A stretch of 64,000 nt of DNA, taken from positions 1-64,000 of the forward strand of contig NZ_MRCC01000015.1 of NCBI RefSeq assembly GCF_001904655.1. Direction: 5' to 3'. The DNA is from Chroogloeocystis siderophila 5.2 s.c.1 (GTDB lineage: Bacteria > Cyanobacteriota > Cyanobacteriia > Cyanobacteriales > Chroococcidiopsidaceae). The translations under genes were made by a program, and so were the position numbers. Under the pieces are notes generated by a model that saw only the letters and a program-made list of their open reading frames with translations, did no database searches and was not told the DNA's origin. Below are positions 1 through 64,000 of the stretch, in pieces; position 1 is the first letter of the stretch, and each line of letters begins with the position of its first letter.

Positions 1-43
1 CAAACTGCACCGAGATGAGCAATTGACTCTTTTTTGATTCTGA

Positions 44-77
44 TACCCCGTCCGCTTGCGGCGGGGTAGTTCATTAA
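44..77 (+). mobile_element. Putative right end of an IS200/IS605-type element (hairpin plus end tetranucleotide region)
   Basis: A strong imperfect hairpin spans 44-68: left arm TACCCCGTCCGC, a TT loop and right arm GCGGCGGGGTA, with one bulged base. It is followed by GTAGTTCATT, and recognisable histidine-kinase coding sequence begins abruptly at about 78. IS200/IS605 and TnpB-carrying elements end in a subterminal hairpin a few bases from a cleavage motif such as TTCAC or TCAA, and make no target duplication. That fits an element whose body lies left of the window. No transposase or TnpB coding sequence is visible here, so this is inference. A simple terminator-like hairpin is the alternative. 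Confidence 0.38.
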
Positions 78-382
78 CTGTCAAACGCGATTAAATTTAC
101 AAACGCTGGTAGTATTCGAGTTTCTGTTTGCGAACCTTCTAGCGAACAAGTTGCGATCGCAGTTCACGACACCGAAATTGGAATTGCAGCAGACGATCTC
201 AAAGATATTTTTACAGAGATTCGCCAAGTCAATCAAACGCTCGTCAACACGGCGGTACAGGTTTAGGACTCGCAATCACCGGTAGCTTAGTCCAAATGAT
301 GCGCGGGTCGATTAGTGTTACAAGTGAGTTAGGTCAAGGCTCGACCTTCTGTATTAAAATTCCTCGACGAGTCTCGTTTTAA
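78..382 (+). pseudogene. Frameshifted C-terminal fragment of a sensor histidine kinase (HATPase_c domain)
   Basis: From 78 the frame reads LSNAIKFTNAG (the N box), then [10 protein letters not shown] (a degraded G1 box; functional kinases usually have DTGIGI) and EIRQVNQT, and runs into a stop at about 264. The G2 box [11 protein letters not shown], then [15 protein letters not shown], continue in another frame to a stop at 380-382. A small deletion near 235-245 therefore broke the gene, and everything upstream of the N box is missing at the putative insertion-sequence junction. The fragment has no start codon, no H box and only part of the ATP-binding domain, so it cannot encode a working kinase. 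Its last bases overlap the end of rsmH on the opposite strand. Confidence 0.8.
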
Positions 383-1275
383 TGAGAAGCAGTATTTCTT
401 TGTGCAATTCGCAACTTTGCCGAACGCGCACGGGGATTAGTCGCTAACTCGTCTTCTTGAGGTGTAATCGGTTTCTTTGTCAGGACTTGTAATTGAGGCG
501 CAGCGCGTAAAGTATGTTTAACGATTCGGTCTTCTAAACTATGAAAGCTAATAATCGCAATTCTACCTTGTGGTAATAACCAATGCGGGGCGCGGTGTAA
601 GAAAGTTTCTAATATGGTTAACTCATCATTGACAACAATCCGCAAAGCTTGAAAAACACGCGTAGCTGGATGAATTCTACCGTAACGATATTGACGAGGT
701 ACCCATGATGCGATCGCTTCAGCTAATTGTGTTGTTGTCTGAAACGGACGCTGTTCAACAATTCGGCGCGCAATTCTGCGTGATAGTCGTTCTTCGCCAT
801 ATTTAAAGAAGATATCTGCAAGTTGCGCCTCCTCCCAATGATTAATGATTTCAGCCGCAGTGAGCGATCGCTGCTGATTCATCCGCATATCTAAAGGTGC
901 TTCATGGCGAAAACTAAAACCGCGTTCGGGTGCATCAAAGTGATGCGAACTCACACCCAAATCGGCAATAATGCCATCAAATTGCATTTGCGGTTGATAT
1001 TCAGCAAAATTCCCATGCCAAAATTCAACCTGCTCTTTATAAGGTGCAAGTGTTGCTTGCGCAGCAGCAATCGCCTCTAAGTCTTGGTCAATTGCTGTCA
1101 CGCGCACACCTGGAGCGGATGCTAAAATCAAGCGACTATGACCACCACCACCCACCGTGGCATCAAGATAATGTCCGCTAGGACGCACGACTAACTCTGC
1201 GAGTAACTCCTGACTTAAAACAGGTACATGAACAAACGCAGGTTGGGTATCAATTTCGCTTGGGGATGTGGTCAT
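379..1275 (-). CDS. rsmH: 16S rRNA (cytosine(1402)-N(4))-methyltransferase RsmH
   Basis: The 298-residue protein matches RsmH (formerly MraW), the cytoplasmic SAM-dependent enzyme that N4-methylates C1402 in the ribosomal P site. The SAM motif [10 protein letters not shown] lies near residue 40, and the family motifs [20 protein letters not shown], and [13 protein letters not shown] follow in the expected order. The length is normal for the family, about 300. The ATG start is followed by a short extension before [10 protein letters not shown], the usual beginning of the family. It is not in a division/cell-wall cluster here, which is common in cyanobacteria. Its 3' end meets the kinase remnant tail to tail. 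Confidence 0.96.
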
Positions 1276-1344
1276 TGGTTAGTTGTCGTTAAAAACCCTT
1301 TTTCTACTGTATTCAATTCCTCGCTAGTATTGACAAATATAATC

Positions 1345-1466
1345 GGAGCTTAGCGGTTGAAACCGCAGCAACACAAACAAACCCTGTCTTCACAGGTTTC
1401 TATAATATTGATTGATGCGTGAGTCCACGTAGGTGGACGTTGTAATTCGAGCCGCGAATTGATTTG
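1345..1466. repeat. Modular interspersed palindromic repeat (copy 1)
   Basis: The spacer between rsmH and the CheA gene contains GCGGTTGAAACCGC (1353-1366) followed by AGCAACACAAACAAAC, then GTCCACGTAGGTGGAC (1423-1438), then CCGCGAATTGATTT. The same palindromic modules in the same order recur at 59669-59758 and 60977-61064, and single modules recur elsewhere in the window. They are non-coding; their function is unknown. Confidence 0.8.
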
Positions 1467-1474
1467 CCAGACAA

Positions 1475-4400
1475 CTAGCTAACCACCAACATCTCGCCTT
1501 GAAGCATTCGCGCAGCACCATCCAGCAGAACTTCTTCTAAATATGGCTTGGTAAAATAACCACTCGCACCGAGTTGAATTGCCATTTGGCGATGTCTTTC
1601 TGCACCTCGCGAGGTCAGCATTGCAATTGGAATATCACTGAAGTTAGGCTCTTGTTGCAAGCGTGATAGCAGTTCCAATCCGTCCATTCTGGGCATTTCG
1701 ATATCGCAGAAGATGAGATCGCAGGGTAAACCATCGCGTAGTTTGTCCCAAGCTTCTTGACCATCGCGCGCTTGTTCGACACGATAGCCAGCTTTGTTAA
1801 ATGTGAGTGAGAGCAACTCGCGGACTGTAATTGAGTCATCAACAATCAATACCGTCGGCTCAGTCTTGACGGGTTCTGTCACTATTGGCTTGCTAGGAGT
1901 TGCATTTGTAGTCCATAGCGCTTCGTTGTTTCTGTGTTGAATGCGTCCCAGCGATAAATCAATTAATTCCAACACGTCAGCAATTGGCATAACGTGACCA
2001 TCGCCAAGAATCGTTGCGCCTGCAATACCAATTGGTTTTGAGATCGGCGCTTCAAATTGCTTAATTACAATTTCTTGTTCGCCTAAAACTTGATCTACTT
2101 GCAGTGCGGTAAAAGTTCCCGCCGATCGCAAGATAATGACCGAAACTAAATCCTCTTCACGGTTAGTGCCATAAACATTACCGCGACCTAAAACGCGATT
2201 GTAATGTAATAGCTCTTTCAATGGTCGCAATGGCAATACTAAATCCCGCCACACAACACAAGGTTGACCCTCTTCCGATTTGAGTAAAGCAGACGCTGGT
2301 ATATCTAGCATATCTTCAACTCCATCCATCGGAAACGCGATCCGCGCTTTATCGCTTAAGCAGCACAGTGCTTTACAAATACTTAAAGTCAGTGGTAGGC
2401 GAATTGTAAATGTTGTTCCTTGACCTAGGGTAGAATCAGTGTTGATGATGCCCCGAATTTCTATAAGGCTGGTACGCACAACATCCATACCTACACCTCG
2501 ACCAGCAAATTCATCAACATTGTCTTTGGTACTAAAACCAGGGTGAAACAGCAAGTCGTAAACATCTACACGGGACATTGTGCGTGCTTCGGCTACTGTA
2601 ATTAACCCTTTTTGAATTGCTTTGGTCAACACGCGGTCAGGATCGATACCCGCACCATCATCAGAGACTGAAATCACTGTTTGGTTTCCTTGATGGAAAG
2701 CGCGGATTGTAATTGTTCCTGTTGGTGATTTACCTTGCGCAATACGTTCTTCAGGAGTTTCAATACCGTGTGTAATTGAATTGTTGACCAAATGCGTCAT
2801 TGGGTCGTAGAGTTGCTCAAGTATCACCTTATCGATTAAGGTGTCGCGACCCTCGATTTTGAGATCAGCTTGTTTGCCGTATTTGAGCGTAATATCTTTT
2901 ACTGCACGCGGCAAGCGATCAGCAATTTGCGAAAATGGAATCATTCGCGATCGCGTAATTCCTTCTTGCAGTTGAGTTGTCACCTGGCGAAATTGACGCG
3001 CGACTTGTTCGGTTTCATCCGTAACAAACTCAATATCCGACGCTGATTCGCGCACGCGGACAATCATTTCGATCATCTCTTGAGATAATGTATGAAAGCC
3101 GGTGAACCGATCCATTTCCAAAGCGTCAAAATCCATCCCAGTGGCGTGACGTTCGGGAGTTTTGTCCGCATCAACCGATTCTGAACGCGAGTGCGAACGA
3201 CTGCTTAGTAAAGAAGCTTCCAGCAGTGATCGTTCGTACAACTCCTGCATTCTGATTCCTAGTTCGTTGAGTTGTTGCACGCGATGTAAGAGATTTTCGG
3301 TAAACTGACGCAATCGCTGTTGGTCTTGTTCTAAACTATTGCGGTTAACAACAAGTTCTCCGACTAAGTTACCGATTCCATCTAATTGCTTAACTGAAAC
3401 CCGCATCGTCTGCTCAAAGGCTGTGCGGGCTACAGAAGGAGATGTTTTCGTTATGGATTCGGATGTAGGTTCTTCGCACTTTTGATTTTGTGGTTCGTCT
3501 TCGAGGAGGCTTTCAAGTTCAGCAAACTCGTTTTCTGCTGCGATCGCTTTTGTTTCTAACAGCGCATCCAGTTCGGCAAAATCTTCTGTAGTTTCTACTT
3601 CGATTGTATCAGTCGCCAGTAATGCTGCTAATTCGTCAAACTCATCGTTAACATCGACAGTTTGTTCAATCGGCTCTGATCCTCTATCTAACGTATCTTC
3701 TACATTAACTTCATTATCTACTACGTTTTCTTCTGTTAAGAGTAATTCTAAATCTGTAAAATCTACTTCTGAAAATGACTGAATAACTGTTTCTTTTTCA
3801 AGTTGTACGCCACTAAAATTAGTAGCCTGTTGGTTTGTGCCATCAGAGAAATTACTTACTACATTTGTACTAACTTCTAGTTCAGAGATTGTTAGTAATT
3901 CAATATCTTCTATCGTTTTAATCTCTAAATTTGGTTCAATCGAATTTTTAATAACATTATTCAATTCGTTACTACCATACAGGTTATTTTGTAAATCACT
4001 ATGTTCGTCAAACCAAAAGTCTACTACATCAAATTTTTCTTGGTTTTGTATAGTTGTGGTCTTCTGCTCATTTAAAGAAGATACTTGATGAACTTCTTCT
4101 GAAATAAAGTCATTTTGAGGAGTATCTAAATTGTTTGTTTTTACTGTATCTTCTAGAGTCGAAAATAAGCTATAAAACTCAAGATTTACATCATCTGATT
4201 CAATTAGATTTTCCTCATTCTTATCATCAAACAAAGTATTAAAATTAAACTCATCATCAGATGTAACAGATAGTTTAAGTTCTACTTCACCATCTACGTT
4301 AACAAAATTAGATTCTAATGTTTGAAAACTGGGAGATAAGTCGAGTTTTGCTAACTCCTCTGGTGTGTCTAATGTTAACCATTGGCTAATATCGCCTTCA

Positions 4401-4540
4401 GACTCTATTTCAAACAAACTATTAAGCCCATTCTCAATATCTACATTCGTTTGTTTGGCGTTCTCTGGTAAAGCTTCAATATCCTGTTCAGCAGGTTCTT
4501 TGTTAAACGCTGAAATGTGCTGTTCTGACTCTGGCAGCAT
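1475..4540 (-). CDS. CheA-type hybrid histidine kinase without HPt domain (PilL-C/HmpE-like)
   Basis: This 1021-residue protein is the kinase core of a type IV pilus chemotaxis-like system. Residues 1-370 are acidic and low in complexity, with no HPt domain, and carry four related F-x-[DE]-L-x-x-L-L motifs near 261, 301, 321 and 339. A dimerisation region starts near 376 (VKQLDGIGNLVGELVVNR). The ATPase domain follows (HLVNNSITHGIE near 583, DDGAGID near 627, GRGVGMDVVR near 680). A CheW-like domain covers about 720-865, and a receiver domain 896-1012 has D946 as probable phospho-acceptor and a conserved lysine in FTKPY. Canonical CheA begins with HPt; here it is supplied by the next gene upstream, so phosphotransfer must occur between proteins. 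It is the last gene of the operon. The part encoding the acidic region is markedly AT-rich. Confidence 0.93.
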   Translation of the reverse strand: MLPESEQHISAFNKEPAEQDIEALPENAKQTNVDIENGLNSLFEIESEGDISQWLTLDTPEELAKLDLSPSFQTLESNFVNVDGEVELKLSVTSDDEFNFNTLFDDKNEENLIESDDVNLEFYSLFSTLEDTVKTNNLDTPQNDFISEEVHQVSSLNEQKTTTIQNQEKFDVVDFWFDEHSDLQNNLYGSNELNNVIKNSIEPNLEIKTIEDIELLTISELEVSTNVVSNFSDGTNQQATNFSGVQLEKETVIQSFSEVDFTDLELLLTEENVVDNEVNVEDTLDRGSEPIEQTVDVNDEFDELAALLATDTIEVETTEDFAELDALLETKAIAAENEFAELESLLEDEPQNQKCEEPTSESITKTSPSVARTAFEQTMRVSVKQLDGIGNLVGELVVNRNSLEQDQQRLRQFTENLLHRVQQLNELGIRMQELYERSLLEASLLSSRSHSRSESVDADKTPERHATGMDFDALEMDRFTGFHTLSQEMIEMIVRVRESASDIEFVTDETEQVARQFRQVTTQLQEGITRSRMIPFSQIADRLPRAVKDITLKYGKQADLKIEGRDTLIDKVILEQLYDPMTHLVNNSITHGIETPEERIAQGKSPTGTITIRAFHQGNQTVISVSDDGAGIDPDRVLTKAIQKGLITVAEARTMSRVDVYDLLFHPGFSTKDNVDEFAGRGVGMDVVRTSLIEIRGIINTDSTLGQGTTFTIRLPLTLSICKALCCLSDKARIAFPMDGVEDMLDIPASALLKSEEGQPCVVWRDLVLPLRPLKELLHYNRVLGRGNVYGTNREEDLVSVIILRSAGTFTALQVDQVLGEQEIVIKQFEAPISKPIGIAGATILGDGHVMPIADVLELIDLSLGRIQHRNNEALWTTNATPSKPIVTEPVKTEPTVLIVDDSITVRELLSLTFNKAGYRVEQARDGQEAWDKLRDGLPCDLIFCDIEMPRMDGLELLSRLQQEPNFSDIPIAMLTSRGAERHRQMAIQLGASGYFTKPYLEEVLLDGAARMLQGEMLVVS

Positions 4541-4592
4541 AGTATTTTTACAATTAAAGCTAGTTGAAATAAGTATATATTTTTAATAGTAG

Positions 4593-4620
4593 TTAGTGAG
4601 GAATTTACTTTCCTCACTAA
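4593..4620 (-). other. Intra-operon hairpin between the HPt and CheA genes
   Basis: TTAGTGAGGAA and TTCCTCACTAA form a perfect 11-bp stem around the loop TTTAC. It sits in the 210-bp gap between two co-directional genes, about 50 bp before the CheA start. No T-run follows immediately on either strand, so an attenuator, RNA-processing site or weak terminator that sets CheA level are all possible. Confidence 0.6.
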
Positions 4621-4750
4621 TATCTGCTTGTATCTTTGTATCTATGAGTTTTCTAATTCTAAGAACATATAAACTTGAGGTTTTACTTACTCAATATCGA
4701 TGTTCTAAAAGAATCAATATTCATAGTTAAACAACTTAGCTATAATGTTG

Positions 4751-5572
4751 CTAATTGTGTATATTCTTAGCAGAAAGTGCTTGTAGTTGTTGGGTTGTGG
4801 AAACTTCGGAACTGCGACCTGCTAAAACTAATTCTTGGGATTGCTTGAGGTCTTTAATAATAACAGGGGCAAGGATACGATAGTTATTATCTTGATTCGC
4901 GATCGCTTCTGATGCAGTTTCGCACACTTTAGACCAGCTAGGTAGTTTAAGCTGAGTACCTAGTTGTGATAGCTGCTGACAACATTCCTGTAGTTGTTGG
5001 CGGCTTTGCGGAGTTTCGGGTTGCTTGAATAGCTGTAACATCTCGCGCAGCTTTTGCATAACTTGATTTTGAAAAACGGGTAGCAGATCATTTCTAATTG
5101 ATTCATGGGTTGGTAAATCAGTTGAACGGCGATCGCTACTTTTAGCTTTTTGTACAAGTAATTCTAAATGATCATTTAGCTCAGTAAATATAGGCTCGGT
5201 TTTTGCCATTAAATCATCAACAACTTGCTCTGGAAGTGATAGGTATGTTTCTAGATTATTAATTAATTCTTGTAAAGTATCAAATACTTTCAGAAGTAAT
5301 GTTTCTAATTTTTGGTCAACTTGAACTGTTGCGTTTTCTTTGAGAACTTTGAAATAGTCTTCTAAACGATGCGATGTTTGCTGGATGCTATCAAAACCTA
5401 GCATTGCAGCACCACCTTTTACTGAATGCGCCGCCCGAAAAACGGCGTTGATCATTTCCGCATCTGTAAGTGTATCTTGAAGATTTACCAACCCTTGCTC
5501 GATTGTATTTAGGTGGTCGTTAGCTTCATCAATAAAGTAGCCTAAAATTCGCTGTTCTTGCTCTTGTACCAT
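4751..5572 (-). CDS. Stand-alone HPt-domain phosphotransfer protein (PilL-N-like)
   Basis: The 273-residue protein opens with an HPt domain: LGYFIDEANDHLNTIEQGL, then AAHSVKGGAAMLGF, where H49 is the phosphorylatable histidine, then SHRLEDYFKVLK. This is the P1 domain that normally forms the N-terminus of CheA. The rest (about 130-273) is a helical, Gln-rich region with no recognisable domain, possibly for binding the kinase or receivers. The ATG at 5572 was chosen because the only longer start is a TTG nine codons upstream that adds a non-family peptide. It lies between the MCP gene (82 bp upstream) and the CheA gene. The separation of HPt from kinase resembles the PilL-N/PilL-C arrangement of Synechocystis. 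Confidence 0.88.
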   Translation of the reverse strand: MVQEQEQRILGYFIDEANDHLNTIEQGLVNLQDTLTDAEMINAVFRAAHSVKGGAAMLGFDSIQQTSHRLEDYFKVLKENATVQVDQKLETLLLKVFDTLQELINNLETYLSLPEQVVDDLMAKTEPIFTELNDHLELLVQKAKSSDRRSTDLPTHESIRNDLLPVFQNQVMQKLREMLQLFKQPETPQSRQQLQECCQQLSQLGTQLKLPSWSKVCETASEAIANQDNNYRILAPVIIKDLKQSQELVLAGRSSEVSTTQQLQALSAKNIHN

Positions 5573-5654
5573 AGGAATTCTAATGTATAATTTAAACAAA
5601 AATAGACTTACATTGTTAAGTTGCCAGTTTAACTAAGCTACTCACTATTTAGCT

Positions 5655-8237
5655 TTAGTTTGATTCTGTTGTTTCTACACGGAACCGTTCAACTGAGTTC
5701 AGTAAATCGCCTGCGACTTTCACAAGATTTTTCAAAGATCCAGAAACACGCTGCGCTTCTTGCGAATTAGCTTGAGCGGTTAATTCTACAGATTGCATAA
5801 CCGAAGCTACAGCAACCGAAGTATCGGTTTGCGCGACGGTTTCTGCTGTAATTGAGCCAACAAGTGTATCAATGCGATTAGAAACTTGCACAATGTCTTC
5901 GAGCGATCGTTTAGCTTGTTCCGCTAGGTGCGTTCCTTGAATAACTTGTTGCGTACCTTCTTCCATCGCCGTCATCACAGAACCTGTTTCGCTCTGAATT
6001 TGCTTAACGATTTGTTCAATTTCGCGTAATGCTTTAGCAACACGGTCTGCAAGTTGGCGAACTTCATCAGCTACAATTGCAAAACCGCGTCCAGCTTCGC
6101 CCGCCCGTGCCGCCTCGATACTAGCATTAAGTGCTAACAAGTTGGTTCGTGAGGCGATTTGCGAGATTAAGGCAACGATTTTGGAAATCTCCTGCGATGA
6201 TTCAGCAAGGCGCTTAACTTTACGTGTCGTTTCTGCAACCGTTTGGCGAATTTCTGAAATACCTGCAACCGTTCTTTCTACCGCTTCTCCTCCTTTCAAT
6301 GCAGTTGTTGAAGCCGAACGCGCCACCAACTCTGCCTCGCGCGCACTTTCTGCAACGCGTTGAATTCCTTCAGTCATCACCTGTACCGAATTGAGCGTCA
6401 CCGCGAGTTCTTCGGCTTGGCGCAACGCTTCTGAAGATAAGCTTTGTGCGAATGTTTCGCTATCTGTAGCACTCTTACTCACCTGCTTCGCGGCAATCTT
6501 CACTTGTTGCACAATTTCACGCAGGCTTTGAATTGTCAAGTTGAACGAGTCAGCAACCGCACCCATCACATCAGCGCTGACCTCCGCACGCACTGTTAAA
6601 TCTCCACGTGCTGCACCTTCAACATCATCAAGTAAGCGCATAACCTGGCGCTGCAAATTTTCTTTCTCTTCCTCCTGTTGTCGCGCTTTGTGCTGCGCTT
6701 CACTTGTCGTTGCTTGAATGACGTGCGCCATTTCGTTGAATTTAGCAACGAGTTGACCTAATTCGTCTTGCGCAGCAGGTTGTGGAGTGAAAGTACCTTC
6801 TCTAAGAGCATCAAACTGTAGATAGAGATCTGCGGTTGTGCGTTTGATTTGTTTGGTTGTGATTTGTCCCAAAAACCGAGTCGTCGCAAAACCCGCAATT
6901 CCCGCTGCTGCTGCTAGCATCCAACCAGTGTTTCTTACGGCAGATCTATTCGGCACAGGAGTGAGAAACGAGCTACTTAAGCTGAGTGTAGCAACTACAA
7001 CTGCTGAGACAATGCCGACGCTACTTGCTGTTAACCATTGTTTTTTCTCTAAAGAGGCGTTTTCAAAATGCTTACGCCACCCTTGAGCATGATTGCTAGG
7101 TGGGACTGAAGCATTATCTGTGTGAGGGAGAACAGATTCATTCGCAGTTGGCATAGCTGCGACTTCACTTGCCAAATCGCCTAAAATGACATCTCCTTCA
7201 TTGGTGTTTTGCGGTGCAACCTCAGTTGCTGAATGCTCAAATTCAGGAACACTACCCAAATCGTCAAAGGCATCGAATTCAGCAATAGAAAATTCCTGTA
7301 TTGATGTACTCGCTGCATGACCTACTGTCGGATGCTCGTCTTGTACAAAGTTGTTGACAGGAATTTTTGACCCAAAGGTATCTTCAATTGTTGGATCTTC
7401 AGCAGAAGGTGATTCGACTTCTTCTACTTGCAACTTTGTTGGAGACAACAGCAGTGTCTGGTCTTCAACTTCTTCTACTTGCTGCTGCTGTGAGGCTGGA
7501 TAACCAAAAGTATCTTCAATTTCAGAGGTTTCTGTGGCTACTGACTTAGAAAAATCCACCTTTGAGTGTTCCGTTGCTGCGGTAGTTGCAAAGAAATCTG
7601 AGTTGCTTGGTAAATCCTCATCTTGTAGTTTTGTTCTACCAATTGACGACGGGACTTTGGCTTGAGCCAAAGCAAAAGGATCGACAAACGCCTCGATTGA
7701 CGTTGCTTCCTGCGCGCGATCGCCTGATGAAGAACTAAAAGCGTCTGGAAACGGCGACTCAACTTCTGAAAGCGATGGTGTGTTGTAGTCAAAATGCTCA
7801 AAATCACAGCTGCTAGAATCGAATTCCTCAAAGGCAGCAAGTTCGTTATCTTCAGGTTGCTGGTGGTTAAATGGTGTTTCAGCGTTGTTAGCAACATCCA
7901 TCAACAGATAAGTGTCTTCAAACTCTTTTTCAGAATTTGTATAGTGACTTGCTTGCTGTGCGCTTTCGTATTGACCAATCGATTCGAGCGCCTCGTTTGC
8001 GCAATCAATCAAATCTGTATCTTCTGTAAGCTCAATAACGGTGCGATACTCTGCTTGTGCCTGGGCATATTGTTGATGTATGCAGTAAATATGTCCCCGC
8101 AATAGATGACTATTTGGATCGTCAGGAAACTCTTGAAGTAATCGTTCCAAAATTGCGACTGCTGCTTCGTAGTTGCCTTGAATATAGGCTTTTTGTGCCT
8201 CTTGGTATTCCTGATCTTGATTGATACTTAATGTCAT
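5655..8237 (-). CDS. pilJ: TPR-containing methyl-accepting chemotaxis protein (PilJ/HmpD-like)
   Basis: This 860-residue transducer is expected to feed signals to the CheW-CheA complex controlling type IV pili. The N-terminus (about 5-90) is TPR-like ([20 protein letters not shown]), followed by roughly 300 acidic low-complexity residues. Two membrane segments (about 401-424 and 438-456) are separated by only a dozen residues, so there is essentially no periplasmic sensor domain. HAMP-like regions follow (about 457-510 and 530-590), then the MCP signalling domain with its hairpin tip near 690-730 ([20 protein letters not shown]). Signal input must come through the cytoplasmic TPR/acidic region or from partners rather than a periplasmic ligand domain. 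It starts 24 bp after the CheW gene. Confidence 0.93.
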
Positions 8238-8261
8238 TTGCCGTCTCCGCTTGCCTTAATT

Positions 8262-8798
8262 TCATACTGCTGCCCATCGATTACTCCGGATAATTGCTTT
8301 TTGGTCGAGCAGTCGAAGACACTGATGGGTGCGATCGCTTAATAACCACTCACCGCGCAAATATGGAGTGGTATTATCTGTTGTCTTTGGTTGCTGAATT
8401 GCCTCAACATCTAGCCACTCCATACCTACAATTTGTTCTACAGCTAACCCTATAATTGTTTCTTGATCTTCTACGGCAATAATCGGAATTTCTGCTCGAT
8501 CTGTGTTAACCGCAGACGTTTCACCTAAAAATTGCCCTAAATCAGCTACCCAAATGACTCGCCCGCGTAAATTTAATGTCCCTAGCAGTAAAGGAGAAGT
8601 GTTAGGAATTGGTGTAATGCGATCGGGTGGTGCAGAAATGACTTCTCTAATCGCCATGGCGCTGAAAGCTAATTCTTGACCAGATGCTAAGTAAAATCGT
8701 AAATGTAGTTCTCCCTCTGGTCTTTCTAATTCTTGCAGCTGATTTGCAACTTGCTCTTGGCTAGGACTTGTTGTTAATAATTCTAAATTACCGCTCAT
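8262..8798 (-). CDS. pilI: CheW-like coupling protein (PilI/HmpC-like)
   Basis: The 178-residue protein is a single CheW domain that links the MCP to the CheA kinase at the membrane. Visible family features are LRFYLASGQELAFSAMAIRE at the first beta strands, ITPIPNTSPLLLGTLNLRGRV at the second subdomain, and IIGLAVEQIVGMEWLDVEAI toward the end. CheW domains are usually about 150 residues; the extra N-terminal 30 are Gln/Glu-rich. The gene lies 9 bp downstream of the CheY gene and 24 bp upstream of the MCP gene, so the three are almost certainly co-transcribed. Confidence 0.93.
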   Translation of the reverse strand: MSGNLELLTTSPSQEQVANQLQELERPEGELHLRFYLASGQELAFSAMAIREVISAPPDRITPIPNTSPLLLGTLNLRGRVIWVADLGQFLGETSAVNTDRAEIPIIAVEDQETIIGLAVEQIVGMEWLDVEAIQQPKTTDNTTPYLRGEWLLSDRTHQCLRLLDQKAIIRSNRWAAV

Positions 8799-8807
8799 TA
8801 GGTTGAT

Positions 8808-9173
8808 TTATCCTTGCAGCAGTTGTTTCACTGTTCCTAAAAATTCATTTGATTGAAAAGGTTTAACAATATATGCATCTGCACCTTGTTTCATTCCCCA
8901 ATGACGATCAAATTCTTCTCCTTTTGTCGAACACATAATTACTCGTACATTTTGAGTTTTTGGATCTGTTTTTAACTTACGGCAAAGCTCATAACCATTC
9001 ATCCGCGGCATGACAACATCAAGTACAACAATTGATGGACAAGATACTTGAATCTGCTCTAAGGCTTCAACTCCATCATGGGCTACGGTAACTTGTAAAC
9101 CACTTTTTTGTAGGAGTTGTATGATAATTTCCCTTTGCGTGGGACTATCTTCCACAACTAAAACTGTTGCCAT
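8808..9173 (-). CDS. pilH: Stand-alone CheY-like response regulator (PilH/HmpB-like)
   Basis: The 121-residue protein is a bare receiver domain: acidic pair in VLVVEDSPTQRE, phospho-acceptor D52 in VVLDVVMPRMNG, conserved Ser/Thr in IMCSTKG, and lysine in YIVKPFQ. It is the first gene of the leftward operon and is the likely output or phosphate-sink partner of the CheA/HPt pair. Related pil-chp loci usually begin with a longer PATAN-type regulator (PilG-like). None is encoded between this gene and hmpF. An AGGAG lies about 14 bp before the ATG, farther than usual. Confidence 0.93.
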   Translation of the reverse strand: MATVLVVEDSPTQREIIIQLLQKSGLQVTVAHDGVEALEQIQVSCPSIVVLDVVMPRMNGYELCRKLKTDPKTQNVRVIMCSTKGEEFDRHWGMKQGADAYIVKPFQSNEFLGTVKQLLQG

Positions 9174-9760
9174 AATTATTAACTTATCTCCTAGATAAAA
9201 TTTGCTAGCTCAAGAACTAGCCTCTTTAAAATGATTTTCAAAATAAAGTTTGATGAGATGTTAATATTCTCTTTACATATATGCTAGAAAAAACATTAGC
9301 TGAGTATTTTATATTTGATTTGATAAACTAGCTTGAATTTACTTAACTACAAGACTAAATTAACGCTAACTTGGTAAACGACCAAGCGAAAATTTACTGA
9401 TTACTTTATTACAAATAGCCTAGCAAGTTTGCTGTCTTCAGTAAATACACGGTAGTAGCTGGTAATAAATTGTGATAATGCTATTAAATATAGTCTGATT
9501 AAGTGTACGAGCTATTAAATGTTTTATGTTAACAGAAGAAATAATACATTTTGGTCAACTAATAATTTATAACAAATATTTCAAATGAAACCGATGTTCA
9601 ACTTAGTTAATAAATCTTTTTTTGGATACTTAGTTATACCTAAAAAATTGAATATATATATTTTCAGATTCTAAAATACTCACAATCAAAGCTTAATTTA
9701 AACAACTTTAAATCATTTGCGATACTTCAGTAATTAAGGTAATTTAAGAGGGCGGTCAGA
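9174..9760. promoter_or_regulatory. Divergent AT-rich control region between the chemotaxis operon and hmpF
   Basis: This 587-bp spacer separates two divergent transcription units and must contain both promoters. It is very AT-rich with no credible coding frame. The only clear secondary structure I see is a small hairpin, CTTGGT-AAACG-ACCAAG, at 9370-9386. I could not assign sigma-factor boxes with confidence. Confidence 0.5.
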
Positions 9761-11491
9761 GTGCTGTATTTAGCAGAAGTTCAGAAGCAAAAAAGTGGGT
9801 TTATGGGTGCTGGAAAGGCTGAAATTAAATTACTAGCCTTTCAGCGAGGCGATCAAAGTTGGAATCCTGTACCAGGCGAAGAAGTTATTCCTGCGGAGGA
9901 AGCTAGTAATTTTGCGACAGGAGCTTTAGTATTAGCTGATTTAAACGCAAATCGACAAGTGCAACGCTTGCAAGAAGCAGGGCGTCCTTTGGTCAATATT
10001 TTACAAAGCTTCTCTCGCGTAATTGAAAAATTTAAGCGTCAGGAAGAAGAAATTGAGCATTGGAAGCAGTCTTTGACTTACCAAAGTCAGGAAATGAATC
10101 GCCGCAACATGGAAATGGAAGCGCGCTTAGAGCAACTTCAGCAAATGGAAGCTGAATTTAAACAACTAGAAGCGCGACATCAAGAACTTAAATTTGGGCA
10201 AGAAAAAGCAGAAATGCTGCGCCAGGAAATTGAATCTAGCCGTCAAGATTTAGCAAAAGGCTGGGAACAGCTACAAAATGAACGGCATTGTTGGGAAGAA
10301 TCTCAACATTTAGGAATAGATAAATTTCAGGTACGTCAAATACAGGAATTAGTGGAGCATTTGTCTTGTAGTGTACCAACCACATCAGTACAAGAAGAAC
10401 TTACACTTTTGTTAGCAAATCTTGCTACTGGACAACATACTTTAACTCAGCACTGGCAACAAATAGAACAACAGCAAAGTTATGCTCAAGAGCAACAACA
10501 AGAGTTTGAAAGTATCGCCCAAACATGGCAAGAAAGCTTTACTGAGTGGCAACAAGCCCAAAGCTTATTAGAACAATCTTTATCTGAGTTAAAGGTAAAA
10601 ACTACTATTTTAAACTATAAACAAGAGTACGCGCAAACACTGAAATGGCAGTTACAAAAACATGAGGAGTTATATCGAGAAGTATCTCGCATTGCAGAAT
10701 CTGTTACGCAAGTTGATGTTAGCGAGAAGGTCAAAATAACAGATTTAGAACAAATGCCAATTGAGCAGTTACAGCAGATTGTACAAGACTTGCAGGAGGA
10801 TTTAGCTAAGAATTCTCAGTTTGTTAACGATCAAGAAGAAGAACTTAAGTTGCAAAAGCAAGCTGTGGATCAATTGCAAACACAACTAAGTCAAAGCGAC
10901 TCAAGTGCGCGATCGCAAATAGAGGCTGAATTAGCTGAAGAGTACGATCGCTACCAAATGTTGAATGAAACTTTAGTCGGGCAACGGCAAAATTTGCGCG
11001 AGCGTAAAGCAATTTTACAACAGCATCTGCACGTTCTCTGGCATCGGCAAGGTTGTCACAATTTCACGACGATTAGTGATGAGCCAAGCGTAGATTTACA
11101 GCCAGTACTAGCACAAATCGAAGTATTTAAGCAGCAAAAAGCTGAGGAACTGCAAAAGCTAGAACAAGAGCTTTCTCAAATAGAATCGAGCATTGTCTCT
11201 TTACAGAGCTTAGTTGATTCGCAGACCGAGATGCAAGCGCTCAAACAGCAACAATGGCAAACTTTAGAACAGCAACTACACTCGCTACAGGCAAGCATCG
11301 CAGAAACTTCGGGCAGAATCAAGTTATCGCAAGAAGTATTGCAACCACTTCAAGACAACTGGAATAGCCTACAACAGCAACTAGAAGCGATCAGCGCGGC
11401 ATTCAATAACAGTAGCGAACAGCAAACAATCGCGCAGATCCACCAAGTTCTGCAAAACCTTGTTCCAAGTATTGAAACGGCAGTGCCTTAA
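9761..11491 (+). CDS. hmpF: Pilus motility/taxis coiled-coil protein HmpF
   Basis: The 576-residue protein begins with the conserved block LYLAEVQKQKSGFMGAGKAE followed by LLAFQRGDQSW, recognisable as the N-terminus of HmpF, a cyanobacterial protein needed for type IV pilus-driven motility that localises with the Hmp chemotaxis-like proteins in Nostoc. From about residue 85 to 545 it is almost entirely Glu/Gln-rich coiled coil, interrupted near 195-210 and 325. No membrane segment or signal peptide is visible. Translation starts at a GTG; the family N-terminus begins at the next residue, and a purine-rich AAGAGGGCGG lies upstream. Its position, divergent from the CheY-CheW-MCP-CheA operon, matches that reported for Nostoc. 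Confidence 0.85.
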   Translation: MLYLAEVQKQKSGFMGAGKAEIKLLAFQRGDQSWNPVPGEEVIPAEEASNFATGALVLADLNANRQVQRLQEAGRPLVNILQSFSRVIEKFKRQEEEIEHWKQSLTYQSQEMNRRNMEMEARLEQLQQMEAEFKQLEARHQELKFGQEKAEMLRQEIESSRQDLAKGWEQLQNERHCWEESQHLGIDKFQVRQIQELVEHLSCSVPTTSVQEELTLLLANLATGQHTLTQHWQQIEQQQSYAQEQQQEFESIAQTWQESFTEWQQAQSLLEQSLSELKVKTTILNYKQEYAQTLKWQLQKHEELYREVSRIAESVTQVDVSEKVKITDLEQMPIEQLQQIVQDLQEDLAKNSQFVNDQEEELKLQKQAVDQLQTQLSQSDSSARSQIEAELAEEYDRYQMLNETLVGQRQNLRERKAILQQHLHVLWHRQGCHNFTTISDEPSVDLQPVLAQIEVFKQQKAEELQKLEQELSQIESSIVSLQSLVDSQTEMQALKQQQWQTLEQQLHSLQASIAETSGRIKLSQEVLQPLQDNWNSLQQQLEAISAAFNNSSEQQTIAQIHQVLQNLVPSIETAVP

Positions 11492-11579
11492 ACGAGAAAG
11501 AAGTTATATCATCTATAGTCGAATAACCTGACTATCCGTGATATTGCGTATGAGTTAGTAGTTACTTTTTCGTTAATTT

Positions 11580-12584
11580 TTATTTTTCTTCTACCCTGCT
11601 GCTGTAAATCCAAAGACAGTTTTGTTTAATTTGTGCGATCGCGCCTCCAGGTAACGGATCCGTTTGCGAACAATTCGGGGCTGTTATCAAGGTAATAATT
11701 TTTTCAATTTGCGCAAAGCTAGGCGCAGTTTGCAGGGTTTGTTGCAATACTCGCCGAATGACGCGACGTTGCAAAGCTAAAGGTGCGTTCCGGAGAATCA
11801 AGCAATCGAGCTTAACCGTTGCATCATCGTTTGTGATTGTTGCATTTTGCTGGAGTTGAGCAGCGGCTGATTCTAGGTATTCTACTTCTGCATGGAAAAT
11901 TTCTGCGGTCTGAGCTAAAGTTTGCTCTACTTTGGGATTAAATTGATGCAAATATGGTATCAGTTCTTGGCGAATTCGATTTCGCGCATATTTGAGGTCT
12001 TGGTTAGTAGAATCTTCCCAAACCTGCAATTGCATATCTTGACAGAATTGTGCTGTTTCCTCTCGCGTGACTTCTAACAGAGGACGTACCAAGCCAATCT
12101 CCGGCGTAAGTGCGCGATACCAAGTGAGAGATTGTAATCCATCCGCACCACTTCCGCGAATTAAATTATACAGCAGTGTTTCGGCGCGATCGCTGGCTGT
12201 ATGACCGGTAACAATGTATTTATATTGGTGTTTTTGTGCGATCGCACTCAAGACTTGATAGCGCCATTGTCTGGCTGCGGCTTCGCTACGTAATACGCGA
12301 TCAGTAGTTTCGCTATAGAATGGTGTATTCCATGCTTGTGCTAGTTGAGCTACGTAAGTAGCATTTGCTGCGGCGTCGCTACGCCATTGATGATTACAGT
12401 GCGCAATGCCTAAATGCCATTGCCATTTAGATTGTAAATCGAGAAGGAGTTTAATTAAGCACAGCGAATCTTGTCCGCCTGAAACAGCAACAAGGATGCG
12501 TTGATCGCGTGGCAAAAGACAACGCGATCGCAAGGTTCGATGCACTTTGGCGTGTAGTAGACTCCAGTCTGAGCATTCAGCCAT
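11580..12584 (-). CDS. tilS: tRNA(Ile)-lysidine synthase TilS
   Basis: TilS ligates lysine to C34 of tRNA-Ile(CAU), changing its codon recognition from AUG to AUA. The ATP pyrophosphatase P-loop is RILVAVSGGQDSL near residue 30. It is followed by family motifs GIAHCNHQWR, IVTGHTASDRAETLLYNLIRG, RPLLEVTREE, and WEDSTNQDLKYARNRIR. At 334 residues it has the N-terminal ATPase and a short middle region but no room for the long C-terminal domain of E. coli TilS, as is common in cyanobacteria. The start is ATG. It lies 51 bp downstream of ccsA on the same strand. Confidence 0.95.
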   Translation of the reverse strand: MAECSDWSLLHAKVHRTLRSRCLLPRDQRILVAVSGGQDSLCLIKLLLDLQSKWQWHLGIAHCNHQWRSDAAANATYVAQLAQAWNTPFYSETTDRVLRSEAAARQWRYQVLSAIAQKHQYKYIVTGHTASDRAETLLYNLIRGSGADGLQSLTWYRALTPEIGLVRPLLEVTREETAQFCQDMQLQVWEDSTNQDLKYARNRIRQELIPYLHQFNPKVEQTLAQTAEIFHAEVEYLESAAAQLQQNATITNDDATVKLDCLILRNAPLALQRRVIRRVLQQTLQTAPSFAQIEKIITLITAPNCSQTDPLPGGAIAQIKQNCLWIYSSRVEEK

Positions 12585-12635
12585 TAACTGTCGCAGAGGT
12601 CAGAGAGACGCTTATTGTTATCGACAAGAGCCATT

Positions 12636-13682
12636 TTAGAAAAACCAACCGTAGGAATGGAGTCCTTTACCCAAAAGATTTACACCCAGATAGCAAACCC
12701 AAACGACAACAAAACCAGTTGCTGCTAGAATTGCTGGGCGGCGTCCTTGCCAACCACGAGTAATCCGTGCATGAAGATAAGCTGCAAACACAAGCCACGT
12801 AATCAGCGCCCAAGTTTCTTTCGGGTCCCAACTCCAATAAGAACCCCAAGCTTCGTTTGCCCAAACTGCACCCGCAATGATACCGATTGTAAGTAGTGGA
12901 AATCCTAAACCAATTATACGGTAGCTAATATTATCGAGCGTGTCTGCTAAGCTGAGGCGCTGAGGTGAGAGAGGTTCGGAAGGAAGTGTAGCTTTCGGGG
13001 TTTGAATTGTTGTCACTGCCTCAATCACTGCGGTACTGCTACCATTACTTTGAAATGTCGCAACGCCGTTATCTGAATTAACTTCCTCGGTTGGCTTAAC
13101 TAACTCACCCGCTTTGTGCAAACTATAGCCATTGTTGCGATAACCACCAGTTCCTACTGAACTACCTTGAAGGACAACTTTTTGACCGCGAGTGACGACA
13201 AGAAACGCGATCGCCAAAAGCGAACCCACCATCAGGGCTGCATAACTCAACATCATCACGCTCACGTGCATCATCAGCCAATTTGACTTTAGTGCTGGGA
13301 CTAAAGGCGCAGCAGATTGCATATCATTAGGTAATGTCAATGCCGCAAAAGCCGTAATCCCCATCGCAACGGGTGCGGTTACAACTCCTACCAAGCGACT
13401 GCGAGTATTATTTTCGGCAATCAGATGGACGGTTGTAATTCCCCAAGTTAGAAAAAACAAAGATTCATATAAATTACTAATGGGGAAGTATCCTGCTTCT
13501 AACCATCTTGCGCCTAATAAAGTAGCAATAGACAAGTTAGCGATCGCCATTCCTGCGGTTCCTAACGCTGGAAGATAGCTGATGTTTGGAAATGCTGCTC
13601 CGATCCAGTAGATCAACATTGTCACAAAGAGAATCGCAAACGAAGCATTGTCTAATAAGTTCTGTAGTAAAACGAGATTCAT
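12636..13682 (-). CDS. ccsA: System II cytochrome c biogenesis protein CcsA (also named CcsB)
   Basis: The 348-residue polytopic membrane protein carries the tryptophan-rich haem-handling signature [18 protein letters not shown] near residue 285, preceded and followed by hydrophobic segments (about eight in total). Conserved histidines lie in MMHVSVMML and [11 protein letters not shown]. With Ccs1 it forms the System II haem lyase that attaches haem to c-type cytochromes on the lumenal side of the thylakoid. A Ser/Thr-rich loop of about 70 residues (170-240) is a variable insert. The start is ATG. Naming differs between databases (plastid ccsA, bacterial ccsB). Ccs1 is not in this window. Confidence 0.94.
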
Positions 13683-13739
13683 AATAGTTTTTTTTGTGTT
13701 CTGTCAATCTTTCTTTTATAGAGTCTTACATGGTGGTAA

Positions 13740-13870
13740 GGACGCCTAGCGAATTTATTCGCGGCTTTGTAGATCTTGTCCACCTGCGTGGGCTAACGAA
13801 AATACAAAGGTGTTGTTGATGTCACTGCGGTTAAAAACCACTAATTCGATCCTATCTGGTAGCGTAGCTT
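13740..13870. repeat. Modular interspersed palindromic repeat (copy 2)
   Basis: Upstream of ccsA, GCGAATTTATTCGC (13749-13762) is followed by GGCTTTGTAGATCTT and a decayed GTCCACCTGCGTGGGC (13778-13793), then CACTGCGGTTAAAAACCAC. These are degenerate versions of the palindromic modules seen at 1345, 42206, 48791, 59669 and 60977. Confidence 0.65.
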
Positions 13871-13895
13871 ACTGTCCTATGAAGACAAAGCAAAT

Positions 13896-15560
13896 TCAGT
13901 TAGTCGCCATTGACGAGTTGCTTTCTTTGGAACCTTCGATTTGAGACTCGTCTTTTTCCAGCGAAACAAAAATATCGTAGCGGATAGTGCGCTCGTCGCT
14001 TACCGCTGCGGTTCCACCAATAGCGCGTGTTGCTTCGAGTAAAGTCCTTTGCCCAGGAAGAAACTGCGGTAAAGGTAAAGCTTTGAATGTAGGATTAACG
14101 TTAAGGAAAAATTGACCGTTGTTCGGATTAAGTTCGCTAGGAACCGTATTTTGAAATTCGGCTGTATTTGATAAGTTCGTTGCAGGTTGCGGTAGCAGGC
14201 GATCCGCGATCGGCGCGCCAAGTGCAATAAAAGCGACATTTTTATCTAACCAGCCACGTGTCGCTGTCAGCGTTCCAAACGGTGCTATCCAGTTAGTTAC
14301 TGTATTATTGCCTAATTGTGTTTCTTGCGTTTTAAATTGATAGCGGCTTTGCAATACTTGCTCTAGCTGTTGAAATGATTTGTTAGCGGCGGCGCGATCG
14401 CTTGTCTCGATCATTAGCACGAGTGAAAGTGCGAAGTCTTGTTGTGCGTCTTGTGCGGGCGCAGGGACAACCGCGATCAAAAACTCGCGATTCATCCAAC
14501 TGAGTAAATCGCGATCTAAATCTAAACCTGTCAGCGACTTAAAACCGGCTCTTAAATTCTCTGGTGGAAACGGCGTTAAAGGATTTGATTGTGATGTTAA
14601 CGTATAGTCTTGCCACAACTGCTGAAAATTACCACCAGAAAGCATCATCAAAGTTTCTGCGGGTAAACGGCGCTGCATTTGACCTGCGCTATTTTCTACG
14701 CGATGTACGCGTTGGCTATTCGGCTTTAACCATGAAATACTTCTCAACCGAAGTCCTTCTGGTTCTATGGTGATTGTACTAGCGAGTCCTTGATTTTCTT
14801 GAAGACGGGCTAAGCCTTGTGGAATCGCTGTCGGTGTGGGACTCGTACTCGCGACTCGAACGGCTGCTGGAATATTAATGTATACTTGAGCAAAGCGATT
14901 TTGTTGTGTAATTTTACTGATAGCTGCTGTGTATCCTGGGATTTGTGCTAAGGACATCCCACTTTGATAAGTATCAATTGCTTTTTCTGTAACTTGAGGA
15001 TTGTCGCTGACAACAACAAAGCGCTGATCTAAAACTGCGGCTGAATAATTTGCGTTACCTGTACTTTGTGTTTCTTGAATTTGAGTACCTTTATAGTTGC
15101 GCGAAATCAACTTAGTTTGTTGCAATCGCGGCGTTTCCCATATTTTTCGTGCAGCTGTTTGATTAGCAATTGGCAGTATCATTAAGACTGCTTGATTTTG
15201 GTTTGTCGCATTGAATTCAGGCGGTAAAAAGGCGATCATTGCTTCTTTACCGATCCAAGGTTGAACATCTTGCTGGTAGTTGTAGCCATAAGCCGTTAAG
15301 AAGCGATCGCGCAACTGTGTTACATTCTTTTCTAATTCGGCTCGCGTCTGAACTGTGCCAAACTGTCGCAATTGTTGCCACTGTTTTTCATCTGTAGATA
15401 CTGATATTGTCAGCAGGGCATCTTGTGGAACAACGTTGGCTCCGACAGGTATTTCTGTTAATCTATCTTGTTGAGTTAATATCCAATAAGTAACTGCTCC
15501 AATGCCAATCAAGCAGCCAGCAACAAGGATCGGGAGAGATTTTTTACTTTTTTCAGGCAT
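13896..15560 (-). CDS. DUF3352 domain-containing protein, membrane-anchored
   Basis: This 554-residue protein fits the cyanobacterial DUF3352 family, whose function is unknown. It starts with a basic stretch and one hydrophobic segment (LPILVAGCLIGIGAVTYW), suggesting an uncleaved anchor with the bulk outside the cytoplasm. Motifs consistent with the family include VPQDALLTISVSTD, WIGKEAMIAFLPPE and LPAETLMMLSGGN. I chose the ATG at 15560, which opens with PEKSKKS directly before the anchor; an ATG seven codons upstream (15581) is possible, and neither has a clear ribosome-binding site. It is monocistronic, between repeat DNA and the pst promoter region. Confidence 0.8.
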   Translation of the reverse strand: MPEKSKKSLPILVAGCLIGIGAVTYWILTQQDRLTEIPVGANVVPQDALLTISVSTDEKQWQQLRQFGTVQTRAELEKNVTQLRDRFLTAYGYNYQQDVQPWIGKEAMIAFLPPEFNATNQNQAVLMILPIANQTAARKIWETPRLQQTKLISRNYKGTQIQETQSTGNANYSAAVLDQRFVVVSDNPQVTEKAIDTYQSGMSLAQIPGYTAAISKITQQNRFAQVYINIPAAVRVASTSPTPTAIPQGLARLQENQGLASTITIEPEGLRLRSISWLKPNSQRVHRVENSAGQMQRRLPAETLMMLSGGNFQQLWQDYTLTSQSNPLTPFPPENLRAGFKSLTGLDLDRDLLSWMNREFLIAVVPAPAQDAQQDFALSLVLMIETSDRAAANKSFQQLEQVLQSRYQFKTQETQLGNNTVTNWIAPFGTLTATRGWLDKNVAFIALGAPIADRLLPQPATNLSNTAEFQNTVPSELNPNNGQFFLNVNPTFKALPLPQFLPGQRTLLEATRAIGGTAAVSDERTIRYDIFVSLEKDESQIEGSKESNSSMATN

Positions 15561-15771
15561 GGCTGAACTTAAAATAAACATGGCTTGTTAACGACGTTAT
15601 TGCGATCGCGTCACCACAGGCAATTGAATTTTGGAATATTTTGTTTGGTCTAATCAAGTTAACAAAACAACAATATCTTGCTGTATAGCGCCGTTTTTTC
15701 CTAAAAGCAGACAAAGTTAATTTTAACTATTTTCATCTCAATTTGTTTTTTTCGACTATATCCTACCCGTA

Positions 15772-15790
15772 CTTAAACTTGACTTAACCT
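15772..15790 (+). promoter_or_regulatory. Pho box upstream of the pst operon
   Basis: CTTAAACT-TGA-CTTAACCT consists of two 8-bp units separated by 3 bp, matching the cyanobacterial Pho box (PyTTAAPyPyT/A repeats with 3-bp spacing) bound by the PhoB/SphR regulator. Flanking units at the same spacing are degenerate. It lies 286 bp upstream of the pstS ATG, so a long leader or a more distal promoter is implied. Confidence 0.75.
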
Positions 15791-16075
15791 AAGTCTGCCA
15801 AGTTATTTATGGTGTCTAGACTTACTGAATACGAAAAACATCAGTACACTCACTTAGGCAAAACCTGAGCTTGTGCTACTAAACGTTAGGTAAATCGAAG
15901 TTACTTCTGAAGTAAGATTGAAATGTGTGGGCTTTTATGCAAGTGAAGGTGACTTAAGCAATTAATGACAGTTTGTCTCCACTCTGTGGTGACTTTTCTT
16001 ATAAACAACCTCAATTATTTCTCGACTTCCATCAAAAACTTTGTGTTGAATTTGTTGCAAATTGTCAAGAACCAT

Positions 16076-17176
16076 ATGCCGTTACAAATCTCTAAGTCAA
16101 AAGCCTTTATTGCACCTTTAGCTGCGTTAGCTTTAGGTCTAGCTGCCTGCGGACAACAAACAACCACCACACCTGGTACAGATACAAGCCCAGCAGCACA
16201 ACAAGGTCCTAGTGCCAATATTAGCGGTGCTGGTGCTACTTTTCCTGCGCCTTTGTACCAGCGATGGTTCACCGAATATAACAGAAATGTTAATCCAGGC
16301 GTACAAGTTAGTTATCAATCTGTTGGTAGCGGTGCTGGTTTAGAACAGTACATCAACGGAACAGTAGACTTCGGTGCGAGTGATGCGCCGATTCAGGGCG
16401 ATCGCCTCGAGTCTTTCCGACAAAAGTATAATGCCGAGCCAATTCAAGTCCCAATGGCAGGGGGTGCTGTTCCGTTCGCTTACAACTTGCCAGAAATTGA
16501 AGGACAAGAATTAAGACTGTCGCGCCAAGCTTACTGTGGTATTGTTACAGGACAAGTCACTCAGTGGAACGATCCCCTCATTGCCCAAGCTAACCCCAAC
16601 TTAAATTTGCCCAACAGAGCAATTACCTTCGCTCATCGCTCAGATGGTAGTGGTACAACATTTATTTTTGTCAATCACATTGATACAGCGTGTCCAAATT
16701 GGCAAGCTGGAGTTGGTACATCGGTTAACTGGCCCACAGGTGTTGGTGCTCAAGGTAACGAAGGTGTAGCTGCGCAAATTCAACAAAATGAAGGTACTAT
16801 CGGCTACATCGAAGCTGCGTACGCGAAGTTGAATAATATCCCTACTGCTTTACTAGAAAATGCTTCAGGTCAGTATGTAGGAGCTACTCCTGAGTCCGCT
16901 AGCGCAATATTTCAAGATGTAGAAATTCCTGAAGACTTTGCCTTACTCGTACCCGATCCTAAAAACCCAGAAGCATTCCCAATCGGTGGCTTGACCTGGA
17001 TTTTGGTGTATCCCACCTACCAAGATGCCAACAAGTGGCAAGCAATGCGTAACGTCTTTGAATGGGCTTTAACCGATGGCAGATCAATCACAGAAGAATT
17101 AGGTTACATCCCAATGCCAGATAATATTATACAGCGTATTCGTCAAGTCTTTGATGAAAGAGTTAAAGCAGGGTAA
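16076..17176 (+). CDS. pstS: Phosphate ABC transporter substrate-binding lipoprotein PstS
   Basis: The 366-residue product binds inorganic phosphate in the periplasm and delivers it to PstCA. It begins with a lipoprotein signal peptide ending at the lipobox LGLAACGQQ, followed by a Thr/Pro/Ala-rich tether. The mature domain opens with ISGAGATFPAPLYQRWF and contains VSYQSVGSGAGLEQYI, VDFGASDAPI and AHRSDGSGTTFIFVNH, the phosphate-contacting segments. The ATG at 16076 was chosen because it begins the signal peptide; a longer frame to 15965 would add 37 residues before it. It leads pstSCAB downstream of a Pho box, so induction by phosphate starvation is expected. Confidence 0.95.
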   Translation: MPLQISKSKAFIAPLAALALGLAACGQQTTTTPGTDTSPAAQQGPSANISGAGATFPAPLYQRWFTEYNRNVNPGVQVSYQSVGSGAGLEQYINGTVDFGASDAPIQGDRLESFRQKYNAEPIQVPMAGGAVPFAYNLPEIEGQELRLSRQAYCGIVTGQVTQWNDPLIAQANPNLNLPNRAITFAHRSDGSGTTFIFVNHIDTACPNWQAGVGTSVNWPTGVGAQGNEGVAAQIQQNEGTIGYIEAAYAKLNNIPTALLENASGQYVGATPESASAIFQDVEIPEDFALLVPDPKNPEAFPIGGLTWILVYPTYQDANKWQAMRNVFEWALTDGRSITEELGYIPMPDNIIQRIRQVFDERVKAG

Positions 17177-17265
17177 CTAGCTAAAAGTATGGCTAGTAAC
17201 AGTCAAATGTTGCTAGCCGCAAAACTTTTGTTGTAAACAAGCACAGCTTATATAGAAGGGAAATC

Positions 17266-18231
17266 ATGAGTGCGGTAACTGGAGATCAGCCACGACAGAA
17301 ATGGCGGGAACTAGAAAAGCAAAATAATTTAGTAAACACACTTGACCGAGTTTTTTACTGGCTAGTGATTCTAGGAGCCGTTGCAATTAGTGCAGTTCTC
17401 TTATGGATTGGCGTGCAAATTGCAATTAGTGCCTTGCCCGCAATTCGGACTTTCGGTTTACAGTTTTTAGTGACAACAACTTGGGATCCAGTCCGAAATA
17501 TCTACGGTGCGCTGCCACAGATTTATGGAACAATTGTTACATCGATAATTGCTCTTGTGATTGCTATTCCTGTAGGGGTTGGCGTAGCAGTTTTCTTAAG
17601 TGAAGATTTTATCCCCAACTCGATCCGGACACCCATTGCCTTAGCAATTGAATTGATTGCTGCTATTCCAAGTGTGGTAGTCGGCTTATGGGGTATTTTT
17701 GTATTTATTCCATTTATTCGCCCTTTCTACGACTTTCTGCACAATAATTTTGGCTGGATTCCACTGTTTAGCACAGCACCCAGGGGTAACAGTTTACTAA
17801 CGTTGGGTATTGTCTTAGCAGTCATGATTTCGCCCACAATCATTGCAATTTCTCGTGGTAGCTTAATTGCATTACCCCGCGACTTACGTCAAGGTGCGCT
17901 GGCGCTAGGTGCAACGCGCTGGGAAACTATTTTACGAGTTTTAATTCCGGCTGCTTTCTCTGGTATTGTCGGTTCGATTATGCTTGCCTTAGGTCGGGCG
18001 ATGGGTGAAACAATGGCAGCAGCAATGCTGGTTGGTAACTCGAACCAAATTACCACATCGCTATTAGCTCCAGGTGCTACGATTGCCTCGATCATTGCGG
18101 CTCAGTTTGGAGAAGCTGGTCGTGACCAGGTTGCAGCTTTACTCTACTCTGGCTTAATTTTGATGATTTTGACGCTAATTGTGAATATCTTGGCGGAAAT
18201 CATTATTCAGAAATTTCAGAATATCGAGTAA
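17266..18231 (+). CDS. pstC: Phosphate ABC transporter permease PstC
   Basis: This 321-residue inner-membrane permease forms the phosphate channel with PstA. Six membrane segments are visible, with the ABC permease loop EAA-type motif at ALALGATRWETILRVLIPAAFSG, and family sequences YGALPQIYGTIVTSI and ALGRAMGETMAAAML. A GAAGGGA ribosome-binding site precedes the ATG. It lies 89 bp after pstS and 33 bp before pstA. Confidence 0.96.
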   Translation: MSAVTGDQPRQKWRELEKQNNLVNTLDRVFYWLVILGAVAISAVLLWIGVQIAISALPAIRTFGLQFLVTTTWDPVRNIYGALPQIYGTIVTSIIALVIAIPVGVGVAVFLSEDFIPNSIRTPIALAIELIAAIPSVVVGLWGIFVFIPFIRPFYDFLHNNFGWIPLFSTAPRGNSLLTLGIVLAVMISPTIIAISRGSLIALPRDLRQGALALGATRWETILRVLIPAAFSGIVGSIMLALGRAMGETMAAAMLVGNSNQITTSLLAPGATIASIIAAQFGEAGRDQVAALLYSGLILMILTLIVNILAEIIIQKFQNIE

Positions 18232-18264
18232 GTAATTTGATGTAAGTACGAGGGTATAAGCGAT

Positions 18265-19167
18265 ATGGCAACCGTTGAAGGCAGATTTTCTGAAAATAGC
18301 AGAGCATCAAGAATAAACTTAACTCGCTCTGCACGTACACCTTTTCGGAATTCGTTTGACACCTTCATGACGATCTTGACTGGTGGTTTCACGATACTAA
18401 TCTTGATTCCATTGGTAGCGATTGTTTGGGATGTTGCTAGAGAAGGTATTGGTCAATTAGGTATACAATCTTTCACCGAGTTACCACCGCCACCAGGATT
18501 GACAGAAGGCGGTTTTGGTAATGCGATTATTGGTACTATCTATACTCTAGGAATTGGTGCAGCTTTTAGCGTACCGTTAGGAATTTTGGCTGCTGTTTAC
18601 CTGTCAGAATTTGGGCGCGGTACTCAGCTAGCTTATATGGTCAAGTTTGCAACAAACGTCTTGGCTGGAGTTCCCGCAATTTTAGCAGGCTTGTTTGCTT
18701 ACACTGTAGTTGTCTTGACAACGGGTACATTTTCTGCATTTGCTGGAGGCGTAGCATTATCAGTTGTAATGGTACCAATTGTGCTACGCGCTACCGAAGA
18801 AGGATTATTGCTTGTTCCCCAAGAAATGCGCCAGGCAGCTATTGGCGTAGGAGCAACAAAGTTTCAGACAATCTCCCGTATTGTTATTCCAGCAGCTTTA
18901 CCTTCTATTGCTACCGCAGTTACATTGTCTTTAGCGCGCGCAGGGGGAGAAGCGGCACCTTTACTATTTACAGCTTTGAATAATAACTTCTGGTCAACTG
19001 ATATCTGGGCACCGATTGCTACACTACCAGTTCTCATCTATTTCTACGCGATCATTCCCTTTAAAGCACAGCAGCAGCTTGCTTGGACAGCAGCTTTAGT
19101 ATTGTTAGCTATCATCCTGACCGTGAGTATTTCCTCTCGTTTACTAACGCGCAGGAAATTTCAGTAA
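18265..19167 (+). CDS. pstA: Phosphate ABC transporter permease PstA
   Basis: This 300-residue protein is the second channel subunit of the Pst transporter. It has a long N-terminal cytoplasmic stretch, then about six membrane helices. Family sequences include GGFGNAIIGTIYTLGIGA, LAAVYLSEFGRG and the EAA loop AAIGVGATKFQTISRIVIP, followed by SLARAGGEAAPLLFTAL, a PstA hallmark. An ATG start and tight placement between pstC and pstB support one operon. Confidence 0.96.
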   Translation: MATVEGRFSENSRASRINLTRSARTPFRNSFDTFMTILTGGFTILILIPLVAIVWDVAREGIGQLGIQSFTELPPPPGLTEGGFGNAIIGTIYTLGIGAAFSVPLGILAAVYLSEFGRGTQLAYMVKFATNVLAGVPAILAGLFAYTVVVLTTGTFSAFAGGVALSVVMVPIVLRATEEGLLLVPQEMRQAAIGVGATKFQTISRIVIPAALPSIATAVTLSLARAGGEAAPLLFTALNNNFWSTDIWAPIATLPVLIYFYAIIPFKAQQQLAWTAALVLLAIILTVSISSRLLTRRKFQ

Positions 19168-19235
19168 CTAAAGTGTTGCTTAAGCGCTGACCAACAAGAT
19201 TTGAAACGAGAAATCTTTACTAAACTCATAGAACC

Positions 19236-20066
19236 ATGAATTCTGACACGATCGATACACCAAATTCTAGAAATAGTAGTACGACGCAAGAAGCAATCTT
19301 ACGTACTGAAAACGTTTCTGTTACTTACGGTTCTTTCCAAGCTTTACGCGGTGTGAGCTTAGACATTCCTAAAAATCAAGTTGTTGCTTTTATCGGACCT
19401 TCTGGCTGTGGTAAAAGTACGCTATTGCGATGCTTCAACCGTCTTAATGATTTGATTCCTGGAACAAAAGTTGGTGGGAAAGTTACCTATCAAGGCGTTG
19501 ACATCTATGGCGATAAAGTAGATCCAGTACAGGTACGCCGCAGAATTGGGATGGTGTTTCAAAAACCAAATCCTTTCCCGAAATCGATCTACGACAACAT
19601 CGCTTTTGGTGCAAAAATCAACGGCTACAAAAAAAGCGAAATGGATGAGATTGTCGAGCGATCGCTCCGCCAAGCCGCATTATGGGATGAAGTTAAAGAC
19701 AAACTCAAAGAAAGTGGTTTATCCTTATCTGGTGGTCAACAACAGCGTCTGTGTATCGCGCGGACAGTTGCGATCGAACCTGATGTCGTTTTGATGGATG
19801 AACCCGCTTCTGCACTTGACCCGATATCTACTCGAAAAATAGAAGAACTTATTCAAGAACTGAAAGAAAATTACACAATTGTGATTGTGACGCACAACAT
19901 GCAGCAGGCGACACGGGTAGCTGATTTTACTGCATTTTTCAACGCTGAAGCAGAAGAAGGTGGAAAACGCTTTGGCTATTTAGTTGAGTACGATAGAACA
20001 GAAGCAATTTTCAATAACCCGCGAGAAGAATACACGCGACAGTACGTCAGCGGCAAATTCGGTTAA
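19236..20066 (+). CDS. pstB: Phosphate ABC transporter ATP-binding protein PstB
   Basis: The 276-residue cytoplasmic ATPase powers the Pst transporter. It shows the Walker A motif [12 protein letters not shown] near residue 53, Q-loop [13 protein letters not shown], signature [16 protein letters not shown], Walker [13 protein letters not shown] and the H-loop VTHNMQQA. The signature sequence FQKPNPFP is typical of PstB rather than other importers. It is the last gene of the operon and is followed by a rho-independent terminator. No phoU is present after it, unlike many bacterial pst operons. Confidence 0.97.
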
Positions 20067-20088
20067 AATTGCCATAAATAGCTGTAAC

Positions 20089-20126
20089 ACCTTGTCCATC
20101 TTTATCAGTTGTGGCAAGGTTTTTTA
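20089..20126 (+). terminator. Rho-independent terminator of pstSCAB
   Basis: ACCTTG-T-CCA (20089-20098) pairs with TGG-CAAGGT (20112-20120) with one bulged T and a 13-nt loop, directly followed by six T residues. It lies 22 bp after the pstB stop codon. Confidence 0.8.
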
Positions 20127-20154
20127 TAAGCTTGCTTGGCTTGTCAAAGTCAGT

Positions 20155-20181
20155 TTGACACAAAAGAACTTAGTGCATAAT
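20155..20181 (+). promoter_or_regulatory. Candidate sigma70-type promoter for bioY
   Basis: TTGACA at 20155-20160 is a perfect -35 match; CATAAT at 20176-20181 matches five of six -10 positions at 15-bp spacing (slightly short). It is about 205 bp upstream of bioY, with a repeat copy in between. I see no biotin-operator-like inverted repeat. Confidence 0.35.
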
Positions 20182-20210
20182 ACTGTAGCTATGCCGAAGA
20201 AGCATTAGAT

Positions 20211-20256
20211 GAGTTCACGCAAGTGGACTTAGTTTTTGCGCCGCGACTGAAGTCGC
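20211..20256. repeat. Modular interspersed palindromic repeat (copy 3)
   Basis: GAGTTCACGCAAGTGGACTT (20211-20230) is a decayed version of the GTCCACGCAGGTGGAC module, followed by GCGACTGAAGTCGC (20243-20256), the same palindrome found in inverted form at 59743-59758. It lies in the 321-bp spacer between pstB and bioY. Confidence 0.7.
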
Positions 20257-20387
20257 CAGGCTAGAACCATTAAGTAATTCCCTAACAAAAATTTGTTGGC
20301 CACAGTACCATAAGACTTCTAAGGTAGTAGTAGATAATGAGATGATGAATCAAGCCGATTGGTACTCTTACTACGATCCTTACGAAT

Positions 20388-20981
20388 GTGAAGAAAATAG
20401 TGGCTGTTCCCCGTCAAATACTATGGTCTTTAGTTGGTTTACTCCTCACCATTGGTGGCACTTTTATCGAAGCACATTTTACGAACGCCCCTTGGAGTTG
20501 GAACCAGTACGGCATTCAGGCGACTCCTTTAGGAGTAACATATCAAATTGGAGCAGTGCTGCTTGTAGGTTGCTTAGGAGGTAAAACAGCAGGCGCACTT
20601 TCTCAAATTGCTTATATCGTGCTTGGCTTAACTTGGCTACCTGTATTTTATCAAGGTGGCGGACTTAACTATCTCAACCAACCTAACTTCGGCTACATAC
20701 TAGGCTTTGTTCCAGGAGCGTGGATATGTGGTTTTCTTGCCTTTAAAACTTCAAACAAACTAGAGTCACTTGCTTTTAGTTGTTTGTGTGGTCTACTAGC
20801 GATTCATTCAACTGGGGTAGGGTATCTTATTTTAAAGTATATTATTGGTGCGGGGTTTACACAGTTAACGCTTTTAGAAGCAGTATTGAGATATTCTGTT
20901 TATTCGCTACCAGGACATCTAATTATTACTTGTGCAGTAGCAGTTTTATCTTACTGTTTACGATTCGTTATGTTGTACTAG
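20388..20981 (+). CDS. bioY: Biotin transporter BioY
   Basis: The 197-residue membrane protein matches BioY, the substrate-binding S component of energy-coupling-factor biotin importers. About six hydrophobic segments are present, with the family sequences ATPLGVTYQIGAVLLVGCLGG, QIAYIVLGLTWLPVF, and PNFGYILGFVPGAWICGFLA. The start is uncertain: GTG at 20388 gives an N-terminus KKIVAVPRQ, and a GTG at 20400 is preceded by GAAGAAAATA, which resembles a ribosome-binding site. No EcfA or EcfT genes are nearby, so it may use a shared ECF module or act alone. lspA follows. Confidence 0.88.
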   Translation: MKKIVAVPRQILWSLVGLLLTIGGTFIEAHFTNAPWSWNQYGIQATPLGVTYQIGAVLLVGCLGGKTAGALSQIAYIVLGLTWLPVFYQGGGLNYLNQPNFGYILGFVPGAWICGFLAFKTSNKLESLAFSCLCGLLAIHSTGVGYLILKYIIGAGFTQLTLLEAVLRYSVYSLPGHLIITCAVAVLSYCLRFVMLY

Positions 20982-21002
20982 CTTCAAGTAGATTACTCTA
21001 TC

Positions 21003-21028
21003 GAGATTTTAGATGCATCTAAAATCTC
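21003..21028. other. Perfect 26-bp palindrome between bioY and lspA
   Basis: GAGATTTTAGATG and CATCTAAAATCTC form an uninterrupted inverted repeat, 21 bp after bioY and 17 bp before lspA. As RNA it would fold with a 4-nt loop; the sequence AGCTTTTG follows. It may be a leaky terminator or an attenuating hairpin. Confidence 0.65.
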
Positions 21029-21045
21029 AGCTTTTGTAAATTCTC

Positions 21046-21522
21046 ATGCGTGTAAAAAATCGTCTTTTCTGGATCGTTGCTGTTATTAGTTTAGTTATTG
21101 ACCAATTAACTAAATTTTGGATTGTACAGAACTTTTATTTATCAGAAACCCAACCTCTCATCGAGGGAGTATTTCATCTTACGTATGTCACTAACACTGG
21201 TGCAGCGTTTAGCTTATTTAGTGGCAAAGTTGAGTGGTTGCGCTGGCTGTCTTTAGCTGTGAGTTTAGGATTAATGGTATTAGCTTGGTTTGGGGGAGTC
21301 ATGCGGACTTTTGAACAACTAGGTTATGGGTTAATTTTAGGCGGCGCGCTAGGAAATGGAATTGACCGCTTTGTCGCAGGAAGCGTTGTTGATTTTCTGG
21401 ATTTTCGCCTGATTCAGTTTCCCATCTTTAATTTTGCCGATGTATCGATTAATATCGGTATTATCTGCTTACTCATTGCCACATTTGCACAGCCAAAAGA
21501 TACTCCTCGTAGAAATAGATGA
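21046..21522 (+). CDS. lspA: Signal peptidase II (prolipoprotein signal peptidase)
   Basis: This 158-residue membrane aspartic protease removes signal peptides from prolipoproteins at the lipobox cysteine. Four membrane segments are visible. The family motifs VISLVIDQLTKFW, VTNTGAAFSLF, GALGNGIDRF, VVDFLDFRL and FNFADVSINIG are intact, including both catalytic aspartates (in GNGIDR and NFADVS). PstS, encoded nearby, is a predicted substrate type. The start is ATG. It is 64 bp downstream of bioY, with a strong hairpin between, and is followed by a terminator-like hairpin. Confidence 0.96.
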   Translation: MRVKNRLFWIVAVISLVIDQLTKFWIVQNFYLSETQPLIEGVFHLTYVTNTGAAFSLFSGKVEWLRWLSLAVSLGLMVLAWFGGVMRTFEQLGYGLILGGALGNGIDRFVAGSVVDFLDFRLIQFPIFNFADVSINIGIICLLIATFAQPKDTPRRNR

Positions 21523-21524
21523 AA

Positions 21525-21555
21525 ACAAGGGGATCTTAAACGTAGATCCCCTTGT
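21525..21555 (+). terminator. Terminator-like hairpin after lspA
   Basis: ACAAGGGGATC (21525-21535) and GATCCCCTTGT (21545-21555) form a perfect 11-bp stem with a 9-nt loop, starting 3 bp after the lspA stop. The following AGTTAATATTT is U-rich only loosely. Confidence 0.7.
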
Positions 21556-21603
21556 AGTTAATATTTATCAGCTAGAACCTTAACTATGCCTTAGTGTTGA
21601 TTG

Positions 21604-22188
21604 TTAAGGTGTAGTACCATCCATGCCGGGTCCAGGTGCGGTTGTTCCACCTGGTAGAGGCTCAGGAGGACGAGACTCAATTCGGTCATCAATAGGCGCA
21701 TCAGGACTTGTGGGTGCTACTGCACCGTCAGGAGTTGTGGTGCTATCTGTGCCAGGTACTGGTGTTGTTGCATCTGGAGCATTAATTGGGCTTTCAGGTG
21801 CTACTCGTGTGCCACCACCTGTAGGAGATTCTGGAGGCAATGTTGTACCGTCAGTTGGTCCTGCTGGCGGAGTCATGGTATCTGGAGTCATCGTACCATC
21901 AGGTCCTGGTAGCGGTGTTACTGGTGGTGCAGTTGGATCGAGTGGAGTTGTACCTCCTGGGGTTACAGGCGTCGTTGCATCAGGGGTTGTACCTGTGGGT
22001 GCTGGTCCTGTTAGCGGTGTACCACCTTCGCAACGTGAGTTGAGTGGAAAACGCTCGCACAGAATTTCTAAACCTTGTGGCGAAAGCTCAATCTCTGGAG
22101 TTTGAGTTGTTGCTTCTTGAGCTACAGCATTGCTAGATAATGCCAGAGTCAGAGCAGTACCAAATAAACCTATGTATCTTATTTTCAC
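21604..22188 (-). CDS. Secreted Pro/Thr/Gly-rich low-complexity protein
   Basis: The product is about 194 residues. A signal peptide (KIRYIGLFGTALTLALSSNAV, then AQE) is followed by a short conserved-looking block with two cysteines, LSPQGLEILCERFPLNSRCE, and then about 140 residues of Pro, Thr, Gly and Asp repeats built on PDATTP, GGTTP and PTGGGT-like units. The block with ERFPLNSRC reminds me of short cyanobacterial exported proteins, but I do not recognise a named family. GTG at 22188 was chosen because it begins the signal peptide and has GAGG about 10 bp upstream; GTG at 22206 is the alternative. It is probably an extended cell-wall or extracellular protein. Confidence 0.7.
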   Translation of the reverse strand: MKIRYIGLFGTALTLALSSNAVAQEATTQTPEIELSPQGLEILCERFPLNSRCEGGTPLTGPAPTGTTPDATTPVTPGGTTPLDPTAPPVTPLPGPDGTMTPDTMTPPAGPTDGTTLPPESPTGGGTRVAPESPINAPDATTPVPGTDSTTTPDGAVAPTSPDAPIDDRIESRPPEPLPGGTTAPGPGMDGTTP

Positions 22189-22206
22189 ACCACTTAACCT
22201 CAACAC

Positions 22207-22678
22207 ATTTTTTGGATCATTAAAACAGAGGAAAATACATCAAAAATCTACCCTAATGAGGATATATATGAGATCTTTGTATGCATAAGAAGGCTCCACA
22301 TAAGGAGAGACATTGTCACAAGATAGTTTCAGGAAACCGATAACATTGTTTTATCGTCTTAATAAGTTTAAAGAATATATTAGCGATCGCGCTAATCAAT
22401 CAATAACTTTAAAGCAAAACACGAATGTGTTAAAGACAGCTTGTAGCGAATCGTTTTGCTCAGTAACTATTGTGAGCTTGTGAGTAAAATATTTTCAGTA
22501 CATCAACATCGAGCTTCAAAAAATCTCCTCGGATGAAAGAAGCCGCTTTGGGCGCTGAGCTATGAGCGATCGCATCTCAATTACTGGAAGGTAAAAGACT
22601 AAATCATTTGCTGAGAAACTTCCTCATTTTTGCAATGAGTCAAAACTTTTACTGACAACTTGGTAATGCAAATAGAAA
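22207..22678. other. Non-coding spacer, divergent
   Basis: This 472-bp region separates the leftward Pro-rich protein gene from the rightward PBP gene and must contain both promoters. It includes a HIP1 site (near 22385) and no convincing coding frame, strong hairpin, or copy of the interspersed repeats. I see nothing else in it. Confidence 0.4.
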
Positions 22679-24943
22679 ATGAATCAACCCCAACCACCGC
22701 GCAAACCACAAACCGTTTTCGGACAGGTAACTCAAGCAGTAAAAACGATTCAAGCCAAAGTAGATTTTTCCAAACTAGCCCTCAAACCAAATGCTAGAGT
22801 GCCTGAGCTTTGGTTACAGGATGCAGGGGCTGATAAAGCTGAAGTTTATCCATTGCTTGGTGATCGCTATCTTCTCGGTCGCAGTTCGCGCTCTTGTGAT
22901 ATTGTCGTCCGCAATCCGGTTGTCAGCCAGATTCATCTATCGATTTCCCGCGATCCGAAGCGGCGATCGCCTTTTGTGATCAAAGACGAAAACTCGACGA
23001 ATGGTATCTATCGCGGTAAACGACGCATTTCATCGCTAGCACTGCGTCACGGAGATATGATTACACTGGGTCCGCCAGAACTCGCGGCGGCGGTGAGGCT
23101 ACAATACGTCGATCCGCCACCTTGGTATGTTCAGGCAATTAATTGGTGCGCGTATGGTATTGGTGGCGTGACGCTGCTTTTGGCGCTGGGAATTGGAATT
23201 GAATGGACAAAGTTTTCTGTTGTGCCTTTACCAGGTGCGACACAAGCGCCCGTTGTTGTTTATGCGCGTGATGGAGAAACGCCCTTACGTCCACCGCGAA
23301 CAACTTCCCATGTTGATTTACCACGCCTATCAGACTTTTCACCTTATTTACCCGATGCGGTTCTTGCTTCCGAAGATAGTCGCTTTAATTGGCATTTTGG
23401 CGTCGATCCGATTGGAATTCTGCGCGCCATTGTCGTGAATGTGCGCGATCGCGAGTTTCAACAAGGTGCAAGTACTGTGACGCAACAAGTTGCGCGAAGC
23501 TTGTTTCGCGATTATGTCGGATCCGAAGATTCTTTAGGACGCAAACTGCGCGAAGCGATCGTCGCGCTGAAGCTGGAAACGTTTTATAGTAAAGACTTTT
23601 TACTACGAACTTACTTAAACCGAATTTATCTAGGTGGAGACACCTTAGGTTTTGAGGATGCTGCACGATACTACTTTGACAAAGCGGCGAAAGATTTAAC
23701 TTTAACCGAAGCCGCAACTTTAGTCGGAATTTTGCCCGCCCCGAACAGCTTCAACTTTTGTGGTGATGCGCAAAGTCATCAAAGTATTATCGATTACCGC
23801 AATCGTGTACTAACTCGAATGCTCGCGCAGGGTAGAATTAGTGCGGAAGAAGCAAATCGCGCGCGGCGATCGCCTGTAGATGTCAGCCGTCGCGTGTGTG
23901 AAGAACAAGCCAACACAATCGCGCCCTACTTTTATAGTTACGTCTTTCAGGAACTCAGGCAAATCTTGGGCGAGCAACTTGCACGCGAAGGTAATTTTAT
24001 TATTGAAACGCAGCTAGACCCCAAAATGCAAGCCCAAGCAGAAACTGCACTACGCGACGCGGTAAGTAACAGTGGCGGAGCGTATCGTTTTTCGCAAGGC
24101 GCAATCGTCACGCTTGATGCTAATACAGGTGCAGTATTAGCACTTGTCGGCGGGACTGACTACAAAACAAGTCAATTTAACCGTGCTACGCAAGCACAAA
24201 GACAGCCAGGTTCAACGTTCAAGTTATTTGCTTATACCGCCGCCGTTGAGCAGGGAATTTCCCCTTACAAAGCTTATTCGTGTGCGCCTGTTTCTTGGAG
24301 AGGTCAGAGGTATCGTGGATGCGAACGCTCTAGTGGTAGTATTGATATGTATGCTGGGCTAGCACTGTCTGAAAACTCGGTTGCTTTACGTGTCGCTCAA
24401 GATGTGGGATTAGATCGGGTAGTGCGGATGGCAAGGCGGCTAGGTGTAAAATCGCCGCTCAATCCTGTACCTGGTTTGGTCTTAGGACAAAGCGAAACGA
24501 ATGTTCTCGAAATGACAGGCGCGTTTGCTGCTATTGCTAACAGTGGCGTATGGAATCGTCCGCACTTGATCAGTCGCATTTTAGACAGCAGCGATTGTAG
24601 CGATCGCCAAAACTTAAAAACTTGCCGTGAGATTTATTCTTTTGAGCAGAGTAATGATGCGAATATTCAGGCAATCCCCCCTAATGTAGCTGAGACAATG
24701 ACTTCGATGTTACGCAGTGTTGTCCAGCGTGGGACAGGAAGAAGCGCCGCATTAGGTTTAGGTGTTGCCGGAAAAACTGGTACAACCGATGATAATCGCG
24801 ATTTGTGGTTTATTGGTTTTATTCCTGATCGCCAACTTGTAACCGGCGTCTGGTTAGGGAACGACAATAGTTCTCCCACAGCAGGTAGCAGCGCGATCGC
24901 GGCACAATTATGGGGTAACTATATGCGTCAAGTTGTCCAGTAA
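22679..24943 (+). CDS. FHA domain-containing class A penicillin-binding protein
   Basis: The 754-residue protein is a bifunctional peptidoglycan synthase with an unusual cytoplasmic N-terminal FHA domain (about 60-130: YLLGRSSRSCDI, VSQIHLSI, ENSTNGIY). A single membrane anchor follows near 155-175. The glycosyltransferase (GT51) domain has the catalytic Glu in LASEDSRF (E232) and the motif GASTVTQQVAR. The transpeptidase domain has SxxK as STFK (512-515), SxN as SEN (564-566) and KTGT (699-702), so both activities look intact. FHA domains bind phosphothreonine peptides, so assembly may be controlled by Ser/Thr kinases. The start is ATG. A second class A PBP without FHA is encoded at 50704. 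Confidence 0.94.
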   Translation: MNQPQPPRKPQTVFGQVTQAVKTIQAKVDFSKLALKPNARVPELWLQDAGADKAEVYPLLGDRYLLGRSSRSCDIVVRNPVVSQIHLSISRDPKRRSPFVIKDENSTNGIYRGKRRISSLALRHGDMITLGPPELAAAVRLQYVDPPPWYVQAINWCAYGIGGVTLLLALGIGIEWTKFSVVPLPGATQAPVVVYARDGETPLRPPRTTSHVDLPRLSDFSPYLPDAVLASEDSRFNWHFGVDPIGILRAIVVNVRDREFQQGASTVTQQVARSLFRDYVGSEDSLGRKLREAIVALKLETFYSKDFLLRTYLNRIYLGGDTLGFEDAARYYFDKAAKDLTLTEAATLVGILPAPNSFNFCGDAQSHQSIIDYRNRVLTRMLAQGRISAEEANRARRSPVDVSRRVCEEQANTIAPYFYSYVFQELRQILGEQLAREGNFIIETQLDPKMQAQAETALRDAVSNSGGAYRFSQGAIVTLDANTGAVLALVGGTDYKTSQFNRATQAQRQPGSTFKLFAYTAAVEQGISPYKAYSCAPVSWRGQRYRGCERSSGSIDMYAGLALSENSVALRVAQDVGLDRVVRMARRLGVKSPLNPVPGLVLGQSETNVLEMTGAFAAIANSGVWNRPHLISRILDSSDCSDRQNLKTCREIYSFEQSNDANIQAIPPNVAETMTSMLRSVVQRGTGRSAALGLGVAGKTGTTDDNRDLWFIGFIPDRQLVTGVWLGNDNSSPTAGSSAIAAQLWGNYMRQVVQ

Positions 24944-24946
24944 CTG

Positions 24947-25897
24947 CTAACTTTGCCAGGGAGACACCTGCAACACCCCGTCACGACCGAATACTACGCG
25001 AAACTGCGCGAGTGCTTCTTGTGCTGTTTCTGGAGTGGCGACAGGATAAACAAGTAAATTCGGTAACGGAGTTTGCGCGATCGCATCATTGGCGATCGCA
25101 TTCGTCGATCGATATCCGACAATTGCACCGTTGGCTGTAGCACTCACGCGGTAGATTAAATCGTGATTGACCGTGCGAGTCTTCCAAACGCGATTGATGC
25201 GGTTGTAGAGTTTTTGTTGCAGCCAGGCGATTTGTTCGGTGTCAGTAATTGCTGCGGCTAAATTACTGCTACGCGATCGCGATTGTGGTTGTGGTTCTTC
25301 GGGACGACGAACTTCGGGAATGGGGACGAAAAAGAACGCGATCGCCGCTAATGCTAAACTCGACACTCCAACTGCGGCTGGTACGGCTTGTTTTGTTAAC
25401 TGTGGCGTGTGTCCCGCATAGCGTTTAGAGACAGGAGCTAGCTGTAACGACATTGTGGGTAACGTTTGGCTATCCGCAAAGAATTGATCGACGGCTTCTA
25501 CCAAATCAAACAGTTGCACCGTGGTTAAATCGATCGTCACGGGGGTATTCGTCGCTTCTGAGTTAGGATTTGAGGCGCTTGAATAGACAGTTAACCGATG
25601 ACGATTAGGATCAATTTGCTGCAATTGCACTAAACCTGACTCGTTTCGATGCGCTTCAGGATGAGGAACTTTGCTCAAAAATTCTTGAGCATAACCACTC
25701 ACCGCCGTTACTAAACTCTCAAAAAATTCTCGTCCTCCCGTCAAAGGTTGTTTAGCTCCTGCTAAGTGACATTCTGCATTCACCAATATCGAAAGCACGG
25801 GTCTAACACTTGGAGACTGCTCGTTTATAGGCTCGCTTAAACCCTCTACAAAGAGAGTACAATTAGGCAAACTGTACTTGCGTTGAATTGTCTTCAT
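24947..25897 (-). CDS. DUF4335 domain-containing protein
   Basis: This 316-residue protein fits the cyanobacterial DUF4335 family; its function is unknown. The N-terminal half (KTIQRKYSLPNCTLFVEGL, then VTIDLTTVQLFDLVEAVDQF) resembles a conserved soluble domain. A hydrophobic segment lies near 172-190 (PAAVGVSSLALAAIAFFFVP), followed by an Arg/Pro-rich linker and a C-terminal domain ending LRVVFGRDG-like. It overlaps the upstream DUF3038 gene by 4 bp (ATGA), indicating translational coupling, and converges with the PBP gene 3 bp away. Confidence 0.82.
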   Translation of the reverse strand: MKTIQRKYSLPNCTLFVEGLSEPINEQSPSVRPVLSILVNAECHLAGAKQPLTGGREFFESLVTAVSGYAQEFLSKVPHPEAHRNESGLVQLQQIDPNRHRLTVYSSASNPNSEATNTPVTIDLTTVQLFDLVEAVDQFFADSQTLPTMSLQLAPVSKRYAGHTPQLTKQAVPAAVGVSSLALAAIAFFFVPIPEVRRPEEPQPQSRSRSSNLAAAITDTEQIAWLQQKLYNRINRVWKTRTVNHDLIYRVSATANGAIVGYRSTNAIANDAIAQTPLPNLLVYPVATPETAQEALAQFRVVFGRDGVLQVSPWQS

Positions 25898-26520
25898 TCT
25901 ACTTCCCCGTCAAACAAACTCATCCACAACCTCTGAGTTCCGGCAGTCCCAGTACAAAATAGTAATTGTCCTAATAAACTGAGTGCGAGTTCGTTTAACT
26001 TATCATCAGAATTGTAAGCTAAGACTCCTGAACGGCGCGGGTTCATGCGGCTACGGAAATGCGCGCGAAAACGCTCTAGGTAATTCGCTAAACGTAAGTT
26101 CTGCTCTAGAGGAATTTGCTTATCTCTCATCTGTTGATAAGCTAACAACAATTGGCGCAGTAAAACTGTCAAGCGTCTTGCTATATGACACGCGATGACA
26201 ACGAGCGCTTTTGCCTCAACAATACTTAACAAACGGCGCGTATGCCCTCTACGTAATGGATTTGTACTGCGTAGCCGCCACAAATTCACCCGATTTTTGA
26301 TAATGTCTTGAAGTTCTAGTTCTCGTGCTACATCCAGAAGAGCTTCAGAACCACCTATTTCTAAAGCTTCGATTGCTAGTAGAATCAAGTCAATTTGCAA
26401 ACAGGTGCGGCGGGGACACCCTTTTTCTTCAATAGGTGGATAAGGTAAATAATCTAAAATCAAAGGATTGGACTGGACAGCAGCCGCATCTATTGGTACT
26501 ACACTTACAGAAGCATTCAT
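25894..26520 (-). CDS. DUF3038 domain-containing protein
   Basis: The 208-residue product is an all-helical soluble protein of the cyanobacterial DUF3038 family, function unknown. Recognisable family text includes LPYPPIEEKGCPRRTCLQID, LLAIEALEIGGSEALL and RVNLWRLRSTNPLRR. The ATG at 26520 starts NASVSVVPID and was preferred over a 53-residue upstream extension, which is Ser/Arg-rich and does not resemble the family. The gene's stop overlaps the start of the DUF4335 gene by 4 bp, and the two families are generally found paired, which suggests they act together. Confidence 0.82.
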   Translation of the reverse strand: MNASVSVVPIDAAAVQSNPLILDYLPYPPIEEKGCPRRTCLQIDLILLAIEALEIGGSEALLDVARELELQDIIKNRVNLWRLRSTNPLRRGHTRRLLSIVEAKALVVIACHIARRLTVLLRQLLLAYQQMRDKQIPLEQNLRLANYLERFRAHFRSRMNPRRSGVLAYNSDDKLNELALSLLGQLLFCTGTAGTQRLWMSLFDGEVE

Positions 26521-26953
26521 GTTATCAAACGATCTCGGGTGAAGAGGAATTTTGCCATACAAACTTCCACTAGATTGCCAAATTACACGACAAAACGTCC
26601 ACTTTTGGCATGGAAGCAAGATTCCCCTACTGGTTGAACTGACGGATCTTGAGTCAATTAGATCCCAGCTTCGCAGCAATTAAGCAAGAGGCCGAGGATA
26701 CATCTACTATAGTTCGCGAGTTCGAGCTAGATTCAGCGATTTTATGGTTGAGAATTATTTACTAACTTACAAATGTCAGCAACAATTCAGATTTATCTAG
26801 ATTTCTAGTGTACGATTTTTCAGGCATCATTGAGGAATCGGGAACTAGGGAGCAGAAGCAAGAACCTGATAACCTTGTCTAACTCAACAAGACATTAATT
26901 TTTGTTGAAAATATTATGCTACTTTACACTAATTTACTCTTGGCAACACGCTT
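26521..26953. other. Non-coding spacer, divergent
   Basis: This 433-bp region lies between the DUF3038 gene (leftward) and apt (rightward), and should hold both promoters. I see no RNA gene, interspersed repeat or strong hairpin in it. Confidence 0.4.
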
Positions 26954-27475
26954 ATGGATCTCAAGTCCTTAATTCGTGATATTCCCGATTTTCCTAAACC
27001 TGGAATTTTATTTCGAGACATCACGACGCTTCTGCGCGATGCAGATGGTTTACGCTACACGATTGATTCCCTAACCGATAAATTTCAGGTAGCGAATCTG
27101 AAAGCAGATTATGTCGTCGGGATGGAATCGCGGGGCTTTATTATTGGCGCGCCTTTAGCTTATAAATTAGGGGCTGGTTTTATTCCAGTCCGCAAACCAG
27201 GAAAATTACCGTCGTCGGTTCATGCTGTCGAGTATCAACTGGAATATGGAATGGATCGGTTGGAGGTGCATCAAGACGCTTTACAGCCAGGTAGCCCAGT
27301 GTTAATCGTTGACGATCTGCTGGCGACAGGGGGAACCGCAAGCGCAACTGCCAAATTAGTACAACAGATCGGCTGCAAGTTAATTGGCTTTGGGTTTATT
27401 ATCGAGCTACGGGATTTACAAGGACGACAACAGTTGCCTGATGGTGTACCTGTCATCTCGCTGGTTGAATATTGA
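26954..27475 (+). CDS. apt: Adenine phosphoribosyltransferase
   Basis: Apt salvages adenine by coupling it to PRPP to give AMP, in the cytoplasm. The 173-residue protein has the family N-terminus [20 protein letters not shown], the [16 protein letters not shown] segment and the PRPP-binding motif [17 protein letters not shown] near residue 115. The length is normal. The start is ATG. The neighbouring permease starts 50 bp downstream on the same strand. Confidence 0.96.
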
Positions 27476-27525
27476 TGGTAACGAGATTGTCTTGACTTGA
27501 CTCTGGCTACGAGCGAACTGCGATT

Positions 27526-28572
27526 ATGACTTCGAGTAAGGTTTCTGCGATTGCCCGTTGGGGCTGGCTGAATCGGTTATTTGATAGCGAAACGGTTGTT
27601 TATGTCGTTAAGCGGCTACTACAGGCACTGCTAACGCTGTTACTCGCATCAGCACTTTCGTTTTTTATTATTCAGTTGGCTCCTGGCGATTATCTCGACA
27701 CGCTAAGGCAAAATCCGCAAATTTCGCCCGAACGCATCGAGGAACTACGCCAGCAGTTTGGTTTAGATCGCTCGTGGATCGAGCAGTACGGACGTTGGCT
27801 GTGGCGGATCGTGACGCAAGGCGATTTTGGCACAAGTTTCGTCTATCAACGCTCGGTGGCTTCGTTATTGTGGGAGCGAGTTGGTGCAACGTTGTTGCTT
27901 GCGATCGCATCTCTCGTTCTGACGTGGGCGATCGCCATTCCGCTGGGAATTGTAGCCGCAGTCAAACAAAATCATTGGAGCGATCGCTTGTTACAAGTTA
28001 TCAGCTACACAGGACAAGGTTTTCCTAGCTTTATCACTGCGCTTTTACTTCTCATTTTTGCCCAAAATACTTCGCCCCTCTTTCCTGTGGGTGGAATGAC
28101 AAGTATTAACCATGCTGACTTTTCGCCATTTGGCAGAATTTTGGATGTTGCTTGGCACATGATCCTGCCCACGATCGCATTAAGCATCACCAGTTTTGCG
28201 GGTTTGCAACGCATCACGCGGGGTGAGTTATTGGATGTTTTGCGACAAGACTACATTCAAACGGCGCGCGCTAAAGGCTTGCCAGAAAACCGTGTCATCT
28301 ATGTTCATGCGTTACGCAATGCGGTGAACCCATTAATTACAATTCTCGGTTTTGAACTCGCTAGTTTATTGAGCGGTGCATTTATTGCCGAATTTTTCTT
28401 TAATTGGCCTGGTTTGGGGCGCTTAATTCTGCAAGCGGTTTTAGCACAAGATTTGTATCTCGTCATGGCAAGCTTAACGATGGGCGCGGTGATGCTCATT
28501 GTCGGTAACTTGATTGCCGATTTGCTCCTCAAAGTCGTAGATCCCAGAATTCGTTTAGAGAATATTAATTAA
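27526..28572 (+). CDS. ABC transporter permease, DppB/OppB family
   Basis: The 348-residue membrane protein is the first permease type of a peptide/nickel-class ABC importer. It has the N-terminal VVKRLLQALLTLLLASALSF helix, the conserved LAPGDYLD and ISPERIEELRQQFGLD, five further hydrophobic segments, and the EAA loop YIQTARAKGLPENRVIYVHA. No partner permease, ATPase or binding protein is encoded around it; cyanobacteria often scatter these genes, so the substrate cannot be inferred. The start is ATG. Confidence 0.9.
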   Translation: MTSSKVSAIARWGWLNRLFDSETVVYVVKRLLQALLTLLLASALSFFIIQLAPGDYLDTLRQNPQISPERIEELRQQFGLDRSWIEQYGRWLWRIVTQGDFGTSFVYQRSVASLLWERVGATLLLAIASLVLTWAIAIPLGIVAAVKQNHWSDRLLQVISYTGQGFPSFITALLLLIFAQNTSPLFPVGGMTSINHADFSPFGRILDVAWHMILPTIALSITSFAGLQRITRGELLDVLRQDYIQTARAKGLPENRVIYVHALRNAVNPLITILGFELASLLSGAFIAEFFFNWPGLGRLILQAVLAQDLYLVMASLTMGAVMLIVGNLIADLLLKVVDPRIRLENIN

Positions 28573-28584
28573 ATGAAACTAGAG

Positions 28585-28618
28585 TCAGGAGTTAAAAATA
28601 ATCTCAGATAGCTCCTGA
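28585..28618 (+). other. Hairpin just upstream of a small gene
   Basis: TCAGGAG (28585-28591) pairs with CTCCTGA (28612-28618), followed by GGTTTTCTG. It begins 13 bp after the permease stop and ends 12 bp before the next ATG, so it may terminate the permease transcript or partly mask translation initiation of the next gene. Confidence 0.5.
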
Positions 28619-28630
28619 GGTTTTCTGCTT

Positions 28631-28924
28631 ATGTCACAAATATATTATTTAATCCGCTCCAGAGCCGACGGACGTTATCTTGTTGCTCACCCTCAAACTG
28701 CGACTGAAACGACAAAAAAAGATGGCTATTTGTTAATGTTTCGCGAAGATTTTGACGCACTTAGCTATCTCAATACGCATGGTGCAGACGTAGCAGAGCA
28801 ATTTGCTGTAGAATCAGTTGCTGGTAGTCAAGTTAAAAGCCTACTTCAAAGATGGGGTTTTGTCGGTGTCGGTATTGTGCAAGATCCTTTACTACCAAAA
28901 GTAGACTTTTTAACTCATTTTTAG
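28631..28924 (+). CDS. Conserved hypothetical small protein
   Basis: The 97-residue soluble protein begins with SQIYYLIRSRADGRYLVA and contains MFREDFDALSYLNTHG. No signal peptide, membrane segment or metal-binding pattern is visible. It resembles small uncharacterised cyanobacterial proteins, but I cannot assign a family with certainty. Codon use resembles its neighbours. The ATG is preceded by a TGAGG at 28616-28620, part of the hairpin described upstream. Confidence 0.7.
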   Translation: MSQIYYLIRSRADGRYLVAHPQTATETTKKDGYLLMFREDFDALSYLNTHGADVAEQFAVESVAGSQVKSLLQRWGFVGVGIVQDPLLPKVDFLTHF

Positions 28925-28986
28925 GCTTCCACTTGGTGATTAACATATCTATCTTGCTGTAGATGTATCTAAATGAACATTTCACG

Positions 28987-29008
28987 ATACAACTACAAGT
29001 AGTTGTAT
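28987..29008. other. 22-bp perfect palindrome
   Basis: ATACAACTAC-AA-GTAGTTGTAT lies in the promoter region 73 bp upstream of the small exported protein gene. It lacks a T-run, so an operator is as likely as a terminator for the upstream gene. Confidence 0.5.
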
Positions 29009-29080
29009 AGGATTCTGCTTAGTCTTATCCTGTTAATAACCTAATTAATGGTCAATTGCTATAACCAGGAGAAACTTGGT

Positions 29081-29458
29081 ATGCGCTCTATTCGTTTCAA
29101 ATTTTCTGCTTTGCGTCCAGCCCGTGTTTTGATAGCTATCTGTGCTTGTGTTTTTCTAGTATTATCCAGTGCTACACCTGCTTTAAGTGGTACAGAGACT
29201 CCACAACCTAATGCTGCTCCATCCGCGCCCCAGCAAGGTGAGGCGAATCTGACAGCAATCGAAAAAGAAGCACAGAAAGCAGCTTTAGACGATCCCTACT
29301 CTCGTAAAGAAACGCAAGTTAAAGCCAATGAAGGTCTTAACGAAATTCAAGGTGCTGCTGACGCAGAAAAAATGAGTCGTCCAGAAAATGCTCAGGCAAC
29401 ATCAGTTGAAGAAAACTCTAAGAGTTTCCTCGAAGCTTTGACTGGAAAGAAAAAGTAA
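29081..29458 (+). CDS. Small exported protein resembling low-temperature-induced proteins
   Basis: The 125-residue product has a basic N-terminus and a signal peptide (VLIAICACVFLVLSS, then ATPALS), so it should be exported to the periplasm or thylakoid lumen. The mature part is short, polar and helical, with LTAIEKEAQKAALDDP and GLNEIQGAADAEKMSRPEN; the latter motif is what recalls cyanobacterial low-temperature-induced proteins. The ATG at 29081 was chosen over a start 11 codons upstream because AGGAG lies at 29067-29071, at ideal spacing. Function is unknown. Confidence 0.65.
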   Translation: MRSIRFKFSALRPARVLIAICACVFLVLSSATPALSGTETPQPNAAPSAPQQGEANLTAIEKEAQKAALDDPYSRKETQVKANEGLNEIQGAADAEKMSRPENAQATSVEENSKSFLEALTGKKK

Positions 29459-29501
29459 CCTTTGTGATTGGTTAGTTCTTAGTTGTTAATACTTCATAAT
29501 A

Positions 29502-29525
29502 AAAGGGTAGAAATTTCTACCCTTT
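29502..29525 (+). terminator. Terminator after the small exported protein gene
   Basis: AAAGGGTAGAAA and TTTCTACCCTTT form a perfect 24-bp palindrome followed by CTTTAATG, 43 bp after the stop codon. Confidence 0.75.
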
Positions 29526-29546
29526 CTTTAATGTTGGTTAACGTAA

Positions 29547-29582
29547 TAAAAAAGGGTTAACCTCACAATTCTTGGTCAACCC
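29547..29582 (-). terminator. Terminator of the ycf35 unit
   Basis: On the minus strand GGGTTGACC and GGTTAACCC form a stem with one G-T mismatch and an 11-nt loop, followed by a run of seven T residues (A-run at 29547-29553 on the plus strand). It lies 26 bp beyond the ycf35 stop. Confidence 0.8.
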
Positions 29583-29608
29583 GCATACTTGGGAACGCGC
29601 TGTATAAA

Positions 29609-29959
29609 CTATTGCAATACCAACTTAACATTGGCATTTTGCAAACCACGCTGCTTAACTTCAGCTAAAGTTTTGTTAACAGCATACTTTTGGTTAATTG
29701 AGTTGATTAACTCAGTTTGATTGTGCTTCTTAGCAACGCCCCAAAGGTCAGCAATCAAATCGAACGAACCATCGCTATTGCGAGACCAACCAAGGTCATA
29801 CTCACCTTCTAATACTGCAACTAAGTCGGCACGAACACGCTGACCATTGTATCCGCGTACATCGGCTTCAGTTTTGGTAGTAATACCCAAGTCGCGTAGA
29901 GAAGCCTTGAGGATTTCTACATCAGTAATTTTGGTGCGTAGGGTGCTAAAGTGAGACAT
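29609..29959 (-). CDS. ycf35: Ycf35 family protein (DUF1257)
   Basis: The 116-residue protein matches Ycf35/DUF1257, a small soluble family shared by cyanobacteria and red-lineage plastids, of unknown function. Family sequence is seen in SHFSTLRTKITDVEILKASL, ADVRGYNGQRVRADLVA and LIADLWGVAKKHN. The ATG is preceded by GGAGGAAAC, a strong ribosome-binding site. It follows ycf46 by 149 bp on the same strand and ends at its own terminator, so the two genes may share transcripts. Confidence 0.9.
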   Translation of the reverse strand: MSHFSTLRTKITDVEILKASLRDLGITTKTEADVRGYNGQRVRADLVAVLEGEYDLGWSRNSDGSFDLIADLWGVAKKHNQTELINSINQKYAVNKTLAEVKQRGLQNANVKLVLQ

Positions 29960-30108
29960 TTTAGTTTCCTCCTAAAGGGAAAATTGAGAAAAACAACGTT
30001 TGGGATCAGATGGAACCGCGAGCCTTTTGGGAAGTTTGTATTCGCGGCTTTTGACTAAACTGCTAGCATTTGCTAGCCTTTGCTCCTGTTGGTAGCAGGA
30101 GAAAGCTT

Positions 30109-31620
30109 TTAAAACTCCATTCGCTGATACTCAGCAACGGAGGCTGCTGCGGGTCTGGCACGCTGCCTAGCCCAATCTCTGAGGGCTGTGACCTGTTCGG
30201 TCATGGTGCGCGATAGGGGCAACGTCGCTTTAATCGCAGCAATAATATCTAATTGCGTAAACTCGCGGTCTTGCGCAAAGGCTTCGTACATCGCAGCAAC
30301 TAATGCTTGCTCGATTTCTGCACCTGAAAAGCCATCAGCTACTTTGGCAAGTTGTTCAAGGTCAAATCGCGAAATGTCTCGTTTACGCTTGACAAGGTGG
30401 ATTTGGAAAATTTCTTTACGCTCCTCAGCGTTGGGAAGATCGACAAAGAAAATTTCATCAAAACGACCTTTTCTTAAAAATTCACCTGGTAAACGTTCAA
30501 CTCGGTTGGCGGTTGCCATTACGAATACTGGAGAAGTTTTTTCTTGCATCCAGGTTAAGAACGAACCAAAAATTCGACTTGATGTTCCGCCGTCTGAATC
30601 AGCAGATCCGGTACCACCAGCAAAGGCTTTATCGAGTTCATCTATGAAGAGAATTGCTGGTGAAATCGATTCGGCTGTCTTTAAGGCATTGCGTAAGTTA
30701 GCTTCGGATCGACCTACCATTGAGCCGTCATAAACTCTACCCATATCAAGACGGAGTAGTGGTAAACCCCAGAGTCGAGATGTTGTTTTGGCAATAAGTG
30801 ACTTACCACAACCAGGGACACCGAGAATTAACATTCCTTTAGGTTGAGGTAGTCCATACTCGCGCGCTCTTTCAGTAAAGGCGTTCGAGCGTTGTTTTAG
30901 CCACCGTTTGAGTTCTTCTAAGCCACCAACAGCCTCTAGAGTTTCGTCCTCTTCGATAAATTCCAAAATACCGTTACGGCGAATTAGCTGCTTTTTCTCC
31001 GATAAAACGATGTCTACTTCGTTTTCGGTCAGTTGACCTTTAGTATAAACCTGAGCCTTACGGTAAACTTTCTCAGCTTCATCGCGCGTTAAACCCAAAG
31101 CTGCTTTAAGAAGTTTTTCTCTTGCCTCGGTACTTAACCGCCGGTTTCGGCTTTGCTCCAACTGCCGAGATAGCACATCATTAAGCTCAGTCATGTCGGG
31201 GAGCGCAAAGTCAAGAACGACGACTTCTTTTTCCAACTCGATGGGGATTTGCTGTAATGGCGACATCAAAATAATGGTTTTCTGCGTGCCTTTGAAGCTG
31301 GCGATCGCATCTCTTAACCATCGTGTTGTTGCAGGTGAATCAATAAAAGGATGTAAATCTTTGAAAATAAATATGCTTGCTTCGCGTTGGCGGATTACCC
31401 ATTCAATCGCGGCTTCTGGCGACACGGTATTGTGTTGCGTAATATTCCGGGGTTGACCATACTCAACAATACCGTGGGTGACAGTCCAGACAAAGATTCG
31501 CCGTTGGGGTCGCGTTTGGGCGATCATCGATATTGCCTGCTCAGCCCGTTCTTCCTCGGAGGTCACAAGGTAGATTAGAGGGTATTGAGCTTGTATTAAG
31601 ACGTTTAGCTCTTCTTTCAT
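30109..31620 (-). CDS. ycf46: AAA family ATPase Ycf46
   Basis: The 503-residue cytosolic AAA protein matches Ycf46 of cyanobacteria and red-lineage plastids. The N-terminal region (EELNVLIQAQYPLIYLVTSE) is characteristic. The ATPase domain has Walker A GVPGCGKS (267-274), Walker B ILFIDELDKAF (near 323-333), a sensor-1 region VMATANRVERLP and arginine-finger-like EFLRKGRFDE. All catalytic elements look intact. Its role is not established; involvement in photosynthesis or carbon-concentrating regulation has been suggested for cyanobacteria. The start is ATG. It lies 72 bp downstream of a ribbon-helix-helix gene. Confidence 0.92.
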   Translation of the reverse strand: MKEELNVLIQAQYPLIYLVTSEEERAEQAISMIAQTRPQRRIFVWTVTHGIVEYGQPRNITQHNTVSPEAAIEWVIRQREASIFIFKDLHPFIDSPATTRWLRDAIASFKGTQKTIILMSPLQQIPIELEKEVVVLDFALPDMTELNDVLSRQLEQSRNRRLSTEAREKLLKAALGLTRDEAEKVYRKAQVYTKGQLTENEVDIVLSEKKQLIRRNGILEFIEEDETLEAVGGLEELKRWLKQRSNAFTERAREYGLPQPKGMLILGVPGCGKSLIAKTTSRLWGLPLLRLDMGRVYDGSMVGRSEANLRNALKTAESISPAILFIDELDKAFAGGTGSADSDGGTSSRIFGSFLTWMQEKTSPVFVMATANRVERLPGEFLRKGRFDEIFFVDLPNAEERKEIFQIHLVKRKRDISRFDLEQLAKVADGFSGAEIEQALVAAMYEAFAQDREFTQLDIIAAIKATLPLSRTMTEQVTALRDWARQRARPAAASVAEYQRMEF

Positions 31621-31692
31621 TGCCGACGACCTACTTGGAACCTTAGTTGATGCAGACAGACGCTTGATACAAATTCACCTCGGATTAAGTCT

Positions 31693-32028
31693 TTAGCAAG
31701 GAACTAGTTCTTCACCTTGCGGACTTGCTTCCACTTGTGCAACCTGTTCGACGGGTACTTCTTCCCGAACTCCAGGTTGTTCGCCTACCGGAACCATTTT
31801 TCCGTCTCGCATAACAAGTGCCGTTTCACATTCAGGGCAGTTGTATAAGCGATGGTTTCTGCCGTGGTTTGCTTCTGTCTCTTCTACTACTTCAGAATGA
31901 TTGAGATAGAAGATTAAAGCTTTTTCGGCAATGTCGGACATTGGTTCTGAGTCGATTGCGGCTCGAATTTTGAGTTTTCGATGCAATTCTGGCGACAAAT
32001 ATAAAGTAACTTTTTGCTTAGCTTGCAT
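31693..32028 (-). CDS. Ribbon-helix-helix protein with CxxC motif
   Basis: The 111-residue protein begins with a ribbon-helix-helix-like segment (KQKVTLYLSPELHRKLKIRA, then MSDIAEKALIFYL), the DNA-binding fold of MetJ/Arc proteins. A middle YNCPECETALVMRDGK contains one CPEC pair, half of a zinc ribbon, so a dimer could share metal. The tail is acidic. ATG at 32028 begins the fold; an ATG at 32061 adds 11 basic residues and is possible. It heads the RHH-ycf46-ycf35 series, so it could be an autoregulator of this unit, which is inference. Confidence 0.75.
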   Translation of the reverse strand: MQAKQKVTLYLSPELHRKLKIRAAIDSEPMSDIAEKALIFYLNHSEVVEETEANHGRNHRLYNCPECETALVMRDGKMVPVGEQPGVREEVPVEQVAQVEASPQGEELVPC

Positions 32029-32061
32029 ATAACTTTTGAGTGGTCTTACCCGGGTATGCAT

Positions 32062-33576
<1,515 letters not shown>

Positions 33577-33577
33577 T

Positions 33578-33656
33578 CAGGAGTTAATCGTCAGTGGTCA
33601 GTAGTAACTTATCGCTGACAACTGACAGCCAAAAAATAACAACTGACAACCTACAA
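33578..33656 (+). repeat. Degenerate tandem short-repeat spacer
   Basis: The sqdB-sqdX gap is built of degenerate variants of CAGTGGTCAGT and GACAACTGACA on alternating strands (for example GTCAGTGGTCAGTAGTAAC and CTGACAACTGACAG). Similar degenerate spacers occur at 46440-46470 and 63190-63220. It is non-coding. Confidence 0.55.
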
Positions 33657-33659
33657 CCT

Positions 33660-34796
33660 ATGCGAATCGCCTTATTTACAGAAACCTTTTTACCCAAGGT
33701 CGATGGTATTGTCACGCGCTTAAGCCATACTATCGATCATCTCCAGCGTAACGGCAATCAAGTCATGGTATTTGCCCCTGAGGGCGGAATTGCAGAGTAC
33801 AAAGGCGCTAAAGTGCATGGTGTCTCAGGCTTTCCCTTACCACTGTATCCGGAGTTGAAATTAGCACTACCTCGACCTGCGATCGGTCACGCACTAGAAA
33901 ACTTTCAGCCGGATATTATTCATGTTGTAAATCCAGCCGTTTTAGGCTTGGCTGGGTTGTTTTATGGCAAAGCGCTCAAAATTCCCTTAGTCGCTTCCTA
34001 CCATACGCATTTGCCACAATATCTACAACACTATGGCTTGGGAATGTTAGAAGGCTTGCTATGGGAATTGCTCAAGACGGGTCACAACCAAGCAGAAATT
34101 AATTTATGTACTTCAACAGCGATGATGCAGGAGCTAGCTGCGCATGGTATTGAACGGATAGCATTGTGGCAACGGGGTGTAGATACAGAATTATTTCATC
34201 CGGATCAGGCGAGTAGAGAAATGCGATCGCATCTCAGCCAGGGTCATCCTGAAAAGCCGCTGCTGTTGTATGTCGGACGCTTATCAGCAGAAAAAGAAAT
34301 TGAGCGGATTAAAGCGATTTTGACAGCGATTCCCGAAGCGCGTTTAGCCTTAGTTGGCGATGGACCACATCGTCACGCCTTAGAAAAGCACTTTGCTCAA
34401 ACACCAACGCATTTTGTTGGTTATCTCACTGGTAAAGATTTAGCAGCGGCGTTTGCGTCAGCAGATGCGTTTATTTTTCCTTCGCGGACAGAAACGCTAG
34501 GATTAGTACTACTAGAAGCTATGGCAGCAGGTTGTCCGGTTGTTGCAGCAAATTCAGGTGGTGTTCCTGATATTGTGACTTCCGGTGTCAATGGTTATTT
34601 GTTCGAGCCGGATGCGGATGATGCAGGCGCGATCGCGGCGACACAACGCTTATTAGAACAAACACAAGAGCGTGAAATAATTCGGCAAAATGCCCGTAAA
34701 GAAGCTGAACGTTGGGGCTGGGGAGCAGCTACACGCCAACTACAAGATTATTACGCGAGTGTGTTGTCGCAGAAGTTAGCTAGCTTAACACGCTAA
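33660..34796 (+). CDS. sqdX: Sulfoquinovosyl diacylglycerol synthase SqdX (GT4 glycosyltransferase)
   Basis: SqdX transfers sulfoquinovose from UDP-sulfoquinovose to diacylglycerol, forming SQDG at the membrane. The 378-residue GT4-family protein opens with RIALFTETFLPKVDGIVTRL, contains YHTHLPQYLQHYGLG in the acceptor half, LLYVGRLSAEKEI at the donor-domain start, and the GT4 E-x7-E motif in SRTETLGLVLLEAMAAG. The ATG at 33660 was preferred over one 22 codons upstream because the upstream residues are encoded by repeat-like spacer DNA. Pairing with sqdB makes the assignment firm. Confidence 0.95.
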   Translation: MRIALFTETFLPKVDGIVTRLSHTIDHLQRNGNQVMVFAPEGGIAEYKGAKVHGVSGFPLPLYPELKLALPRPAIGHALENFQPDIIHVVNPAVLGLAGLFYGKALKIPLVASYHTHLPQYLQHYGLGMLEGLLWELLKTGHNQAEINLCTSTAMMQELAAHGIERIALWQRGVDTELFHPDQASREMRSHLSQGHPEKPLLLYVGRLSAEKEIERIKAILTAIPEARLALVGDGPHRHALEKHFAQTPTHFVGYLTGKDLAAAFASADAFIFPSRTETLGLVLLEAMAAGCPVVAANSGGVPDIVTSGVNGYLFEPDADDAGAIAATQRLLEQTQEREIIRQNARKEAERWGWGAATRQLQDYYASVLSQKLASLTR

Positions 34797-34805
34797 GCCA
34801 TCCAC

Positions 34806-35069
34806 TTACGCGGGCGGATTTTCGCTATCGTCTTGAAAGAGATTTTCGCCAATACCCAGTTGCTTTTTCGTGCGTTTGAGGTCTTTCCAAAGCGCATGAA
34901 TTTGCTTATAAGACTCTTCGGGGGATAGTTTCCCAGCCGTTTCTAGATTACATATGTAGCTGACGCGCTGGGCAAACTCTTGTAGGTTGGCATTGAAAAC
35001 CAGGTTCTCTGGCTTAACTTTGCCATAGTAGCGACTGCGCGGATAGAGAAATTCAGATTGATTCGCCAT
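34806..35069 (-). CDS. Small conserved cyanobacterial protein (possibly DUF7219)
   Basis: The 87-residue soluble protein begins ANQSEFLYPRSRYYG, followed by KPENLVFNANLQEFAQRVSYI and SPEESYKQIHALWKDLKR. I recall it as a conserved cyanobacterial small protein of unknown function, possibly DUF7219, but am not sure of the family name. ATG at 35069 was chosen; the longer frame to 35147 adds a hydrophobic peptide unrelated to the conserved part. It converges with sqdX 9 bp away. Confidence 0.7.
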   Translation of the reverse strand: MANQSEFLYPRSRYYGKVKPENLVFNANLQEFAQRVSYICNLETAGKLSPEESYKQIHALWKDLKRTKKQLGIGENLFQDDSENPPA

Positions 35070-35254
35070 CGCAGATCCAGTTTTATGAAACGCCCTTATT
35101 GATCTAACATCAAGCAATACAAACGGCAATACGTATTTTGCCGACAACTTTTGAGATTGTGGCTACAACTTGTAGTTAGATTTTAATCGATACCAACTAG
35201 TATATCGTCAATTTGTTAACTTATTTTTAACCAATATTTAACTTTTTCTTAGCT

Positions 35255-35303
35255 TGGTGACTGAAGTTGCAGCTTAACAACGAAGTCCGCCTACGTGGAC
35301 TTC
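35255..35303. repeat. Modular interspersed palindromic repeat (copy 4)
   Basis: GGTGACTGAAGTTGCAGC (from 35256) is followed by the near-perfect palindrome GAAGTCCGCCTACGTGGACTTC (35282-35303). Both are variants of modules seen at 20211-20256 and 59712-59758. It lies 47 bp after the radA stop. Confidence 0.7.
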
Positions 35304-35349
35304 ATAATTGAGAGAGGTCAAGGTTAAGAAAATCACCCTGACTCCTTTT

Positions 35350-36867
35350 TCATGACTCTTCATCAAGTAAAACCGAGTCTTGCAGGTGTTGCGGAGGAAT
35401 AGCCGCAATAATTGCATCAAGAACTTTTGCGACAGGAATGATTTCCAAATTGACATCAGGGAGGTTTTGCCCTTTGGGAACGATCGCGCGCTTGAAACCC
35501 AGTTTTGCGGCTTCTTTGAGACGGAGTTCCATTTGCGAAACTGCTCGCAATTGCCCACCCAAGCCAACCTCACCGATTAAAACTGTCCCTGGATCGACGA
35601 CGCGATCGCGAAACGAGGCGACGACAGCGATCGCCACACCAAGATCTACAGCAGGTTCTTCAACACTCAAACCACCCGCCGAAGCAACGTAGCTGTCTAG
35701 CTTAGATAGCGGAATACCAACACGTTTTTCTAAAACAGCAAGAATTTGTAACAAACGGTTGTAATCGACACCCGTTGTCGATCGGCGCGGGGAAGCATAG
35801 CTTGTGGGACTTACCAAAGCTTGCAACTCAACAACAATCGGGCGCGTTCCTTCGCACGCGACAACGATCGCGGTGCCTGGTGCAGGTTCGTCACGATTTC
35901 CTAAAAATAACTCAGATGGATTCGGAACTTCGCGCAAACCGCGATCAATCATTTCAAAGATGCCGATTTCATGCGTTGCACCAAAGCGATTTTTAACAGT
36001 TCTTAAAAGTCGATGCGAGGCGAAGCGATCGCCTTCAAAATACAAAACAGTATCGACTAAATGTTCTAAAACTTTAGGTCCTGCTATTGCACCTTCTTTG
36101 GTAACATGACCCACAATTAACATTGTCACATCATCGCGTTTTGCAACTTGCATCAAAGCTGCGGTACATTCGCGTACTTGTGCAACCGAACCAGGTGCTG
36201 AAGTTAGTGTGGGGAAATAAACTGTTTGAATGCTATCGATGACAGCAACATTCGGTTTAAGCGAGTCAATTTCTCTTAAAATTTCTTCAAGATCTGTCTC
36301 AGGTAAAACATACAAATCGGCACCAACAGCGATTTCAGTTGCCGGTGAATTAGGCTGTGGTAAATTAATATTTGCCTCGTCATTACTTGAGTCATTAACT
36401 GGTTTCGCAACTCCTAAACGCGAAGCGCGCAGCTTTACTTGTTGTCCTGATTCTTCTCCGCAAACATAAAGTATGCGATACTTTTGTGCGAGTTGATTAG
36501 AAACTTGCAATAAAAGAGTTGATTTCCCAATTCCAGGATCGCCGCCGATGAGTACTAAAGACCCAGGAACAATACCGCCGCCCAAAACTCGGTCAAGTTC
36601 GCCATAGCCAGAAACCCAACGCATTACTTGGCGATCGCTAATTTGAGCAAAGGTAAGCGAAGCTCTTGGTTTAGCTGGTTTAGCCGCCGATTTGTTATTA
36701 CTTCGCGTAAGTTGTAATCCACCACGACTGGGTAAAGTTGCTGATGTTGTAGACTCGATTTGTTCTTCTAAAGAATTATAAGTTCCACAGGCAGGGCACT
36801 TGCCAAACCACTGCGGAGACTCTGCACCACATTCATTGCATACGTAATAAGTTCGAGGCTTTGGCAT
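35350..36867 (-). CDS. radA: DNA repair protein RadA (Sms)
   Basis: RadA is a RecA-like ATPase that promotes branch migration during recombinational repair. The 505-residue protein has the N-terminal C4 zinc finger (C10, C13, C24, C27), Walker A GGDPGIGKST (108-117), the RadA-specific KNRFG motif (in LLRTVKNRFGATHE) and a C-terminal Lon-protease-like domain (DLGVAIAVVASF, then GEVGLGGQLR). An insert near 165-180 is rich in Asn, Asp and Pro. It is divergent from rpaB, a linkage I recall from other cyanobacteria. The start is ATG. Confidence 0.96.
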   Translation of the reverse strand: MPKPRTYYVCNECGAESPQWFGKCPACGTYNSLEEQIESTTSATLPSRGGLQLTRSNNKSAAKPAKPRASLTFAQISDRQVMRWVSGYGELDRVLGGGIVPGSLVLIGGDPGIGKSTLLLQVSNQLAQKYRILYVCGEESGQQVKLRASRLGVAKPVNDSSNDEANINLPQPNSPATEIAVGADLYVLPETDLEEILREIDSLKPNVAVIDSIQTVYFPTLTSAPGSVAQVRECTAALMQVAKRDDVTMLIVGHVTKEGAIAGPKVLEHLVDTVLYFEGDRFASHRLLRTVKNRFGATHEIGIFEMIDRGLREVPNPSELFLGNRDEPAPGTAIVVACEGTRPIVVELQALVSPTSYASPRRSTTGVDYNRLLQILAVLEKRVGIPLSKLDSYVASAGGLSVEEPAVDLGVAIAVVASFRDRVVDPGTVLIGEVGLGGQLRAVSQMELRLKEAAKLGFKRAIVPKGQNLPDVNLEIIPVAKVLDAIIAAIPPQHLQDSVLLDEES

Positions 36868-37037
36868 TGGCTATTTGTTAATTGTTAAAATATGTTTAGA
36901 GCGAAAGTTTAAAAAAGTTTGAAATCAATTTTTGATGCAAAATTCGATATTTTTTAATACACAAATCAGCTAAAATTTTAAATTAATGGTACTAAAAATT
37001 AAGTTTCATAAAATCCAATTAAGGAGCGCGAAGAAGA

Positions 37038-37766
37038 TTGGAAAGTCATAAAGAAAAAATCTTAGTAGTAGATGACGAAGCAAGCATACGTCGTATTTTA
37101 GAAACCCGACTATCAATGATTGGTTATGACGTTGTTACCGCAGCTGACGGGGAAGAAGCACTCGACACATTTCGGAAAGCGCAACCTGATTTAGTTGTAC
37201 TTGACGTCATGATGCCAAAGCTAGACGGCTACGGAGTTTGTCAAGAGCTACGTAAAGAATCAGACGTCCCAATCATTATGCTAACAGCCTTGGGAGATGT
37301 CGCAGATCGCATCACAGGTTTAGAACTCGGTGCGGATGATTACGTTGTCAAACCATTTTCTCCTAAAGAACTCGAAGCGCGGATTCGTTCGGTATTGCGG
37401 CGAGTCGATAAAACGGGCGTGACAGGAATTCCAAGTTCAGGCGTGATTCACGTCGGACAACTGCGGATAGATACTAACAAACGGCAAGTTTACAAAGGAG
37501 ATGAGCGGATTCGATTAACCGGAATGGAATTTAGTTTGCTTGAGTTACTCGTAAGTCGTTCAGGTGAAGCTTTCTCGCGCTCAGAGATTCTTCAAGAAGT
37601 GTGGGGCTATACTCCTGAAAGACACGTAGATACTCGCGTCGTAGATGTTCACATTTCGCGCTTGCGTGCAAAATTAGAAGACGATCCGAGTAATCCAGAA
37701 CTTATTCTTACCGCAAGAGGTACGGGTTATTTGTTTCAACGCATTATAGAACCAGGCGAGGAGTGA
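37038..37766 (+). CDS. rpaB: OmpR-type response regulator RpaB (Ycf27)
   Basis: RpaB is the essential regulator that binds HLR1 motifs and controls high-light and photosynthesis genes; NblS (Hik33), encoded at 43129, is its known kinase. The 242-residue protein has a receiver with phospho-acceptor D56 (VVLDVMMPKLDG) and VKPFSPKELEARI, then a winged-helix DNA-binding domain (SLLELLVSRSGEAFSR, DTRVVDVHISRLRAKL). It starts with TTG, supported by a purine-rich AAGGAGCGCGAAGAAG upstream and the conserved HKEKILVVDDE beginning. I found no HLR1 pair in its own upstream region. It heads a three-gene operon. Confidence 0.94.
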   Translation: MESHKEKILVVDDEASIRRILETRLSMIGYDVVTAADGEEALDTFRKAQPDLVVLDVMMPKLDGYGVCQELRKESDVPIIMLTALGDVADRITGLELGADDYVVKPFSPKELEARIRSVLRRVDKTGVTGIPSSGVIHVGQLRIDTNKRQVYKGDERIRLTGMEFSLLELLVSRSGEAFSRSEILQEVWGYTPERHVDTRVVDVHISRLRAKLEDDPSNPELILTARGTGYLFQRIIEPGEE

Positions 37767-37798
37767 AGTAAAAAAAACTAATTACTCATTGCTAAACG

Positions 37799-38461
37799 AT
37801 GGCTAAATCAGACCAAAATCAATTCTTCCGGCTGCTACCAATTGTTGTAGGTGCGCTAGGAGGAACATTACTTCTGCTCAACCGTCTACTAACACCAGAG
37901 TTAACGGGTTCACAGGCACGAGCAGATGCGCTAGGGATTATGCTAAGCGCAACATTAATATTAACAGGTTTGCTATGGCAGCGAATTATACCGCAATCGC
38001 CCGATACCGTCAGTTTAGTCGGGCAAGAAGGTTTTGAGATTGCACCATTGCCAGAGCCAGCAAAAACAGAACTAGCTTGGGCATCGCACTTACTATTAAC
38101 AAATACCGCAACGCGATCGCTAGTCGTATTCTACCAAGGTAAAGTATTGCTGCGGCGGGGTATTTTGGGTCAACAACCAGAAGTCAAACCAGGGGCAATT
38201 TTACAACGCGTGCTAGACAAGCACAAACCTGTTTACCTAGTAGACTTAAAAATATACCCAGGACGGATTGAATTTGATTACTTGCCAGAGAATACTCAAG
38301 GTGTAATAGTACAACCAATTGGTCAAGAGGGTGCGTTGATTTTAGCAGCTAATGCACCGCGTAGCTATACTAAGCAAGATGAAAATTGGATCGCGGGAAT
38401 TGCTGATAAATTAAGTGTCACGCTCAAGAACTCTACAAATGTTGCTTCTGTCTCTGGATAA
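37799..38461 (+). CDS. Cofactor assembly of complex C subunit B (CCB2/CCB4 family)
   Basis: This 220-residue membrane protein resembles the cyanobacterial CCB2/CCB4 family, which takes part in System IV covalent attachment of haem ci to cytochrome b6 of the b6f complex. It has two hydrophobic segments near the N-terminus (LLPIVVGALGGTLLLLNRLL and ALGIMLSATLILTGLLW), followed by a soluble domain (ASHLLLTNTATRSLVVFYQG). The ATG lies 32 bp after rpaB and its stop is 6 bp before the next ATG. Placing it in the rpaB operon ties cytochrome b6f assembly to light regulation, which is inference. Confidence 0.82.
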   Translation: MAKSDQNQFFRLLPIVVGALGGTLLLLNRLLTPELTGSQARADALGIMLSATLILTGLLWQRIIPQSPDTVSLVGQEGFEIAPLPEPAKTELAWASHLLLTNTATRSLVVFYQGKVLLRRGILGQQPEVKPGAILQRVLDKHKPVYLVDLKIYPGRIEFDYLPENTQGVIVQPIGQEGALILAANAPRSYTKQDENWIAGIADKLSVTLKNSTNVASVSG

Positions 38462-38467
38462 AGCTTT

Positions 38468-38989
38468 ATGTTGTTAACGCTGTATTGGGTGCTAGTTGCC
38501 CTGATGATTGTTGGTGTCATTGGCGCTGTGGTTCCAGGGATTCCTGGAACCAGTTTAATTTTAATAGCTATTATTATTTGGGGAGTTCTCCAAGGCTCGT
38601 TGAGTAGTATTGCTGTACCCCTCACGGTTGCGATCGTTGTGTTGCTTGCGAGTATCGGAATTGATTTTTTAGCAAGCTACTGGGGTGCGAAACGTGCTGG
38701 TGCAAGTAAATGGGGACAAATAGGCGCAATTGTCGGTTTAATCTTAGGCTTTTTAGGCTTATTACCAACTTTACCCTTCGGTGGACCTTTACTCGGTATT
38801 CTCCTCGGACCATTCCTTGGAGCGATTATAGGGGAATATCTTTATCAACACAATTTGCAACTAGCCGTCAAAGCTGGAGTAGGAATTGTCGTCGGTTCTT
38901 TGATAGGAAATTTAATTCAGGGAGCGTTAGCAGTTGTTACTTTAAGTGTTTTTGTATTAACAACTTGGTCACAAATCGTTGGCATCTAA
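38468..38989 (+). CDS. DUF456 domain-containing membrane protein
   Basis: The 173-residue protein is hydrophobic throughout with about four to five membrane segments and Gly-rich turns (VGVIGAVVPGIPGTSLILIA, SYWGAKRAGASKWGQIGAIVG, GPLLGILLGPFLGAIIGEYL), the pattern of DUF456. Its function is unknown. It follows the CCB gene by 6 bp and is probably the last gene of the rpaB operon. No clear terminator is visible before the convergent gene at 39152. Confidence 0.85.
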   Translation: MLLTLYWVLVALMIVGVIGAVVPGIPGTSLILIAIIIWGVLQGSLSSIAVPLTVAIVVLLASIGIDFLASYWGAKRAGASKWGQIGAIVGLILGFLGLLPTLPFGGPLLGILLGPFLGAIIGEYLYQHNLQLAVKAGVGIVVGSLIGNLIQGALAVVTLSVFVLTTWSQIVGI

Positions 38990-39151
38990 ATTATATTTTA
39001 GAAAAGCATGAGTGCTGTTGAATTCTACAAGCTGCTTATCGCTTAGCAGTACTTCTAAAAATATAAATTTCCCGATTTGTTGGATATTACTACTTTCAAT
39101 AACGTATTTGTTAATTCTAGAGAAACGTTATAGTTAAGTTAGTAATGGTAT

Positions 39152-39541
39152 TTAGTTGCATTTAACGGGTTTTAATCGAACTTGAAGATGACGAGTGAGT
39201 ACGTGGCATTCACCTTGAGTTACCTCGACTTTCTCTAAGACAGAAGTTTCATAACCATCGCTTGATGTTGATACGGTATAGACTCCAGGACGTTCAAACA
39301 CTCCTCCATATATAAATTGTCCTGCTGGTGTTACACTGCTCAGTTGAAGTTCCTCTTGGAAGTTCTGTTTTTGAACAACAACTTTAGCTTCTAGTGGTAA
39401 ATTTGTTTGAGCATCAGAAACTGTTACTGTAATTGCAGGTTCTATGCTAGGAGTGCAAAAAGTCATAGTGTCAAGTTCAGGAGATTGAGCAGATACAAAA
39501 ACTATTCCAAGAAGAGATAGCGAGCTTAGATGTCTGTCCAT
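39152..39541 (-). CDS. Small exported protein with a carboxypeptidase-regulatory-like fold
   Basis: The 129-residue product has a short signal peptide (LSSLSLLGIVFVSAQS) and a beta-rich domain resembling the carboxypeptidase regulatory-like/transthyretin fold: ITVTVSDAQTNLPLEAKVVV, GVFERPGVYTVSTSSDGYET and LQVRLKPVKC. Three cysteines (in FCTPS, GECHV and VKCN) may form disulfides. I do not recognise a specific family or role; it may bind the cell surface. The start is ATG. Confidence 0.65.
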   Translation of the reverse strand: MDRHLSSLSLLGIVFVSAQSPELDTMTFCTPSIEPAITVTVSDAQTNLPLEAKVVVQKQNFQEELQLSSVTPAGQFIYGGVFERPGVYTVSTSSDGYETSVLEKVEVTQGECHVLTRHLQVRLKPVKCN

Positions 39542-39757
39542 GATCGCATTCCTTTTCTATTAAATCTTTTCATGTATAACTGTTAATTGGCAGTCATCTA
39601 ATTTTAAAATAAAAAACTCTAAAAACGGGTATCAAAGTTTTTGCTGTTATGTAGTCTCTAAACAATTATTCGACCTTTAAGTTGAAGCGGCTTTGATAAC
39701 TTATAACTTAACACTTACACTTCTCTTAAGTTCTCCTAGTTTCTAACCCCTGCTATC

Positions 39758-41749
39758 CTACACAAATATGGAACAACCAGAATAGAGATTTGCTAAGTCA
39801 GCACTACGCTGGAGTGCTACTGCACGACGCACAGCAGCATCTGCATTGACTAATCCGTGACCAAAAGTATTATCTCGTCCCTCTGCTCCTAAATCCATTG
39901 CTGTATCAATCAAAATCTGACGTACTTGCCCTCCTGTCAAGCTGGAATTGACACTCCACACCAAGGAAGCAATTCCAGCTAAGTTAGGATTAGCGCCAGA
40001 GGTTCCGCCAAAAAAGCGCATATTACCGAATTTATCAATTGCTGGAGAATCGGTTGCTGCTACTAATGTCAAATTAGAACCACGGTTAGAGTAACTAGCA
40101 AGATTGACAGAAGAAGCATTAGTCAAGCCATCTACTATCGTTGTAGCACTTGTGTTCCGTAGTGCGCCAACTGACATAACATTGTCATGCGTTGTTTCTA
40201 ATTGCGCAACACCACTCACGCTTGTTAAGTAATTAGGATCGGAAAGATTGCCATTAGGACCACCATTACCGGCTGCGATCGCAAAAATAGCAATGTCAGA
40301 GTTATCTCGAATTAATTGTTCAAGTTGTTCGCGCGTTCCACCACTATTAAACCAATTTCCTTGAATTCCGCCTTGGAAAACAACTCGTTGATTTCTAGCT
40401 CGTGCATAGCTAATAGTATCTTGAATCGCTTGCTGTAAAGATACACCTCTGTATACGTCATTCACGTACACACTGCTATTCCAGTTAATTCCTGCAATCC
40501 CAGAGGAATTATTGGCAATTGAAGACATGATACTTATTGCAGAATGCCCATGTCCATAGTTATTAAAGTTGTCATCATCACTAGGATCAGTAATTAAGCG
40601 ATCTATTGCAATATCAACAATATCTCCGCTAGCACCGGCTGCTGTCAAAATTCCTGTATCTAAAGAAGCTAGTAAGACATTGCTAGCCCCTTGAGTAAAG
40701 CGCCATGCGTTACTTACATCAGATATATGTAAGTTCCATTGAGAACCGAAGAAAGTATCATTAGTGCGTACTTGTAGTTCAAAGATTGAGGAGTCTGAAA
40801 AGCGCAATCTTTCAATACCTTGTAAGTAAATTTCTCGACCATCAGCAAGATTTATATAATCGAAGGTTGTACCTCCAAAAATTGCTTGATTAGCAGTTGA
40901 ACCAGACAACGGATTAAAATCAGCGAGGCTCATACCATTAATACTAGTAATGCTAGAAGGAGAAATTTCAAACAAGTTTAATGTATCTGTACCGCCGCGT
41001 CCAATAATAACGGCACCTGTCCCTAAGTCTGCTGTATAGTCAATAATTTCACCCTTAAAAGAGCCATTAATTCGGTTCCAAGATAGTACATTTATAGCTT
41101 GAGAAGCAGAAGCAAACTCTTGACCGTCAGTAGTACGAGCTACTGCACGCAGTTGATAACTATCTCCAGTAAAATTTGAAAAGCTGGCGAGGTTAATTAA
41201 CTCATTCGATAAGTTAGCTTGATTCCAAGTTCCCAGAGTTGATACAACACTATTGCCTTTTAGGGCTTCTAGACGTACATCTAATAAAGAAAAAATGTTG
41301 TCTAAATTATAGTTGAGACGTAAAGCTCCACTTTCAAAGACGCTATTTAAAGTATTGTCTCCCGAAGCATCAAATACACTAAATTTGGTAAAGATAGGAT
41401 TAATACTTGTCGTGGCTAATGGATCGCTATTATTGTTATTCGGTGCGTCACTTGTGATATATGGATAGTTATTAAAAGCTGAGTATGTATTTTCTTGAAT
41501 TTCCTGGTCTGTAATTATCTGAGTTGATAAATTATCTTGGGAAGAGCTTAAATATGTCGGAGTAGGTAAGTTAGAAACATCAGGAGAATAAGTTGCTGAG
41601 CTACTCGATCTGTTGTTTCTGTATATTACTGGTTCAGTAAGTTCTGAAGTTGTATTGTATGGTATGCCTGATGAGTTTGGTTCTGAAACTAGAGAAGTAT
41701 TAAATATATTTGAACTAAAGCTTTCTAGTAGCTTTAAATTGTATGACAT
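39758..41749 (-). CDS. S8 family (subtilisin-like) serine peptidase
   Basis: The 663-residue protein has about 330 N-terminal residues of Asn/Ser/Thr-rich and beta-rich sequence, then a subtilase domain. The catalytic triad is visible as D364 (ASLDTGIL), H400 (NYGHGHSAIS) and S584 (GGTSGANP), with the oxyanion Asn in AAGNGG (N495). The His motif differs from the usual HGTH (HGHS) but keeps the catalytic histidine. The segment VIIGRGGTDTLNLF resembles linkers in large secreted cyanobacterial proteins. No N-terminal signal peptide is visible, suggesting leaderless secretion such as type I. The catalytic domain is followed by only about 70 residues. The start is ATG. Confidence 0.9.
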   Translation of the reverse strand: MSYNLKLLESFSSNIFNTSLVSEPNSSGIPYNTTSELTEPVIYRNNRSSSSATYSPDVSNLPTPTYLSSSQDNLSTQIITDQEIQENTYSAFNNYPYITSDAPNNNNSDPLATTSINPIFTKFSVFDASGDNTLNSVFESGALRLNYNLDNIFSLLDVRLEALKGNSVVSTLGTWNQANLSNELINLASFSNFTGDSYQLRAVARTTDGQEFASASQAINVLSWNRINGSFKGEIIDYTADLGTGAVIIGRGGTDTLNLFEISPSSITSINGMSLADFNPLSGSTANQAIFGGTTFDYINLADGREIYLQGIERLRFSDSSIFELQVRTNDTFFGSQWNLHISDVSNAWRFTQGASNVLLASLDTGILTAAGASGDIVDIAIDRLITDPSDDDNFNNYGHGHSAISIMSSIANNSSGIAGINWNSSVYVNDVYRGVSLQQAIQDTISYARARNQRVVFQGGIQGNWFNSGGTREQLEQLIRDNSDIAIFAIAAGNGGPNGNLSDPNYLTSVSGVAQLETTHDNVMSVGALRNTSATTIVDGLTNASSVNLASYSNRGSNLTLVAATDSPAIDKFGNMRFFGGTSGANPNLAGIASLVWSVNSSLTGGQVRQILIDTAMDLGAEGRDNTFGHGLVNADAAVRRAVALQRSADLANLYSGCSIFV

Positions 41750-42265
41750 ATTTTTCAGATAGGTAAATCAATTCTCAAATTTCTAATAATTTGAGACATG
41801 AAAGTTTTAGCAGACTTGTATATCTACTTGATGAAATTAGAGCTAGCAGAATTAAATCCTTGTAAGCTTGGCTTTATAAGTTATTGATTTTTTCACTTTA
41901 TTTTGCTAAACAAGGAGATTTTAGGGATTCTATACAGAGAATTACTAGTAATTTAGCAAGCATTTTGCGGATAAAAATAAAACATTATTGAGTTTTTATC
42001 TAAATTCTTTAAAGATTTGATTAAGAAAATATCTCTAACAAATAAATAATTTATATTTATTCTTGAACGGAATATTAGCTATTTGTAATTGATTATCACT
42101 TTCATTATTAAACGACGTGGCATTAATTGGGAAAAGAGCATTTATACAAGAGATGAACCTTTACCCTACAACACATACCACGCAGATTCGAGCCTGAATA
42201 TGATCGCGAATTTATTCGCTACTAGATGAACTCTATCGGCCTTTGTAGACTTACGCACAAAACTA
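41750..42265. other. AT-rich non-coding spacer with a repeat module
   Basis: This 516-bp region lies upstream of the subtilase gene and downstream of the hydrolase gene. It contains the protease promoter and, at 42206-42219, the palindrome GCGAATTTATTCGC of the interspersed repeat family, followed by GCCTTTGTAGACTTACGC. No gene is evident. Confidence 0.5.
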
Positions 42266-43108
42266 TTACGTAGTACGACGGAGAAACAATTGCAATAGAT
42301 CGCCAATTTTTTCTGACCAATGCTCTTGCGGATAGTGTCCGGCTTCAGGTATTTGGACGAGTTCGACATTTTTTAAAGACTCGACTGCGTTTTGTGTATC
42401 AGCGATCGCAAGCCAAGGATCTTTAATTCCCCAAATAACCATTGTTGGTTGTTGCCACTTGCGTAAGCCCGAGTCAATTTCTGCGAGTGATTGTTGAAGT
42501 TGAAGATTGCGCATAGTCGCCAAAAGCGATCGCCCTGCTGCTGAACTTGTCAGAAAAGGCTTGCGGTAAATATTCAAATCTTGTTCACCGATTTGATAAC
42601 GGCTACCACTTTCTAGCGTACGGTCAACTAATAGGGGGTCTTGCGTGAGCATATCACCCATAAATGGTAATCCGAGTTGTTTCAGCTTCCAAGGGAGTTT
42701 AGCGTTAGGAGAAATTGGTGCATTGAGAATCGCTAAGCGTTCAATTTGCTGGGGATTACGTAAAGCGTATTGCAAACCAACCGAACCCAAAAAACCCTGC
42801 ACAACTAAGGAAAACCGCGAAACTTCTAAGGCTTGAATAAATTCTGCTAATGCAGTGATAAAAGCATCAGGCGTGTAAGCAAAATCTCGTTTATCAGGCT
42901 TAGCGGAAAGACCAAATCCAATCCAATCGGGGGCGATCGCACGAAATCCTCTTTCGGCAAGAGTTGGCATAATTGCCGTCCAACTGTAGCTTTGGGCAGG
43001 AATACCATGAAGTAAAACAACAGGTGGCTTATCTATACTTTGAATTGGTTTATTTTCACGATAAAACCACTCCAATTTGCCTACTGTAATTTGATTTTCG
43101 GTATTCAC
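42266..43108 (-). CDS. Alpha/beta hydrolase-fold protein with atypical nucleophile elbow
   Basis: The 280-residue protein has the alpha/beta hydrolase layout: oxyanion region VVLLHGIPAQSYSW, DWIGFGLS, then the elbow LVVQGFLGSVG (102-111), acid GIKDPWLA and catalytic His in PEAGHYPQEHW. Haloalkane dehalogenases have VVQDWGG and esterases GHSMGG at the elbow. Here the aligned nucleophile position is G105, with the nearest serine at 109, so activity is uncertain. The start is GTG. It lies 20 bp after nblS, in the purD-nblS transcription unit. Its substrate is unknown. Confidence 0.88.
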   Translation of the reverse strand: MNTENQITVGKLEWFYRENKPIQSIDKPPVVLLHGIPAQSYSWTAIMPTLAERGFRAIAPDWIGFGLSAKPDKRDFAYTPDAFITALAEFIQALEVSRFSLVVQGFLGSVGLQYALRNPQQIERLAILNAPISPNAKLPWKLKQLGLPFMGDMLTQDPLLVDRTLESGSRYQIGEQDLNIYRKPFLTSSAAGRSLLATMRNLQLQQSLAEIDSGLRKWQQPTMVIWGIKDPWLAIADTQNAVESLKNVELVQIPEAGHYPQEHWSEKIGDLLQLFLRRTT

Positions 43109-43128
43109 GACACCTGACCCTTGCTACG

Positions 43129-45090
43129 CTAGTTACCATCCGCAGCTGTAACGCTCGATGGATTCTCTAAAATTGCTGCTTGAAACACTGCCAAGTCGAA
43201 CCAGAAAGTTGTGCCGACGCCAACCTCACTAACTAAGTGTACGCTGCTATGGTGCTTGTCGATAATATTTCTGACAATTGATAGCCCTAATCCTGTTCCT
43301 TCGAGAGTATGAACGCGGTTTTCTACACGAAAGAAGCGACCAAAAATCTTCTCTTGATGTTCAGGATCAATGCCCATACCCGTATCAGAAATCTCAATAC
43401 GGACTTTTCCAGCAAGTGGCTGCGAATTGAGCCGTAGCAAGCTTTGCTTTGTTTTTGTATTCTCTATTAAGTAAGCACGAATAACAACTTTGCCACCAGC
43501 ATTTGTGAATTTCAAAGCGTTACCGACTAGATTTGTAAATACTTGTAGTAACAAGTCATAGTTGCCGAGTACAGGAGGTAGCTTAGGTTCAATTTCCTGA
43601 ATTAATTCAATTCCTTTATCTTTAGCATTTAACTGATAGTTACGCAGCGTTTGGTCGATCGCCTGCGCGACATCTACCGCATCAAAATGATAAATACGAC
43701 ACGATTCTAAGCGCGACAAATCTAAAACATCATTAACAAGGCGGGTCAGGCGATCCGTTTCATTGTTGGCTGTTTGGAGAAATTCGCGGCGCTGTTGTTC
43801 GCCGAGTTCTGCACCGTAGTCGTGTAAAGTTTCGATATAAGTTTTTATGTTAAATAAAGGCGTTCGCAGTTCGTGCGAGACGTTGCTAATAAACTGACTT
43901 TTCGCTTCATTCAGTTCAACTTCGCGCGTGATGTCTTGCACCGTCATCGCGATACCTTTAAGACTTTCGCGATATTGATCGAGAACCGTTGTTAACAGAA
44001 TCCGAATCGTACGATTTGTCGGTTGATTGAGCGAGACTCGAAATTCAGCACTGTCGCGTTCGCCAGCGACAAGTTGATACAAAGGACGTGTTAACTCCAT
44101 CTGTAGCACTGGTGGCAAATGATGCAAAATGTTATTTCCAACAACAGGCGCACCATCCCAACCAAACATTCGCCGTGCGATCGGATTGACTAAAATGACG
44201 TGCATATTCGTATCGAGTAATATCGCACCGTCCGCAATTGTCGAAACGAGGGTTTCGAGCTTCGCTTTCTCGGCGGTTAGTTCTTCGATGTTTTGTTCCT
44301 CATAGCGTTCTAGACGCTCTGCCATTTCATTGAAGCTAGAAATTAATTCTTTGAGTTCGCCGCCGACGGGTAAGTCAATTCGCTGCTTGAAATTTCCGGC
44401 GGCAATGTTTTTCACACCTACGAGGAGTTCTTTGATTGGTTTTGTAATGTACAGTGCATTAAACACTGCACCAAGAATTACCATGACCCAAATTGAGATG
44501 AATACGGCGATCGTGACATCCCGCGTGAGATTTGATGAGGTAATGACAGTAGGATTGGGATTCGTGCCGATTGCCAAAACGCCTAAATAAGTGCCGTTGT
44601 GCGTCAAGGGGACAAAAACATCTGTCACAACGCCATCAGGCGTGCGATGCTGCCGCACCATAGGTAATTCTGAATTGGCAGCGTAGTCATCGGGAAGTTG
44701 AATGCGGCGTTCGATTGTCAAGGAGTTTTGAACTTCTGAATCCCAAAAAGGAATGCCAAAGAAGATTTTGCCCGATTCATCTGCGTAGAGCATATAGCGA
44801 ACGCTAGAAGTGCTGCTGTAGAAGCGTTGTGAAAACTGGGCAACCTCAGTTAAATTATCTTCGGCAATTAAGGGAGCGACATTCGATGCCAGCAATAGAC
44901 CAAGATCGCGACCAAAGCGAGTATCGTTAAGACGGGCATCTTGTTGAATCGTGTTGACTGCCCAAAAGGTGAGACCGCTCATGATTAAGGAAACCACCAA
45001 CGTGGCAGCAGCCATTAGCTTAGTCTGGAGCGTGAACTCTGACCACCAATGGGCGATCGCCTCTCGAATTTTCTTCAGTAAAGCTAGCAT
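43129..45090 (-). CDS. nblS: Sensor histidine kinase NblS (Hik33/DspA)
   Basis: NblS (Hik33) is the conserved membrane kinase sensing high light, cold and other stress, and phosphorylates RpaB. The 653-residue protein matches its full layout: membrane segments at about 25-45 and 191-213, extracytoplasmic domain between, HAMP (about 214-266), PAS (about 275-390) with HVILVNPIARRMFGW, HisKA with phosphorylation site H406 (SHELRTPLF), and HATPase with N524 (NLVGNALKFTN), DTGMGI and GTGLGLSIV. All kinase boxes are intact. The ATG is 43 bp after purD, an adjacency conserved in cyanobacteria, and its target regulator RpaB is encoded 5.4 kb away. Confidence 0.96.
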   Translation of the reverse strand: MLALLKKIREAIAHWWSEFTLQTKLMAAATLVVSLIMSGLTFWAVNTIQQDARLNDTRFGRDLGLLLASNVAPLIAEDNLTEVAQFSQRFYSSTSSVRYMLYADESGKIFFGIPFWDSEVQNSLTIERRIQLPDDYAANSELPMVRQHRTPDGVVTDVFVPLTHNGTYLGVLAIGTNPNPTVITSSNLTRDVTIAVFISIWVMVILGAVFNALYITKPIKELLVGVKNIAAGNFKQRIDLPVGGELKELISSFNEMAERLERYEEQNIEELTAEKAKLETLVSTIADGAILLDTNMHVILVNPIARRMFGWDGAPVVGNNILHHLPPVLQMELTRPLYQLVAGERDSAEFRVSLNQPTNRTIRILLTTVLDQYRESLKGIAMTVQDITREVELNEAKSQFISNVSHELRTPLFNIKTYIETLHDYGAELGEQQRREFLQTANNETDRLTRLVNDVLDLSRLESCRIYHFDAVDVAQAIDQTLRNYQLNAKDKGIELIQEIEPKLPPVLGNYDLLLQVFTNLVGNALKFTNAGGKVVIRAYLIENTKTKQSLLRLNSQPLAGKVRIEISDTGMGIDPEHQEKIFGRFFRVENRVHTLEGTGLGLSIVRNIIDKHHSSVHLVSEVGVGTTFWFDLAVFQAAILENPSSVTAADGN

Positions 45091-45133
45091 CTTCTATACG
45101 TTGTTAGTTGTGGCTTCTGTTAAAACCTAACAA

Positions 45134-46417
45134 CTAAAAATTAACAGCTTTTGATTGGACGCGGTAGCCGATGTCACGCCGATAGTACATTTTCTCAAAT
45201 TGAATACAATTAACTGCACTGTAAGCAAGTGCGATCGCTTGCTCAAAATTTTCGCCAATTCCCGTAACACCGAGAACTCGACCGCCATCAGTCACGAGGT
45301 CTGATAATAATTTGGTACCTGCATGGAAGACGTTTGTGCCTAATGCTTCTGCAAAGTCGATACCAGAAATGACTTTTCCCTTTTCGTAGCTTCCAGGATA
45401 GCCACCCGCAGCAATGACGACACAAGCTGATGCACCGGATTTCCATGCGATCGGCGGCATTTGTTCTAATCGCTGTTCTACACAAGCGAGTAATAACTCT
45501 TCGAGAGGAGTTTCGAGTAGCGGTAAAATTGCTTGAGTTTCAGGATCGCCAAAGCGACAGTTGAACTCTAAAACTTTAAAATCGCCGTTGGGGGCAATCA
45601 TCAAGCCAGCATACAGGACACCGCGATAGTCAATACCTTTTTTTTTGAGCGTAGCGATCGCCGGTTGTAAAACTTTTGCTTCAATTTCTGCCATCAACTC
45701 TGGTGTGACAATCGGTGCAGGCGCATAGACTCCCATACCGCCTGTATTTTCTCCTGTATCACCTTCGCCAATGCGTTTGTGGTCTTGTGCAGGTAATAGC
45801 GGACGAATCGTTAAACCATCGGTAAGCGCTAAAACTGAGGCTTCTTGACCAACCAAGCATTCTTCAATAACGACAAACTCGCCTGCACCAAATTGCCCTT
45901 GAAAAATGGCGTCTATTGCGCTGTGGGCTTGCGCTACCGTTTCGGCAACTGTCACCCCTTTACCGGCGGCTAAACCATCAGCTTTGACCACAATCGGTGC
46001 GCCTTGGGCTTTTACATAGTCTTTAGCAGCGGCTGCGTGATGAAATACAGCAGCTTTGGCAGTAGGGATTTTGGCTTCCTGCATTAAGGCTTTTGCCCAA
46101 GCTTTACTTGCTTCGATTTGTGCGCCAGCACGCGTAGGACCAAAAACTTTAATGCCGAGGCGTTGTAAATTGTCTGTAATTCCTAATGCTAGGGGAACTT
46201 CAGGACCTACGACGACAAGATCGATGTTGTGCGATCGCGCAAATTCGCCCATACTGGCAAAGTCTTCAACACTGAATGGCAGATTTTGACAGCGGTCTAG
46301 AATTGCCGTTCCACCATTACCAGGCGCACAGAAGACTTGTTCAACTTGCGGCGATCGCAACAATTTCCAGGCGATCGCGTGTTCGCGCCCTCCACTACCT
46401 ACAACTAAAACTTTCAC
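45134..46417 (-). CDS. purD: Phosphoribosylamine-glycine ligase PurD
   Basis: PurD (GAR synthetase) joins glycine to phosphoribosylamine in de novo purine synthesis, using ATP. The 427-residue ATP-grasp enzyme has N-terminal KVLVVGSGGREHAIAWKL, IVVKADGLAAGKGV, LPAQDHKRIGEGDTGENTGG and EFNCRFGDPETQ. The length is normal. It starts with GTG. It is the first gene of the purD-nblS-hydrolase unit. Confidence 0.96.
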   Translation of the reverse strand: MKVLVVGSGGREHAIAWKLLRSPQVEQVFCAPGNGGTAILDRCQNLPFSVEDFASMGEFARSHNIDLVVVGPEVPLALGITDNLQRLGIKVFGPTRAGAQIEASKAWAKALMQEAKIPTAKAAVFHHAAAAKDYVKAQGAPIVVKADGLAAGKGVTVAETVAQAHSAIDAIFQGQFGAGEFVVIEECLVGQEASVLALTDGLTIRPLLPAQDHKRIGEGDTGENTGGMGVYAPAPIVTPELMAEIEAKVLQPAIATLKKKGIDYRGVLYAGLMIAPNGDFKVLEFNCRFGDPETQAILPLLETPLEELLLACVEQRLEQMPPIAWKSGASACVVIAAGGYPGSYEKGKVISGIDFAEALGTNVFHAGTKLLSDLVTDGGRVLGVTGIGENFEQAIALAYSAVNCIQFEKMYYRRDIGYRVQSKAVNF

Positions 46418-46575
46418 TTTGATCCTCGCAGCACTGTGGTAATCGGTGATTGGTAACTGGTAATTGGTAAACGTTACATCCTTCTATTACCTAATGACTC
46501 ATTCTCTCACATCGTTTCAATACATATCAGCCGACTTACAAGTAGCGATTATGAAAAAGTTTGTTATAGAAATGA

Positions 46576-48018
46576 TTAACCTCCCATTACCGTTTTTTGC
46601 TGTGCATAGATTGCTTTAAATTGCCTTTGTTGTCGTTTGTGATCGACAATTGGTAGCGGATAGCCAAGGGCTTCTCTTTCGAGTGCTGGAATATCACCAC
46701 TGAGTAGATATTCGGTATCTACCGAACGCAATTCGGGTATCCATTCGCGGATGTATTCGCCTTCAGGATCGAATTTTTGGGCTTGGCTGGCAGGGTTGAA
46801 GATGCGTACAGGTTTGGGGTCCATACCACTTGATGCACTCCATTGCCAACCGCCGTTGTTAGCCGATAAGTCACCATCAATGAGTCGCTGATAAAAGTAT
46901 TTTTCGCCCAAGCGCGGATCGATTAACAAGTCTTTGGTGAGGAAGTTTGCGACAATCATGCGACAGCGGTTGTGCATCCAGCCACTTTCGTTCATCTGAC
47001 GCATCGCAGCATCAACAATTGGGTAGCCAGTTTTACCGACGCACCAAGCTTGAAAAAGTTCTTCGTTGTTTTCGTAAGGAAAGTTTTTGAAATCTTTGCG
47101 ATAAGCTTCTGTTGCTAGTTCAGGAAAATGATACATTGCGTGTTGGTAGAATTCCCGCCATGCGAGTTCTTGTTGCCAAGCGCGGATACTCGTATCAGTT
47201 TCGTCGCTGCGGCTATTTTCTAATGCGGCGATCGTTGCTGCCCAAACTGTACGAATGCCGATCGCGCCAAATTTAAGCGCAGCGCTAAGTTGCGATGTAC
47301 CATTCACCGCAGGAAAATTCCGCTGTTCTTTGTATTCGGTGATTGCTTTATAGCTAAATTCTGCTAACCTTTCTTGGGCTGCTGCTTCTCCTGGCGCAAT
47401 TACTAAATCGCCATCCCAAATGAATCCTAAATCTTTGGCTGTAGGAAGTGGAATAACGCCTGCTTGTTGGGCAATGTCGCGTTCTGTATCTGTCAAGCCT
47501 GTGATACCTTGTAGCGTTGCGACAGGTTCAGCTTTAGATTTACTGCTCCAGTTACGCCAAAACGGAGTAAATACGGTGTAAGGCTGGTGAGAACCAGTGC
47601 GAATTTCGTCAGGAGAATGAAGAATTTGGTCCCAATTTTCGTGTAAAAATTGAATTCCTTTCTCTTTTAGAGCTTCGATAATCGTGCGATCGCGCTTTTG
47701 CGAATACGGTTCAACGTCCCAATTCCAAAATACTGCTTGAGCATTGAGTGCTGCTGCGAGTCTGGGAATTGCTTGTGTTGGATTGTCGTGCACAATTAAG
47801 AGTTGACTGCCAACTTCGGTGTATCGCTGTTGCAGGGCTTGCAGACACCCAATCATGTACGTTACGCGTACAGCAGCTACGTCGTCGCGTTCTAAAATAT
47901 TCGGATCGAGGCAAAATACTCCTACAACTTTTTGACTTTGCTTTCTTGCGGCTGCAAGTCCAGTGTTATCCGCTATGCGTAAGTCACGGCGATGCCAAAA
48001 TAAAATGAGGTCAGACAT
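46576..48018 (-). CDS. phr: Deoxyribodipyrimidine photolyase
   Basis: This 480-residue flavoprotein repairs cyclobutane pyrimidine dimers in UV-damaged DNA using blue light. The N-terminal antenna domain begins DLILFWHRRDLRIADN, and the C-terminal FAD domain carries WMHNRCRMIVANFL, DGDLSANNGGWQWSAS and SSGMDPKPVRIFNP, typical of class I photolyases with a deazaflavin-type antenna. The conserved tryptophans of this region are present. The length and motifs match photolyase better than a plant-like cryptochrome, though this class is hard to separate by sequence alone. The start is ATG. Confidence 0.94.
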   Translation of the reverse strand: MSDLILFWHRRDLRIADNTGLAAARKQSQKVVGVFCLDPNILERDDVAAVRVTYMIGCLQALQQRYTEVGSQLLIVHDNPTQAIPRLAAALNAQAVFWNWDVEPYSQKRDRTIIEALKEKGIQFLHENWDQILHSPDEIRTGSHQPYTVFTPFWRNWSSKSKAEPVATLQGITGLTDTERDIAQQAGVIPLPTAKDLGFIWDGDLVIAPGEAAAQERLAEFSYKAITEYKEQRNFPAVNGTSQLSAALKFGAIGIRTVWAATIAALENSRSDETDTSIRAWQQELAWREFYQHAMYHFPELATEAYRKDFKNFPYENNEELFQAWCVGKTGYPIVDAAMRQMNESGWMHNRCRMIVANFLTKDLLIDPRLGEKYFYQRLIDGDLSANNGGWQWSASSGMDPKPVRIFNPASQAQKFDPEGEYIREWIPELRSVDTEYLLSGDIPALEREALGYPLPIVDHKRQQRQFKAIYAQQKTVMGG

Positions 48019-48141
48019 TTAATGCTTAATAATAGTTCTTTTGTACTAATAGTTTAGATGAGTTGATTTAGATTTTGCATCAATCGGGCAGGCTGAAAGT
48101 CTACTCTACAACTAATGTTCTGCTGTGAGATGGGTATGTTG

Positions 48142-48765
48142 CTAATCAAAATCGGGTTGCCATTCAGGATGACGATAATGCGCGAAGAGGCGCGAAATTT
48201 GTGAAGGAACAACGCGTGTTAGGGAAAGTTCGGGAATTTCTTGCTCTTTAAAGAATGCTGCGCCTGCTGTTTCTGTACTTTCTGCTGCATTCCCACCACT
48301 GATTTGACATTGAAAGAAAAGTTTGTAAACGTGATGTCGCAGGGGTGGATGATTATGACGCGGATGATTGCGATCGTAAAGTGCTAACAACTTTATAATT
48401 CGTGTTTGATAGCCCGACTCTTCATAAACTTCGCGAATGACTGCCTGACTTGGTGATTCTCCGACATCAACCCATCCTCCTGGTAATGTCCAGCAGCCGT
48501 CTTCGCGTTCTTGAACCAAGAGAATTTGATCGTTATGAAATACGACACCTCTGACATCTACTTTCGGAGTTGCGTAACCTTCTTCTTTATTCAATAGGTC
48601 GTAAACATAGGTTGGAGTTTCATGAGCATAAGTTGCCATGATTTCAGCCGCGATCTGACGAATTTGCTGATATCGCTCGATATCATACGGACTTTGAGTA
48701 TAGGTGAGTCCGGTTTGGGCGATCGCCTGTAATTTTTGTGACCATTCTAGCCACTTTAGCGACAT
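48142..48765 (-). CDS. Nudix hydrolase with N-terminal helical domain
   Basis: The 207-residue protein combines a helical N-terminal part (SLKWLEWSQKLQAIAQTGLT, YDIERYQQIRQIAAEIM) with a Nudix fold. The Nudix box is complete in GGWVDVGESPSQAVIREVYE followed by ESGY. The N-terminal architecture is known from nucleotide-sugar or ADP-ribose pyrophosphatases and transcription-linked Nudix proteins. The substrate is not predictable. A second Nudix gene lies 133 bp upstream. The start is ATG with a GGAGATAATT-like ribosome-binding region. Confidence 0.92.
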   Translation of the reverse strand: MSLKWLEWSQKLQAIAQTGLTYTQSPYDIERYQQIRQIAAEIMATYAHETPTYVYDLLNKEEGYATPKVDVRGVVFHNDQILLVQEREDGCWTLPGGWVDVGESPSQAVIREVYEESGYQTRIIKLLALYDRNHPRHNHPPLRHHVYKLFFQCQISGGNAAESTETAGAAFFKEQEIPELSLTRVVPSQISRLFAHYRHPEWQPDFD

Positions 48766-48790
48766 AATTATCTCCTGTATGGGAAGCCTG

Positions 48791-48804
48791 GCGAATAAAT
48801 TCGC
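48791..48804. repeat. Single GCGAATAAATTCGC palindrome (repeat module)
   Basis: GCGAATAAATTCGC, flanked by CCTG and GGC, is the same module as at 13749-13762, 42206-42219 and 61052-61064, in the opposite orientation. Confidence 0.7.
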
Positions 48805-48898
48805 GGCTTAATCAATGAAGTCTATGAAGGTGAACTCACAGAGTTAGGATTATAGAAACTTTTGCTTTCCTGCTTCTTCATCATTGATGCTAGATATG

Positions 48899-49447
48899 TT
48901 AATTTAGAAATGGTTTTGCGAGCAAAAAGCTAGAAATCGATTTGGCATCAACAGCTTCGCCGTCTAAAATTGCTTGTTCCAATTCTTGTGGACTCATCAA
49001 AACAATTTCGATATCTTCATCAGCGTCTTGATGCGGCGGTTTGTCGAGTAGTTCTAGATTTTGTGCCAAAAAAGCATAAATGACTTCATCAGAATAGCCT
49101 GGTGCTAGAAAAAATTGTCCCAGTTTCTGCCACTTGTGCGCGCGATAGCCTGTTTCTTCTTGAATTTCCCGCTGAATTGTCTCGAAAGGTTCTTCGTTGA
49201 GTTCTATGGTTCCTGCTGGAAACTCTAAAAGTCGTCCTTGTACGGCAAAACGATATTGCTTGAGAAGAATCAGCTTCCTTTCAGAAGTGACAGGTACAGC
49301 TAAAGCACCTCCTGGATGGCGAATACATTCCCAGTTTCCTTCGGCTTGATTGGGTAGGCGCAGACGACTGACTTCAAAATCAAATTTGCGTCCGCGATAG
49401 TAAAGGCGCTGTTTGAGTAGTTGTGGGGGTTCTTTACCTGATGGCAT
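48899..49447 (-). CDS. Nudix hydrolase, ADP-ribose pyrophosphatase type
   Basis: The 182-residue protein resembles ADP-ribose pyrophosphatases (NudF), which hydrolyse ADP-ribose to AMP and ribose 5-phosphate. Family sequence includes VSRLRLPNQAEGNWECIRHP, LILLKQYRF and LLEFPAGTIEL, with Nudix box GTIELNEEPFETIQREIQEE followed by TGY. The tail (LAPGYSDEVIYAFLAQNL) also fits. The ATG start is clear. It is on the same strand as folK and the other Nudix gene, with 69 bp to folK. Confidence 0.92.
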   Translation of the reverse strand: MPSGKEPPQLLKQRLYYRGRKFDFEVSRLRLPNQAEGNWECIRHPGGALAVPVTSERKLILLKQYRFAVQGRLLEFPAGTIELNEEPFETIQREIQEETGYRAHKWQKLGQFFLAPGYSDEVIYAFLAQNLELLDKPPHQDADEDIEIVLMSPQELEQAILDGEAVDAKSISSFLLAKPFLN

Positions 49448-49516
49448 AAGTGAGAGTTTAGGGGTCAGAGGTTAGAGGCTAGGGAATATAAATTTACCGC
49501 TGAGTGTGCTTTCAAA

Positions 49517-50002
49517 TCAAATACGAACAACACCAGAACAGTCTACAGCTTGAACGAGTTCAGCGATCGCTTTACCCGATACAGGATCGATCCAATTTGA
49601 GGCAATTTCGGCTAAAGGTACTAGCACAAAAGCGCGATCACGCATTCGCGGGTGGGGAATTTGCAGTGTGGGAGTATCGAGAATTAAATCATCATAAAGC
49701 AATAAGTCCAGGTCAAGCGATCGCGGTCCCCAACGTTCGCGTCGTACCCTACCAAATTGAGCTTCAATCGACAACAGAGTTTCTAACAGTAATTGTGGAG
49801 ACATTTGTATCCGTAACACCGCACACCCATTAATAAAATCTGGTTGCGGGGGACCAACGGCGGCAGTTTGATACCAACTTGATTGAGCTATTAAGGCGAT
49901 GTCTGGTGTCGCTGCTAACGTGTCTAATGCAGCTTTTACCGTGGCGCGCGAGTCTCCTAAATTACTGCCAATTGCGATCGCACATAGCGCGTTCGTATTC
50001 AA
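49517..50002 (-). CDS. folK: Dihydropteridine pyrophosphokinase FolK
   Basis: FolK transfers pyrophosphate from ATP to 6-hydroxymethyl-7,8-dihydropterin in folate synthesis. The 161-residue protein has the family opening CAIAIGSNLGDSRATVKAAL, SSWYQTAAVGPPQPDFINGC, EAQFGRVRRERWGPRSLDLD and LPHPRM-like QIPHPRMRDRAFVLVPLAEI. The start is decided by context: TTG at 50002 is preceded by GAAGGA at ideal spacing and gives the usual length. A longer ATG start at 50089 would add 29 residues with no similarity to FolK. Confidence in the exact start is moderate. Confidence 0.94.
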   Translation of the reverse strand: MNTNALCAIAIGSNLGDSRATVKAALDTLAATPDIALIAQSSWYQTAAVGPPQPDFINGCAVLRIQMSPQLLLETLLSIEAQFGRVRRERWGPRSLDLDLLLYDDLILDTPTLQIPHPRMRDRAFVLVPLAEIASNWIDPVSGKAIAELVQAVDCSGVVRI

Positions 50003-50089
50003 CTTCGATTTTCCTTCAATACATATATTTTTAACTCTAATCACCTCGGAAAGATGAGCGATGGGCTTGCCCCAAACATCTATAATCAA

Positions 50090-50685
50090 AAGCTTTCCTA
50101 TATTAAATCTGGTTAATTAGTGACGATAAAAATGGTGACTAGTAGACTTCTTGCATGAATCACAAACGCCTCTGATTGAAGTCAGCGGCTACTCAAGCAA
50201 AGTGTACTTTCGTACACTGAAGCAAGACTTTTATCAATAAGTTCACAGTGATCTAGCCGTCTCGTCGGGATAGTGAGGACATTGAAGGTATGAATAACTA
50301 TTACCCTAACTGATTTTCAACCCTGACCTCTGCTATAGATTGTTTGTTTAGCTGCAAATTTATTCCTCAAGCCTTCATGCAGGAGGTTTAGTGGTTAGTT
50401 GTGTTGTAATGACATAACCTTTCAGGAACAGAAAACTTGGTATTCAAGGTTCTTTGAGTTGGACACGGATGCTAACTTAATTTGCTATGACAACTCGTTA
50501 CTAGTTATTAACCACAAAGAAAGGTTATTTAACCGGAGATGATATTAGATGTACACTGAGTAAAGATTTATGCTACTTCCTAACCGCACTCAAGAGATTT
50601 CAGTTGTTAGAGTAAAAATTGTACTTTCCAGCAAGTCGTAAAATAGGCAAGAGTAAAAGTAATACTGGGCTGCATTTGAAGTGGA
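50090..50685. other. Non-coding spacer with repeat-derived hairpin
   Basis: This region of about 600 bp carries GATTGAAGTCAGCGGCTACTC (near 50173) and the hairpin GTGTACTTTCGTACAC (50202-50217), which look like decayed modules of the interspersed repeat family. The rest should contain the promoter of the downstream PBP gene. I see no RNA gene or credible coding frame. Confidence 0.5.
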
Positions 50686-50703
50686 GTGAAGCGAGGAAGT
50701 GAC

Positions 50704-53061
50704 GTGCCGAATATGCCCTGGTTCAAGGAACAAGACACAATCAGTAACACTGAATCAGCAAAAAAGAGCAATCCCAGCCGCAAGCAACCGCCTAGGCAAA
50801 AGCAACTTCCCCGCCGGAAAGTTGTTCAGACTCTGACTCAGATCAAGCAACTACCGCGTCAATTGGTTTCTCCTGCGATTAACAAACAACCATGGCACCG
50901 CCGTCAATTGCTTTGGCTAGTAGGTGTTGGTGGAAGTGCGATCGCCCTAGGAGGAATAGCGTTTTCCATTGAGCAGAGTTTACCAAAAACTGCTGAATTG
51001 TTTACGGTAGTGCGCGAAGGGACTTTAACGATTAAAGCTGCTGATGGTACTATCTTGCAACAATCTGGACCAGCAACGCGCGAACAACTCAAGTTAGCAG
51101 AAATCCCTAAACCGTTAATTCAAGCATTTATTGCCTCAGAAGATCGCCGATTTTATCGGCATAATGGCATTGATTATCAAGGAATTGCCAGGGCAACTGT
51201 TTCTAACTTACGCTCGGCAAATGTTGTTGAAGGCGGTAGTACAATTACACAACAACTTGCTCGGATTCTGTTTCTAAATCAAGAGCGCACGCTATGGCGC
51301 AAGCTGAAAGAAATTCGATTAGCGCAAAAAATTGAAGCAAATTTGACAAAAGAGCAAATTTTAGAGCGCTATCTCAATTTAGTGTATTTGGGAGAAGGCG
51401 CGTATGGTGTTGCCGATGCCGCTTCGGTATATTTTAGTAAATCAGTCGATCAGCTAACGCTACCAGAAATGGCGCTGATTGCAGGTTTAGCACCTGCACC
51501 AAGTCGCTACTCGCCCTCGGTAAATTTAGCAGCAGCACAACAGCGGCGTAATTTAGTGTTGCAGCGAATGCGTGAAGATCGAGTTTTGACTTCTGAGACA
51601 GCCACAGCCGCGATCGCAACTTCAATTAATATCAATCCTAGTTCGCCAAAACGTCTTGAAGTAACCGCCCCCTACTTTACGAGTTATATTCAAAAGGAAT
51701 TACCAAAGTACGTTGCGCCAGAAGTTATCGAAGCGGGTGGCCTAATTGTTGAGACAACGTTAAATCCAAAGTGGCAAAATGCGGCAGAAACCGCAGTAAT
51801 AAACACTGTTGCGAATAACGGTAGATGGCAGAACTTTGAGCAAGCTGCTTTGGTAGCGATTAATCCGCGTAATGGTGAAATTCGGGCGTTAGTCGGCGGT
51901 AAGGATTTTGGCAAAAATCAGTTTAACCGCGTAACTCAAGCACAGCGCCAACCAGGTTCGACATTCAAAGGATTCGTCTACACAGCGGCGATCGCCACAG
52001 GTTTATCTCCTTATAAGTCCTACCAAGATGCTCCGTTCATTGTCGAAGGATACGAACCGCAAAACTACAGCCGCGAGTTTCGCGGTTGGTTAACAATGCG
52101 CGATGCACTCACAAGCTCAATTAACACGGTCGCAGTTAAGGTAATGATCGATGTTGGCTTCGATCCAGTGATTAAACTTGCGCACCAAATGGGTATCAAA
52201 TCAGAGTTGAGACCAATGTACTCGCTAGCATTAGGTTCTTCTGAGGTAAATTTACTCGAACTGACAAGCGCCTACGGAACGCTAGCAACGCAAGGGATGC
52301 ACGTAGAACCGCACGGAATTCGCCGTATTCTCAATCGCAGTGGGGAAGTTCTTTATACTACAACACCTCAGCCCAAGCGAGTGCTAGACCCTGGTAGTGC
52401 CGCGATTTCAACATGGATGCTACAAAATGTGGTACAAGCAGGTACTGGACGCCCTGCATCTTTAAACCGTCCCGTTGCTGGAAAAACAGGAACTTCGGAT
52501 GAATCGCGCGATCTGTGGTTTGTTGGTTATATCCCGCAACTTGTTGCCGGAGTTTGGCTTGGTAACGATAACAATGAACCAACTCGGGGAAACAGCGGGA
52601 CTGCTGCTGCTACCTGGCGACAATTCATGATGGCAGCTGTAGAAGAGATGCCAGTTGAAGATTTTCCAGAACGTCCGAATTTAGCAGGGCGCAAAGGTAG
52701 TATCAAAGCCCAGCCAATCAAGCCCAAGCGAGTTTCTTTAGTGAGAAGATCTCGATCGCGCAGAGATTTTCCAGAAAATAATTCTGATTTCAACAACAAT
52801 CGTCCTCGCCGACGTTATCGCCGTAGTTACCAACAAGAAGCGACTGTACCTGAACCAAGACGGCGATCGCGTCGTGATGAACGCCCAGCCGCGACGCGAA
52901 GAAGTAGCAACGCGCCAACACCGACACCACAAACACAAGAAAGACTACGCGAACGGTTACGCAACCTCCGCCAGTCTGAACCGCAAACACAGCAGCCAAC
53001 GTCTCAAACCAATAGTTCACAATCTACCGCAGGATCGTACATTGTCCCAACGAAAGACTAA
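50704..53061 (+). CDS. Class A penicillin-binding protein (PBP1A family)
   Basis: The 785-residue bifunctional peptidoglycan glycosyltransferase/transpeptidase has a Lys/Arg/Gln-rich cytoplasmic start, one anchor (about 70-90), GT51 motifs SEDRRFYRHNGID and GGSTITQQLARI, and transpeptidase STFK (419-422), SSINT and KTGTSDESRDLWF. Both active sites look intact. The C-terminal 130 residues are Arg/Ser/Gln-rich and disordered (RRRSRRDERP-like), unusual but common in cyanobacterial PBPs. GTG at 50704 was chosen because GAGGA lies 6 bp upstream; GTG at 50686 and ATG at 50713 are alternatives. It is the second class A PBP in the window. Confidence 0.94.
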   Translation: MPNMPWFKEQDTISNTESAKKSNPSRKQPPRQKQLPRRKVVQTLTQIKQLPRQLVSPAINKQPWHRRQLLWLVGVGGSAIALGGIAFSIEQSLPKTAELFTVVREGTLTIKAADGTILQQSGPATREQLKLAEIPKPLIQAFIASEDRRFYRHNGIDYQGIARATVSNLRSANVVEGGSTITQQLARILFLNQERTLWRKLKEIRLAQKIEANLTKEQILERYLNLVYLGEGAYGVADAASVYFSKSVDQLTLPEMALIAGLAPAPSRYSPSVNLAAAQQRRNLVLQRMREDRVLTSETATAAIATSININPSSPKRLEVTAPYFTSYIQKELPKYVAPEVIEAGGLIVETTLNPKWQNAAETAVINTVANNGRWQNFEQAALVAINPRNGEIRALVGGKDFGKNQFNRVTQAQRQPGSTFKGFVYTAAIATGLSPYKSYQDAPFIVEGYEPQNYSREFRGWLTMRDALTSSINTVAVKVMIDVGFDPVIKLAHQMGIKSELRPMYSLALGSSEVNLLELTSAYGTLATQGMHVEPHGIRRILNRSGEVLYTTTPQPKRVLDPGSAAISTWMLQNVVQAGTGRPASLNRPVAGKTGTSDESRDLWFVGYIPQLVAGVWLGNDNNEPTRGNSGTAAATWRQFMMAAVEEMPVEDFPERPNLAGRKGSIKAQPIKPKRVSLVRRSRSRRDFPENNSDFNNNRPRRRYRRSYQQEATVPEPRRRSRRDERPAATRRSSNAPTPTPQTQERLRERLRNLRQSEPQTQQPTSQTNSSQSTAGSYIVPTKD

Positions 53062-53211
53062 ATAAACGGCGTTGCTGATTAGTCGCCAGGCTTTCCCCAA
53101 TCCCCAATCTCCAATCTCTCCTACTGGGATCAAACTTGAGGTGGATGTAAGTTATATTGTGTTTTTATACGGTCTTAAAAGCAGTATTAAATCACTACAG
53201 GAAGAACAACT

Positions 53212-53436
53212 ATGGAAATCCTCATGCAAGCAACAGCAGCAACAGACAACGTTCCTCATTTTCCCGTTGCTGCTACCGCAGCTATTGTTGTTGGCTTTAT
53301 TGCTGCTACTACAATTGGCTCAATCGCTTGGTACAACTCAAAGCGCCCCGTTGGTTGGGAAGATAAACAACGTCCAGATATTGTGCCAGAAGTTAAAAAA
53401 GAAGAAACACCAGGTATTGGCGAGCCAAAACCTTAA
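53212..53436 (+). CDS. Small single-pass membrane protein, Psb35-like
   Basis: The 74-residue protein has one membrane segment (VAATAAIVVGFIAATTIGSI) followed by WYNSKRPVGWED and a Pro/Glu-rich tail. The WYNSKRP motif after the helix is what I recall from Psb35 (Ssl2148), a photosystem II-associated protein that stabilises CP47. The recall is not certain. A GGAAGAA lies about 10 bp upstream of the ATG. It lies about 150 bp beyond the PBP gene and converges with the TerB-like gene 20 bp away. Confidence 0.6.
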   Translation: MEILMQATAATDNVPHFPVAATAAIVVGFIAATTIGSIAWYNSKRPVGWEDKQRPDIVPEVKKEETPGIGEPKP

Positions 53437-53456
53437 TTTTATTCGCTATTTTCTTA

Positions 53457-53882
53457 TTAGCTTTGACTACTAACCCAACGTCGATAAAGCGTTTGAATTC
53501 CTTGGAGTACGCTAGAATAAGCTCCTTGAGAAGAACTGTCTGTTGTGTCTAAGGATTGCAATTTGGTGAGAAGGCGTGCTTCTTCGGTTGCAACTTCTCC
53601 ATCACGGTAAATCAAGCCACTGATAGATTCTAGCAACTCTTGATAAGCTTCAGAACCAGGGTGCTCTCCTAAATACTCCTTTATCCACTCGTAGCATTCA
53701 GTTGGCTGCACAGTCTTAAGTTCGTTAAGTAGAGGCTGAATTTCTGGATCGGCAGCCACGTCTTTTTCTGTCGCTACGTGATGTAAGTATTCTCTTTCTT
53801 CAGGCTGAATTCTACCATCGAGCCAAGCAGCCCCAATTAAGATTTTTACTAACTTCTTGACACTAGCTTTGTCTTGTTTCAT
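53457..53882 (-). CDS. TerB-like (tellurite resistance TerB family) protein
   Basis: The 141-residue soluble protein is all-helical and matches the TerB-like fold: ILIGAAWLDGRIQPEEREYL at the start and SGLIYRDGEVATEEARLLTK toward the end, two copies of the D-G-x-[IV]-x-x-E-E pattern that forms the metal-binding helical repeat of TerB. Its role in cyanobacteria is unknown; the name does not prove tellurite resistance. The start is ATG. It is on the same strand as rsmB, 57 bp after it. Confidence 0.85.
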   Translation of the reverse strand: MKQDKASVKKLVKILIGAAWLDGRIQPEEREYLHHVATEKDVAADPEIQPLLNELKTVQPTECYEWIKEYLGEHPGSEAYQELLESISGLIYRDGEVATEEARLLTKLQSLDTTDSSSQGAYSSVLQGIQTLYRRWVSSQS

Positions 53883-53938
53883 ATATTACTAGTCCTTGAG
53901 TTTTTCAAATTAGCTAATTTTATCTTTAAGATACAAGC

Positions 53939-55279
53939 TTATTGTGATTCTTTCTGTAAGCGAACAATAAAAAAACCGTCCATCGATTGGTAATGTGGTA
54001 AGACTTGCATCCAACCCGATGATGTCGCATAAGGAGCGCCAATAGAATTTGCAGCAGGATGTTCAATCCGCCAGCATGGATGTTGAGTTAAGAAAGCTTG
54101 AACGATCGCTTCGTTTTCTTCAGAATTTAAAGTACAAGTCGCATAAACTAGAACACCTCCAGGCTTAACCCAAGTAGCAACGTGAGTTAAAAGTTCTGTT
54201 TGTAAAACCGTGAGTTCTTGTACTGTTTCTGGTGTTTGTCGCCAGCGCGCATCGGCATGACGATGAAGCGTTCCTAGCCCTGAACACGGCGCATCGAGAA
54301 GAACGCGATCTGCGACATTAACAAATTGAGGAAGATTACAGCTATCTCCTGTGCGGATTTTAATTGATTTGAGTTGCAGCCGTGCAATATTTTGCTGAAG
54401 TTTTTTTAAACGCGACACAGTGCGATCGCACGCCCAAATCGTACCTGTATCTTGCATCAATTCAGCAATGTGTGTTGTTTTTCCTCCTGGTGCTGCACAC
54501 GCATCAATCACAACTTCACCTGGTTGAGGATCGAGGATATGGCTCACAAGTTGTGCGCTACTGTCTTGTACTGTCCACCAACCTGCATCAAATCCTGGTA
54601 ACTTTTCAATTGCACCTGTGCTAGTTGTAAATCTTAAAGCTTGTGGCAAATTGGCAACACGAGTGACACCGACTTCAGCTTCTTGCAATGCTGTTGTAAC
54701 TTTCTCAACAGAAGCACGTAAAGGATTAATACGTAAATCAATTGCTGGGGGTTTATTGAACCACGCGCAGAGTTGTTCAGTTTCTTTGTAGCCGAATTGT
54801 TTTAGCCAGACTTCAATAATCCAATCAGGATAACTGTGTAAAATGCCTAAACGTTCTACAGAATGATCAGGTAGTTTTAAAGGATCTTCCCTTGTTGCTA
54901 ACCGCAAATATTGACGTAACAATCCATTAACAAAATTCGCAAGTCCTGAGAAACCATTTTTTTTCGCCAACTCTACGGTAGAATTGACCGCAGCCGCATC
55001 AGGGATATGGTCAAGATATCGCAACTGATATAGCCCTAAATGCAGAATAATTCGTAATTCGGGTGGTTGTTGCTGGGCTTTCTTTTTCGCTAACTGATCG
55101 ATTAATGCATCAAGCGATCGCTGTCGGCGAACACTACCATAGACCAACTCTGTCGCCAAACGGCGATCAACACTACTTAAGTCAGTTTGACGCAGTACGC
55201 GATCTAAGGCAACATCAGCATAAGCCCCCCGCTGTACCCAACGGAGGGCGATAAAAGCAAGCTGGCGCGGATTGTCCAT
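53939..55279 (-). CDS. rsmB: 16S rRNA (cytosine(967)-C(5))-methyltransferase RsmB
   Basis: RsmB (Sun/Fmu) methylates C967 of 16S rRNA from SAM. The 446-residue protein has an N-terminal NusB-like domain (NPRQLAFIALRWVQRGAYAD) and a C-terminal Rossmann methyltransferase with VIDACAAPGGKTTHIAEL, RVLLDAPCSGLGTLHRH and LVYATCTLNSEENE, containing both catalytic cysteines (in APCSG and ATCTL). ATG at 55279 was chosen; the two codons before it begin with a TTG. It follows the desaturase gene by 16 bp. Confidence 0.95.
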   Translation of the reverse strand: MDNPRQLAFIALRWVQRGAYADVALDRVLRQTDLSSVDRRLATELVYGSVRRQRSLDALIDQLAKKKAQQQPPELRIILHLGLYQLRYLDHIPDAAAVNSTVELAKKNGFSGLANFVNGLLRQYLRLATREDPLKLPDHSVERLGILHSYPDWIIEVWLKQFGYKETEQLCAWFNKPPAIDLRINPLRASVEKVTTALQEAEVGVTRVANLPQALRFTTSTGAIEKLPGFDAGWWTVQDSSAQLVSHILDPQPGEVVIDACAAPGGKTTHIAELMQDTGTIWACDRTVSRLKKLQQNIARLQLKSIKIRTGDSCNLPQFVNVADRVLLDAPCSGLGTLHRHADARWRQTPETVQELTVLQTELLTHVATWVKPGGVLVYATCTLNSEENEAIVQAFLTQHPCWRIEHPAANSIGAPYATSSGWMQVLPHYQSMDGFFIVRLQKESQ

Positions 55280-55295
55280 ATACAAGCAGTAAGCA

Positions 55296-56141
55296 CTAGG
55301 CTACAGTGGAAGTCTTAGTCTTAGCGATCACAGTTTCAGGCTGCAAAAGCTGTTTGGGAGGTTGTTTTAAATCCCAGACAATACCAAACCACGACAGTAC
55401 AACCAAAACGTAGTAGCTAATATCAATTTCCCACCAAAAGAAACCTTGACAAGCGGCGAGAGGATAGCGGTGATGATTATTGTGCCAGCCTTCGCCTAAA
55501 GTGATCAGGGCTAACCATAATGAGTTTTTGCTTGATTCTCCGGTTTCATAGCGTTGGCTACCGAATACATGACACAAGGAATTAATGGCAAACGTCGTGT
55601 GATAGAGAATCGTTGTACTGACAAAGAAGCCCCAGAACAACCCTAGCCAGCCGTAAGCTAAGTAACAAACAACTGCTAGGAGGATAGGTGGCACAAAGTG
55701 ATATTTTTCTAGCCAAAGTAGTTCTGGGTAACGAGTTAAATCTTTAACTAACTTTTCGTTATAGTCGTCATATTCTGGAGACAGCACCCAACCTACGTGT
55801 GACCAGTAAAAACCTTTTTTTTCAGCCGAATGGATATCTTCATCGGTATCAGAGTATTTGTGATGATGGCGGTGTTGTGCAGCCCACCAGACAGGTCCTC
55901 TTTGTCCAGAAGTTGCACCCAAAAAGCCTAGCAAGAATTGAAATAGACGACTAGTTTTATAAGCACGATGCGAGAAATAGCGATGGTAGCCGCCAGTAAT
56001 GCCAAATTTGCGGACAAGAAACAGTACAACACACATCCAGAGTGCTACTGAGTCTATACCTAGCCAAAAGACTGCGAGACAAGCAATATGAATCCCAATG
56101 AAGGGTAAAGCTGCATAATTAAATTTTGAGCGATCAGGCAT
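55296..56141 (-). CDS. Acyl-CoA/acyl-lipid delta-9-type fatty acid desaturase
   Basis: The 281-residue membrane di-iron desaturase has the three His boxes GGYHRYFSHRAY, QHRHHHKYSDT and WHNNHH, eight of whose histidines ligate iron, and four hydrophobic segments. This box pattern is typical of delta-9 desaturases (DesC/stearoyl-CoA-desaturase class), which introduce the first double bond; the precise substrate cannot be told from sequence. ATG at 56141 was chosen because the AGGAAAA ribosome-binding site lies upstream and the longer frame to 56219 adds a cysteine-rich non-family peptide. It may be co-transcribed with rsmB. Confidence 0.9.
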   Translation of the reverse strand: MPDRSKFNYAALPFIGIHIACLAVFWLGIDSVALWMCVVLFLVRKFGITGGYHRYFSHRAYKTSRLFQFLLGFLGATSGQRGPVWWAAQHRHHHKYSDTDEDIHSAEKKGFYWSHVGWVLSPEYDDYNEKLVKDLTRYPELLWLEKYHFVPPILLAVVCYLAYGWLGLFWGFFVSTTILYHTTFAINSLCHVFGSQRYETGESSKNSLWLALITLGEGWHNNHHRYPLAACQGFFWWEIDISYYVLVVLSWFGIVWDLKQPPKQLLQPETVIAKTKTSTVA

Positions 56142-56346
56142 ACAGAATTTTCCTATTTGGATTGCAGATAGCACGTATCCTCTCCTCAAACCACCATGAC
56201 AACATAACAAAATTGACATGATTTAGCAGTCTGTGATACGTTTTATCAATTGATAATCTTACAATCCATAGGAGTTTTTGTACCTGTACACTAGGGCAGT
56301 TTATCGATTAGAGTATTTTCAGATGTAATCTATAGTGAACCCTAAA

Positions 56347-56670
56347 TTACTCAGCAAACATCTCAGCTAAAGTACTAAGAACTGCTTGTTGCGCTTCTAA
56401 ACTAACTTGCCCTAAATGTTTTACCAAGCGGGTTTTTTCAACAGTACGAATTTGATCGAGAACAATCTGTCCATCTTTGCCTTGAAATTGACAAGCCACA
56501 CGTGTTGGATAAGATTGACCTTTCGTTGTCATCGGAGCAACAATGACAGTTGCAATATGCCTATTCATCTCGTCTGGCGATATGACTAAACAAGGTCTTA
56601 TTTTCTGAATTTCGCTACCAATAGTAGGATCAAGATTGACGAGGAAAACATCAAAACGCCTAACTACCAT
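56347..56670 (-). CDS. mazF: MazF/PemK-type endoribonuclease toxin
   Basis: The 107-residue protein is a MazF/PemK toxin, an mRNA interferase. It starts VVRRFDVFLVNLDPTIGSEI, with the family KIRPCLVISPDEMNR and APMTTKGQSYPTRV, containing the catalytic Arg and Thr. The ATG at 56670 is preceded by a possible TTG start two codons earlier. It overlaps the antitoxin by 7 bp, so both are translationally coupled. Toxin second in order is typical. Confidence 0.92.
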   Translation of the reverse strand: MVVRRFDVFLVNLDPTIGSEIQKIRPCLVISPDEMNRHIATVIVAPMTTKGQSYPTRVACQFQGKDGQIVLDQIRTVEKTRLVKHLGQVSLEAQQAVLSTLAEMFAE

Positions 56671-56927
56671 TCCCAATCAGTTTGATCCCACAAAGAAGTT
56701 GTACTCACATTGTCTAACAAATTATCATCTTTGTGTTCTGCCATTGCTGTAAACGCCTTGTCCCAACCCATACGCGCTCGCGATGCCGAACGAATTATGA
56801 GATGATCGTCCTCAAGTTCAATCTCAACAAATGTTGAAATCCCAGTTTGTTCTAGCAATGTTTTGGGAATACGAATTCCTTGAGAGTTGCCAATTCTCAC
56901 TATACGAGTTTTGATGGCTGTACCCAT
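56664..56927 (-). CDS. mazE: MazE/AbrB-type antitoxin
   Basis: The 87-residue antitoxin begins with an AbrB/MazE swapped-hairpin DNA-binding domain (IKTRIVRIGNSQGIRIPKTL, VEIELEDDHLIIRSA) that represses the operon. The acidic Trp-rich tail (DQTDWEW) is the kind of segment that blocks the MazF active site. ATG at 56927 was preferred over a 33-codon upstream extension that is hydrophobic and not family-like. It is translated before and overlaps mazF by 7 bp. Confidence 0.92.
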   Translation of the reverse strand: MGTAIKTRIVRIGNSQGIRIPKTLLEQTGISTFVEIELEDDHLIIRSASRARMGWDKAFTAMAEHKDDNLLDNVSTTSLWDQTDWEW

Positions 56928-57070
56928 AGCAGTAATTACATTGTATTTACTAATATAATCTACAGTTACGAAATTGCAAAATATTGCAAAATTGATGACC
57001 TTAGTACAAGTCAAACCAACTCTCATGTATCGTTGGGTAAAGATAGTTATGTATCAATGCTCCTCAACTC

Positions 57071-58273
57071 ATGACATCAGTGACCCCCCAAGCCCAGCAC
57101 AAAAAAGCTAAAGCTCTAAAATCATCTCGTCGCCCTGCAAAAGAACTTTGTAGCGAATGCGGGTTATGCGATACATATTATATTCACTATGTCAAGGAAG
57201 CGTGTGCATTTCTTAATCAACAAATTGCGGAATTAGAAACGCGATCGCACACTCGCGCCCGTAACTTAGACAATCCTGATGAATTGTACTTCGGCGTACA
57301 TCAAAAGATGATGGCGGCGCGTAAGACTGAACCTATTGCAGGGGCGCAATGGACAGGAATTGTCAGTTCTATTGCAATTGAAATGCTCAATCGCGGTGTC
57401 GTTGAAGGTGTCGTCTGCGTGCAAAATACCAAAGAAGATCGCTTTCAACCGATGCCGATTATTGCACGGACTCCAGAAGAAATATTAGCCGCACGGGTGA
57501 ATAAACCAACACTATCGCCGAATCTTTCGATTTTAGAACAAGTAGAACAGTCAGGAATGAAGCGGTTGTTAGTTATTGGTGTGGGATGTCAAATTCAAGC
57601 TTTGCGGGCTGTAGAGAAGCAACTAGGCTTAGAAAAGCTGTATGTGTTGGGAACTCCTTGTGTCGATAATGTCACGCGTGCTGGATTACAGAAATTTTTA
57701 GAAACGACGAGTCGTTCGCCTAATACTGTCGTGCATTATGAATTTATGCAAGATTTTCGCGTACACTTCAAACATGAGGATGGTTCAGAAGAAACAGTAC
57801 CTTTTTTTGGTTTGAAAACAAATCAACTAAAAGATGTTTTTGCACCCTCGTGCATGAGTTGCTTTGACTATGTAAATTCACTCGCCGATCTCGTTGTCGG
57901 TTATATGGGTGCGCCGTTTGGTTGGCAATGGATTGTGGTACGTAATGATCGCGGACAAGAAATGCTAGATTTCGTGCAAGATCAGCTAGCAACGCAACCT
58001 GTAATGTCGAAAGGCGATCGCACTGCTGCTGTGCAACAAAGTATCCCCGCTTACGATAAAGGCGTGACACTACCAATGTGGGCTGCCAAATTTATGGGTG
58101 TTGTGATTGAAAAAATTGGTCCTAAAGGTTTAGAATACGCGAGATTTTCGATTGATTCGCACTTTACCCGCAATTATCTCTATGTCAAACGCCATTATCC
58201 TGAAAAATTAGCCGCACACGTCCCAGAATTTGCCAAGCGGATTGTCAATCAGTACAAGTTACCATCACAGTAG
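57071..58273 (+). CDS. bciB: Ferredoxin-dependent divinyl chlorophyllide 8-vinyl reductase (BciB)
   Basis: The 400-residue protein belongs to the F420-hydrogenase beta-subunit family and matches Slr1923 of Synechocystis (BciB), which reduces the 8-vinyl group of divinyl (proto)chlorophyllide to make monovinyl chlorophyll. Cysteine clusters ELCSECGLCDTYY, LVIGVGCQIQ and FAPSCMSCFDYV can ligate two [4Fe-4S] clusters; FAD binding is expected. The related plant enzyme is hydroxymethyl chlorophyll a reductase. ATG at 57071. Its 3' end overlaps the 3' end of the leftward eboF by 9 bp. Confidence 0.93.
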   Translation: MTSVTPQAQHKKAKALKSSRRPAKELCSECGLCDTYYIHYVKEACAFLNQQIAELETRSHTRARNLDNPDELYFGVHQKMMAARKTEPIAGAQWTGIVSSIAIEMLNRGVVEGVVCVQNTKEDRFQPMPIIARTPEEILAARVNKPTLSPNLSILEQVEQSGMKRLLVIGVGCQIQALRAVEKQLGLEKLYVLGTPCVDNVTRAGLQKFLETTSRSPNTVVHYEFMQDFRVHFKHEDGSEETVPFFGLKTNQLKDVFAPSCMSCFDYVNSLADLVVGYMGAPFGWQWIVVRNDRGQEMLDFVQDQLATQPVMSKGDRTAAVQQSIPAYDKGVTLPMWAAKFMGVVIEKIGPKGLEYARFSIDSHFTRNYLYVKRHYPEKLAAHVPEFAKRIVNQYKLPSQ

Positions 58274-59626
58274 ATGCGACAAAATGACATCGTAGACATC
58301 AGTTGCTTCTAAAGTCGAGCCTGGAAGCGAATCTTGCGTTATCAATAACGGTGCTTCATCCGTAGTAGTGGGAATTCGTCCGTGCGAACCTTTGACTAAT
58401 GAAGCGTCTAAGGGAATGATATCCATGAGGGTGCGAAATCCAAGTTGCTTTTGTAGCAAGATTTTTGCGACCTTTAATTGTTGCCAGCGAATCGTCGGAT
58501 CGACAAATAATTCTACAGGATCATAGCCTGGTTTGCGGTGAATATCAACGGTGCGAGCAAAATCGGGTGCTTTTTGGTCATCGAACCAGTAATAATAAGT
58601 AAACCATGCATCAGGGGTAGCAACAGCGACTAATTCACCCGAACGTGGATGATTTAAATGATACGCTGCTTTACCTTCTTCACCTAAAACGAAATCAACT
58701 CCTGGTACTTGTTCGATCAGTTGTTGTACTTCTGCTATTTTGGTGCGATCGCTTACATAAATATGCGCAATTTGGTGATCTGCAACGGCAAAAGCTGCGC
58801 TTGCGCCAGGATCTAAAAGTTCTCTTCCAAGTTCTTCCCTAACTGCTAAATAACCATGTTCGCGCAAAACTCGATTCAAGGAAACTGCACGACTAACAGG
58901 GGTAATGCCATATTCTGAAAGAACAATGACTTTAGCAGAATGCGACTCGTAGAATTGAATTAACTCTTGACATACGGTATCTATTTCTTGCAAGTCATGC
59001 GCAATTGCACTGATATCAGTTCCGACTCTTTGTAAGCAGTAATCTAAGTGTGGTAGATAAATTAACGTTAGCGTTGGCGAAGACATTTCCTCGAGTGCGA
59101 TCGCGGCTTGTGCAATCCACTGCGTCGAGCGTATGGTTGTTTTTGGTCCCCAAAATTCAAATAAGGGAAAAGTCCCTAAACGTTCTTGCAACTTAAATCT
59201 TAATTCCGCAGGTTGCGTATAAATATCAGGAATCTTTCTACCATCTGCGGGATACATCGGTCGTGGCGTTACCGAAATATCAACTGAGGAGTACATATTA
59301 TACCACCAAAAGAGATTCGCGCAGGTGAAACTAGGGTCTAAAGCGCGCGCTGCTTCCCAAATCTTTTGGGCTTGAACTAACTTATTCGACTGTCGCCAGA
59401 ATTTCACCTCACACTCATCGCGGAAGTACCAGCCATTCGCAACGATACCGTGATCTTGAGGATACTTACCAGTTAAATAACTTGCTTGTACCGAACACGT
59501 CACCGCGGGTAATACAGGATTAATAGAGGCTATTTGTCTTGATGCTGCCCATTTTGATAAGAATGGCGCGTGCTTTAATAAACTGGGTGTTAATCCGACG
59601 ACATTCAGAACTACAGTTTTGTGCAT
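58265..59626 (-). CDS. eboF: EboF, NPP-type phosphodiesterase family protein with degenerate metal site
   Basis: The 453-residue protein belongs to the nucleotide pyrophosphatase/alkaline phosphatase superfamily, and position at the end of the cluster fits EboF. The nucleophile Thr is present (LPAVTCSVQASYLTGKYP), as is the final metal His in KGSHGRIP. In contrast, the first metal ligand of canonical NPPs (isiDG) is replaced in LNVVGLTPS, the next motif is LDYCLQRVG (its GH replaced) and the SDHG motif is LSEYGITP. It may therefore bind rather than cleave. ATG at 59626 was chosen; the upstream frame to 59683 is encoded by repeat DNA. No signal peptide is visible. Confidence 0.85.
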   Translation of the reverse strand: MHKTVVLNVVGLTPSLLKHAPFLSKWAASRQIASINPVLPAVTCSVQASYLTGKYPQDHGIVANGWYFRDECEVKFWRQSNKLVQAQKIWEAARALDPSFTCANLFWWYNMYSSVDISVTPRPMYPADGRKIPDIYTQPAELRFKLQERLGTFPLFEFWGPKTTIRSTQWIAQAAIALEEMSSPTLTLIYLPHLDYCLQRVGTDISAIAHDLQEIDTVCQELIQFYESHSAKVIVLSEYGITPVSRAVSLNRVLREHGYLAVREELGRELLDPGASAAFAVADHQIAHIYVSDRTKIAEVQQLIEQVPGVDFVLGEEGKAAYHLNHPRSGELVAVATPDAWFTYYYWFDDQKAPDFARTVDIHRKPGYDPVELFVDPTIRWQQLKVAKILLQKQLGFRTLMDIIPLDASLVKGSHGRIPTTTDEAPLLITQDSLPGSTLEATDVYDVILSHLL

Positions 59627-59668
59627 AAGGTTTGACAAATTCTTCCTTATTAACGTTTGTGGCTGATT

Positions 59669-59758
59669 CGGTTGAAACCGCATCTACAAAGGCAAAACCT
59701 ATTTTGTAGTTAGTCCACGCAGGTGGACTTAGTATGTTAAGCGGTGACTTCAGTCGCC
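59669..59758. repeat. Modular interspersed palindromic repeat (copy 5), overlapping eboE 3' end
   Basis: CGGTTGAAACCG (59669-59680), AGTCCACGCAGGTGGACT (59712-59729) and GGTGACTTCAGTCGCC (59743-59758) occur in series between eboF and eboE. The last palindrome lies inside the eboE reading frame and encodes its final residues ATEVTA next to the stop codon. Confidence 0.85.
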
Positions 59759-60954
59759 AAATGTTGCAATATCCATTCGTATTCTCGCTGAATTGAGGCG
59801 AGTAAATCGAGTTTCATTGCTGGTGGTAAAATATCCCAGGTATAAGTTTCAATTTCTAGATGGTGACATTGTTGTTTCCCTAACAAATTAAGAACCGCAA
59901 CAATATCATTTTGGGTAGATTGCAGCGTTTGGTAATCGTGAATAAAAATCGGAACGTGAAAATGTGTTCGCCACTCTTGGGCTGTTGATTGTGCTAGATG
60001 AGGTAACGCTGTGCTTAAATCTGAATAGTGGTGTAATGTACCATCGTGCGATCGCGCAATAACTTGGTGTAAATAGGTCGATTCGGCAAACGAACTCAAT
60101 TTATCACCAATAGCTTGACGCTGAGTAACTTCATCAGGTAATGTCACTCGAATTGCTGCACTAATTTGAATTTTACCAATAGAAATTCCTGCGGTTTGTA
60201 GCCGTGTAAAAGCTGATTTGGGATCTTCAAATTCTACAGCAAAATGACAAGTATCGTAGCAAATACGGATGTGTTCGCGTAATAATATTTCTGCTACAGT
60301 TTGAGAAATTTCTAAAATTTCTGCCAGATATCTTCCGCCAATTGGTAATAACCAAGAGTCAAAAAAATCAATGACTTCTGTTGTATTTTCGATTAAGCCA
60401 TCAGGTTCAGGTTCTAAATCAAGATGCAGTAATTTTCCTGTTTGTTCGCGAATGCGGATCATTTCTGCCGCGATCGCGGCTACATTGCGAGTCGCAGTTT
60501 TGAACGCATCGTCTGTACTGAGTTGTGCAAACCAAGGTTTGTAAGACAAGGGAAGTGTTGAAATTCCACCATCGATACCTGCGGGTAACAACGCTGCGAG
60601 AATTTGGGTCAAATTTAATGTGTAATCGAGGCGATCGCGCGATCGCCAATCGGGTGCATACACTTTATCTTTAACAACTTGATGATGAAATCCACCGTAG
60701 GGAAAACCGTTTAAAGTAAAGACATACAAGTCATTTTGCTGTAACCAAGCTTGAAATTGTGCGAGGCGATCGTTTTCTAGTAATTCACTCGCTGCTTGGG
60801 CTGATAACCGCAAACCAATACCAAAGGGTTTATCTGGTGCTAGCCTGGCTTTAAGTTCAGGAATATATTTCTCTAAATTTGCAAATACATCTCGCCACGA
60901 TTCCCCAGGATGAACATTTGTGCAATACGTTAGGTGAATATTCGCTAGCTGCAT
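59737..60954 (-). CDS. eboE: Metabolite traffic protein EboE (TIM-barrel, sugar isomerase/epimerase-like)
   Basis: The 405-residue protein has a xylose-isomerase-like TIM-barrel pattern and belongs to the ebo cluster between eboD and eboF. Relevant segments are NIHLTYCTNVHPGESW at the start, LHLDLEPEPDG and RICYDTCHFAVEFEDP in the barrel, with acidic and His residues suited to metal or substrate binding, and FHVPIFIHDYQTLQSTQ near the end. ATG at 60954 was chosen; the longer frame to 61017 starts inside repeat DNA and adds 21 unrelated residues. The last residues and stop are also encoded by a repeat module. The enzymatic role is not known. Confidence 0.88.
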   Translation of the reverse strand: MQLANIHLTYCTNVHPGESWRDVFANLEKYIPELKARLAPDKPFGIGLRLSAQAASELLENDRLAQFQAWLQQNDLYVFTLNGFPYGGFHHQVVKDKVYAPDWRSRDRLDYTLNLTQILAALLPAGIDGGISTLPLSYKPWFAQLSTDDAFKTATRNVAAIAAEMIRIREQTGKLLHLDLEPEPDGLIENTTEVIDFFDSWLLPIGGRYLAEILEISQTVAEILLREHIRICYDTCHFAVEFEDPKSAFTRLQTAGISIGKIQISAAIRVTLPDEVTQRQAIGDKLSSFAESTYLHQVIARSHDGTLHHYSDLSTALPHLAQSTAQEWRTHFHVPIFIHDYQTLQSTQNDIVAVLNLLGKQQCHHLEIETYTWDILPPAMKLDLLASIQREYEWILQHLATEVTA

Positions 60955-60976
60955 TTTTCTTATATATTGATTAACA

Positions 60977-61064
60977 GCGGTTGAAACCGCAGCAACACAA
61001 ACCAAACCTTGTATCATTAGTCCACGCAGGCGGACTTTGTTTATGTAGAAGTGAATTTATTCGC
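60977..61064. repeat. Modular interspersed palindromic repeat (copy 6), overlapping eboD 3' end
   Basis: GCGGTTGAAACCGC (60977-60990) with AGCAACACAAACCAAACC, then AGTCCACGCAGGCGGACT (61019-61036), then GTGAATTTATTCGCC (61051-61065). The last palindrome lies in the end of eboD and contains its stop codon (TAA from GGCGAATAA on the minus strand). Confidence 0.85.
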
Positions 61065-62259
61065 CGTTGTCGTGATGTTGTTTTAAAAGCGCGATCGCAT
61101 TTTCATACACCAACAAATCGACGTGATGCACCTCAACGCCTTTACCAATTTTTTCTAGCAGCATCAGCGTTAATTCTCCACCCAAATGTTCTTGAAACTC
61201 TCTTAATCCTCGGAAAAGACAATTAGGATGTTCGAGTTGATGCAAGTGTGTGGCTAATTCTGGTACGTATAAACTAAAACCTAGTGCTTTGAGTGTATCT
61301 AAAATCTGTTGCCAATCTGATTTTGTGAGTAACCCAATTAAATAGGAGTAGGTACTATCCAACGCAATTCCGATCGCAACAGCTTCGCCGTGACGTAGGT
61401 TGTAATTCGTCAACTGTTCGAGTTTATGCGCCGCCCAATGTCCAAAATCTAAAGGGCGCGAGGAACCTTTTTCAAAAGGATCGCCACTTGTAGCAATATG
61501 TCCTAAATGTAGTTGGGCGCAGCGATAAATTAACTCTTGCATCGCCTGCATATCGCGTTTTGCGATCTTCGCTGCGTGTTTTGTGATGAAATTAAAAAAG
61601 TCTGCGTCTTTAATCAGTGCAACTTTTACCGCTTCCGCAATTCCAGAACGCCAGTCGCGATCATCAAGCGTTGCGAGAAAATCAAGATCGTTTAACACTG
61701 CGTATGGTGGGGCAAAAGTTCCTAAGAAATTCTTCTTACCAAACGCATTGATACCATTTTTGACACCGACACCCGAATCATTTTGTGCTAATACTGTTGT
61801 GGGAACGCGAATTAAGCGAATTCCTCGATGTGCGATCGCTGCTGCATATCCTGCCATATCTAATACTGCACCGCCACCAATGGCTAATATATACGAATGG
61901 CGACACAATCCAGCACAATCAATAGTTTGGTGAAGTTGTGTGACTAATTGAGGATTATTTTTTGCGGCTTCGCCACCAGGTACGATCGCTGGCTGCTGAA
62001 CAAATATCAATGCATCGCGATAAAACTCAGCATATGCGGCTAATTTTTCTAGTAGTCTGGGTTGATGTTGCAATAAACCTGCATCAATTACTGCTAACAC
62101 TTTTTTTGGGCTATTCTCCTCACAGGTAAGTACTTGCGCGAAAAGAGGATTATCTAACTCGAACAGCCCTTGTGTGAAATGAACATCATAATTAAATGTT
62201 ACAGGAACACATTGCTTGAGCGAATGCACATTTGGTGCACCTTTTATCCCAATTGTCAT
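61057..62259 (-). CDS. eboD: EboD, 3-dehydroquinate synthase-like sugar phosphate cyclase
   Basis: The 400-residue protein belongs to the sugar phosphate cyclase superfamily (AroB, valiolone synthases), EboD branch. It keeps NAD- and metal-binding features: IGGGAVLDMAGYAAA, RVPTTVLAQNDSGVGVKNGI, AEAVKVALIKD (metal Glu) and HWAAHKLEQL with LRHGEAVAIGI (His ligands). The ring-closure substrate is not established for EboD. ATG at 62259 was chosen over a TTG nine codons upstream (62286) that would overlap eboC. It starts 13 bp after eboC. The C-terminal residues run into the repeat module at 61052. Confidence 0.92.
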   Translation of the reverse strand: MTIGIKGAPNVHSLKQCVPVTFNYDVHFTQGLFELDNPLFAQVLTCEENSPKKVLAVIDAGLLQHQPRLLEKLAAYAEFYRDALIFVQQPAIVPGGEAAKNNPQLVTQLHQTIDCAGLCRHSYILAIGGGAVLDMAGYAAAIAHRGIRLIRVPTTVLAQNDSGVGVKNGINAFGKKNFLGTFAPPYAVLNDLDFLATLDDRDWRSGIAEAVKVALIKDADFFNFITKHAAKIAKRDMQAMQELIYRCAQLHLGHIATSGDPFEKGSSRPLDFGHWAAHKLEQLTNYNLRHGEAVAIGIALDSTYSYLIGLLTKSDWQQILDTLKALGFSLYVPELATHLHQLEHPNCLFRGLREFQEHLGGELTLMLLEKIGKGVEVHHVDLLVYENAIALLKQHHDNGE

Positions 62260-62272
62260 AATTATTGTTAAA

Positions 62273-63169
62273 TTACGTAACAGCAAAAATTTGAGCTAAA
62301 CTCAACGAAATTGGTAGTAAACCGAGAACCAGCAAGCCATAAGGTAAACCTGCAAAACCTGCTGCGATCGCCGCATCTAAAACGATCAGCGACAACACAC
62401 CCGCTTTAACTGCGGTACGAATATTTGCCGGAGTTGCTTCGCGCCAAGCTTGCACAAATGCAGGAATAACACGCCAAGCAAATAATACAATCAAAGGTAA
62501 AGCCACAAGTGTTTGATATTCTGGTATTAACCCTAGCGTTAAGACTCCACTTATCACTCCTGCAATCAGCACCAATGCAGCAATTCCAGTACGATTGTTT
62601 CCCCCGTGAACTTCGCCTTGACTAATTAGGGTAATTGCAGCGATGTAAGCAATTGGAATTATTGCTAAAAACCACAATTGTTCTACCATCGCCGGAACCG
62701 CACTCACACCTAGTAGCAGATTTCCACCGCGACAGATTCCCATATTAATAGGACCAAAAATATTATGGTGTTTGCTAAAGGCATCGTAGACAATCGCTGC
62801 GAAAGCAACCGTCGTAGCAATCACAAGGCTTGTAACTGAAACTTGGGTAGCGGCGACAATACCAAGAACTAAAAGAAGAGTTCCTAAAGCGATCGCATTT
62901 TGTTTAGCAATCATACCACTAGGTATCGGTCGCTCTGGGCGTTCTTGCGCGTCTAATTCGGCATCAAAGACATCATTAAAAACAACACCACCGCCGTACA
63001 AACCACTGGTTGCAACTAATAGCCAGACTAATGACATATCTACTTGTTGCCATAATCCTGAACCGGATGCCGCAAAACCAACTAAAATATCTGCCCAAGC
63101 TGTAACAATATTTGCAGGGCGCATAAGTTGCAAATAAGCCCAACTTTGGCTTTTCGCTGCTTGCAACAT
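62273..63169 (-). CDS. eboC: EboC, UbiA-like prenyltransferase
   Basis: The 298-residue integral membrane protein matches UbiA-type prenyltransferases with about eight helices. The first Asp-rich motif is NDVFDAELDAQERPERPIPS and the second region DAFSKHHNIFGPINMGICRG, which bind Mg2+ and prenyl diphosphate. It lies between eboB and eboD, so it likely attaches a prenyl group to a product of the cluster, an inference. ATG at 63169 was preferred over a TTG five codons upstream; a purine-rich GAGAGACACC precedes it. Confidence 0.92.
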   Translation of the reverse strand: MLQAAKSQSWAYLQLMRPANIVTAWADILVGFAASGSGLWQQVDMSLVWLLVATSGLYGGGVVFNDVFDAELDAQERPERPIPSGMIAKQNAIALGTLLLVLGIVAATQVSVTSLVIATTVAFAAIVYDAFSKHHNIFGPINMGICRGGNLLLGVSAVPAMVEQLWFLAIIPIAYIAAITLISQGEVHGGNNRTGIAALVLIAGVISGVLTLGLIPEYQTLVALPLIVLFAWRVIPAFVQAWREATPANIRTAVKAGVLSLIVLDAAIAAGFAGLPYGLLVLGLLPISLSLAQIFAVT

Positions 63170-63241
63170 TGGTGTCTCTCTCAATGCTAATGGTTAATTG
63201 GTAATTGGTATTACCTGATACTGAAAAATAAAATTGAACTC

Positions 63242-64000
63242 TTACTCAATCAAGATCTGATCGCGGCTAGCTTCGACGACGGGTGTTTGTCCGCGTAAAA
63301 CTGAGTTACCGTAGTACAGTTCGCGTTGGTCGATTGTCGATGTTAGCCAGTCACTTTCACTGAATTGATGACTTTGGCTGTATGCTGCTAGGGCATTTTC
63401 GTAACATACTGCCTTAACGTGTGCTTCAGGAATTCCGCGTTCTAGCATCAATTGTGCGGTTTTTGGGACAGCTAATGGATCGCTAACACCCCAATCCGCG
63501 CTACTATCAACAATAATGCGATCGCATCCGTACTGACGAACAATTTCAACCATCCGTGCATTACCCATTTTGGTGTGCGGATAAATTGTAAACGCTGCCC
63601 AAAATCCTCGTGCTAATACTTCTTCTACAGTTTCTTCGTTGTTATGGTCAATAATCACTCGTGATGGTGCTAAACCATATTCAATACAGCGATCCATACT
63701 TTGACTAGCACCAGCTTTTTTGTTGCGATGCGGCGTATGAATCAACACCAACATATCGAGTTCTTGGGCGAGTTCGAGTTGTTGGCAAAAGTATTTATCT
63801 TCTGCTGGTGTCATATCGTCATAGCCAATTTCACCGATCGCCACGACTCCCTCTTTACACGCGTACAATGGCAACAGTTCCATCACTGCTGCGGCTAAAG
63901 CTTCGTTGTTTGCTTCTTTTGGGTTTAAGCCAATCGTACAATAGTGCTGAATTCCAAATTGACTGGCGCGAAAGCGTTCCCAACCAATTAAACTACTGAA
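63242..64000 (-). CDS. eboB: EboB, TatD-like metal-dependent hydrolase (N-terminus beyond window)
   Basis: The reading frame is open at the right edge; 252 codons are visible and the N-terminus lies outside. It shows TatD/amidohydrolase-type motifs: CTIGLNPKEANNEAL, IGEIGYDDMTPAEDKYF (metal Glu), VLIHTPHRNK (His), VIIDHNNEETVEEVL (His) and RIIVDSSADWG (Asp). These TIM-barrel residues bind divalent metal. In the ebo clusters a TatD-like gene follows eboA, which would lie just outside. Start codons visible inside are not the true start because homology extends upstream. Confidence 0.9.
   Translation of the reverse strand, partial: FSSLIGWERFRASQFGIQHYCTIGLNPKEANNEALAAAVMELLPLYACKEGVVAIGEIGYDDMTPAEDKYFCQQLELAQELDMLVLIHTPHRNKKAGASQSMDRCIEYGLAPSRVIIDHNNEETVEEVLARGFWAAFTIYPHTKMGNARMVEIVRQYGCDRIIVDSSADWGVSDPLAVPKTAQLMLERGIPEAHVKAVCYENALAAYSQSHQFSESDWLTSTIDQRELYYGNSVLRGQTPVVEASRDQILIE

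Follow-up and report, generated by a model that had tools for sequence, protein, structure and literature searches.

Many phyla, and algal plastids as well, carry the ebo gene cluster, without which the scytonemin monomer is not exported. One of its products, EboF, is annotated in databases as a phosphodiesterase, and pathway models in the literature rest on that name. Here, we ask how much of a phosphodiesterase active site is left in the EboF of the cyanobacterium Chroogloeocystis siderophila 5.2 s.c.1, encoded in a stretch of 64,000 nucleotides that we analysed as a whole and refer to as the window, and what such a protein might be doing.

In the literature, EboF has been predicted from its sequence family to be a hydrolase whose substrate would contain phosphate (PMC5133447) or a pyrophosphatase homologue (PMC6282210), and text searches of these two papers turned up no remark on loss of the active site or its metals. 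Nor did the papers searched yield an assay of EboF for hydrolysis of phosphodiester bonds in nucleotides or phospholipids. A literature search for pseudoenzymes in this superfamily yielded nothing relevant; subscription journals were mostly outside that search, and earlier notice is possible. When eboF is deleted in frame in Nostoc punctiforme, the strain makes no scytonemin and the monomer stays in the cytoplasm, which shows that the protein is required in vivo; deletions of eboA, B, C or E give the same phenotype (PMC6282210).

The eboF gene and its operon

The eboF gene occupies positions 58265..59626 on the minus strand, that is, 453 codons counted from the start codon used by the orthologues and running to the stop. 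The longest open reading frame from the first ATG is 58265-59683 (minus strand, 472 aa), and the orthologue start is its M20, 19 codons downstream; residue numbers in this article refer to the 472-aa frame. The reading frame is intact, and the protein is 66-91% identical to cyanobacterial EboF.

It is the last gene of an eboABCDEF operon, the members of which share the minus strand within the window. The TIM-barrel protein EboE (59737..61017) and the UbiA-like prenyltransferase EboC (62273..63184) score above the equivalog cut-offs of NF035939 (525.8 bits) and NF035940 (425.7 bits), respectively. Adjacent to them are eboD (61057..62286), which encodes a 3-dehydroquinate synthase-like sugar phosphate cyclase (PF01761/PF24621), and the TatD-like eboB (63242..64000; PF01026), which is truncated by the window end and continues to 64147. 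A putative eboA, named by its position after eboB, lies just past the window end on the same contig, at about 64202-65101. The catalytic motifs expected of EboB and of the EboD cyclase are present, as read by motif, so that of the three proteins examined EboF alone departs from expectation.

Two further observations concern the surroundings. A homologue of the FrhB/FdhB-type coenzyme F420 hydrogenase beta subunit (57071-58273, plus strand, 400 aa) lies tail to tail with eboF and shares 9 bases with its 3' end. In addition, the genome to which the window belongs (5.0 Mb, 99.8% complete) has no ScyE homologue scoring above the family cut-off, so the operon may here serve something other than scytonemin; a complete ebo operon is present in this cyanobacterium without an evident scytonemin pathway.

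Fold and active-site columns

EboF scores 209.5 bits across the full PF01663 (Phosphodiest) profile, for which the gathering cut-off is 23 bits, and the Pfam seed of this family itself includes EboF sequences (PMC5133447). Searching the PDB with a single EboF sequence gave no match and a profile was needed: one built from 18 EboF proteins found Xac NPP, PhnA, and ENPPs, the best hit being 2gsn (E 7.8e-12). The predicted structure of the window protein (pLDDT 67) matched PhnA and ENPPs at Z 20-22. For an orthologue with a deeper alignment (L100, 67% identical to the window EboF), the model reached pLDDT 74 and pTM 0.81, and it superposed on ENPP5, ENPP4, and Xac NPP at Z 27.6-28.2 and rmsd 3.3-3.5 A over 339-344 residues. 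Identity to solved NPPs over the structural alignment is about 18-24%. The input alignments for the models consisted of cyanobacterial-type sequences, and confidence is low in the cap and in an insertion, DIHRKPGYDP, before the last His. By prediction, then, EboF has the fold of NPPs and phosphonoacetate hydrolase; it scores 20.3 bits against the PhnA equivalog TIGR02335, where the cut-off is 407.55.

In the NPP family, one of the two zincs activates the Thr nucleophile, and it is held by the first metal Asp, the Thr itself, and an Asp-His pair. For rat NPP3, the two-zinc ligands are D168, T206, D326, H330, D373, H374, and H483, which are reported to be strictly conserved in NPPs and alkaline phosphatases, and N227 lies near the phosphate (PMC6052110). 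At these seven ligand columns EboF reads V29, T62, D214, Q218, E257, Y258, and H434, which is not the canonical D/T/D/H/D/H/H set.

The columns were read from the EboF profile aligned with Xac NPP (2gsn), and MAFFT alignments with Bacteroidota, Novosphingobium, and PhnA homologues give the same ones (all positions below are on the minus strand). V29 (59597..59599) stands where the first metal Asp of ISIDG should be, within NVVGL, and T62 (59498..59500), in PAVTCS, is the nucleophile Thr. Of the D and H of VDEAGH, the metal Asp is kept as D214 (59042..59044), and the metal His is replaced by Q218 (59030..59032). The Asp-His metal pair of SDHG has become E257-Y258 (58910..58915) in SEYG; the change to E257 is conservative, retaining a carboxylate. 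The last metal His, in GSHG, is kept as H434 (58382..58384), in a piece of the profile alignment that is a weak segment when taken alone. The Asn that contacts phosphate in NPPs is also kept (N83, 59435..59437, in HGIVANG).

A preliminary description of this DNA had claimed that the first Asp, the GH of pDxxGH, and the SDHG pair were replaced in EboF, and that the nucleophile Thr and last His remained. Both statements hold in the profile and MAFFT alignments (D to V, H to Q, D to E, and H to Y; T62 and H434 invariant), and D214 can be added to the residues that are kept. The same description called for an alignment of the orthologues: it finds the substitutions fixed in 92/92 cyanobacterial-type sequences, and HMM, MAFFT, and motif spacing agree on the columns. 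The control set was 19 PF01663 proteins other than EboF, drawn from other cyanobacteria with one from the window's own genome: 17 carry D T D H D H in the first six of these columns, and the remaining two are badly aligned. The loss of the canonical two-metal site is well supported, and a canonical two-zinc site in EboF is therefore very unlikely.

Two ways of rescuing the lost ligands were considered. A register shift, by which N27 or D27 would replace the missing Asp, was rejected, as N, D, L, and C all occur at position 27. Similarly, Q218 is unlikely to be an essential replacement ligand, given that three haloarchaeal relatives have Leu at this position. Elsewhere in PF01663, a protein from a distant genome of the same phylum (L021:1000-1188) has VSG where IDG would stand in the first motif and lacks a clear Thr in the nucleophile column, and keeps DxxxH, GDHG, and NHG. 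It is perhaps a second, independent altered site.

Conservation across Bacteria and Archaea

How general is the altered site? In the 92 cyanobacterial-type sequences, which include a few genomes entered twice, each of V29, T62, D214, Q218, E257, Y258, and H434 is found in 92/92. In a 21-row alignment spanning Bacteria and Archaea, in which 70 of 453 columns are invariant, the same residues are 21/21 with the exception of Q218 (18/21); N83 is Asn in 18/21. With these counts, chance or sequencing error does not account for the substitutions. At the substituted positions, codons vary synonymously across 88 loci (four codons for V29, two for E257, and two for Y258).

Sampling beyond cyanobacteria consisted of plasmid records. 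The same four substitutions appear in EboF of plasmid ebo clusters from Deinococcota, Alpha- and Betaproteobacteria, Bacteroidota, and Actinomycetota, and also in EboF from a Gemmatimonadota plasmid. Four haloarchaeal plasmid relatives, about 35% identical to EboF, keep V, E, and Y, and three of the four have Leu at Q218. The bacterial and haloarchaeal forms make up one clade (93/99), with long outgroup branches. No intermediate between canonical and EboF sites was found in the material searched, which comprised cyanobacterial genomes, plasmids, and the contigs of the nearest genomes, and the viral contigs searched contained no relative. Cyclase, UbiA, TatD, and sugar isomerase-like genes lie beside eboF in several bacterial phyla and in haloarchaea. 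As far as sampled, these alignments indicate that the replacement of four ligands is a clade-wide property of EboF and not local decay.

In ebo-like clusters of Streptomyces, a gene for inositol-3-phosphate synthase lies beside the eboF-type gene (L107:343-1497, L111:196-1383), as it does in haloarchaea (L113:7830-9026, L114:7743-8942, L115:7727-8914); Pfam confirms the assignment in L107 and L113. In these Streptomyces and haloarchaeal clusters, where UbiA, TatD, and sugar isomerase genes are also found, an EboD-type cyclase is not annotated, and it is possible that one cyclitol-forming enzyme was swapped for an unrelated one. The word "inositol" is absent from the text of the two main ebo papers. 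Ebo-like clusters with an EboF relative at 34-35% identity are carried by the haloarchaeal plasmids L113-L116, and the text of the 2016 survey, searched for archaea, names archaea only in connection with UbiA proteins.

What the altered site may do

With the canonical site gone, the choice is between a protein that binds and one that still catalyses. The preliminary description had offered two options, a pseudoenzyme binding a phosphorylated metabolite or an altered metal site. Loss of the canonical site, common to both, stands; either option may be right, and fixed substitutions together with new invariant residues and a Thr that is always kept somewhat favour a rebuilt, working site over a decayed one.

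These new residues fall into two motifs. The first, DHQIAH (D302-H307, 58763..58780, minus strand), has D302, H303, Q304, and H307 invariant in Bacteria and Archaea, and it is a candidate for replacement chemistry. The second, DIHRKPGYDP (D380-P389, 58517..58546, minus strand), lies in the insertion before the last His; in it, H382, K384, and D388 are invariant and might serve as ligands or phosphate-binding residues. All seven are missing from the canonical relatives aligned with EboF by MAFFT.

We consider it slightly better than an even bet that EboF is a separate subfamily of the NPP/PhnA fold with a rebuilt active site, acting on a phosphorylated ebo intermediate and probably an enzyme. 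The rebuilding would have happened once, apparently before the bacterial and haloarchaeal forms split, and have been fixed since. The usual two-zinc site presumably cannot form, because the Thr-activating site has changed from D, D, H to V, E, Y and the other site keeps an Asp and a His only. One metal, or a different metal, could instead be bound near D214 and H434, helped by E257 or by the new His residues H303, H307, and H382, which may be placed in the pocket. The substrate would be a phosphorylated intermediate of the ebo pathway, such as a cyclitol phosphate or a prenyl-linked compound from EboD and EboC, and the chemistry would proceed via T62 or an activated water; EboF would not be a general nucleotide pyrophosphatase. 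That EboF is still catalytic rather than a dead binder is, in our judgement, somewhat more likely, and a working site is favoured by a Thr that is never lost, by the new invariant polar set, and by substitutions fixed in two domains. It is important to remember that a protein that only binds would also be strictly conserved if its ligand were demanding.

The fully specified version of this reading is more tentative, and we consider it less likely than not. It holds that EboF is an alkaline-phosphatase-superfamily enzyme that has given up the two-zinc site for a new set (T62, D214, E257, Y258, H303/H307, H382, K384, and H434), with one metal, another metal, or none, and that it acts on a prenyl-cyclitol phosphate serving metabolite export in Bacteria and Archaea.

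The main rival, a real possibility to which we nonetheless give a minority share of belief, is that EboF is a pseudoenzyme. Here the fold and a phosphate cradle (T62 and N83) would have been kept and catalysis lost, leaving a phosphate- or metabolite-binding protein or a scaffold of the ebo system. Replacement of four of the seven metal ligands, and a Q218 that is not conserved in haloarchaea, fit such a protein, and the ebo mutants all share a phenotype that looks more like failed transport than like the loss of a single chemical step (PMC6282210). Against this, the Thr nucleophile, D214, and H434 are the same in every sequence aligned, and strict conservation of E257, Y258, and many new polar residues extends across two domains; a scaffold usually needs less. 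Eukaryotes, moreover, have eboF without the other ebo genes (PMC5133447), which argues against a role purely as a scaffold for partners.

It is improbable that EboF keeps ordinary two-metal phosphodiesterase chemistry, with E257, H303, H307, and H382 supplying ligands at the same positions. The retained carboxylate of E257, several additional invariant His and Asp residues, and the full-length fold match to NPPs would suit this reading, but V29 and Y258 delete two ligands of the Thr-activating site, for which the alignment offers no substitute. Position 27, close by, is too variable to provide one, and the canonical relatives are without this set of residues. Misalignment, a pseudogene, or an assembly error, an explanation that low identity to solved NPPs might have invited, is already refuted by concordant HMM, MAFFT, and motif spacing, an intact reading frame, and substitutions fixed in 92 sequences.

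With the two-zinc site lost and the loss fixed, the phosphodiesterase label should not be inherited by EboF.

Among the closest known systems is the EboF family of PMC5133447 and PMC6282210, of which the window protein is an orthologue in the same operon. Phosphonoacetate hydrolase (PhnA; 1ei6, 3szy, 3t02) has a fold in common with EboF (Z 26, 352-359 residues aligned with the L100 model), but PhnA of Caballeronia has the complete canonical D T D H D H H set and EboF does not. With the NPP/ENPP enzymes (Xac NPP 2gsn/7n1s, ENPP4, and ENPP5), the fold is common along the whole length of the L100 model, and EboF keeps from their active site the nucleophilic Thr, the Asn at the phosphate, one of the metal Asp residues, and the final His. 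It differs from them at four two-zinc ligands, where D, H, D, and H are V, Q, E, and Y in EboF, and in two motifs of its own, DHQxAH and the inserted IHxKPGxDP.
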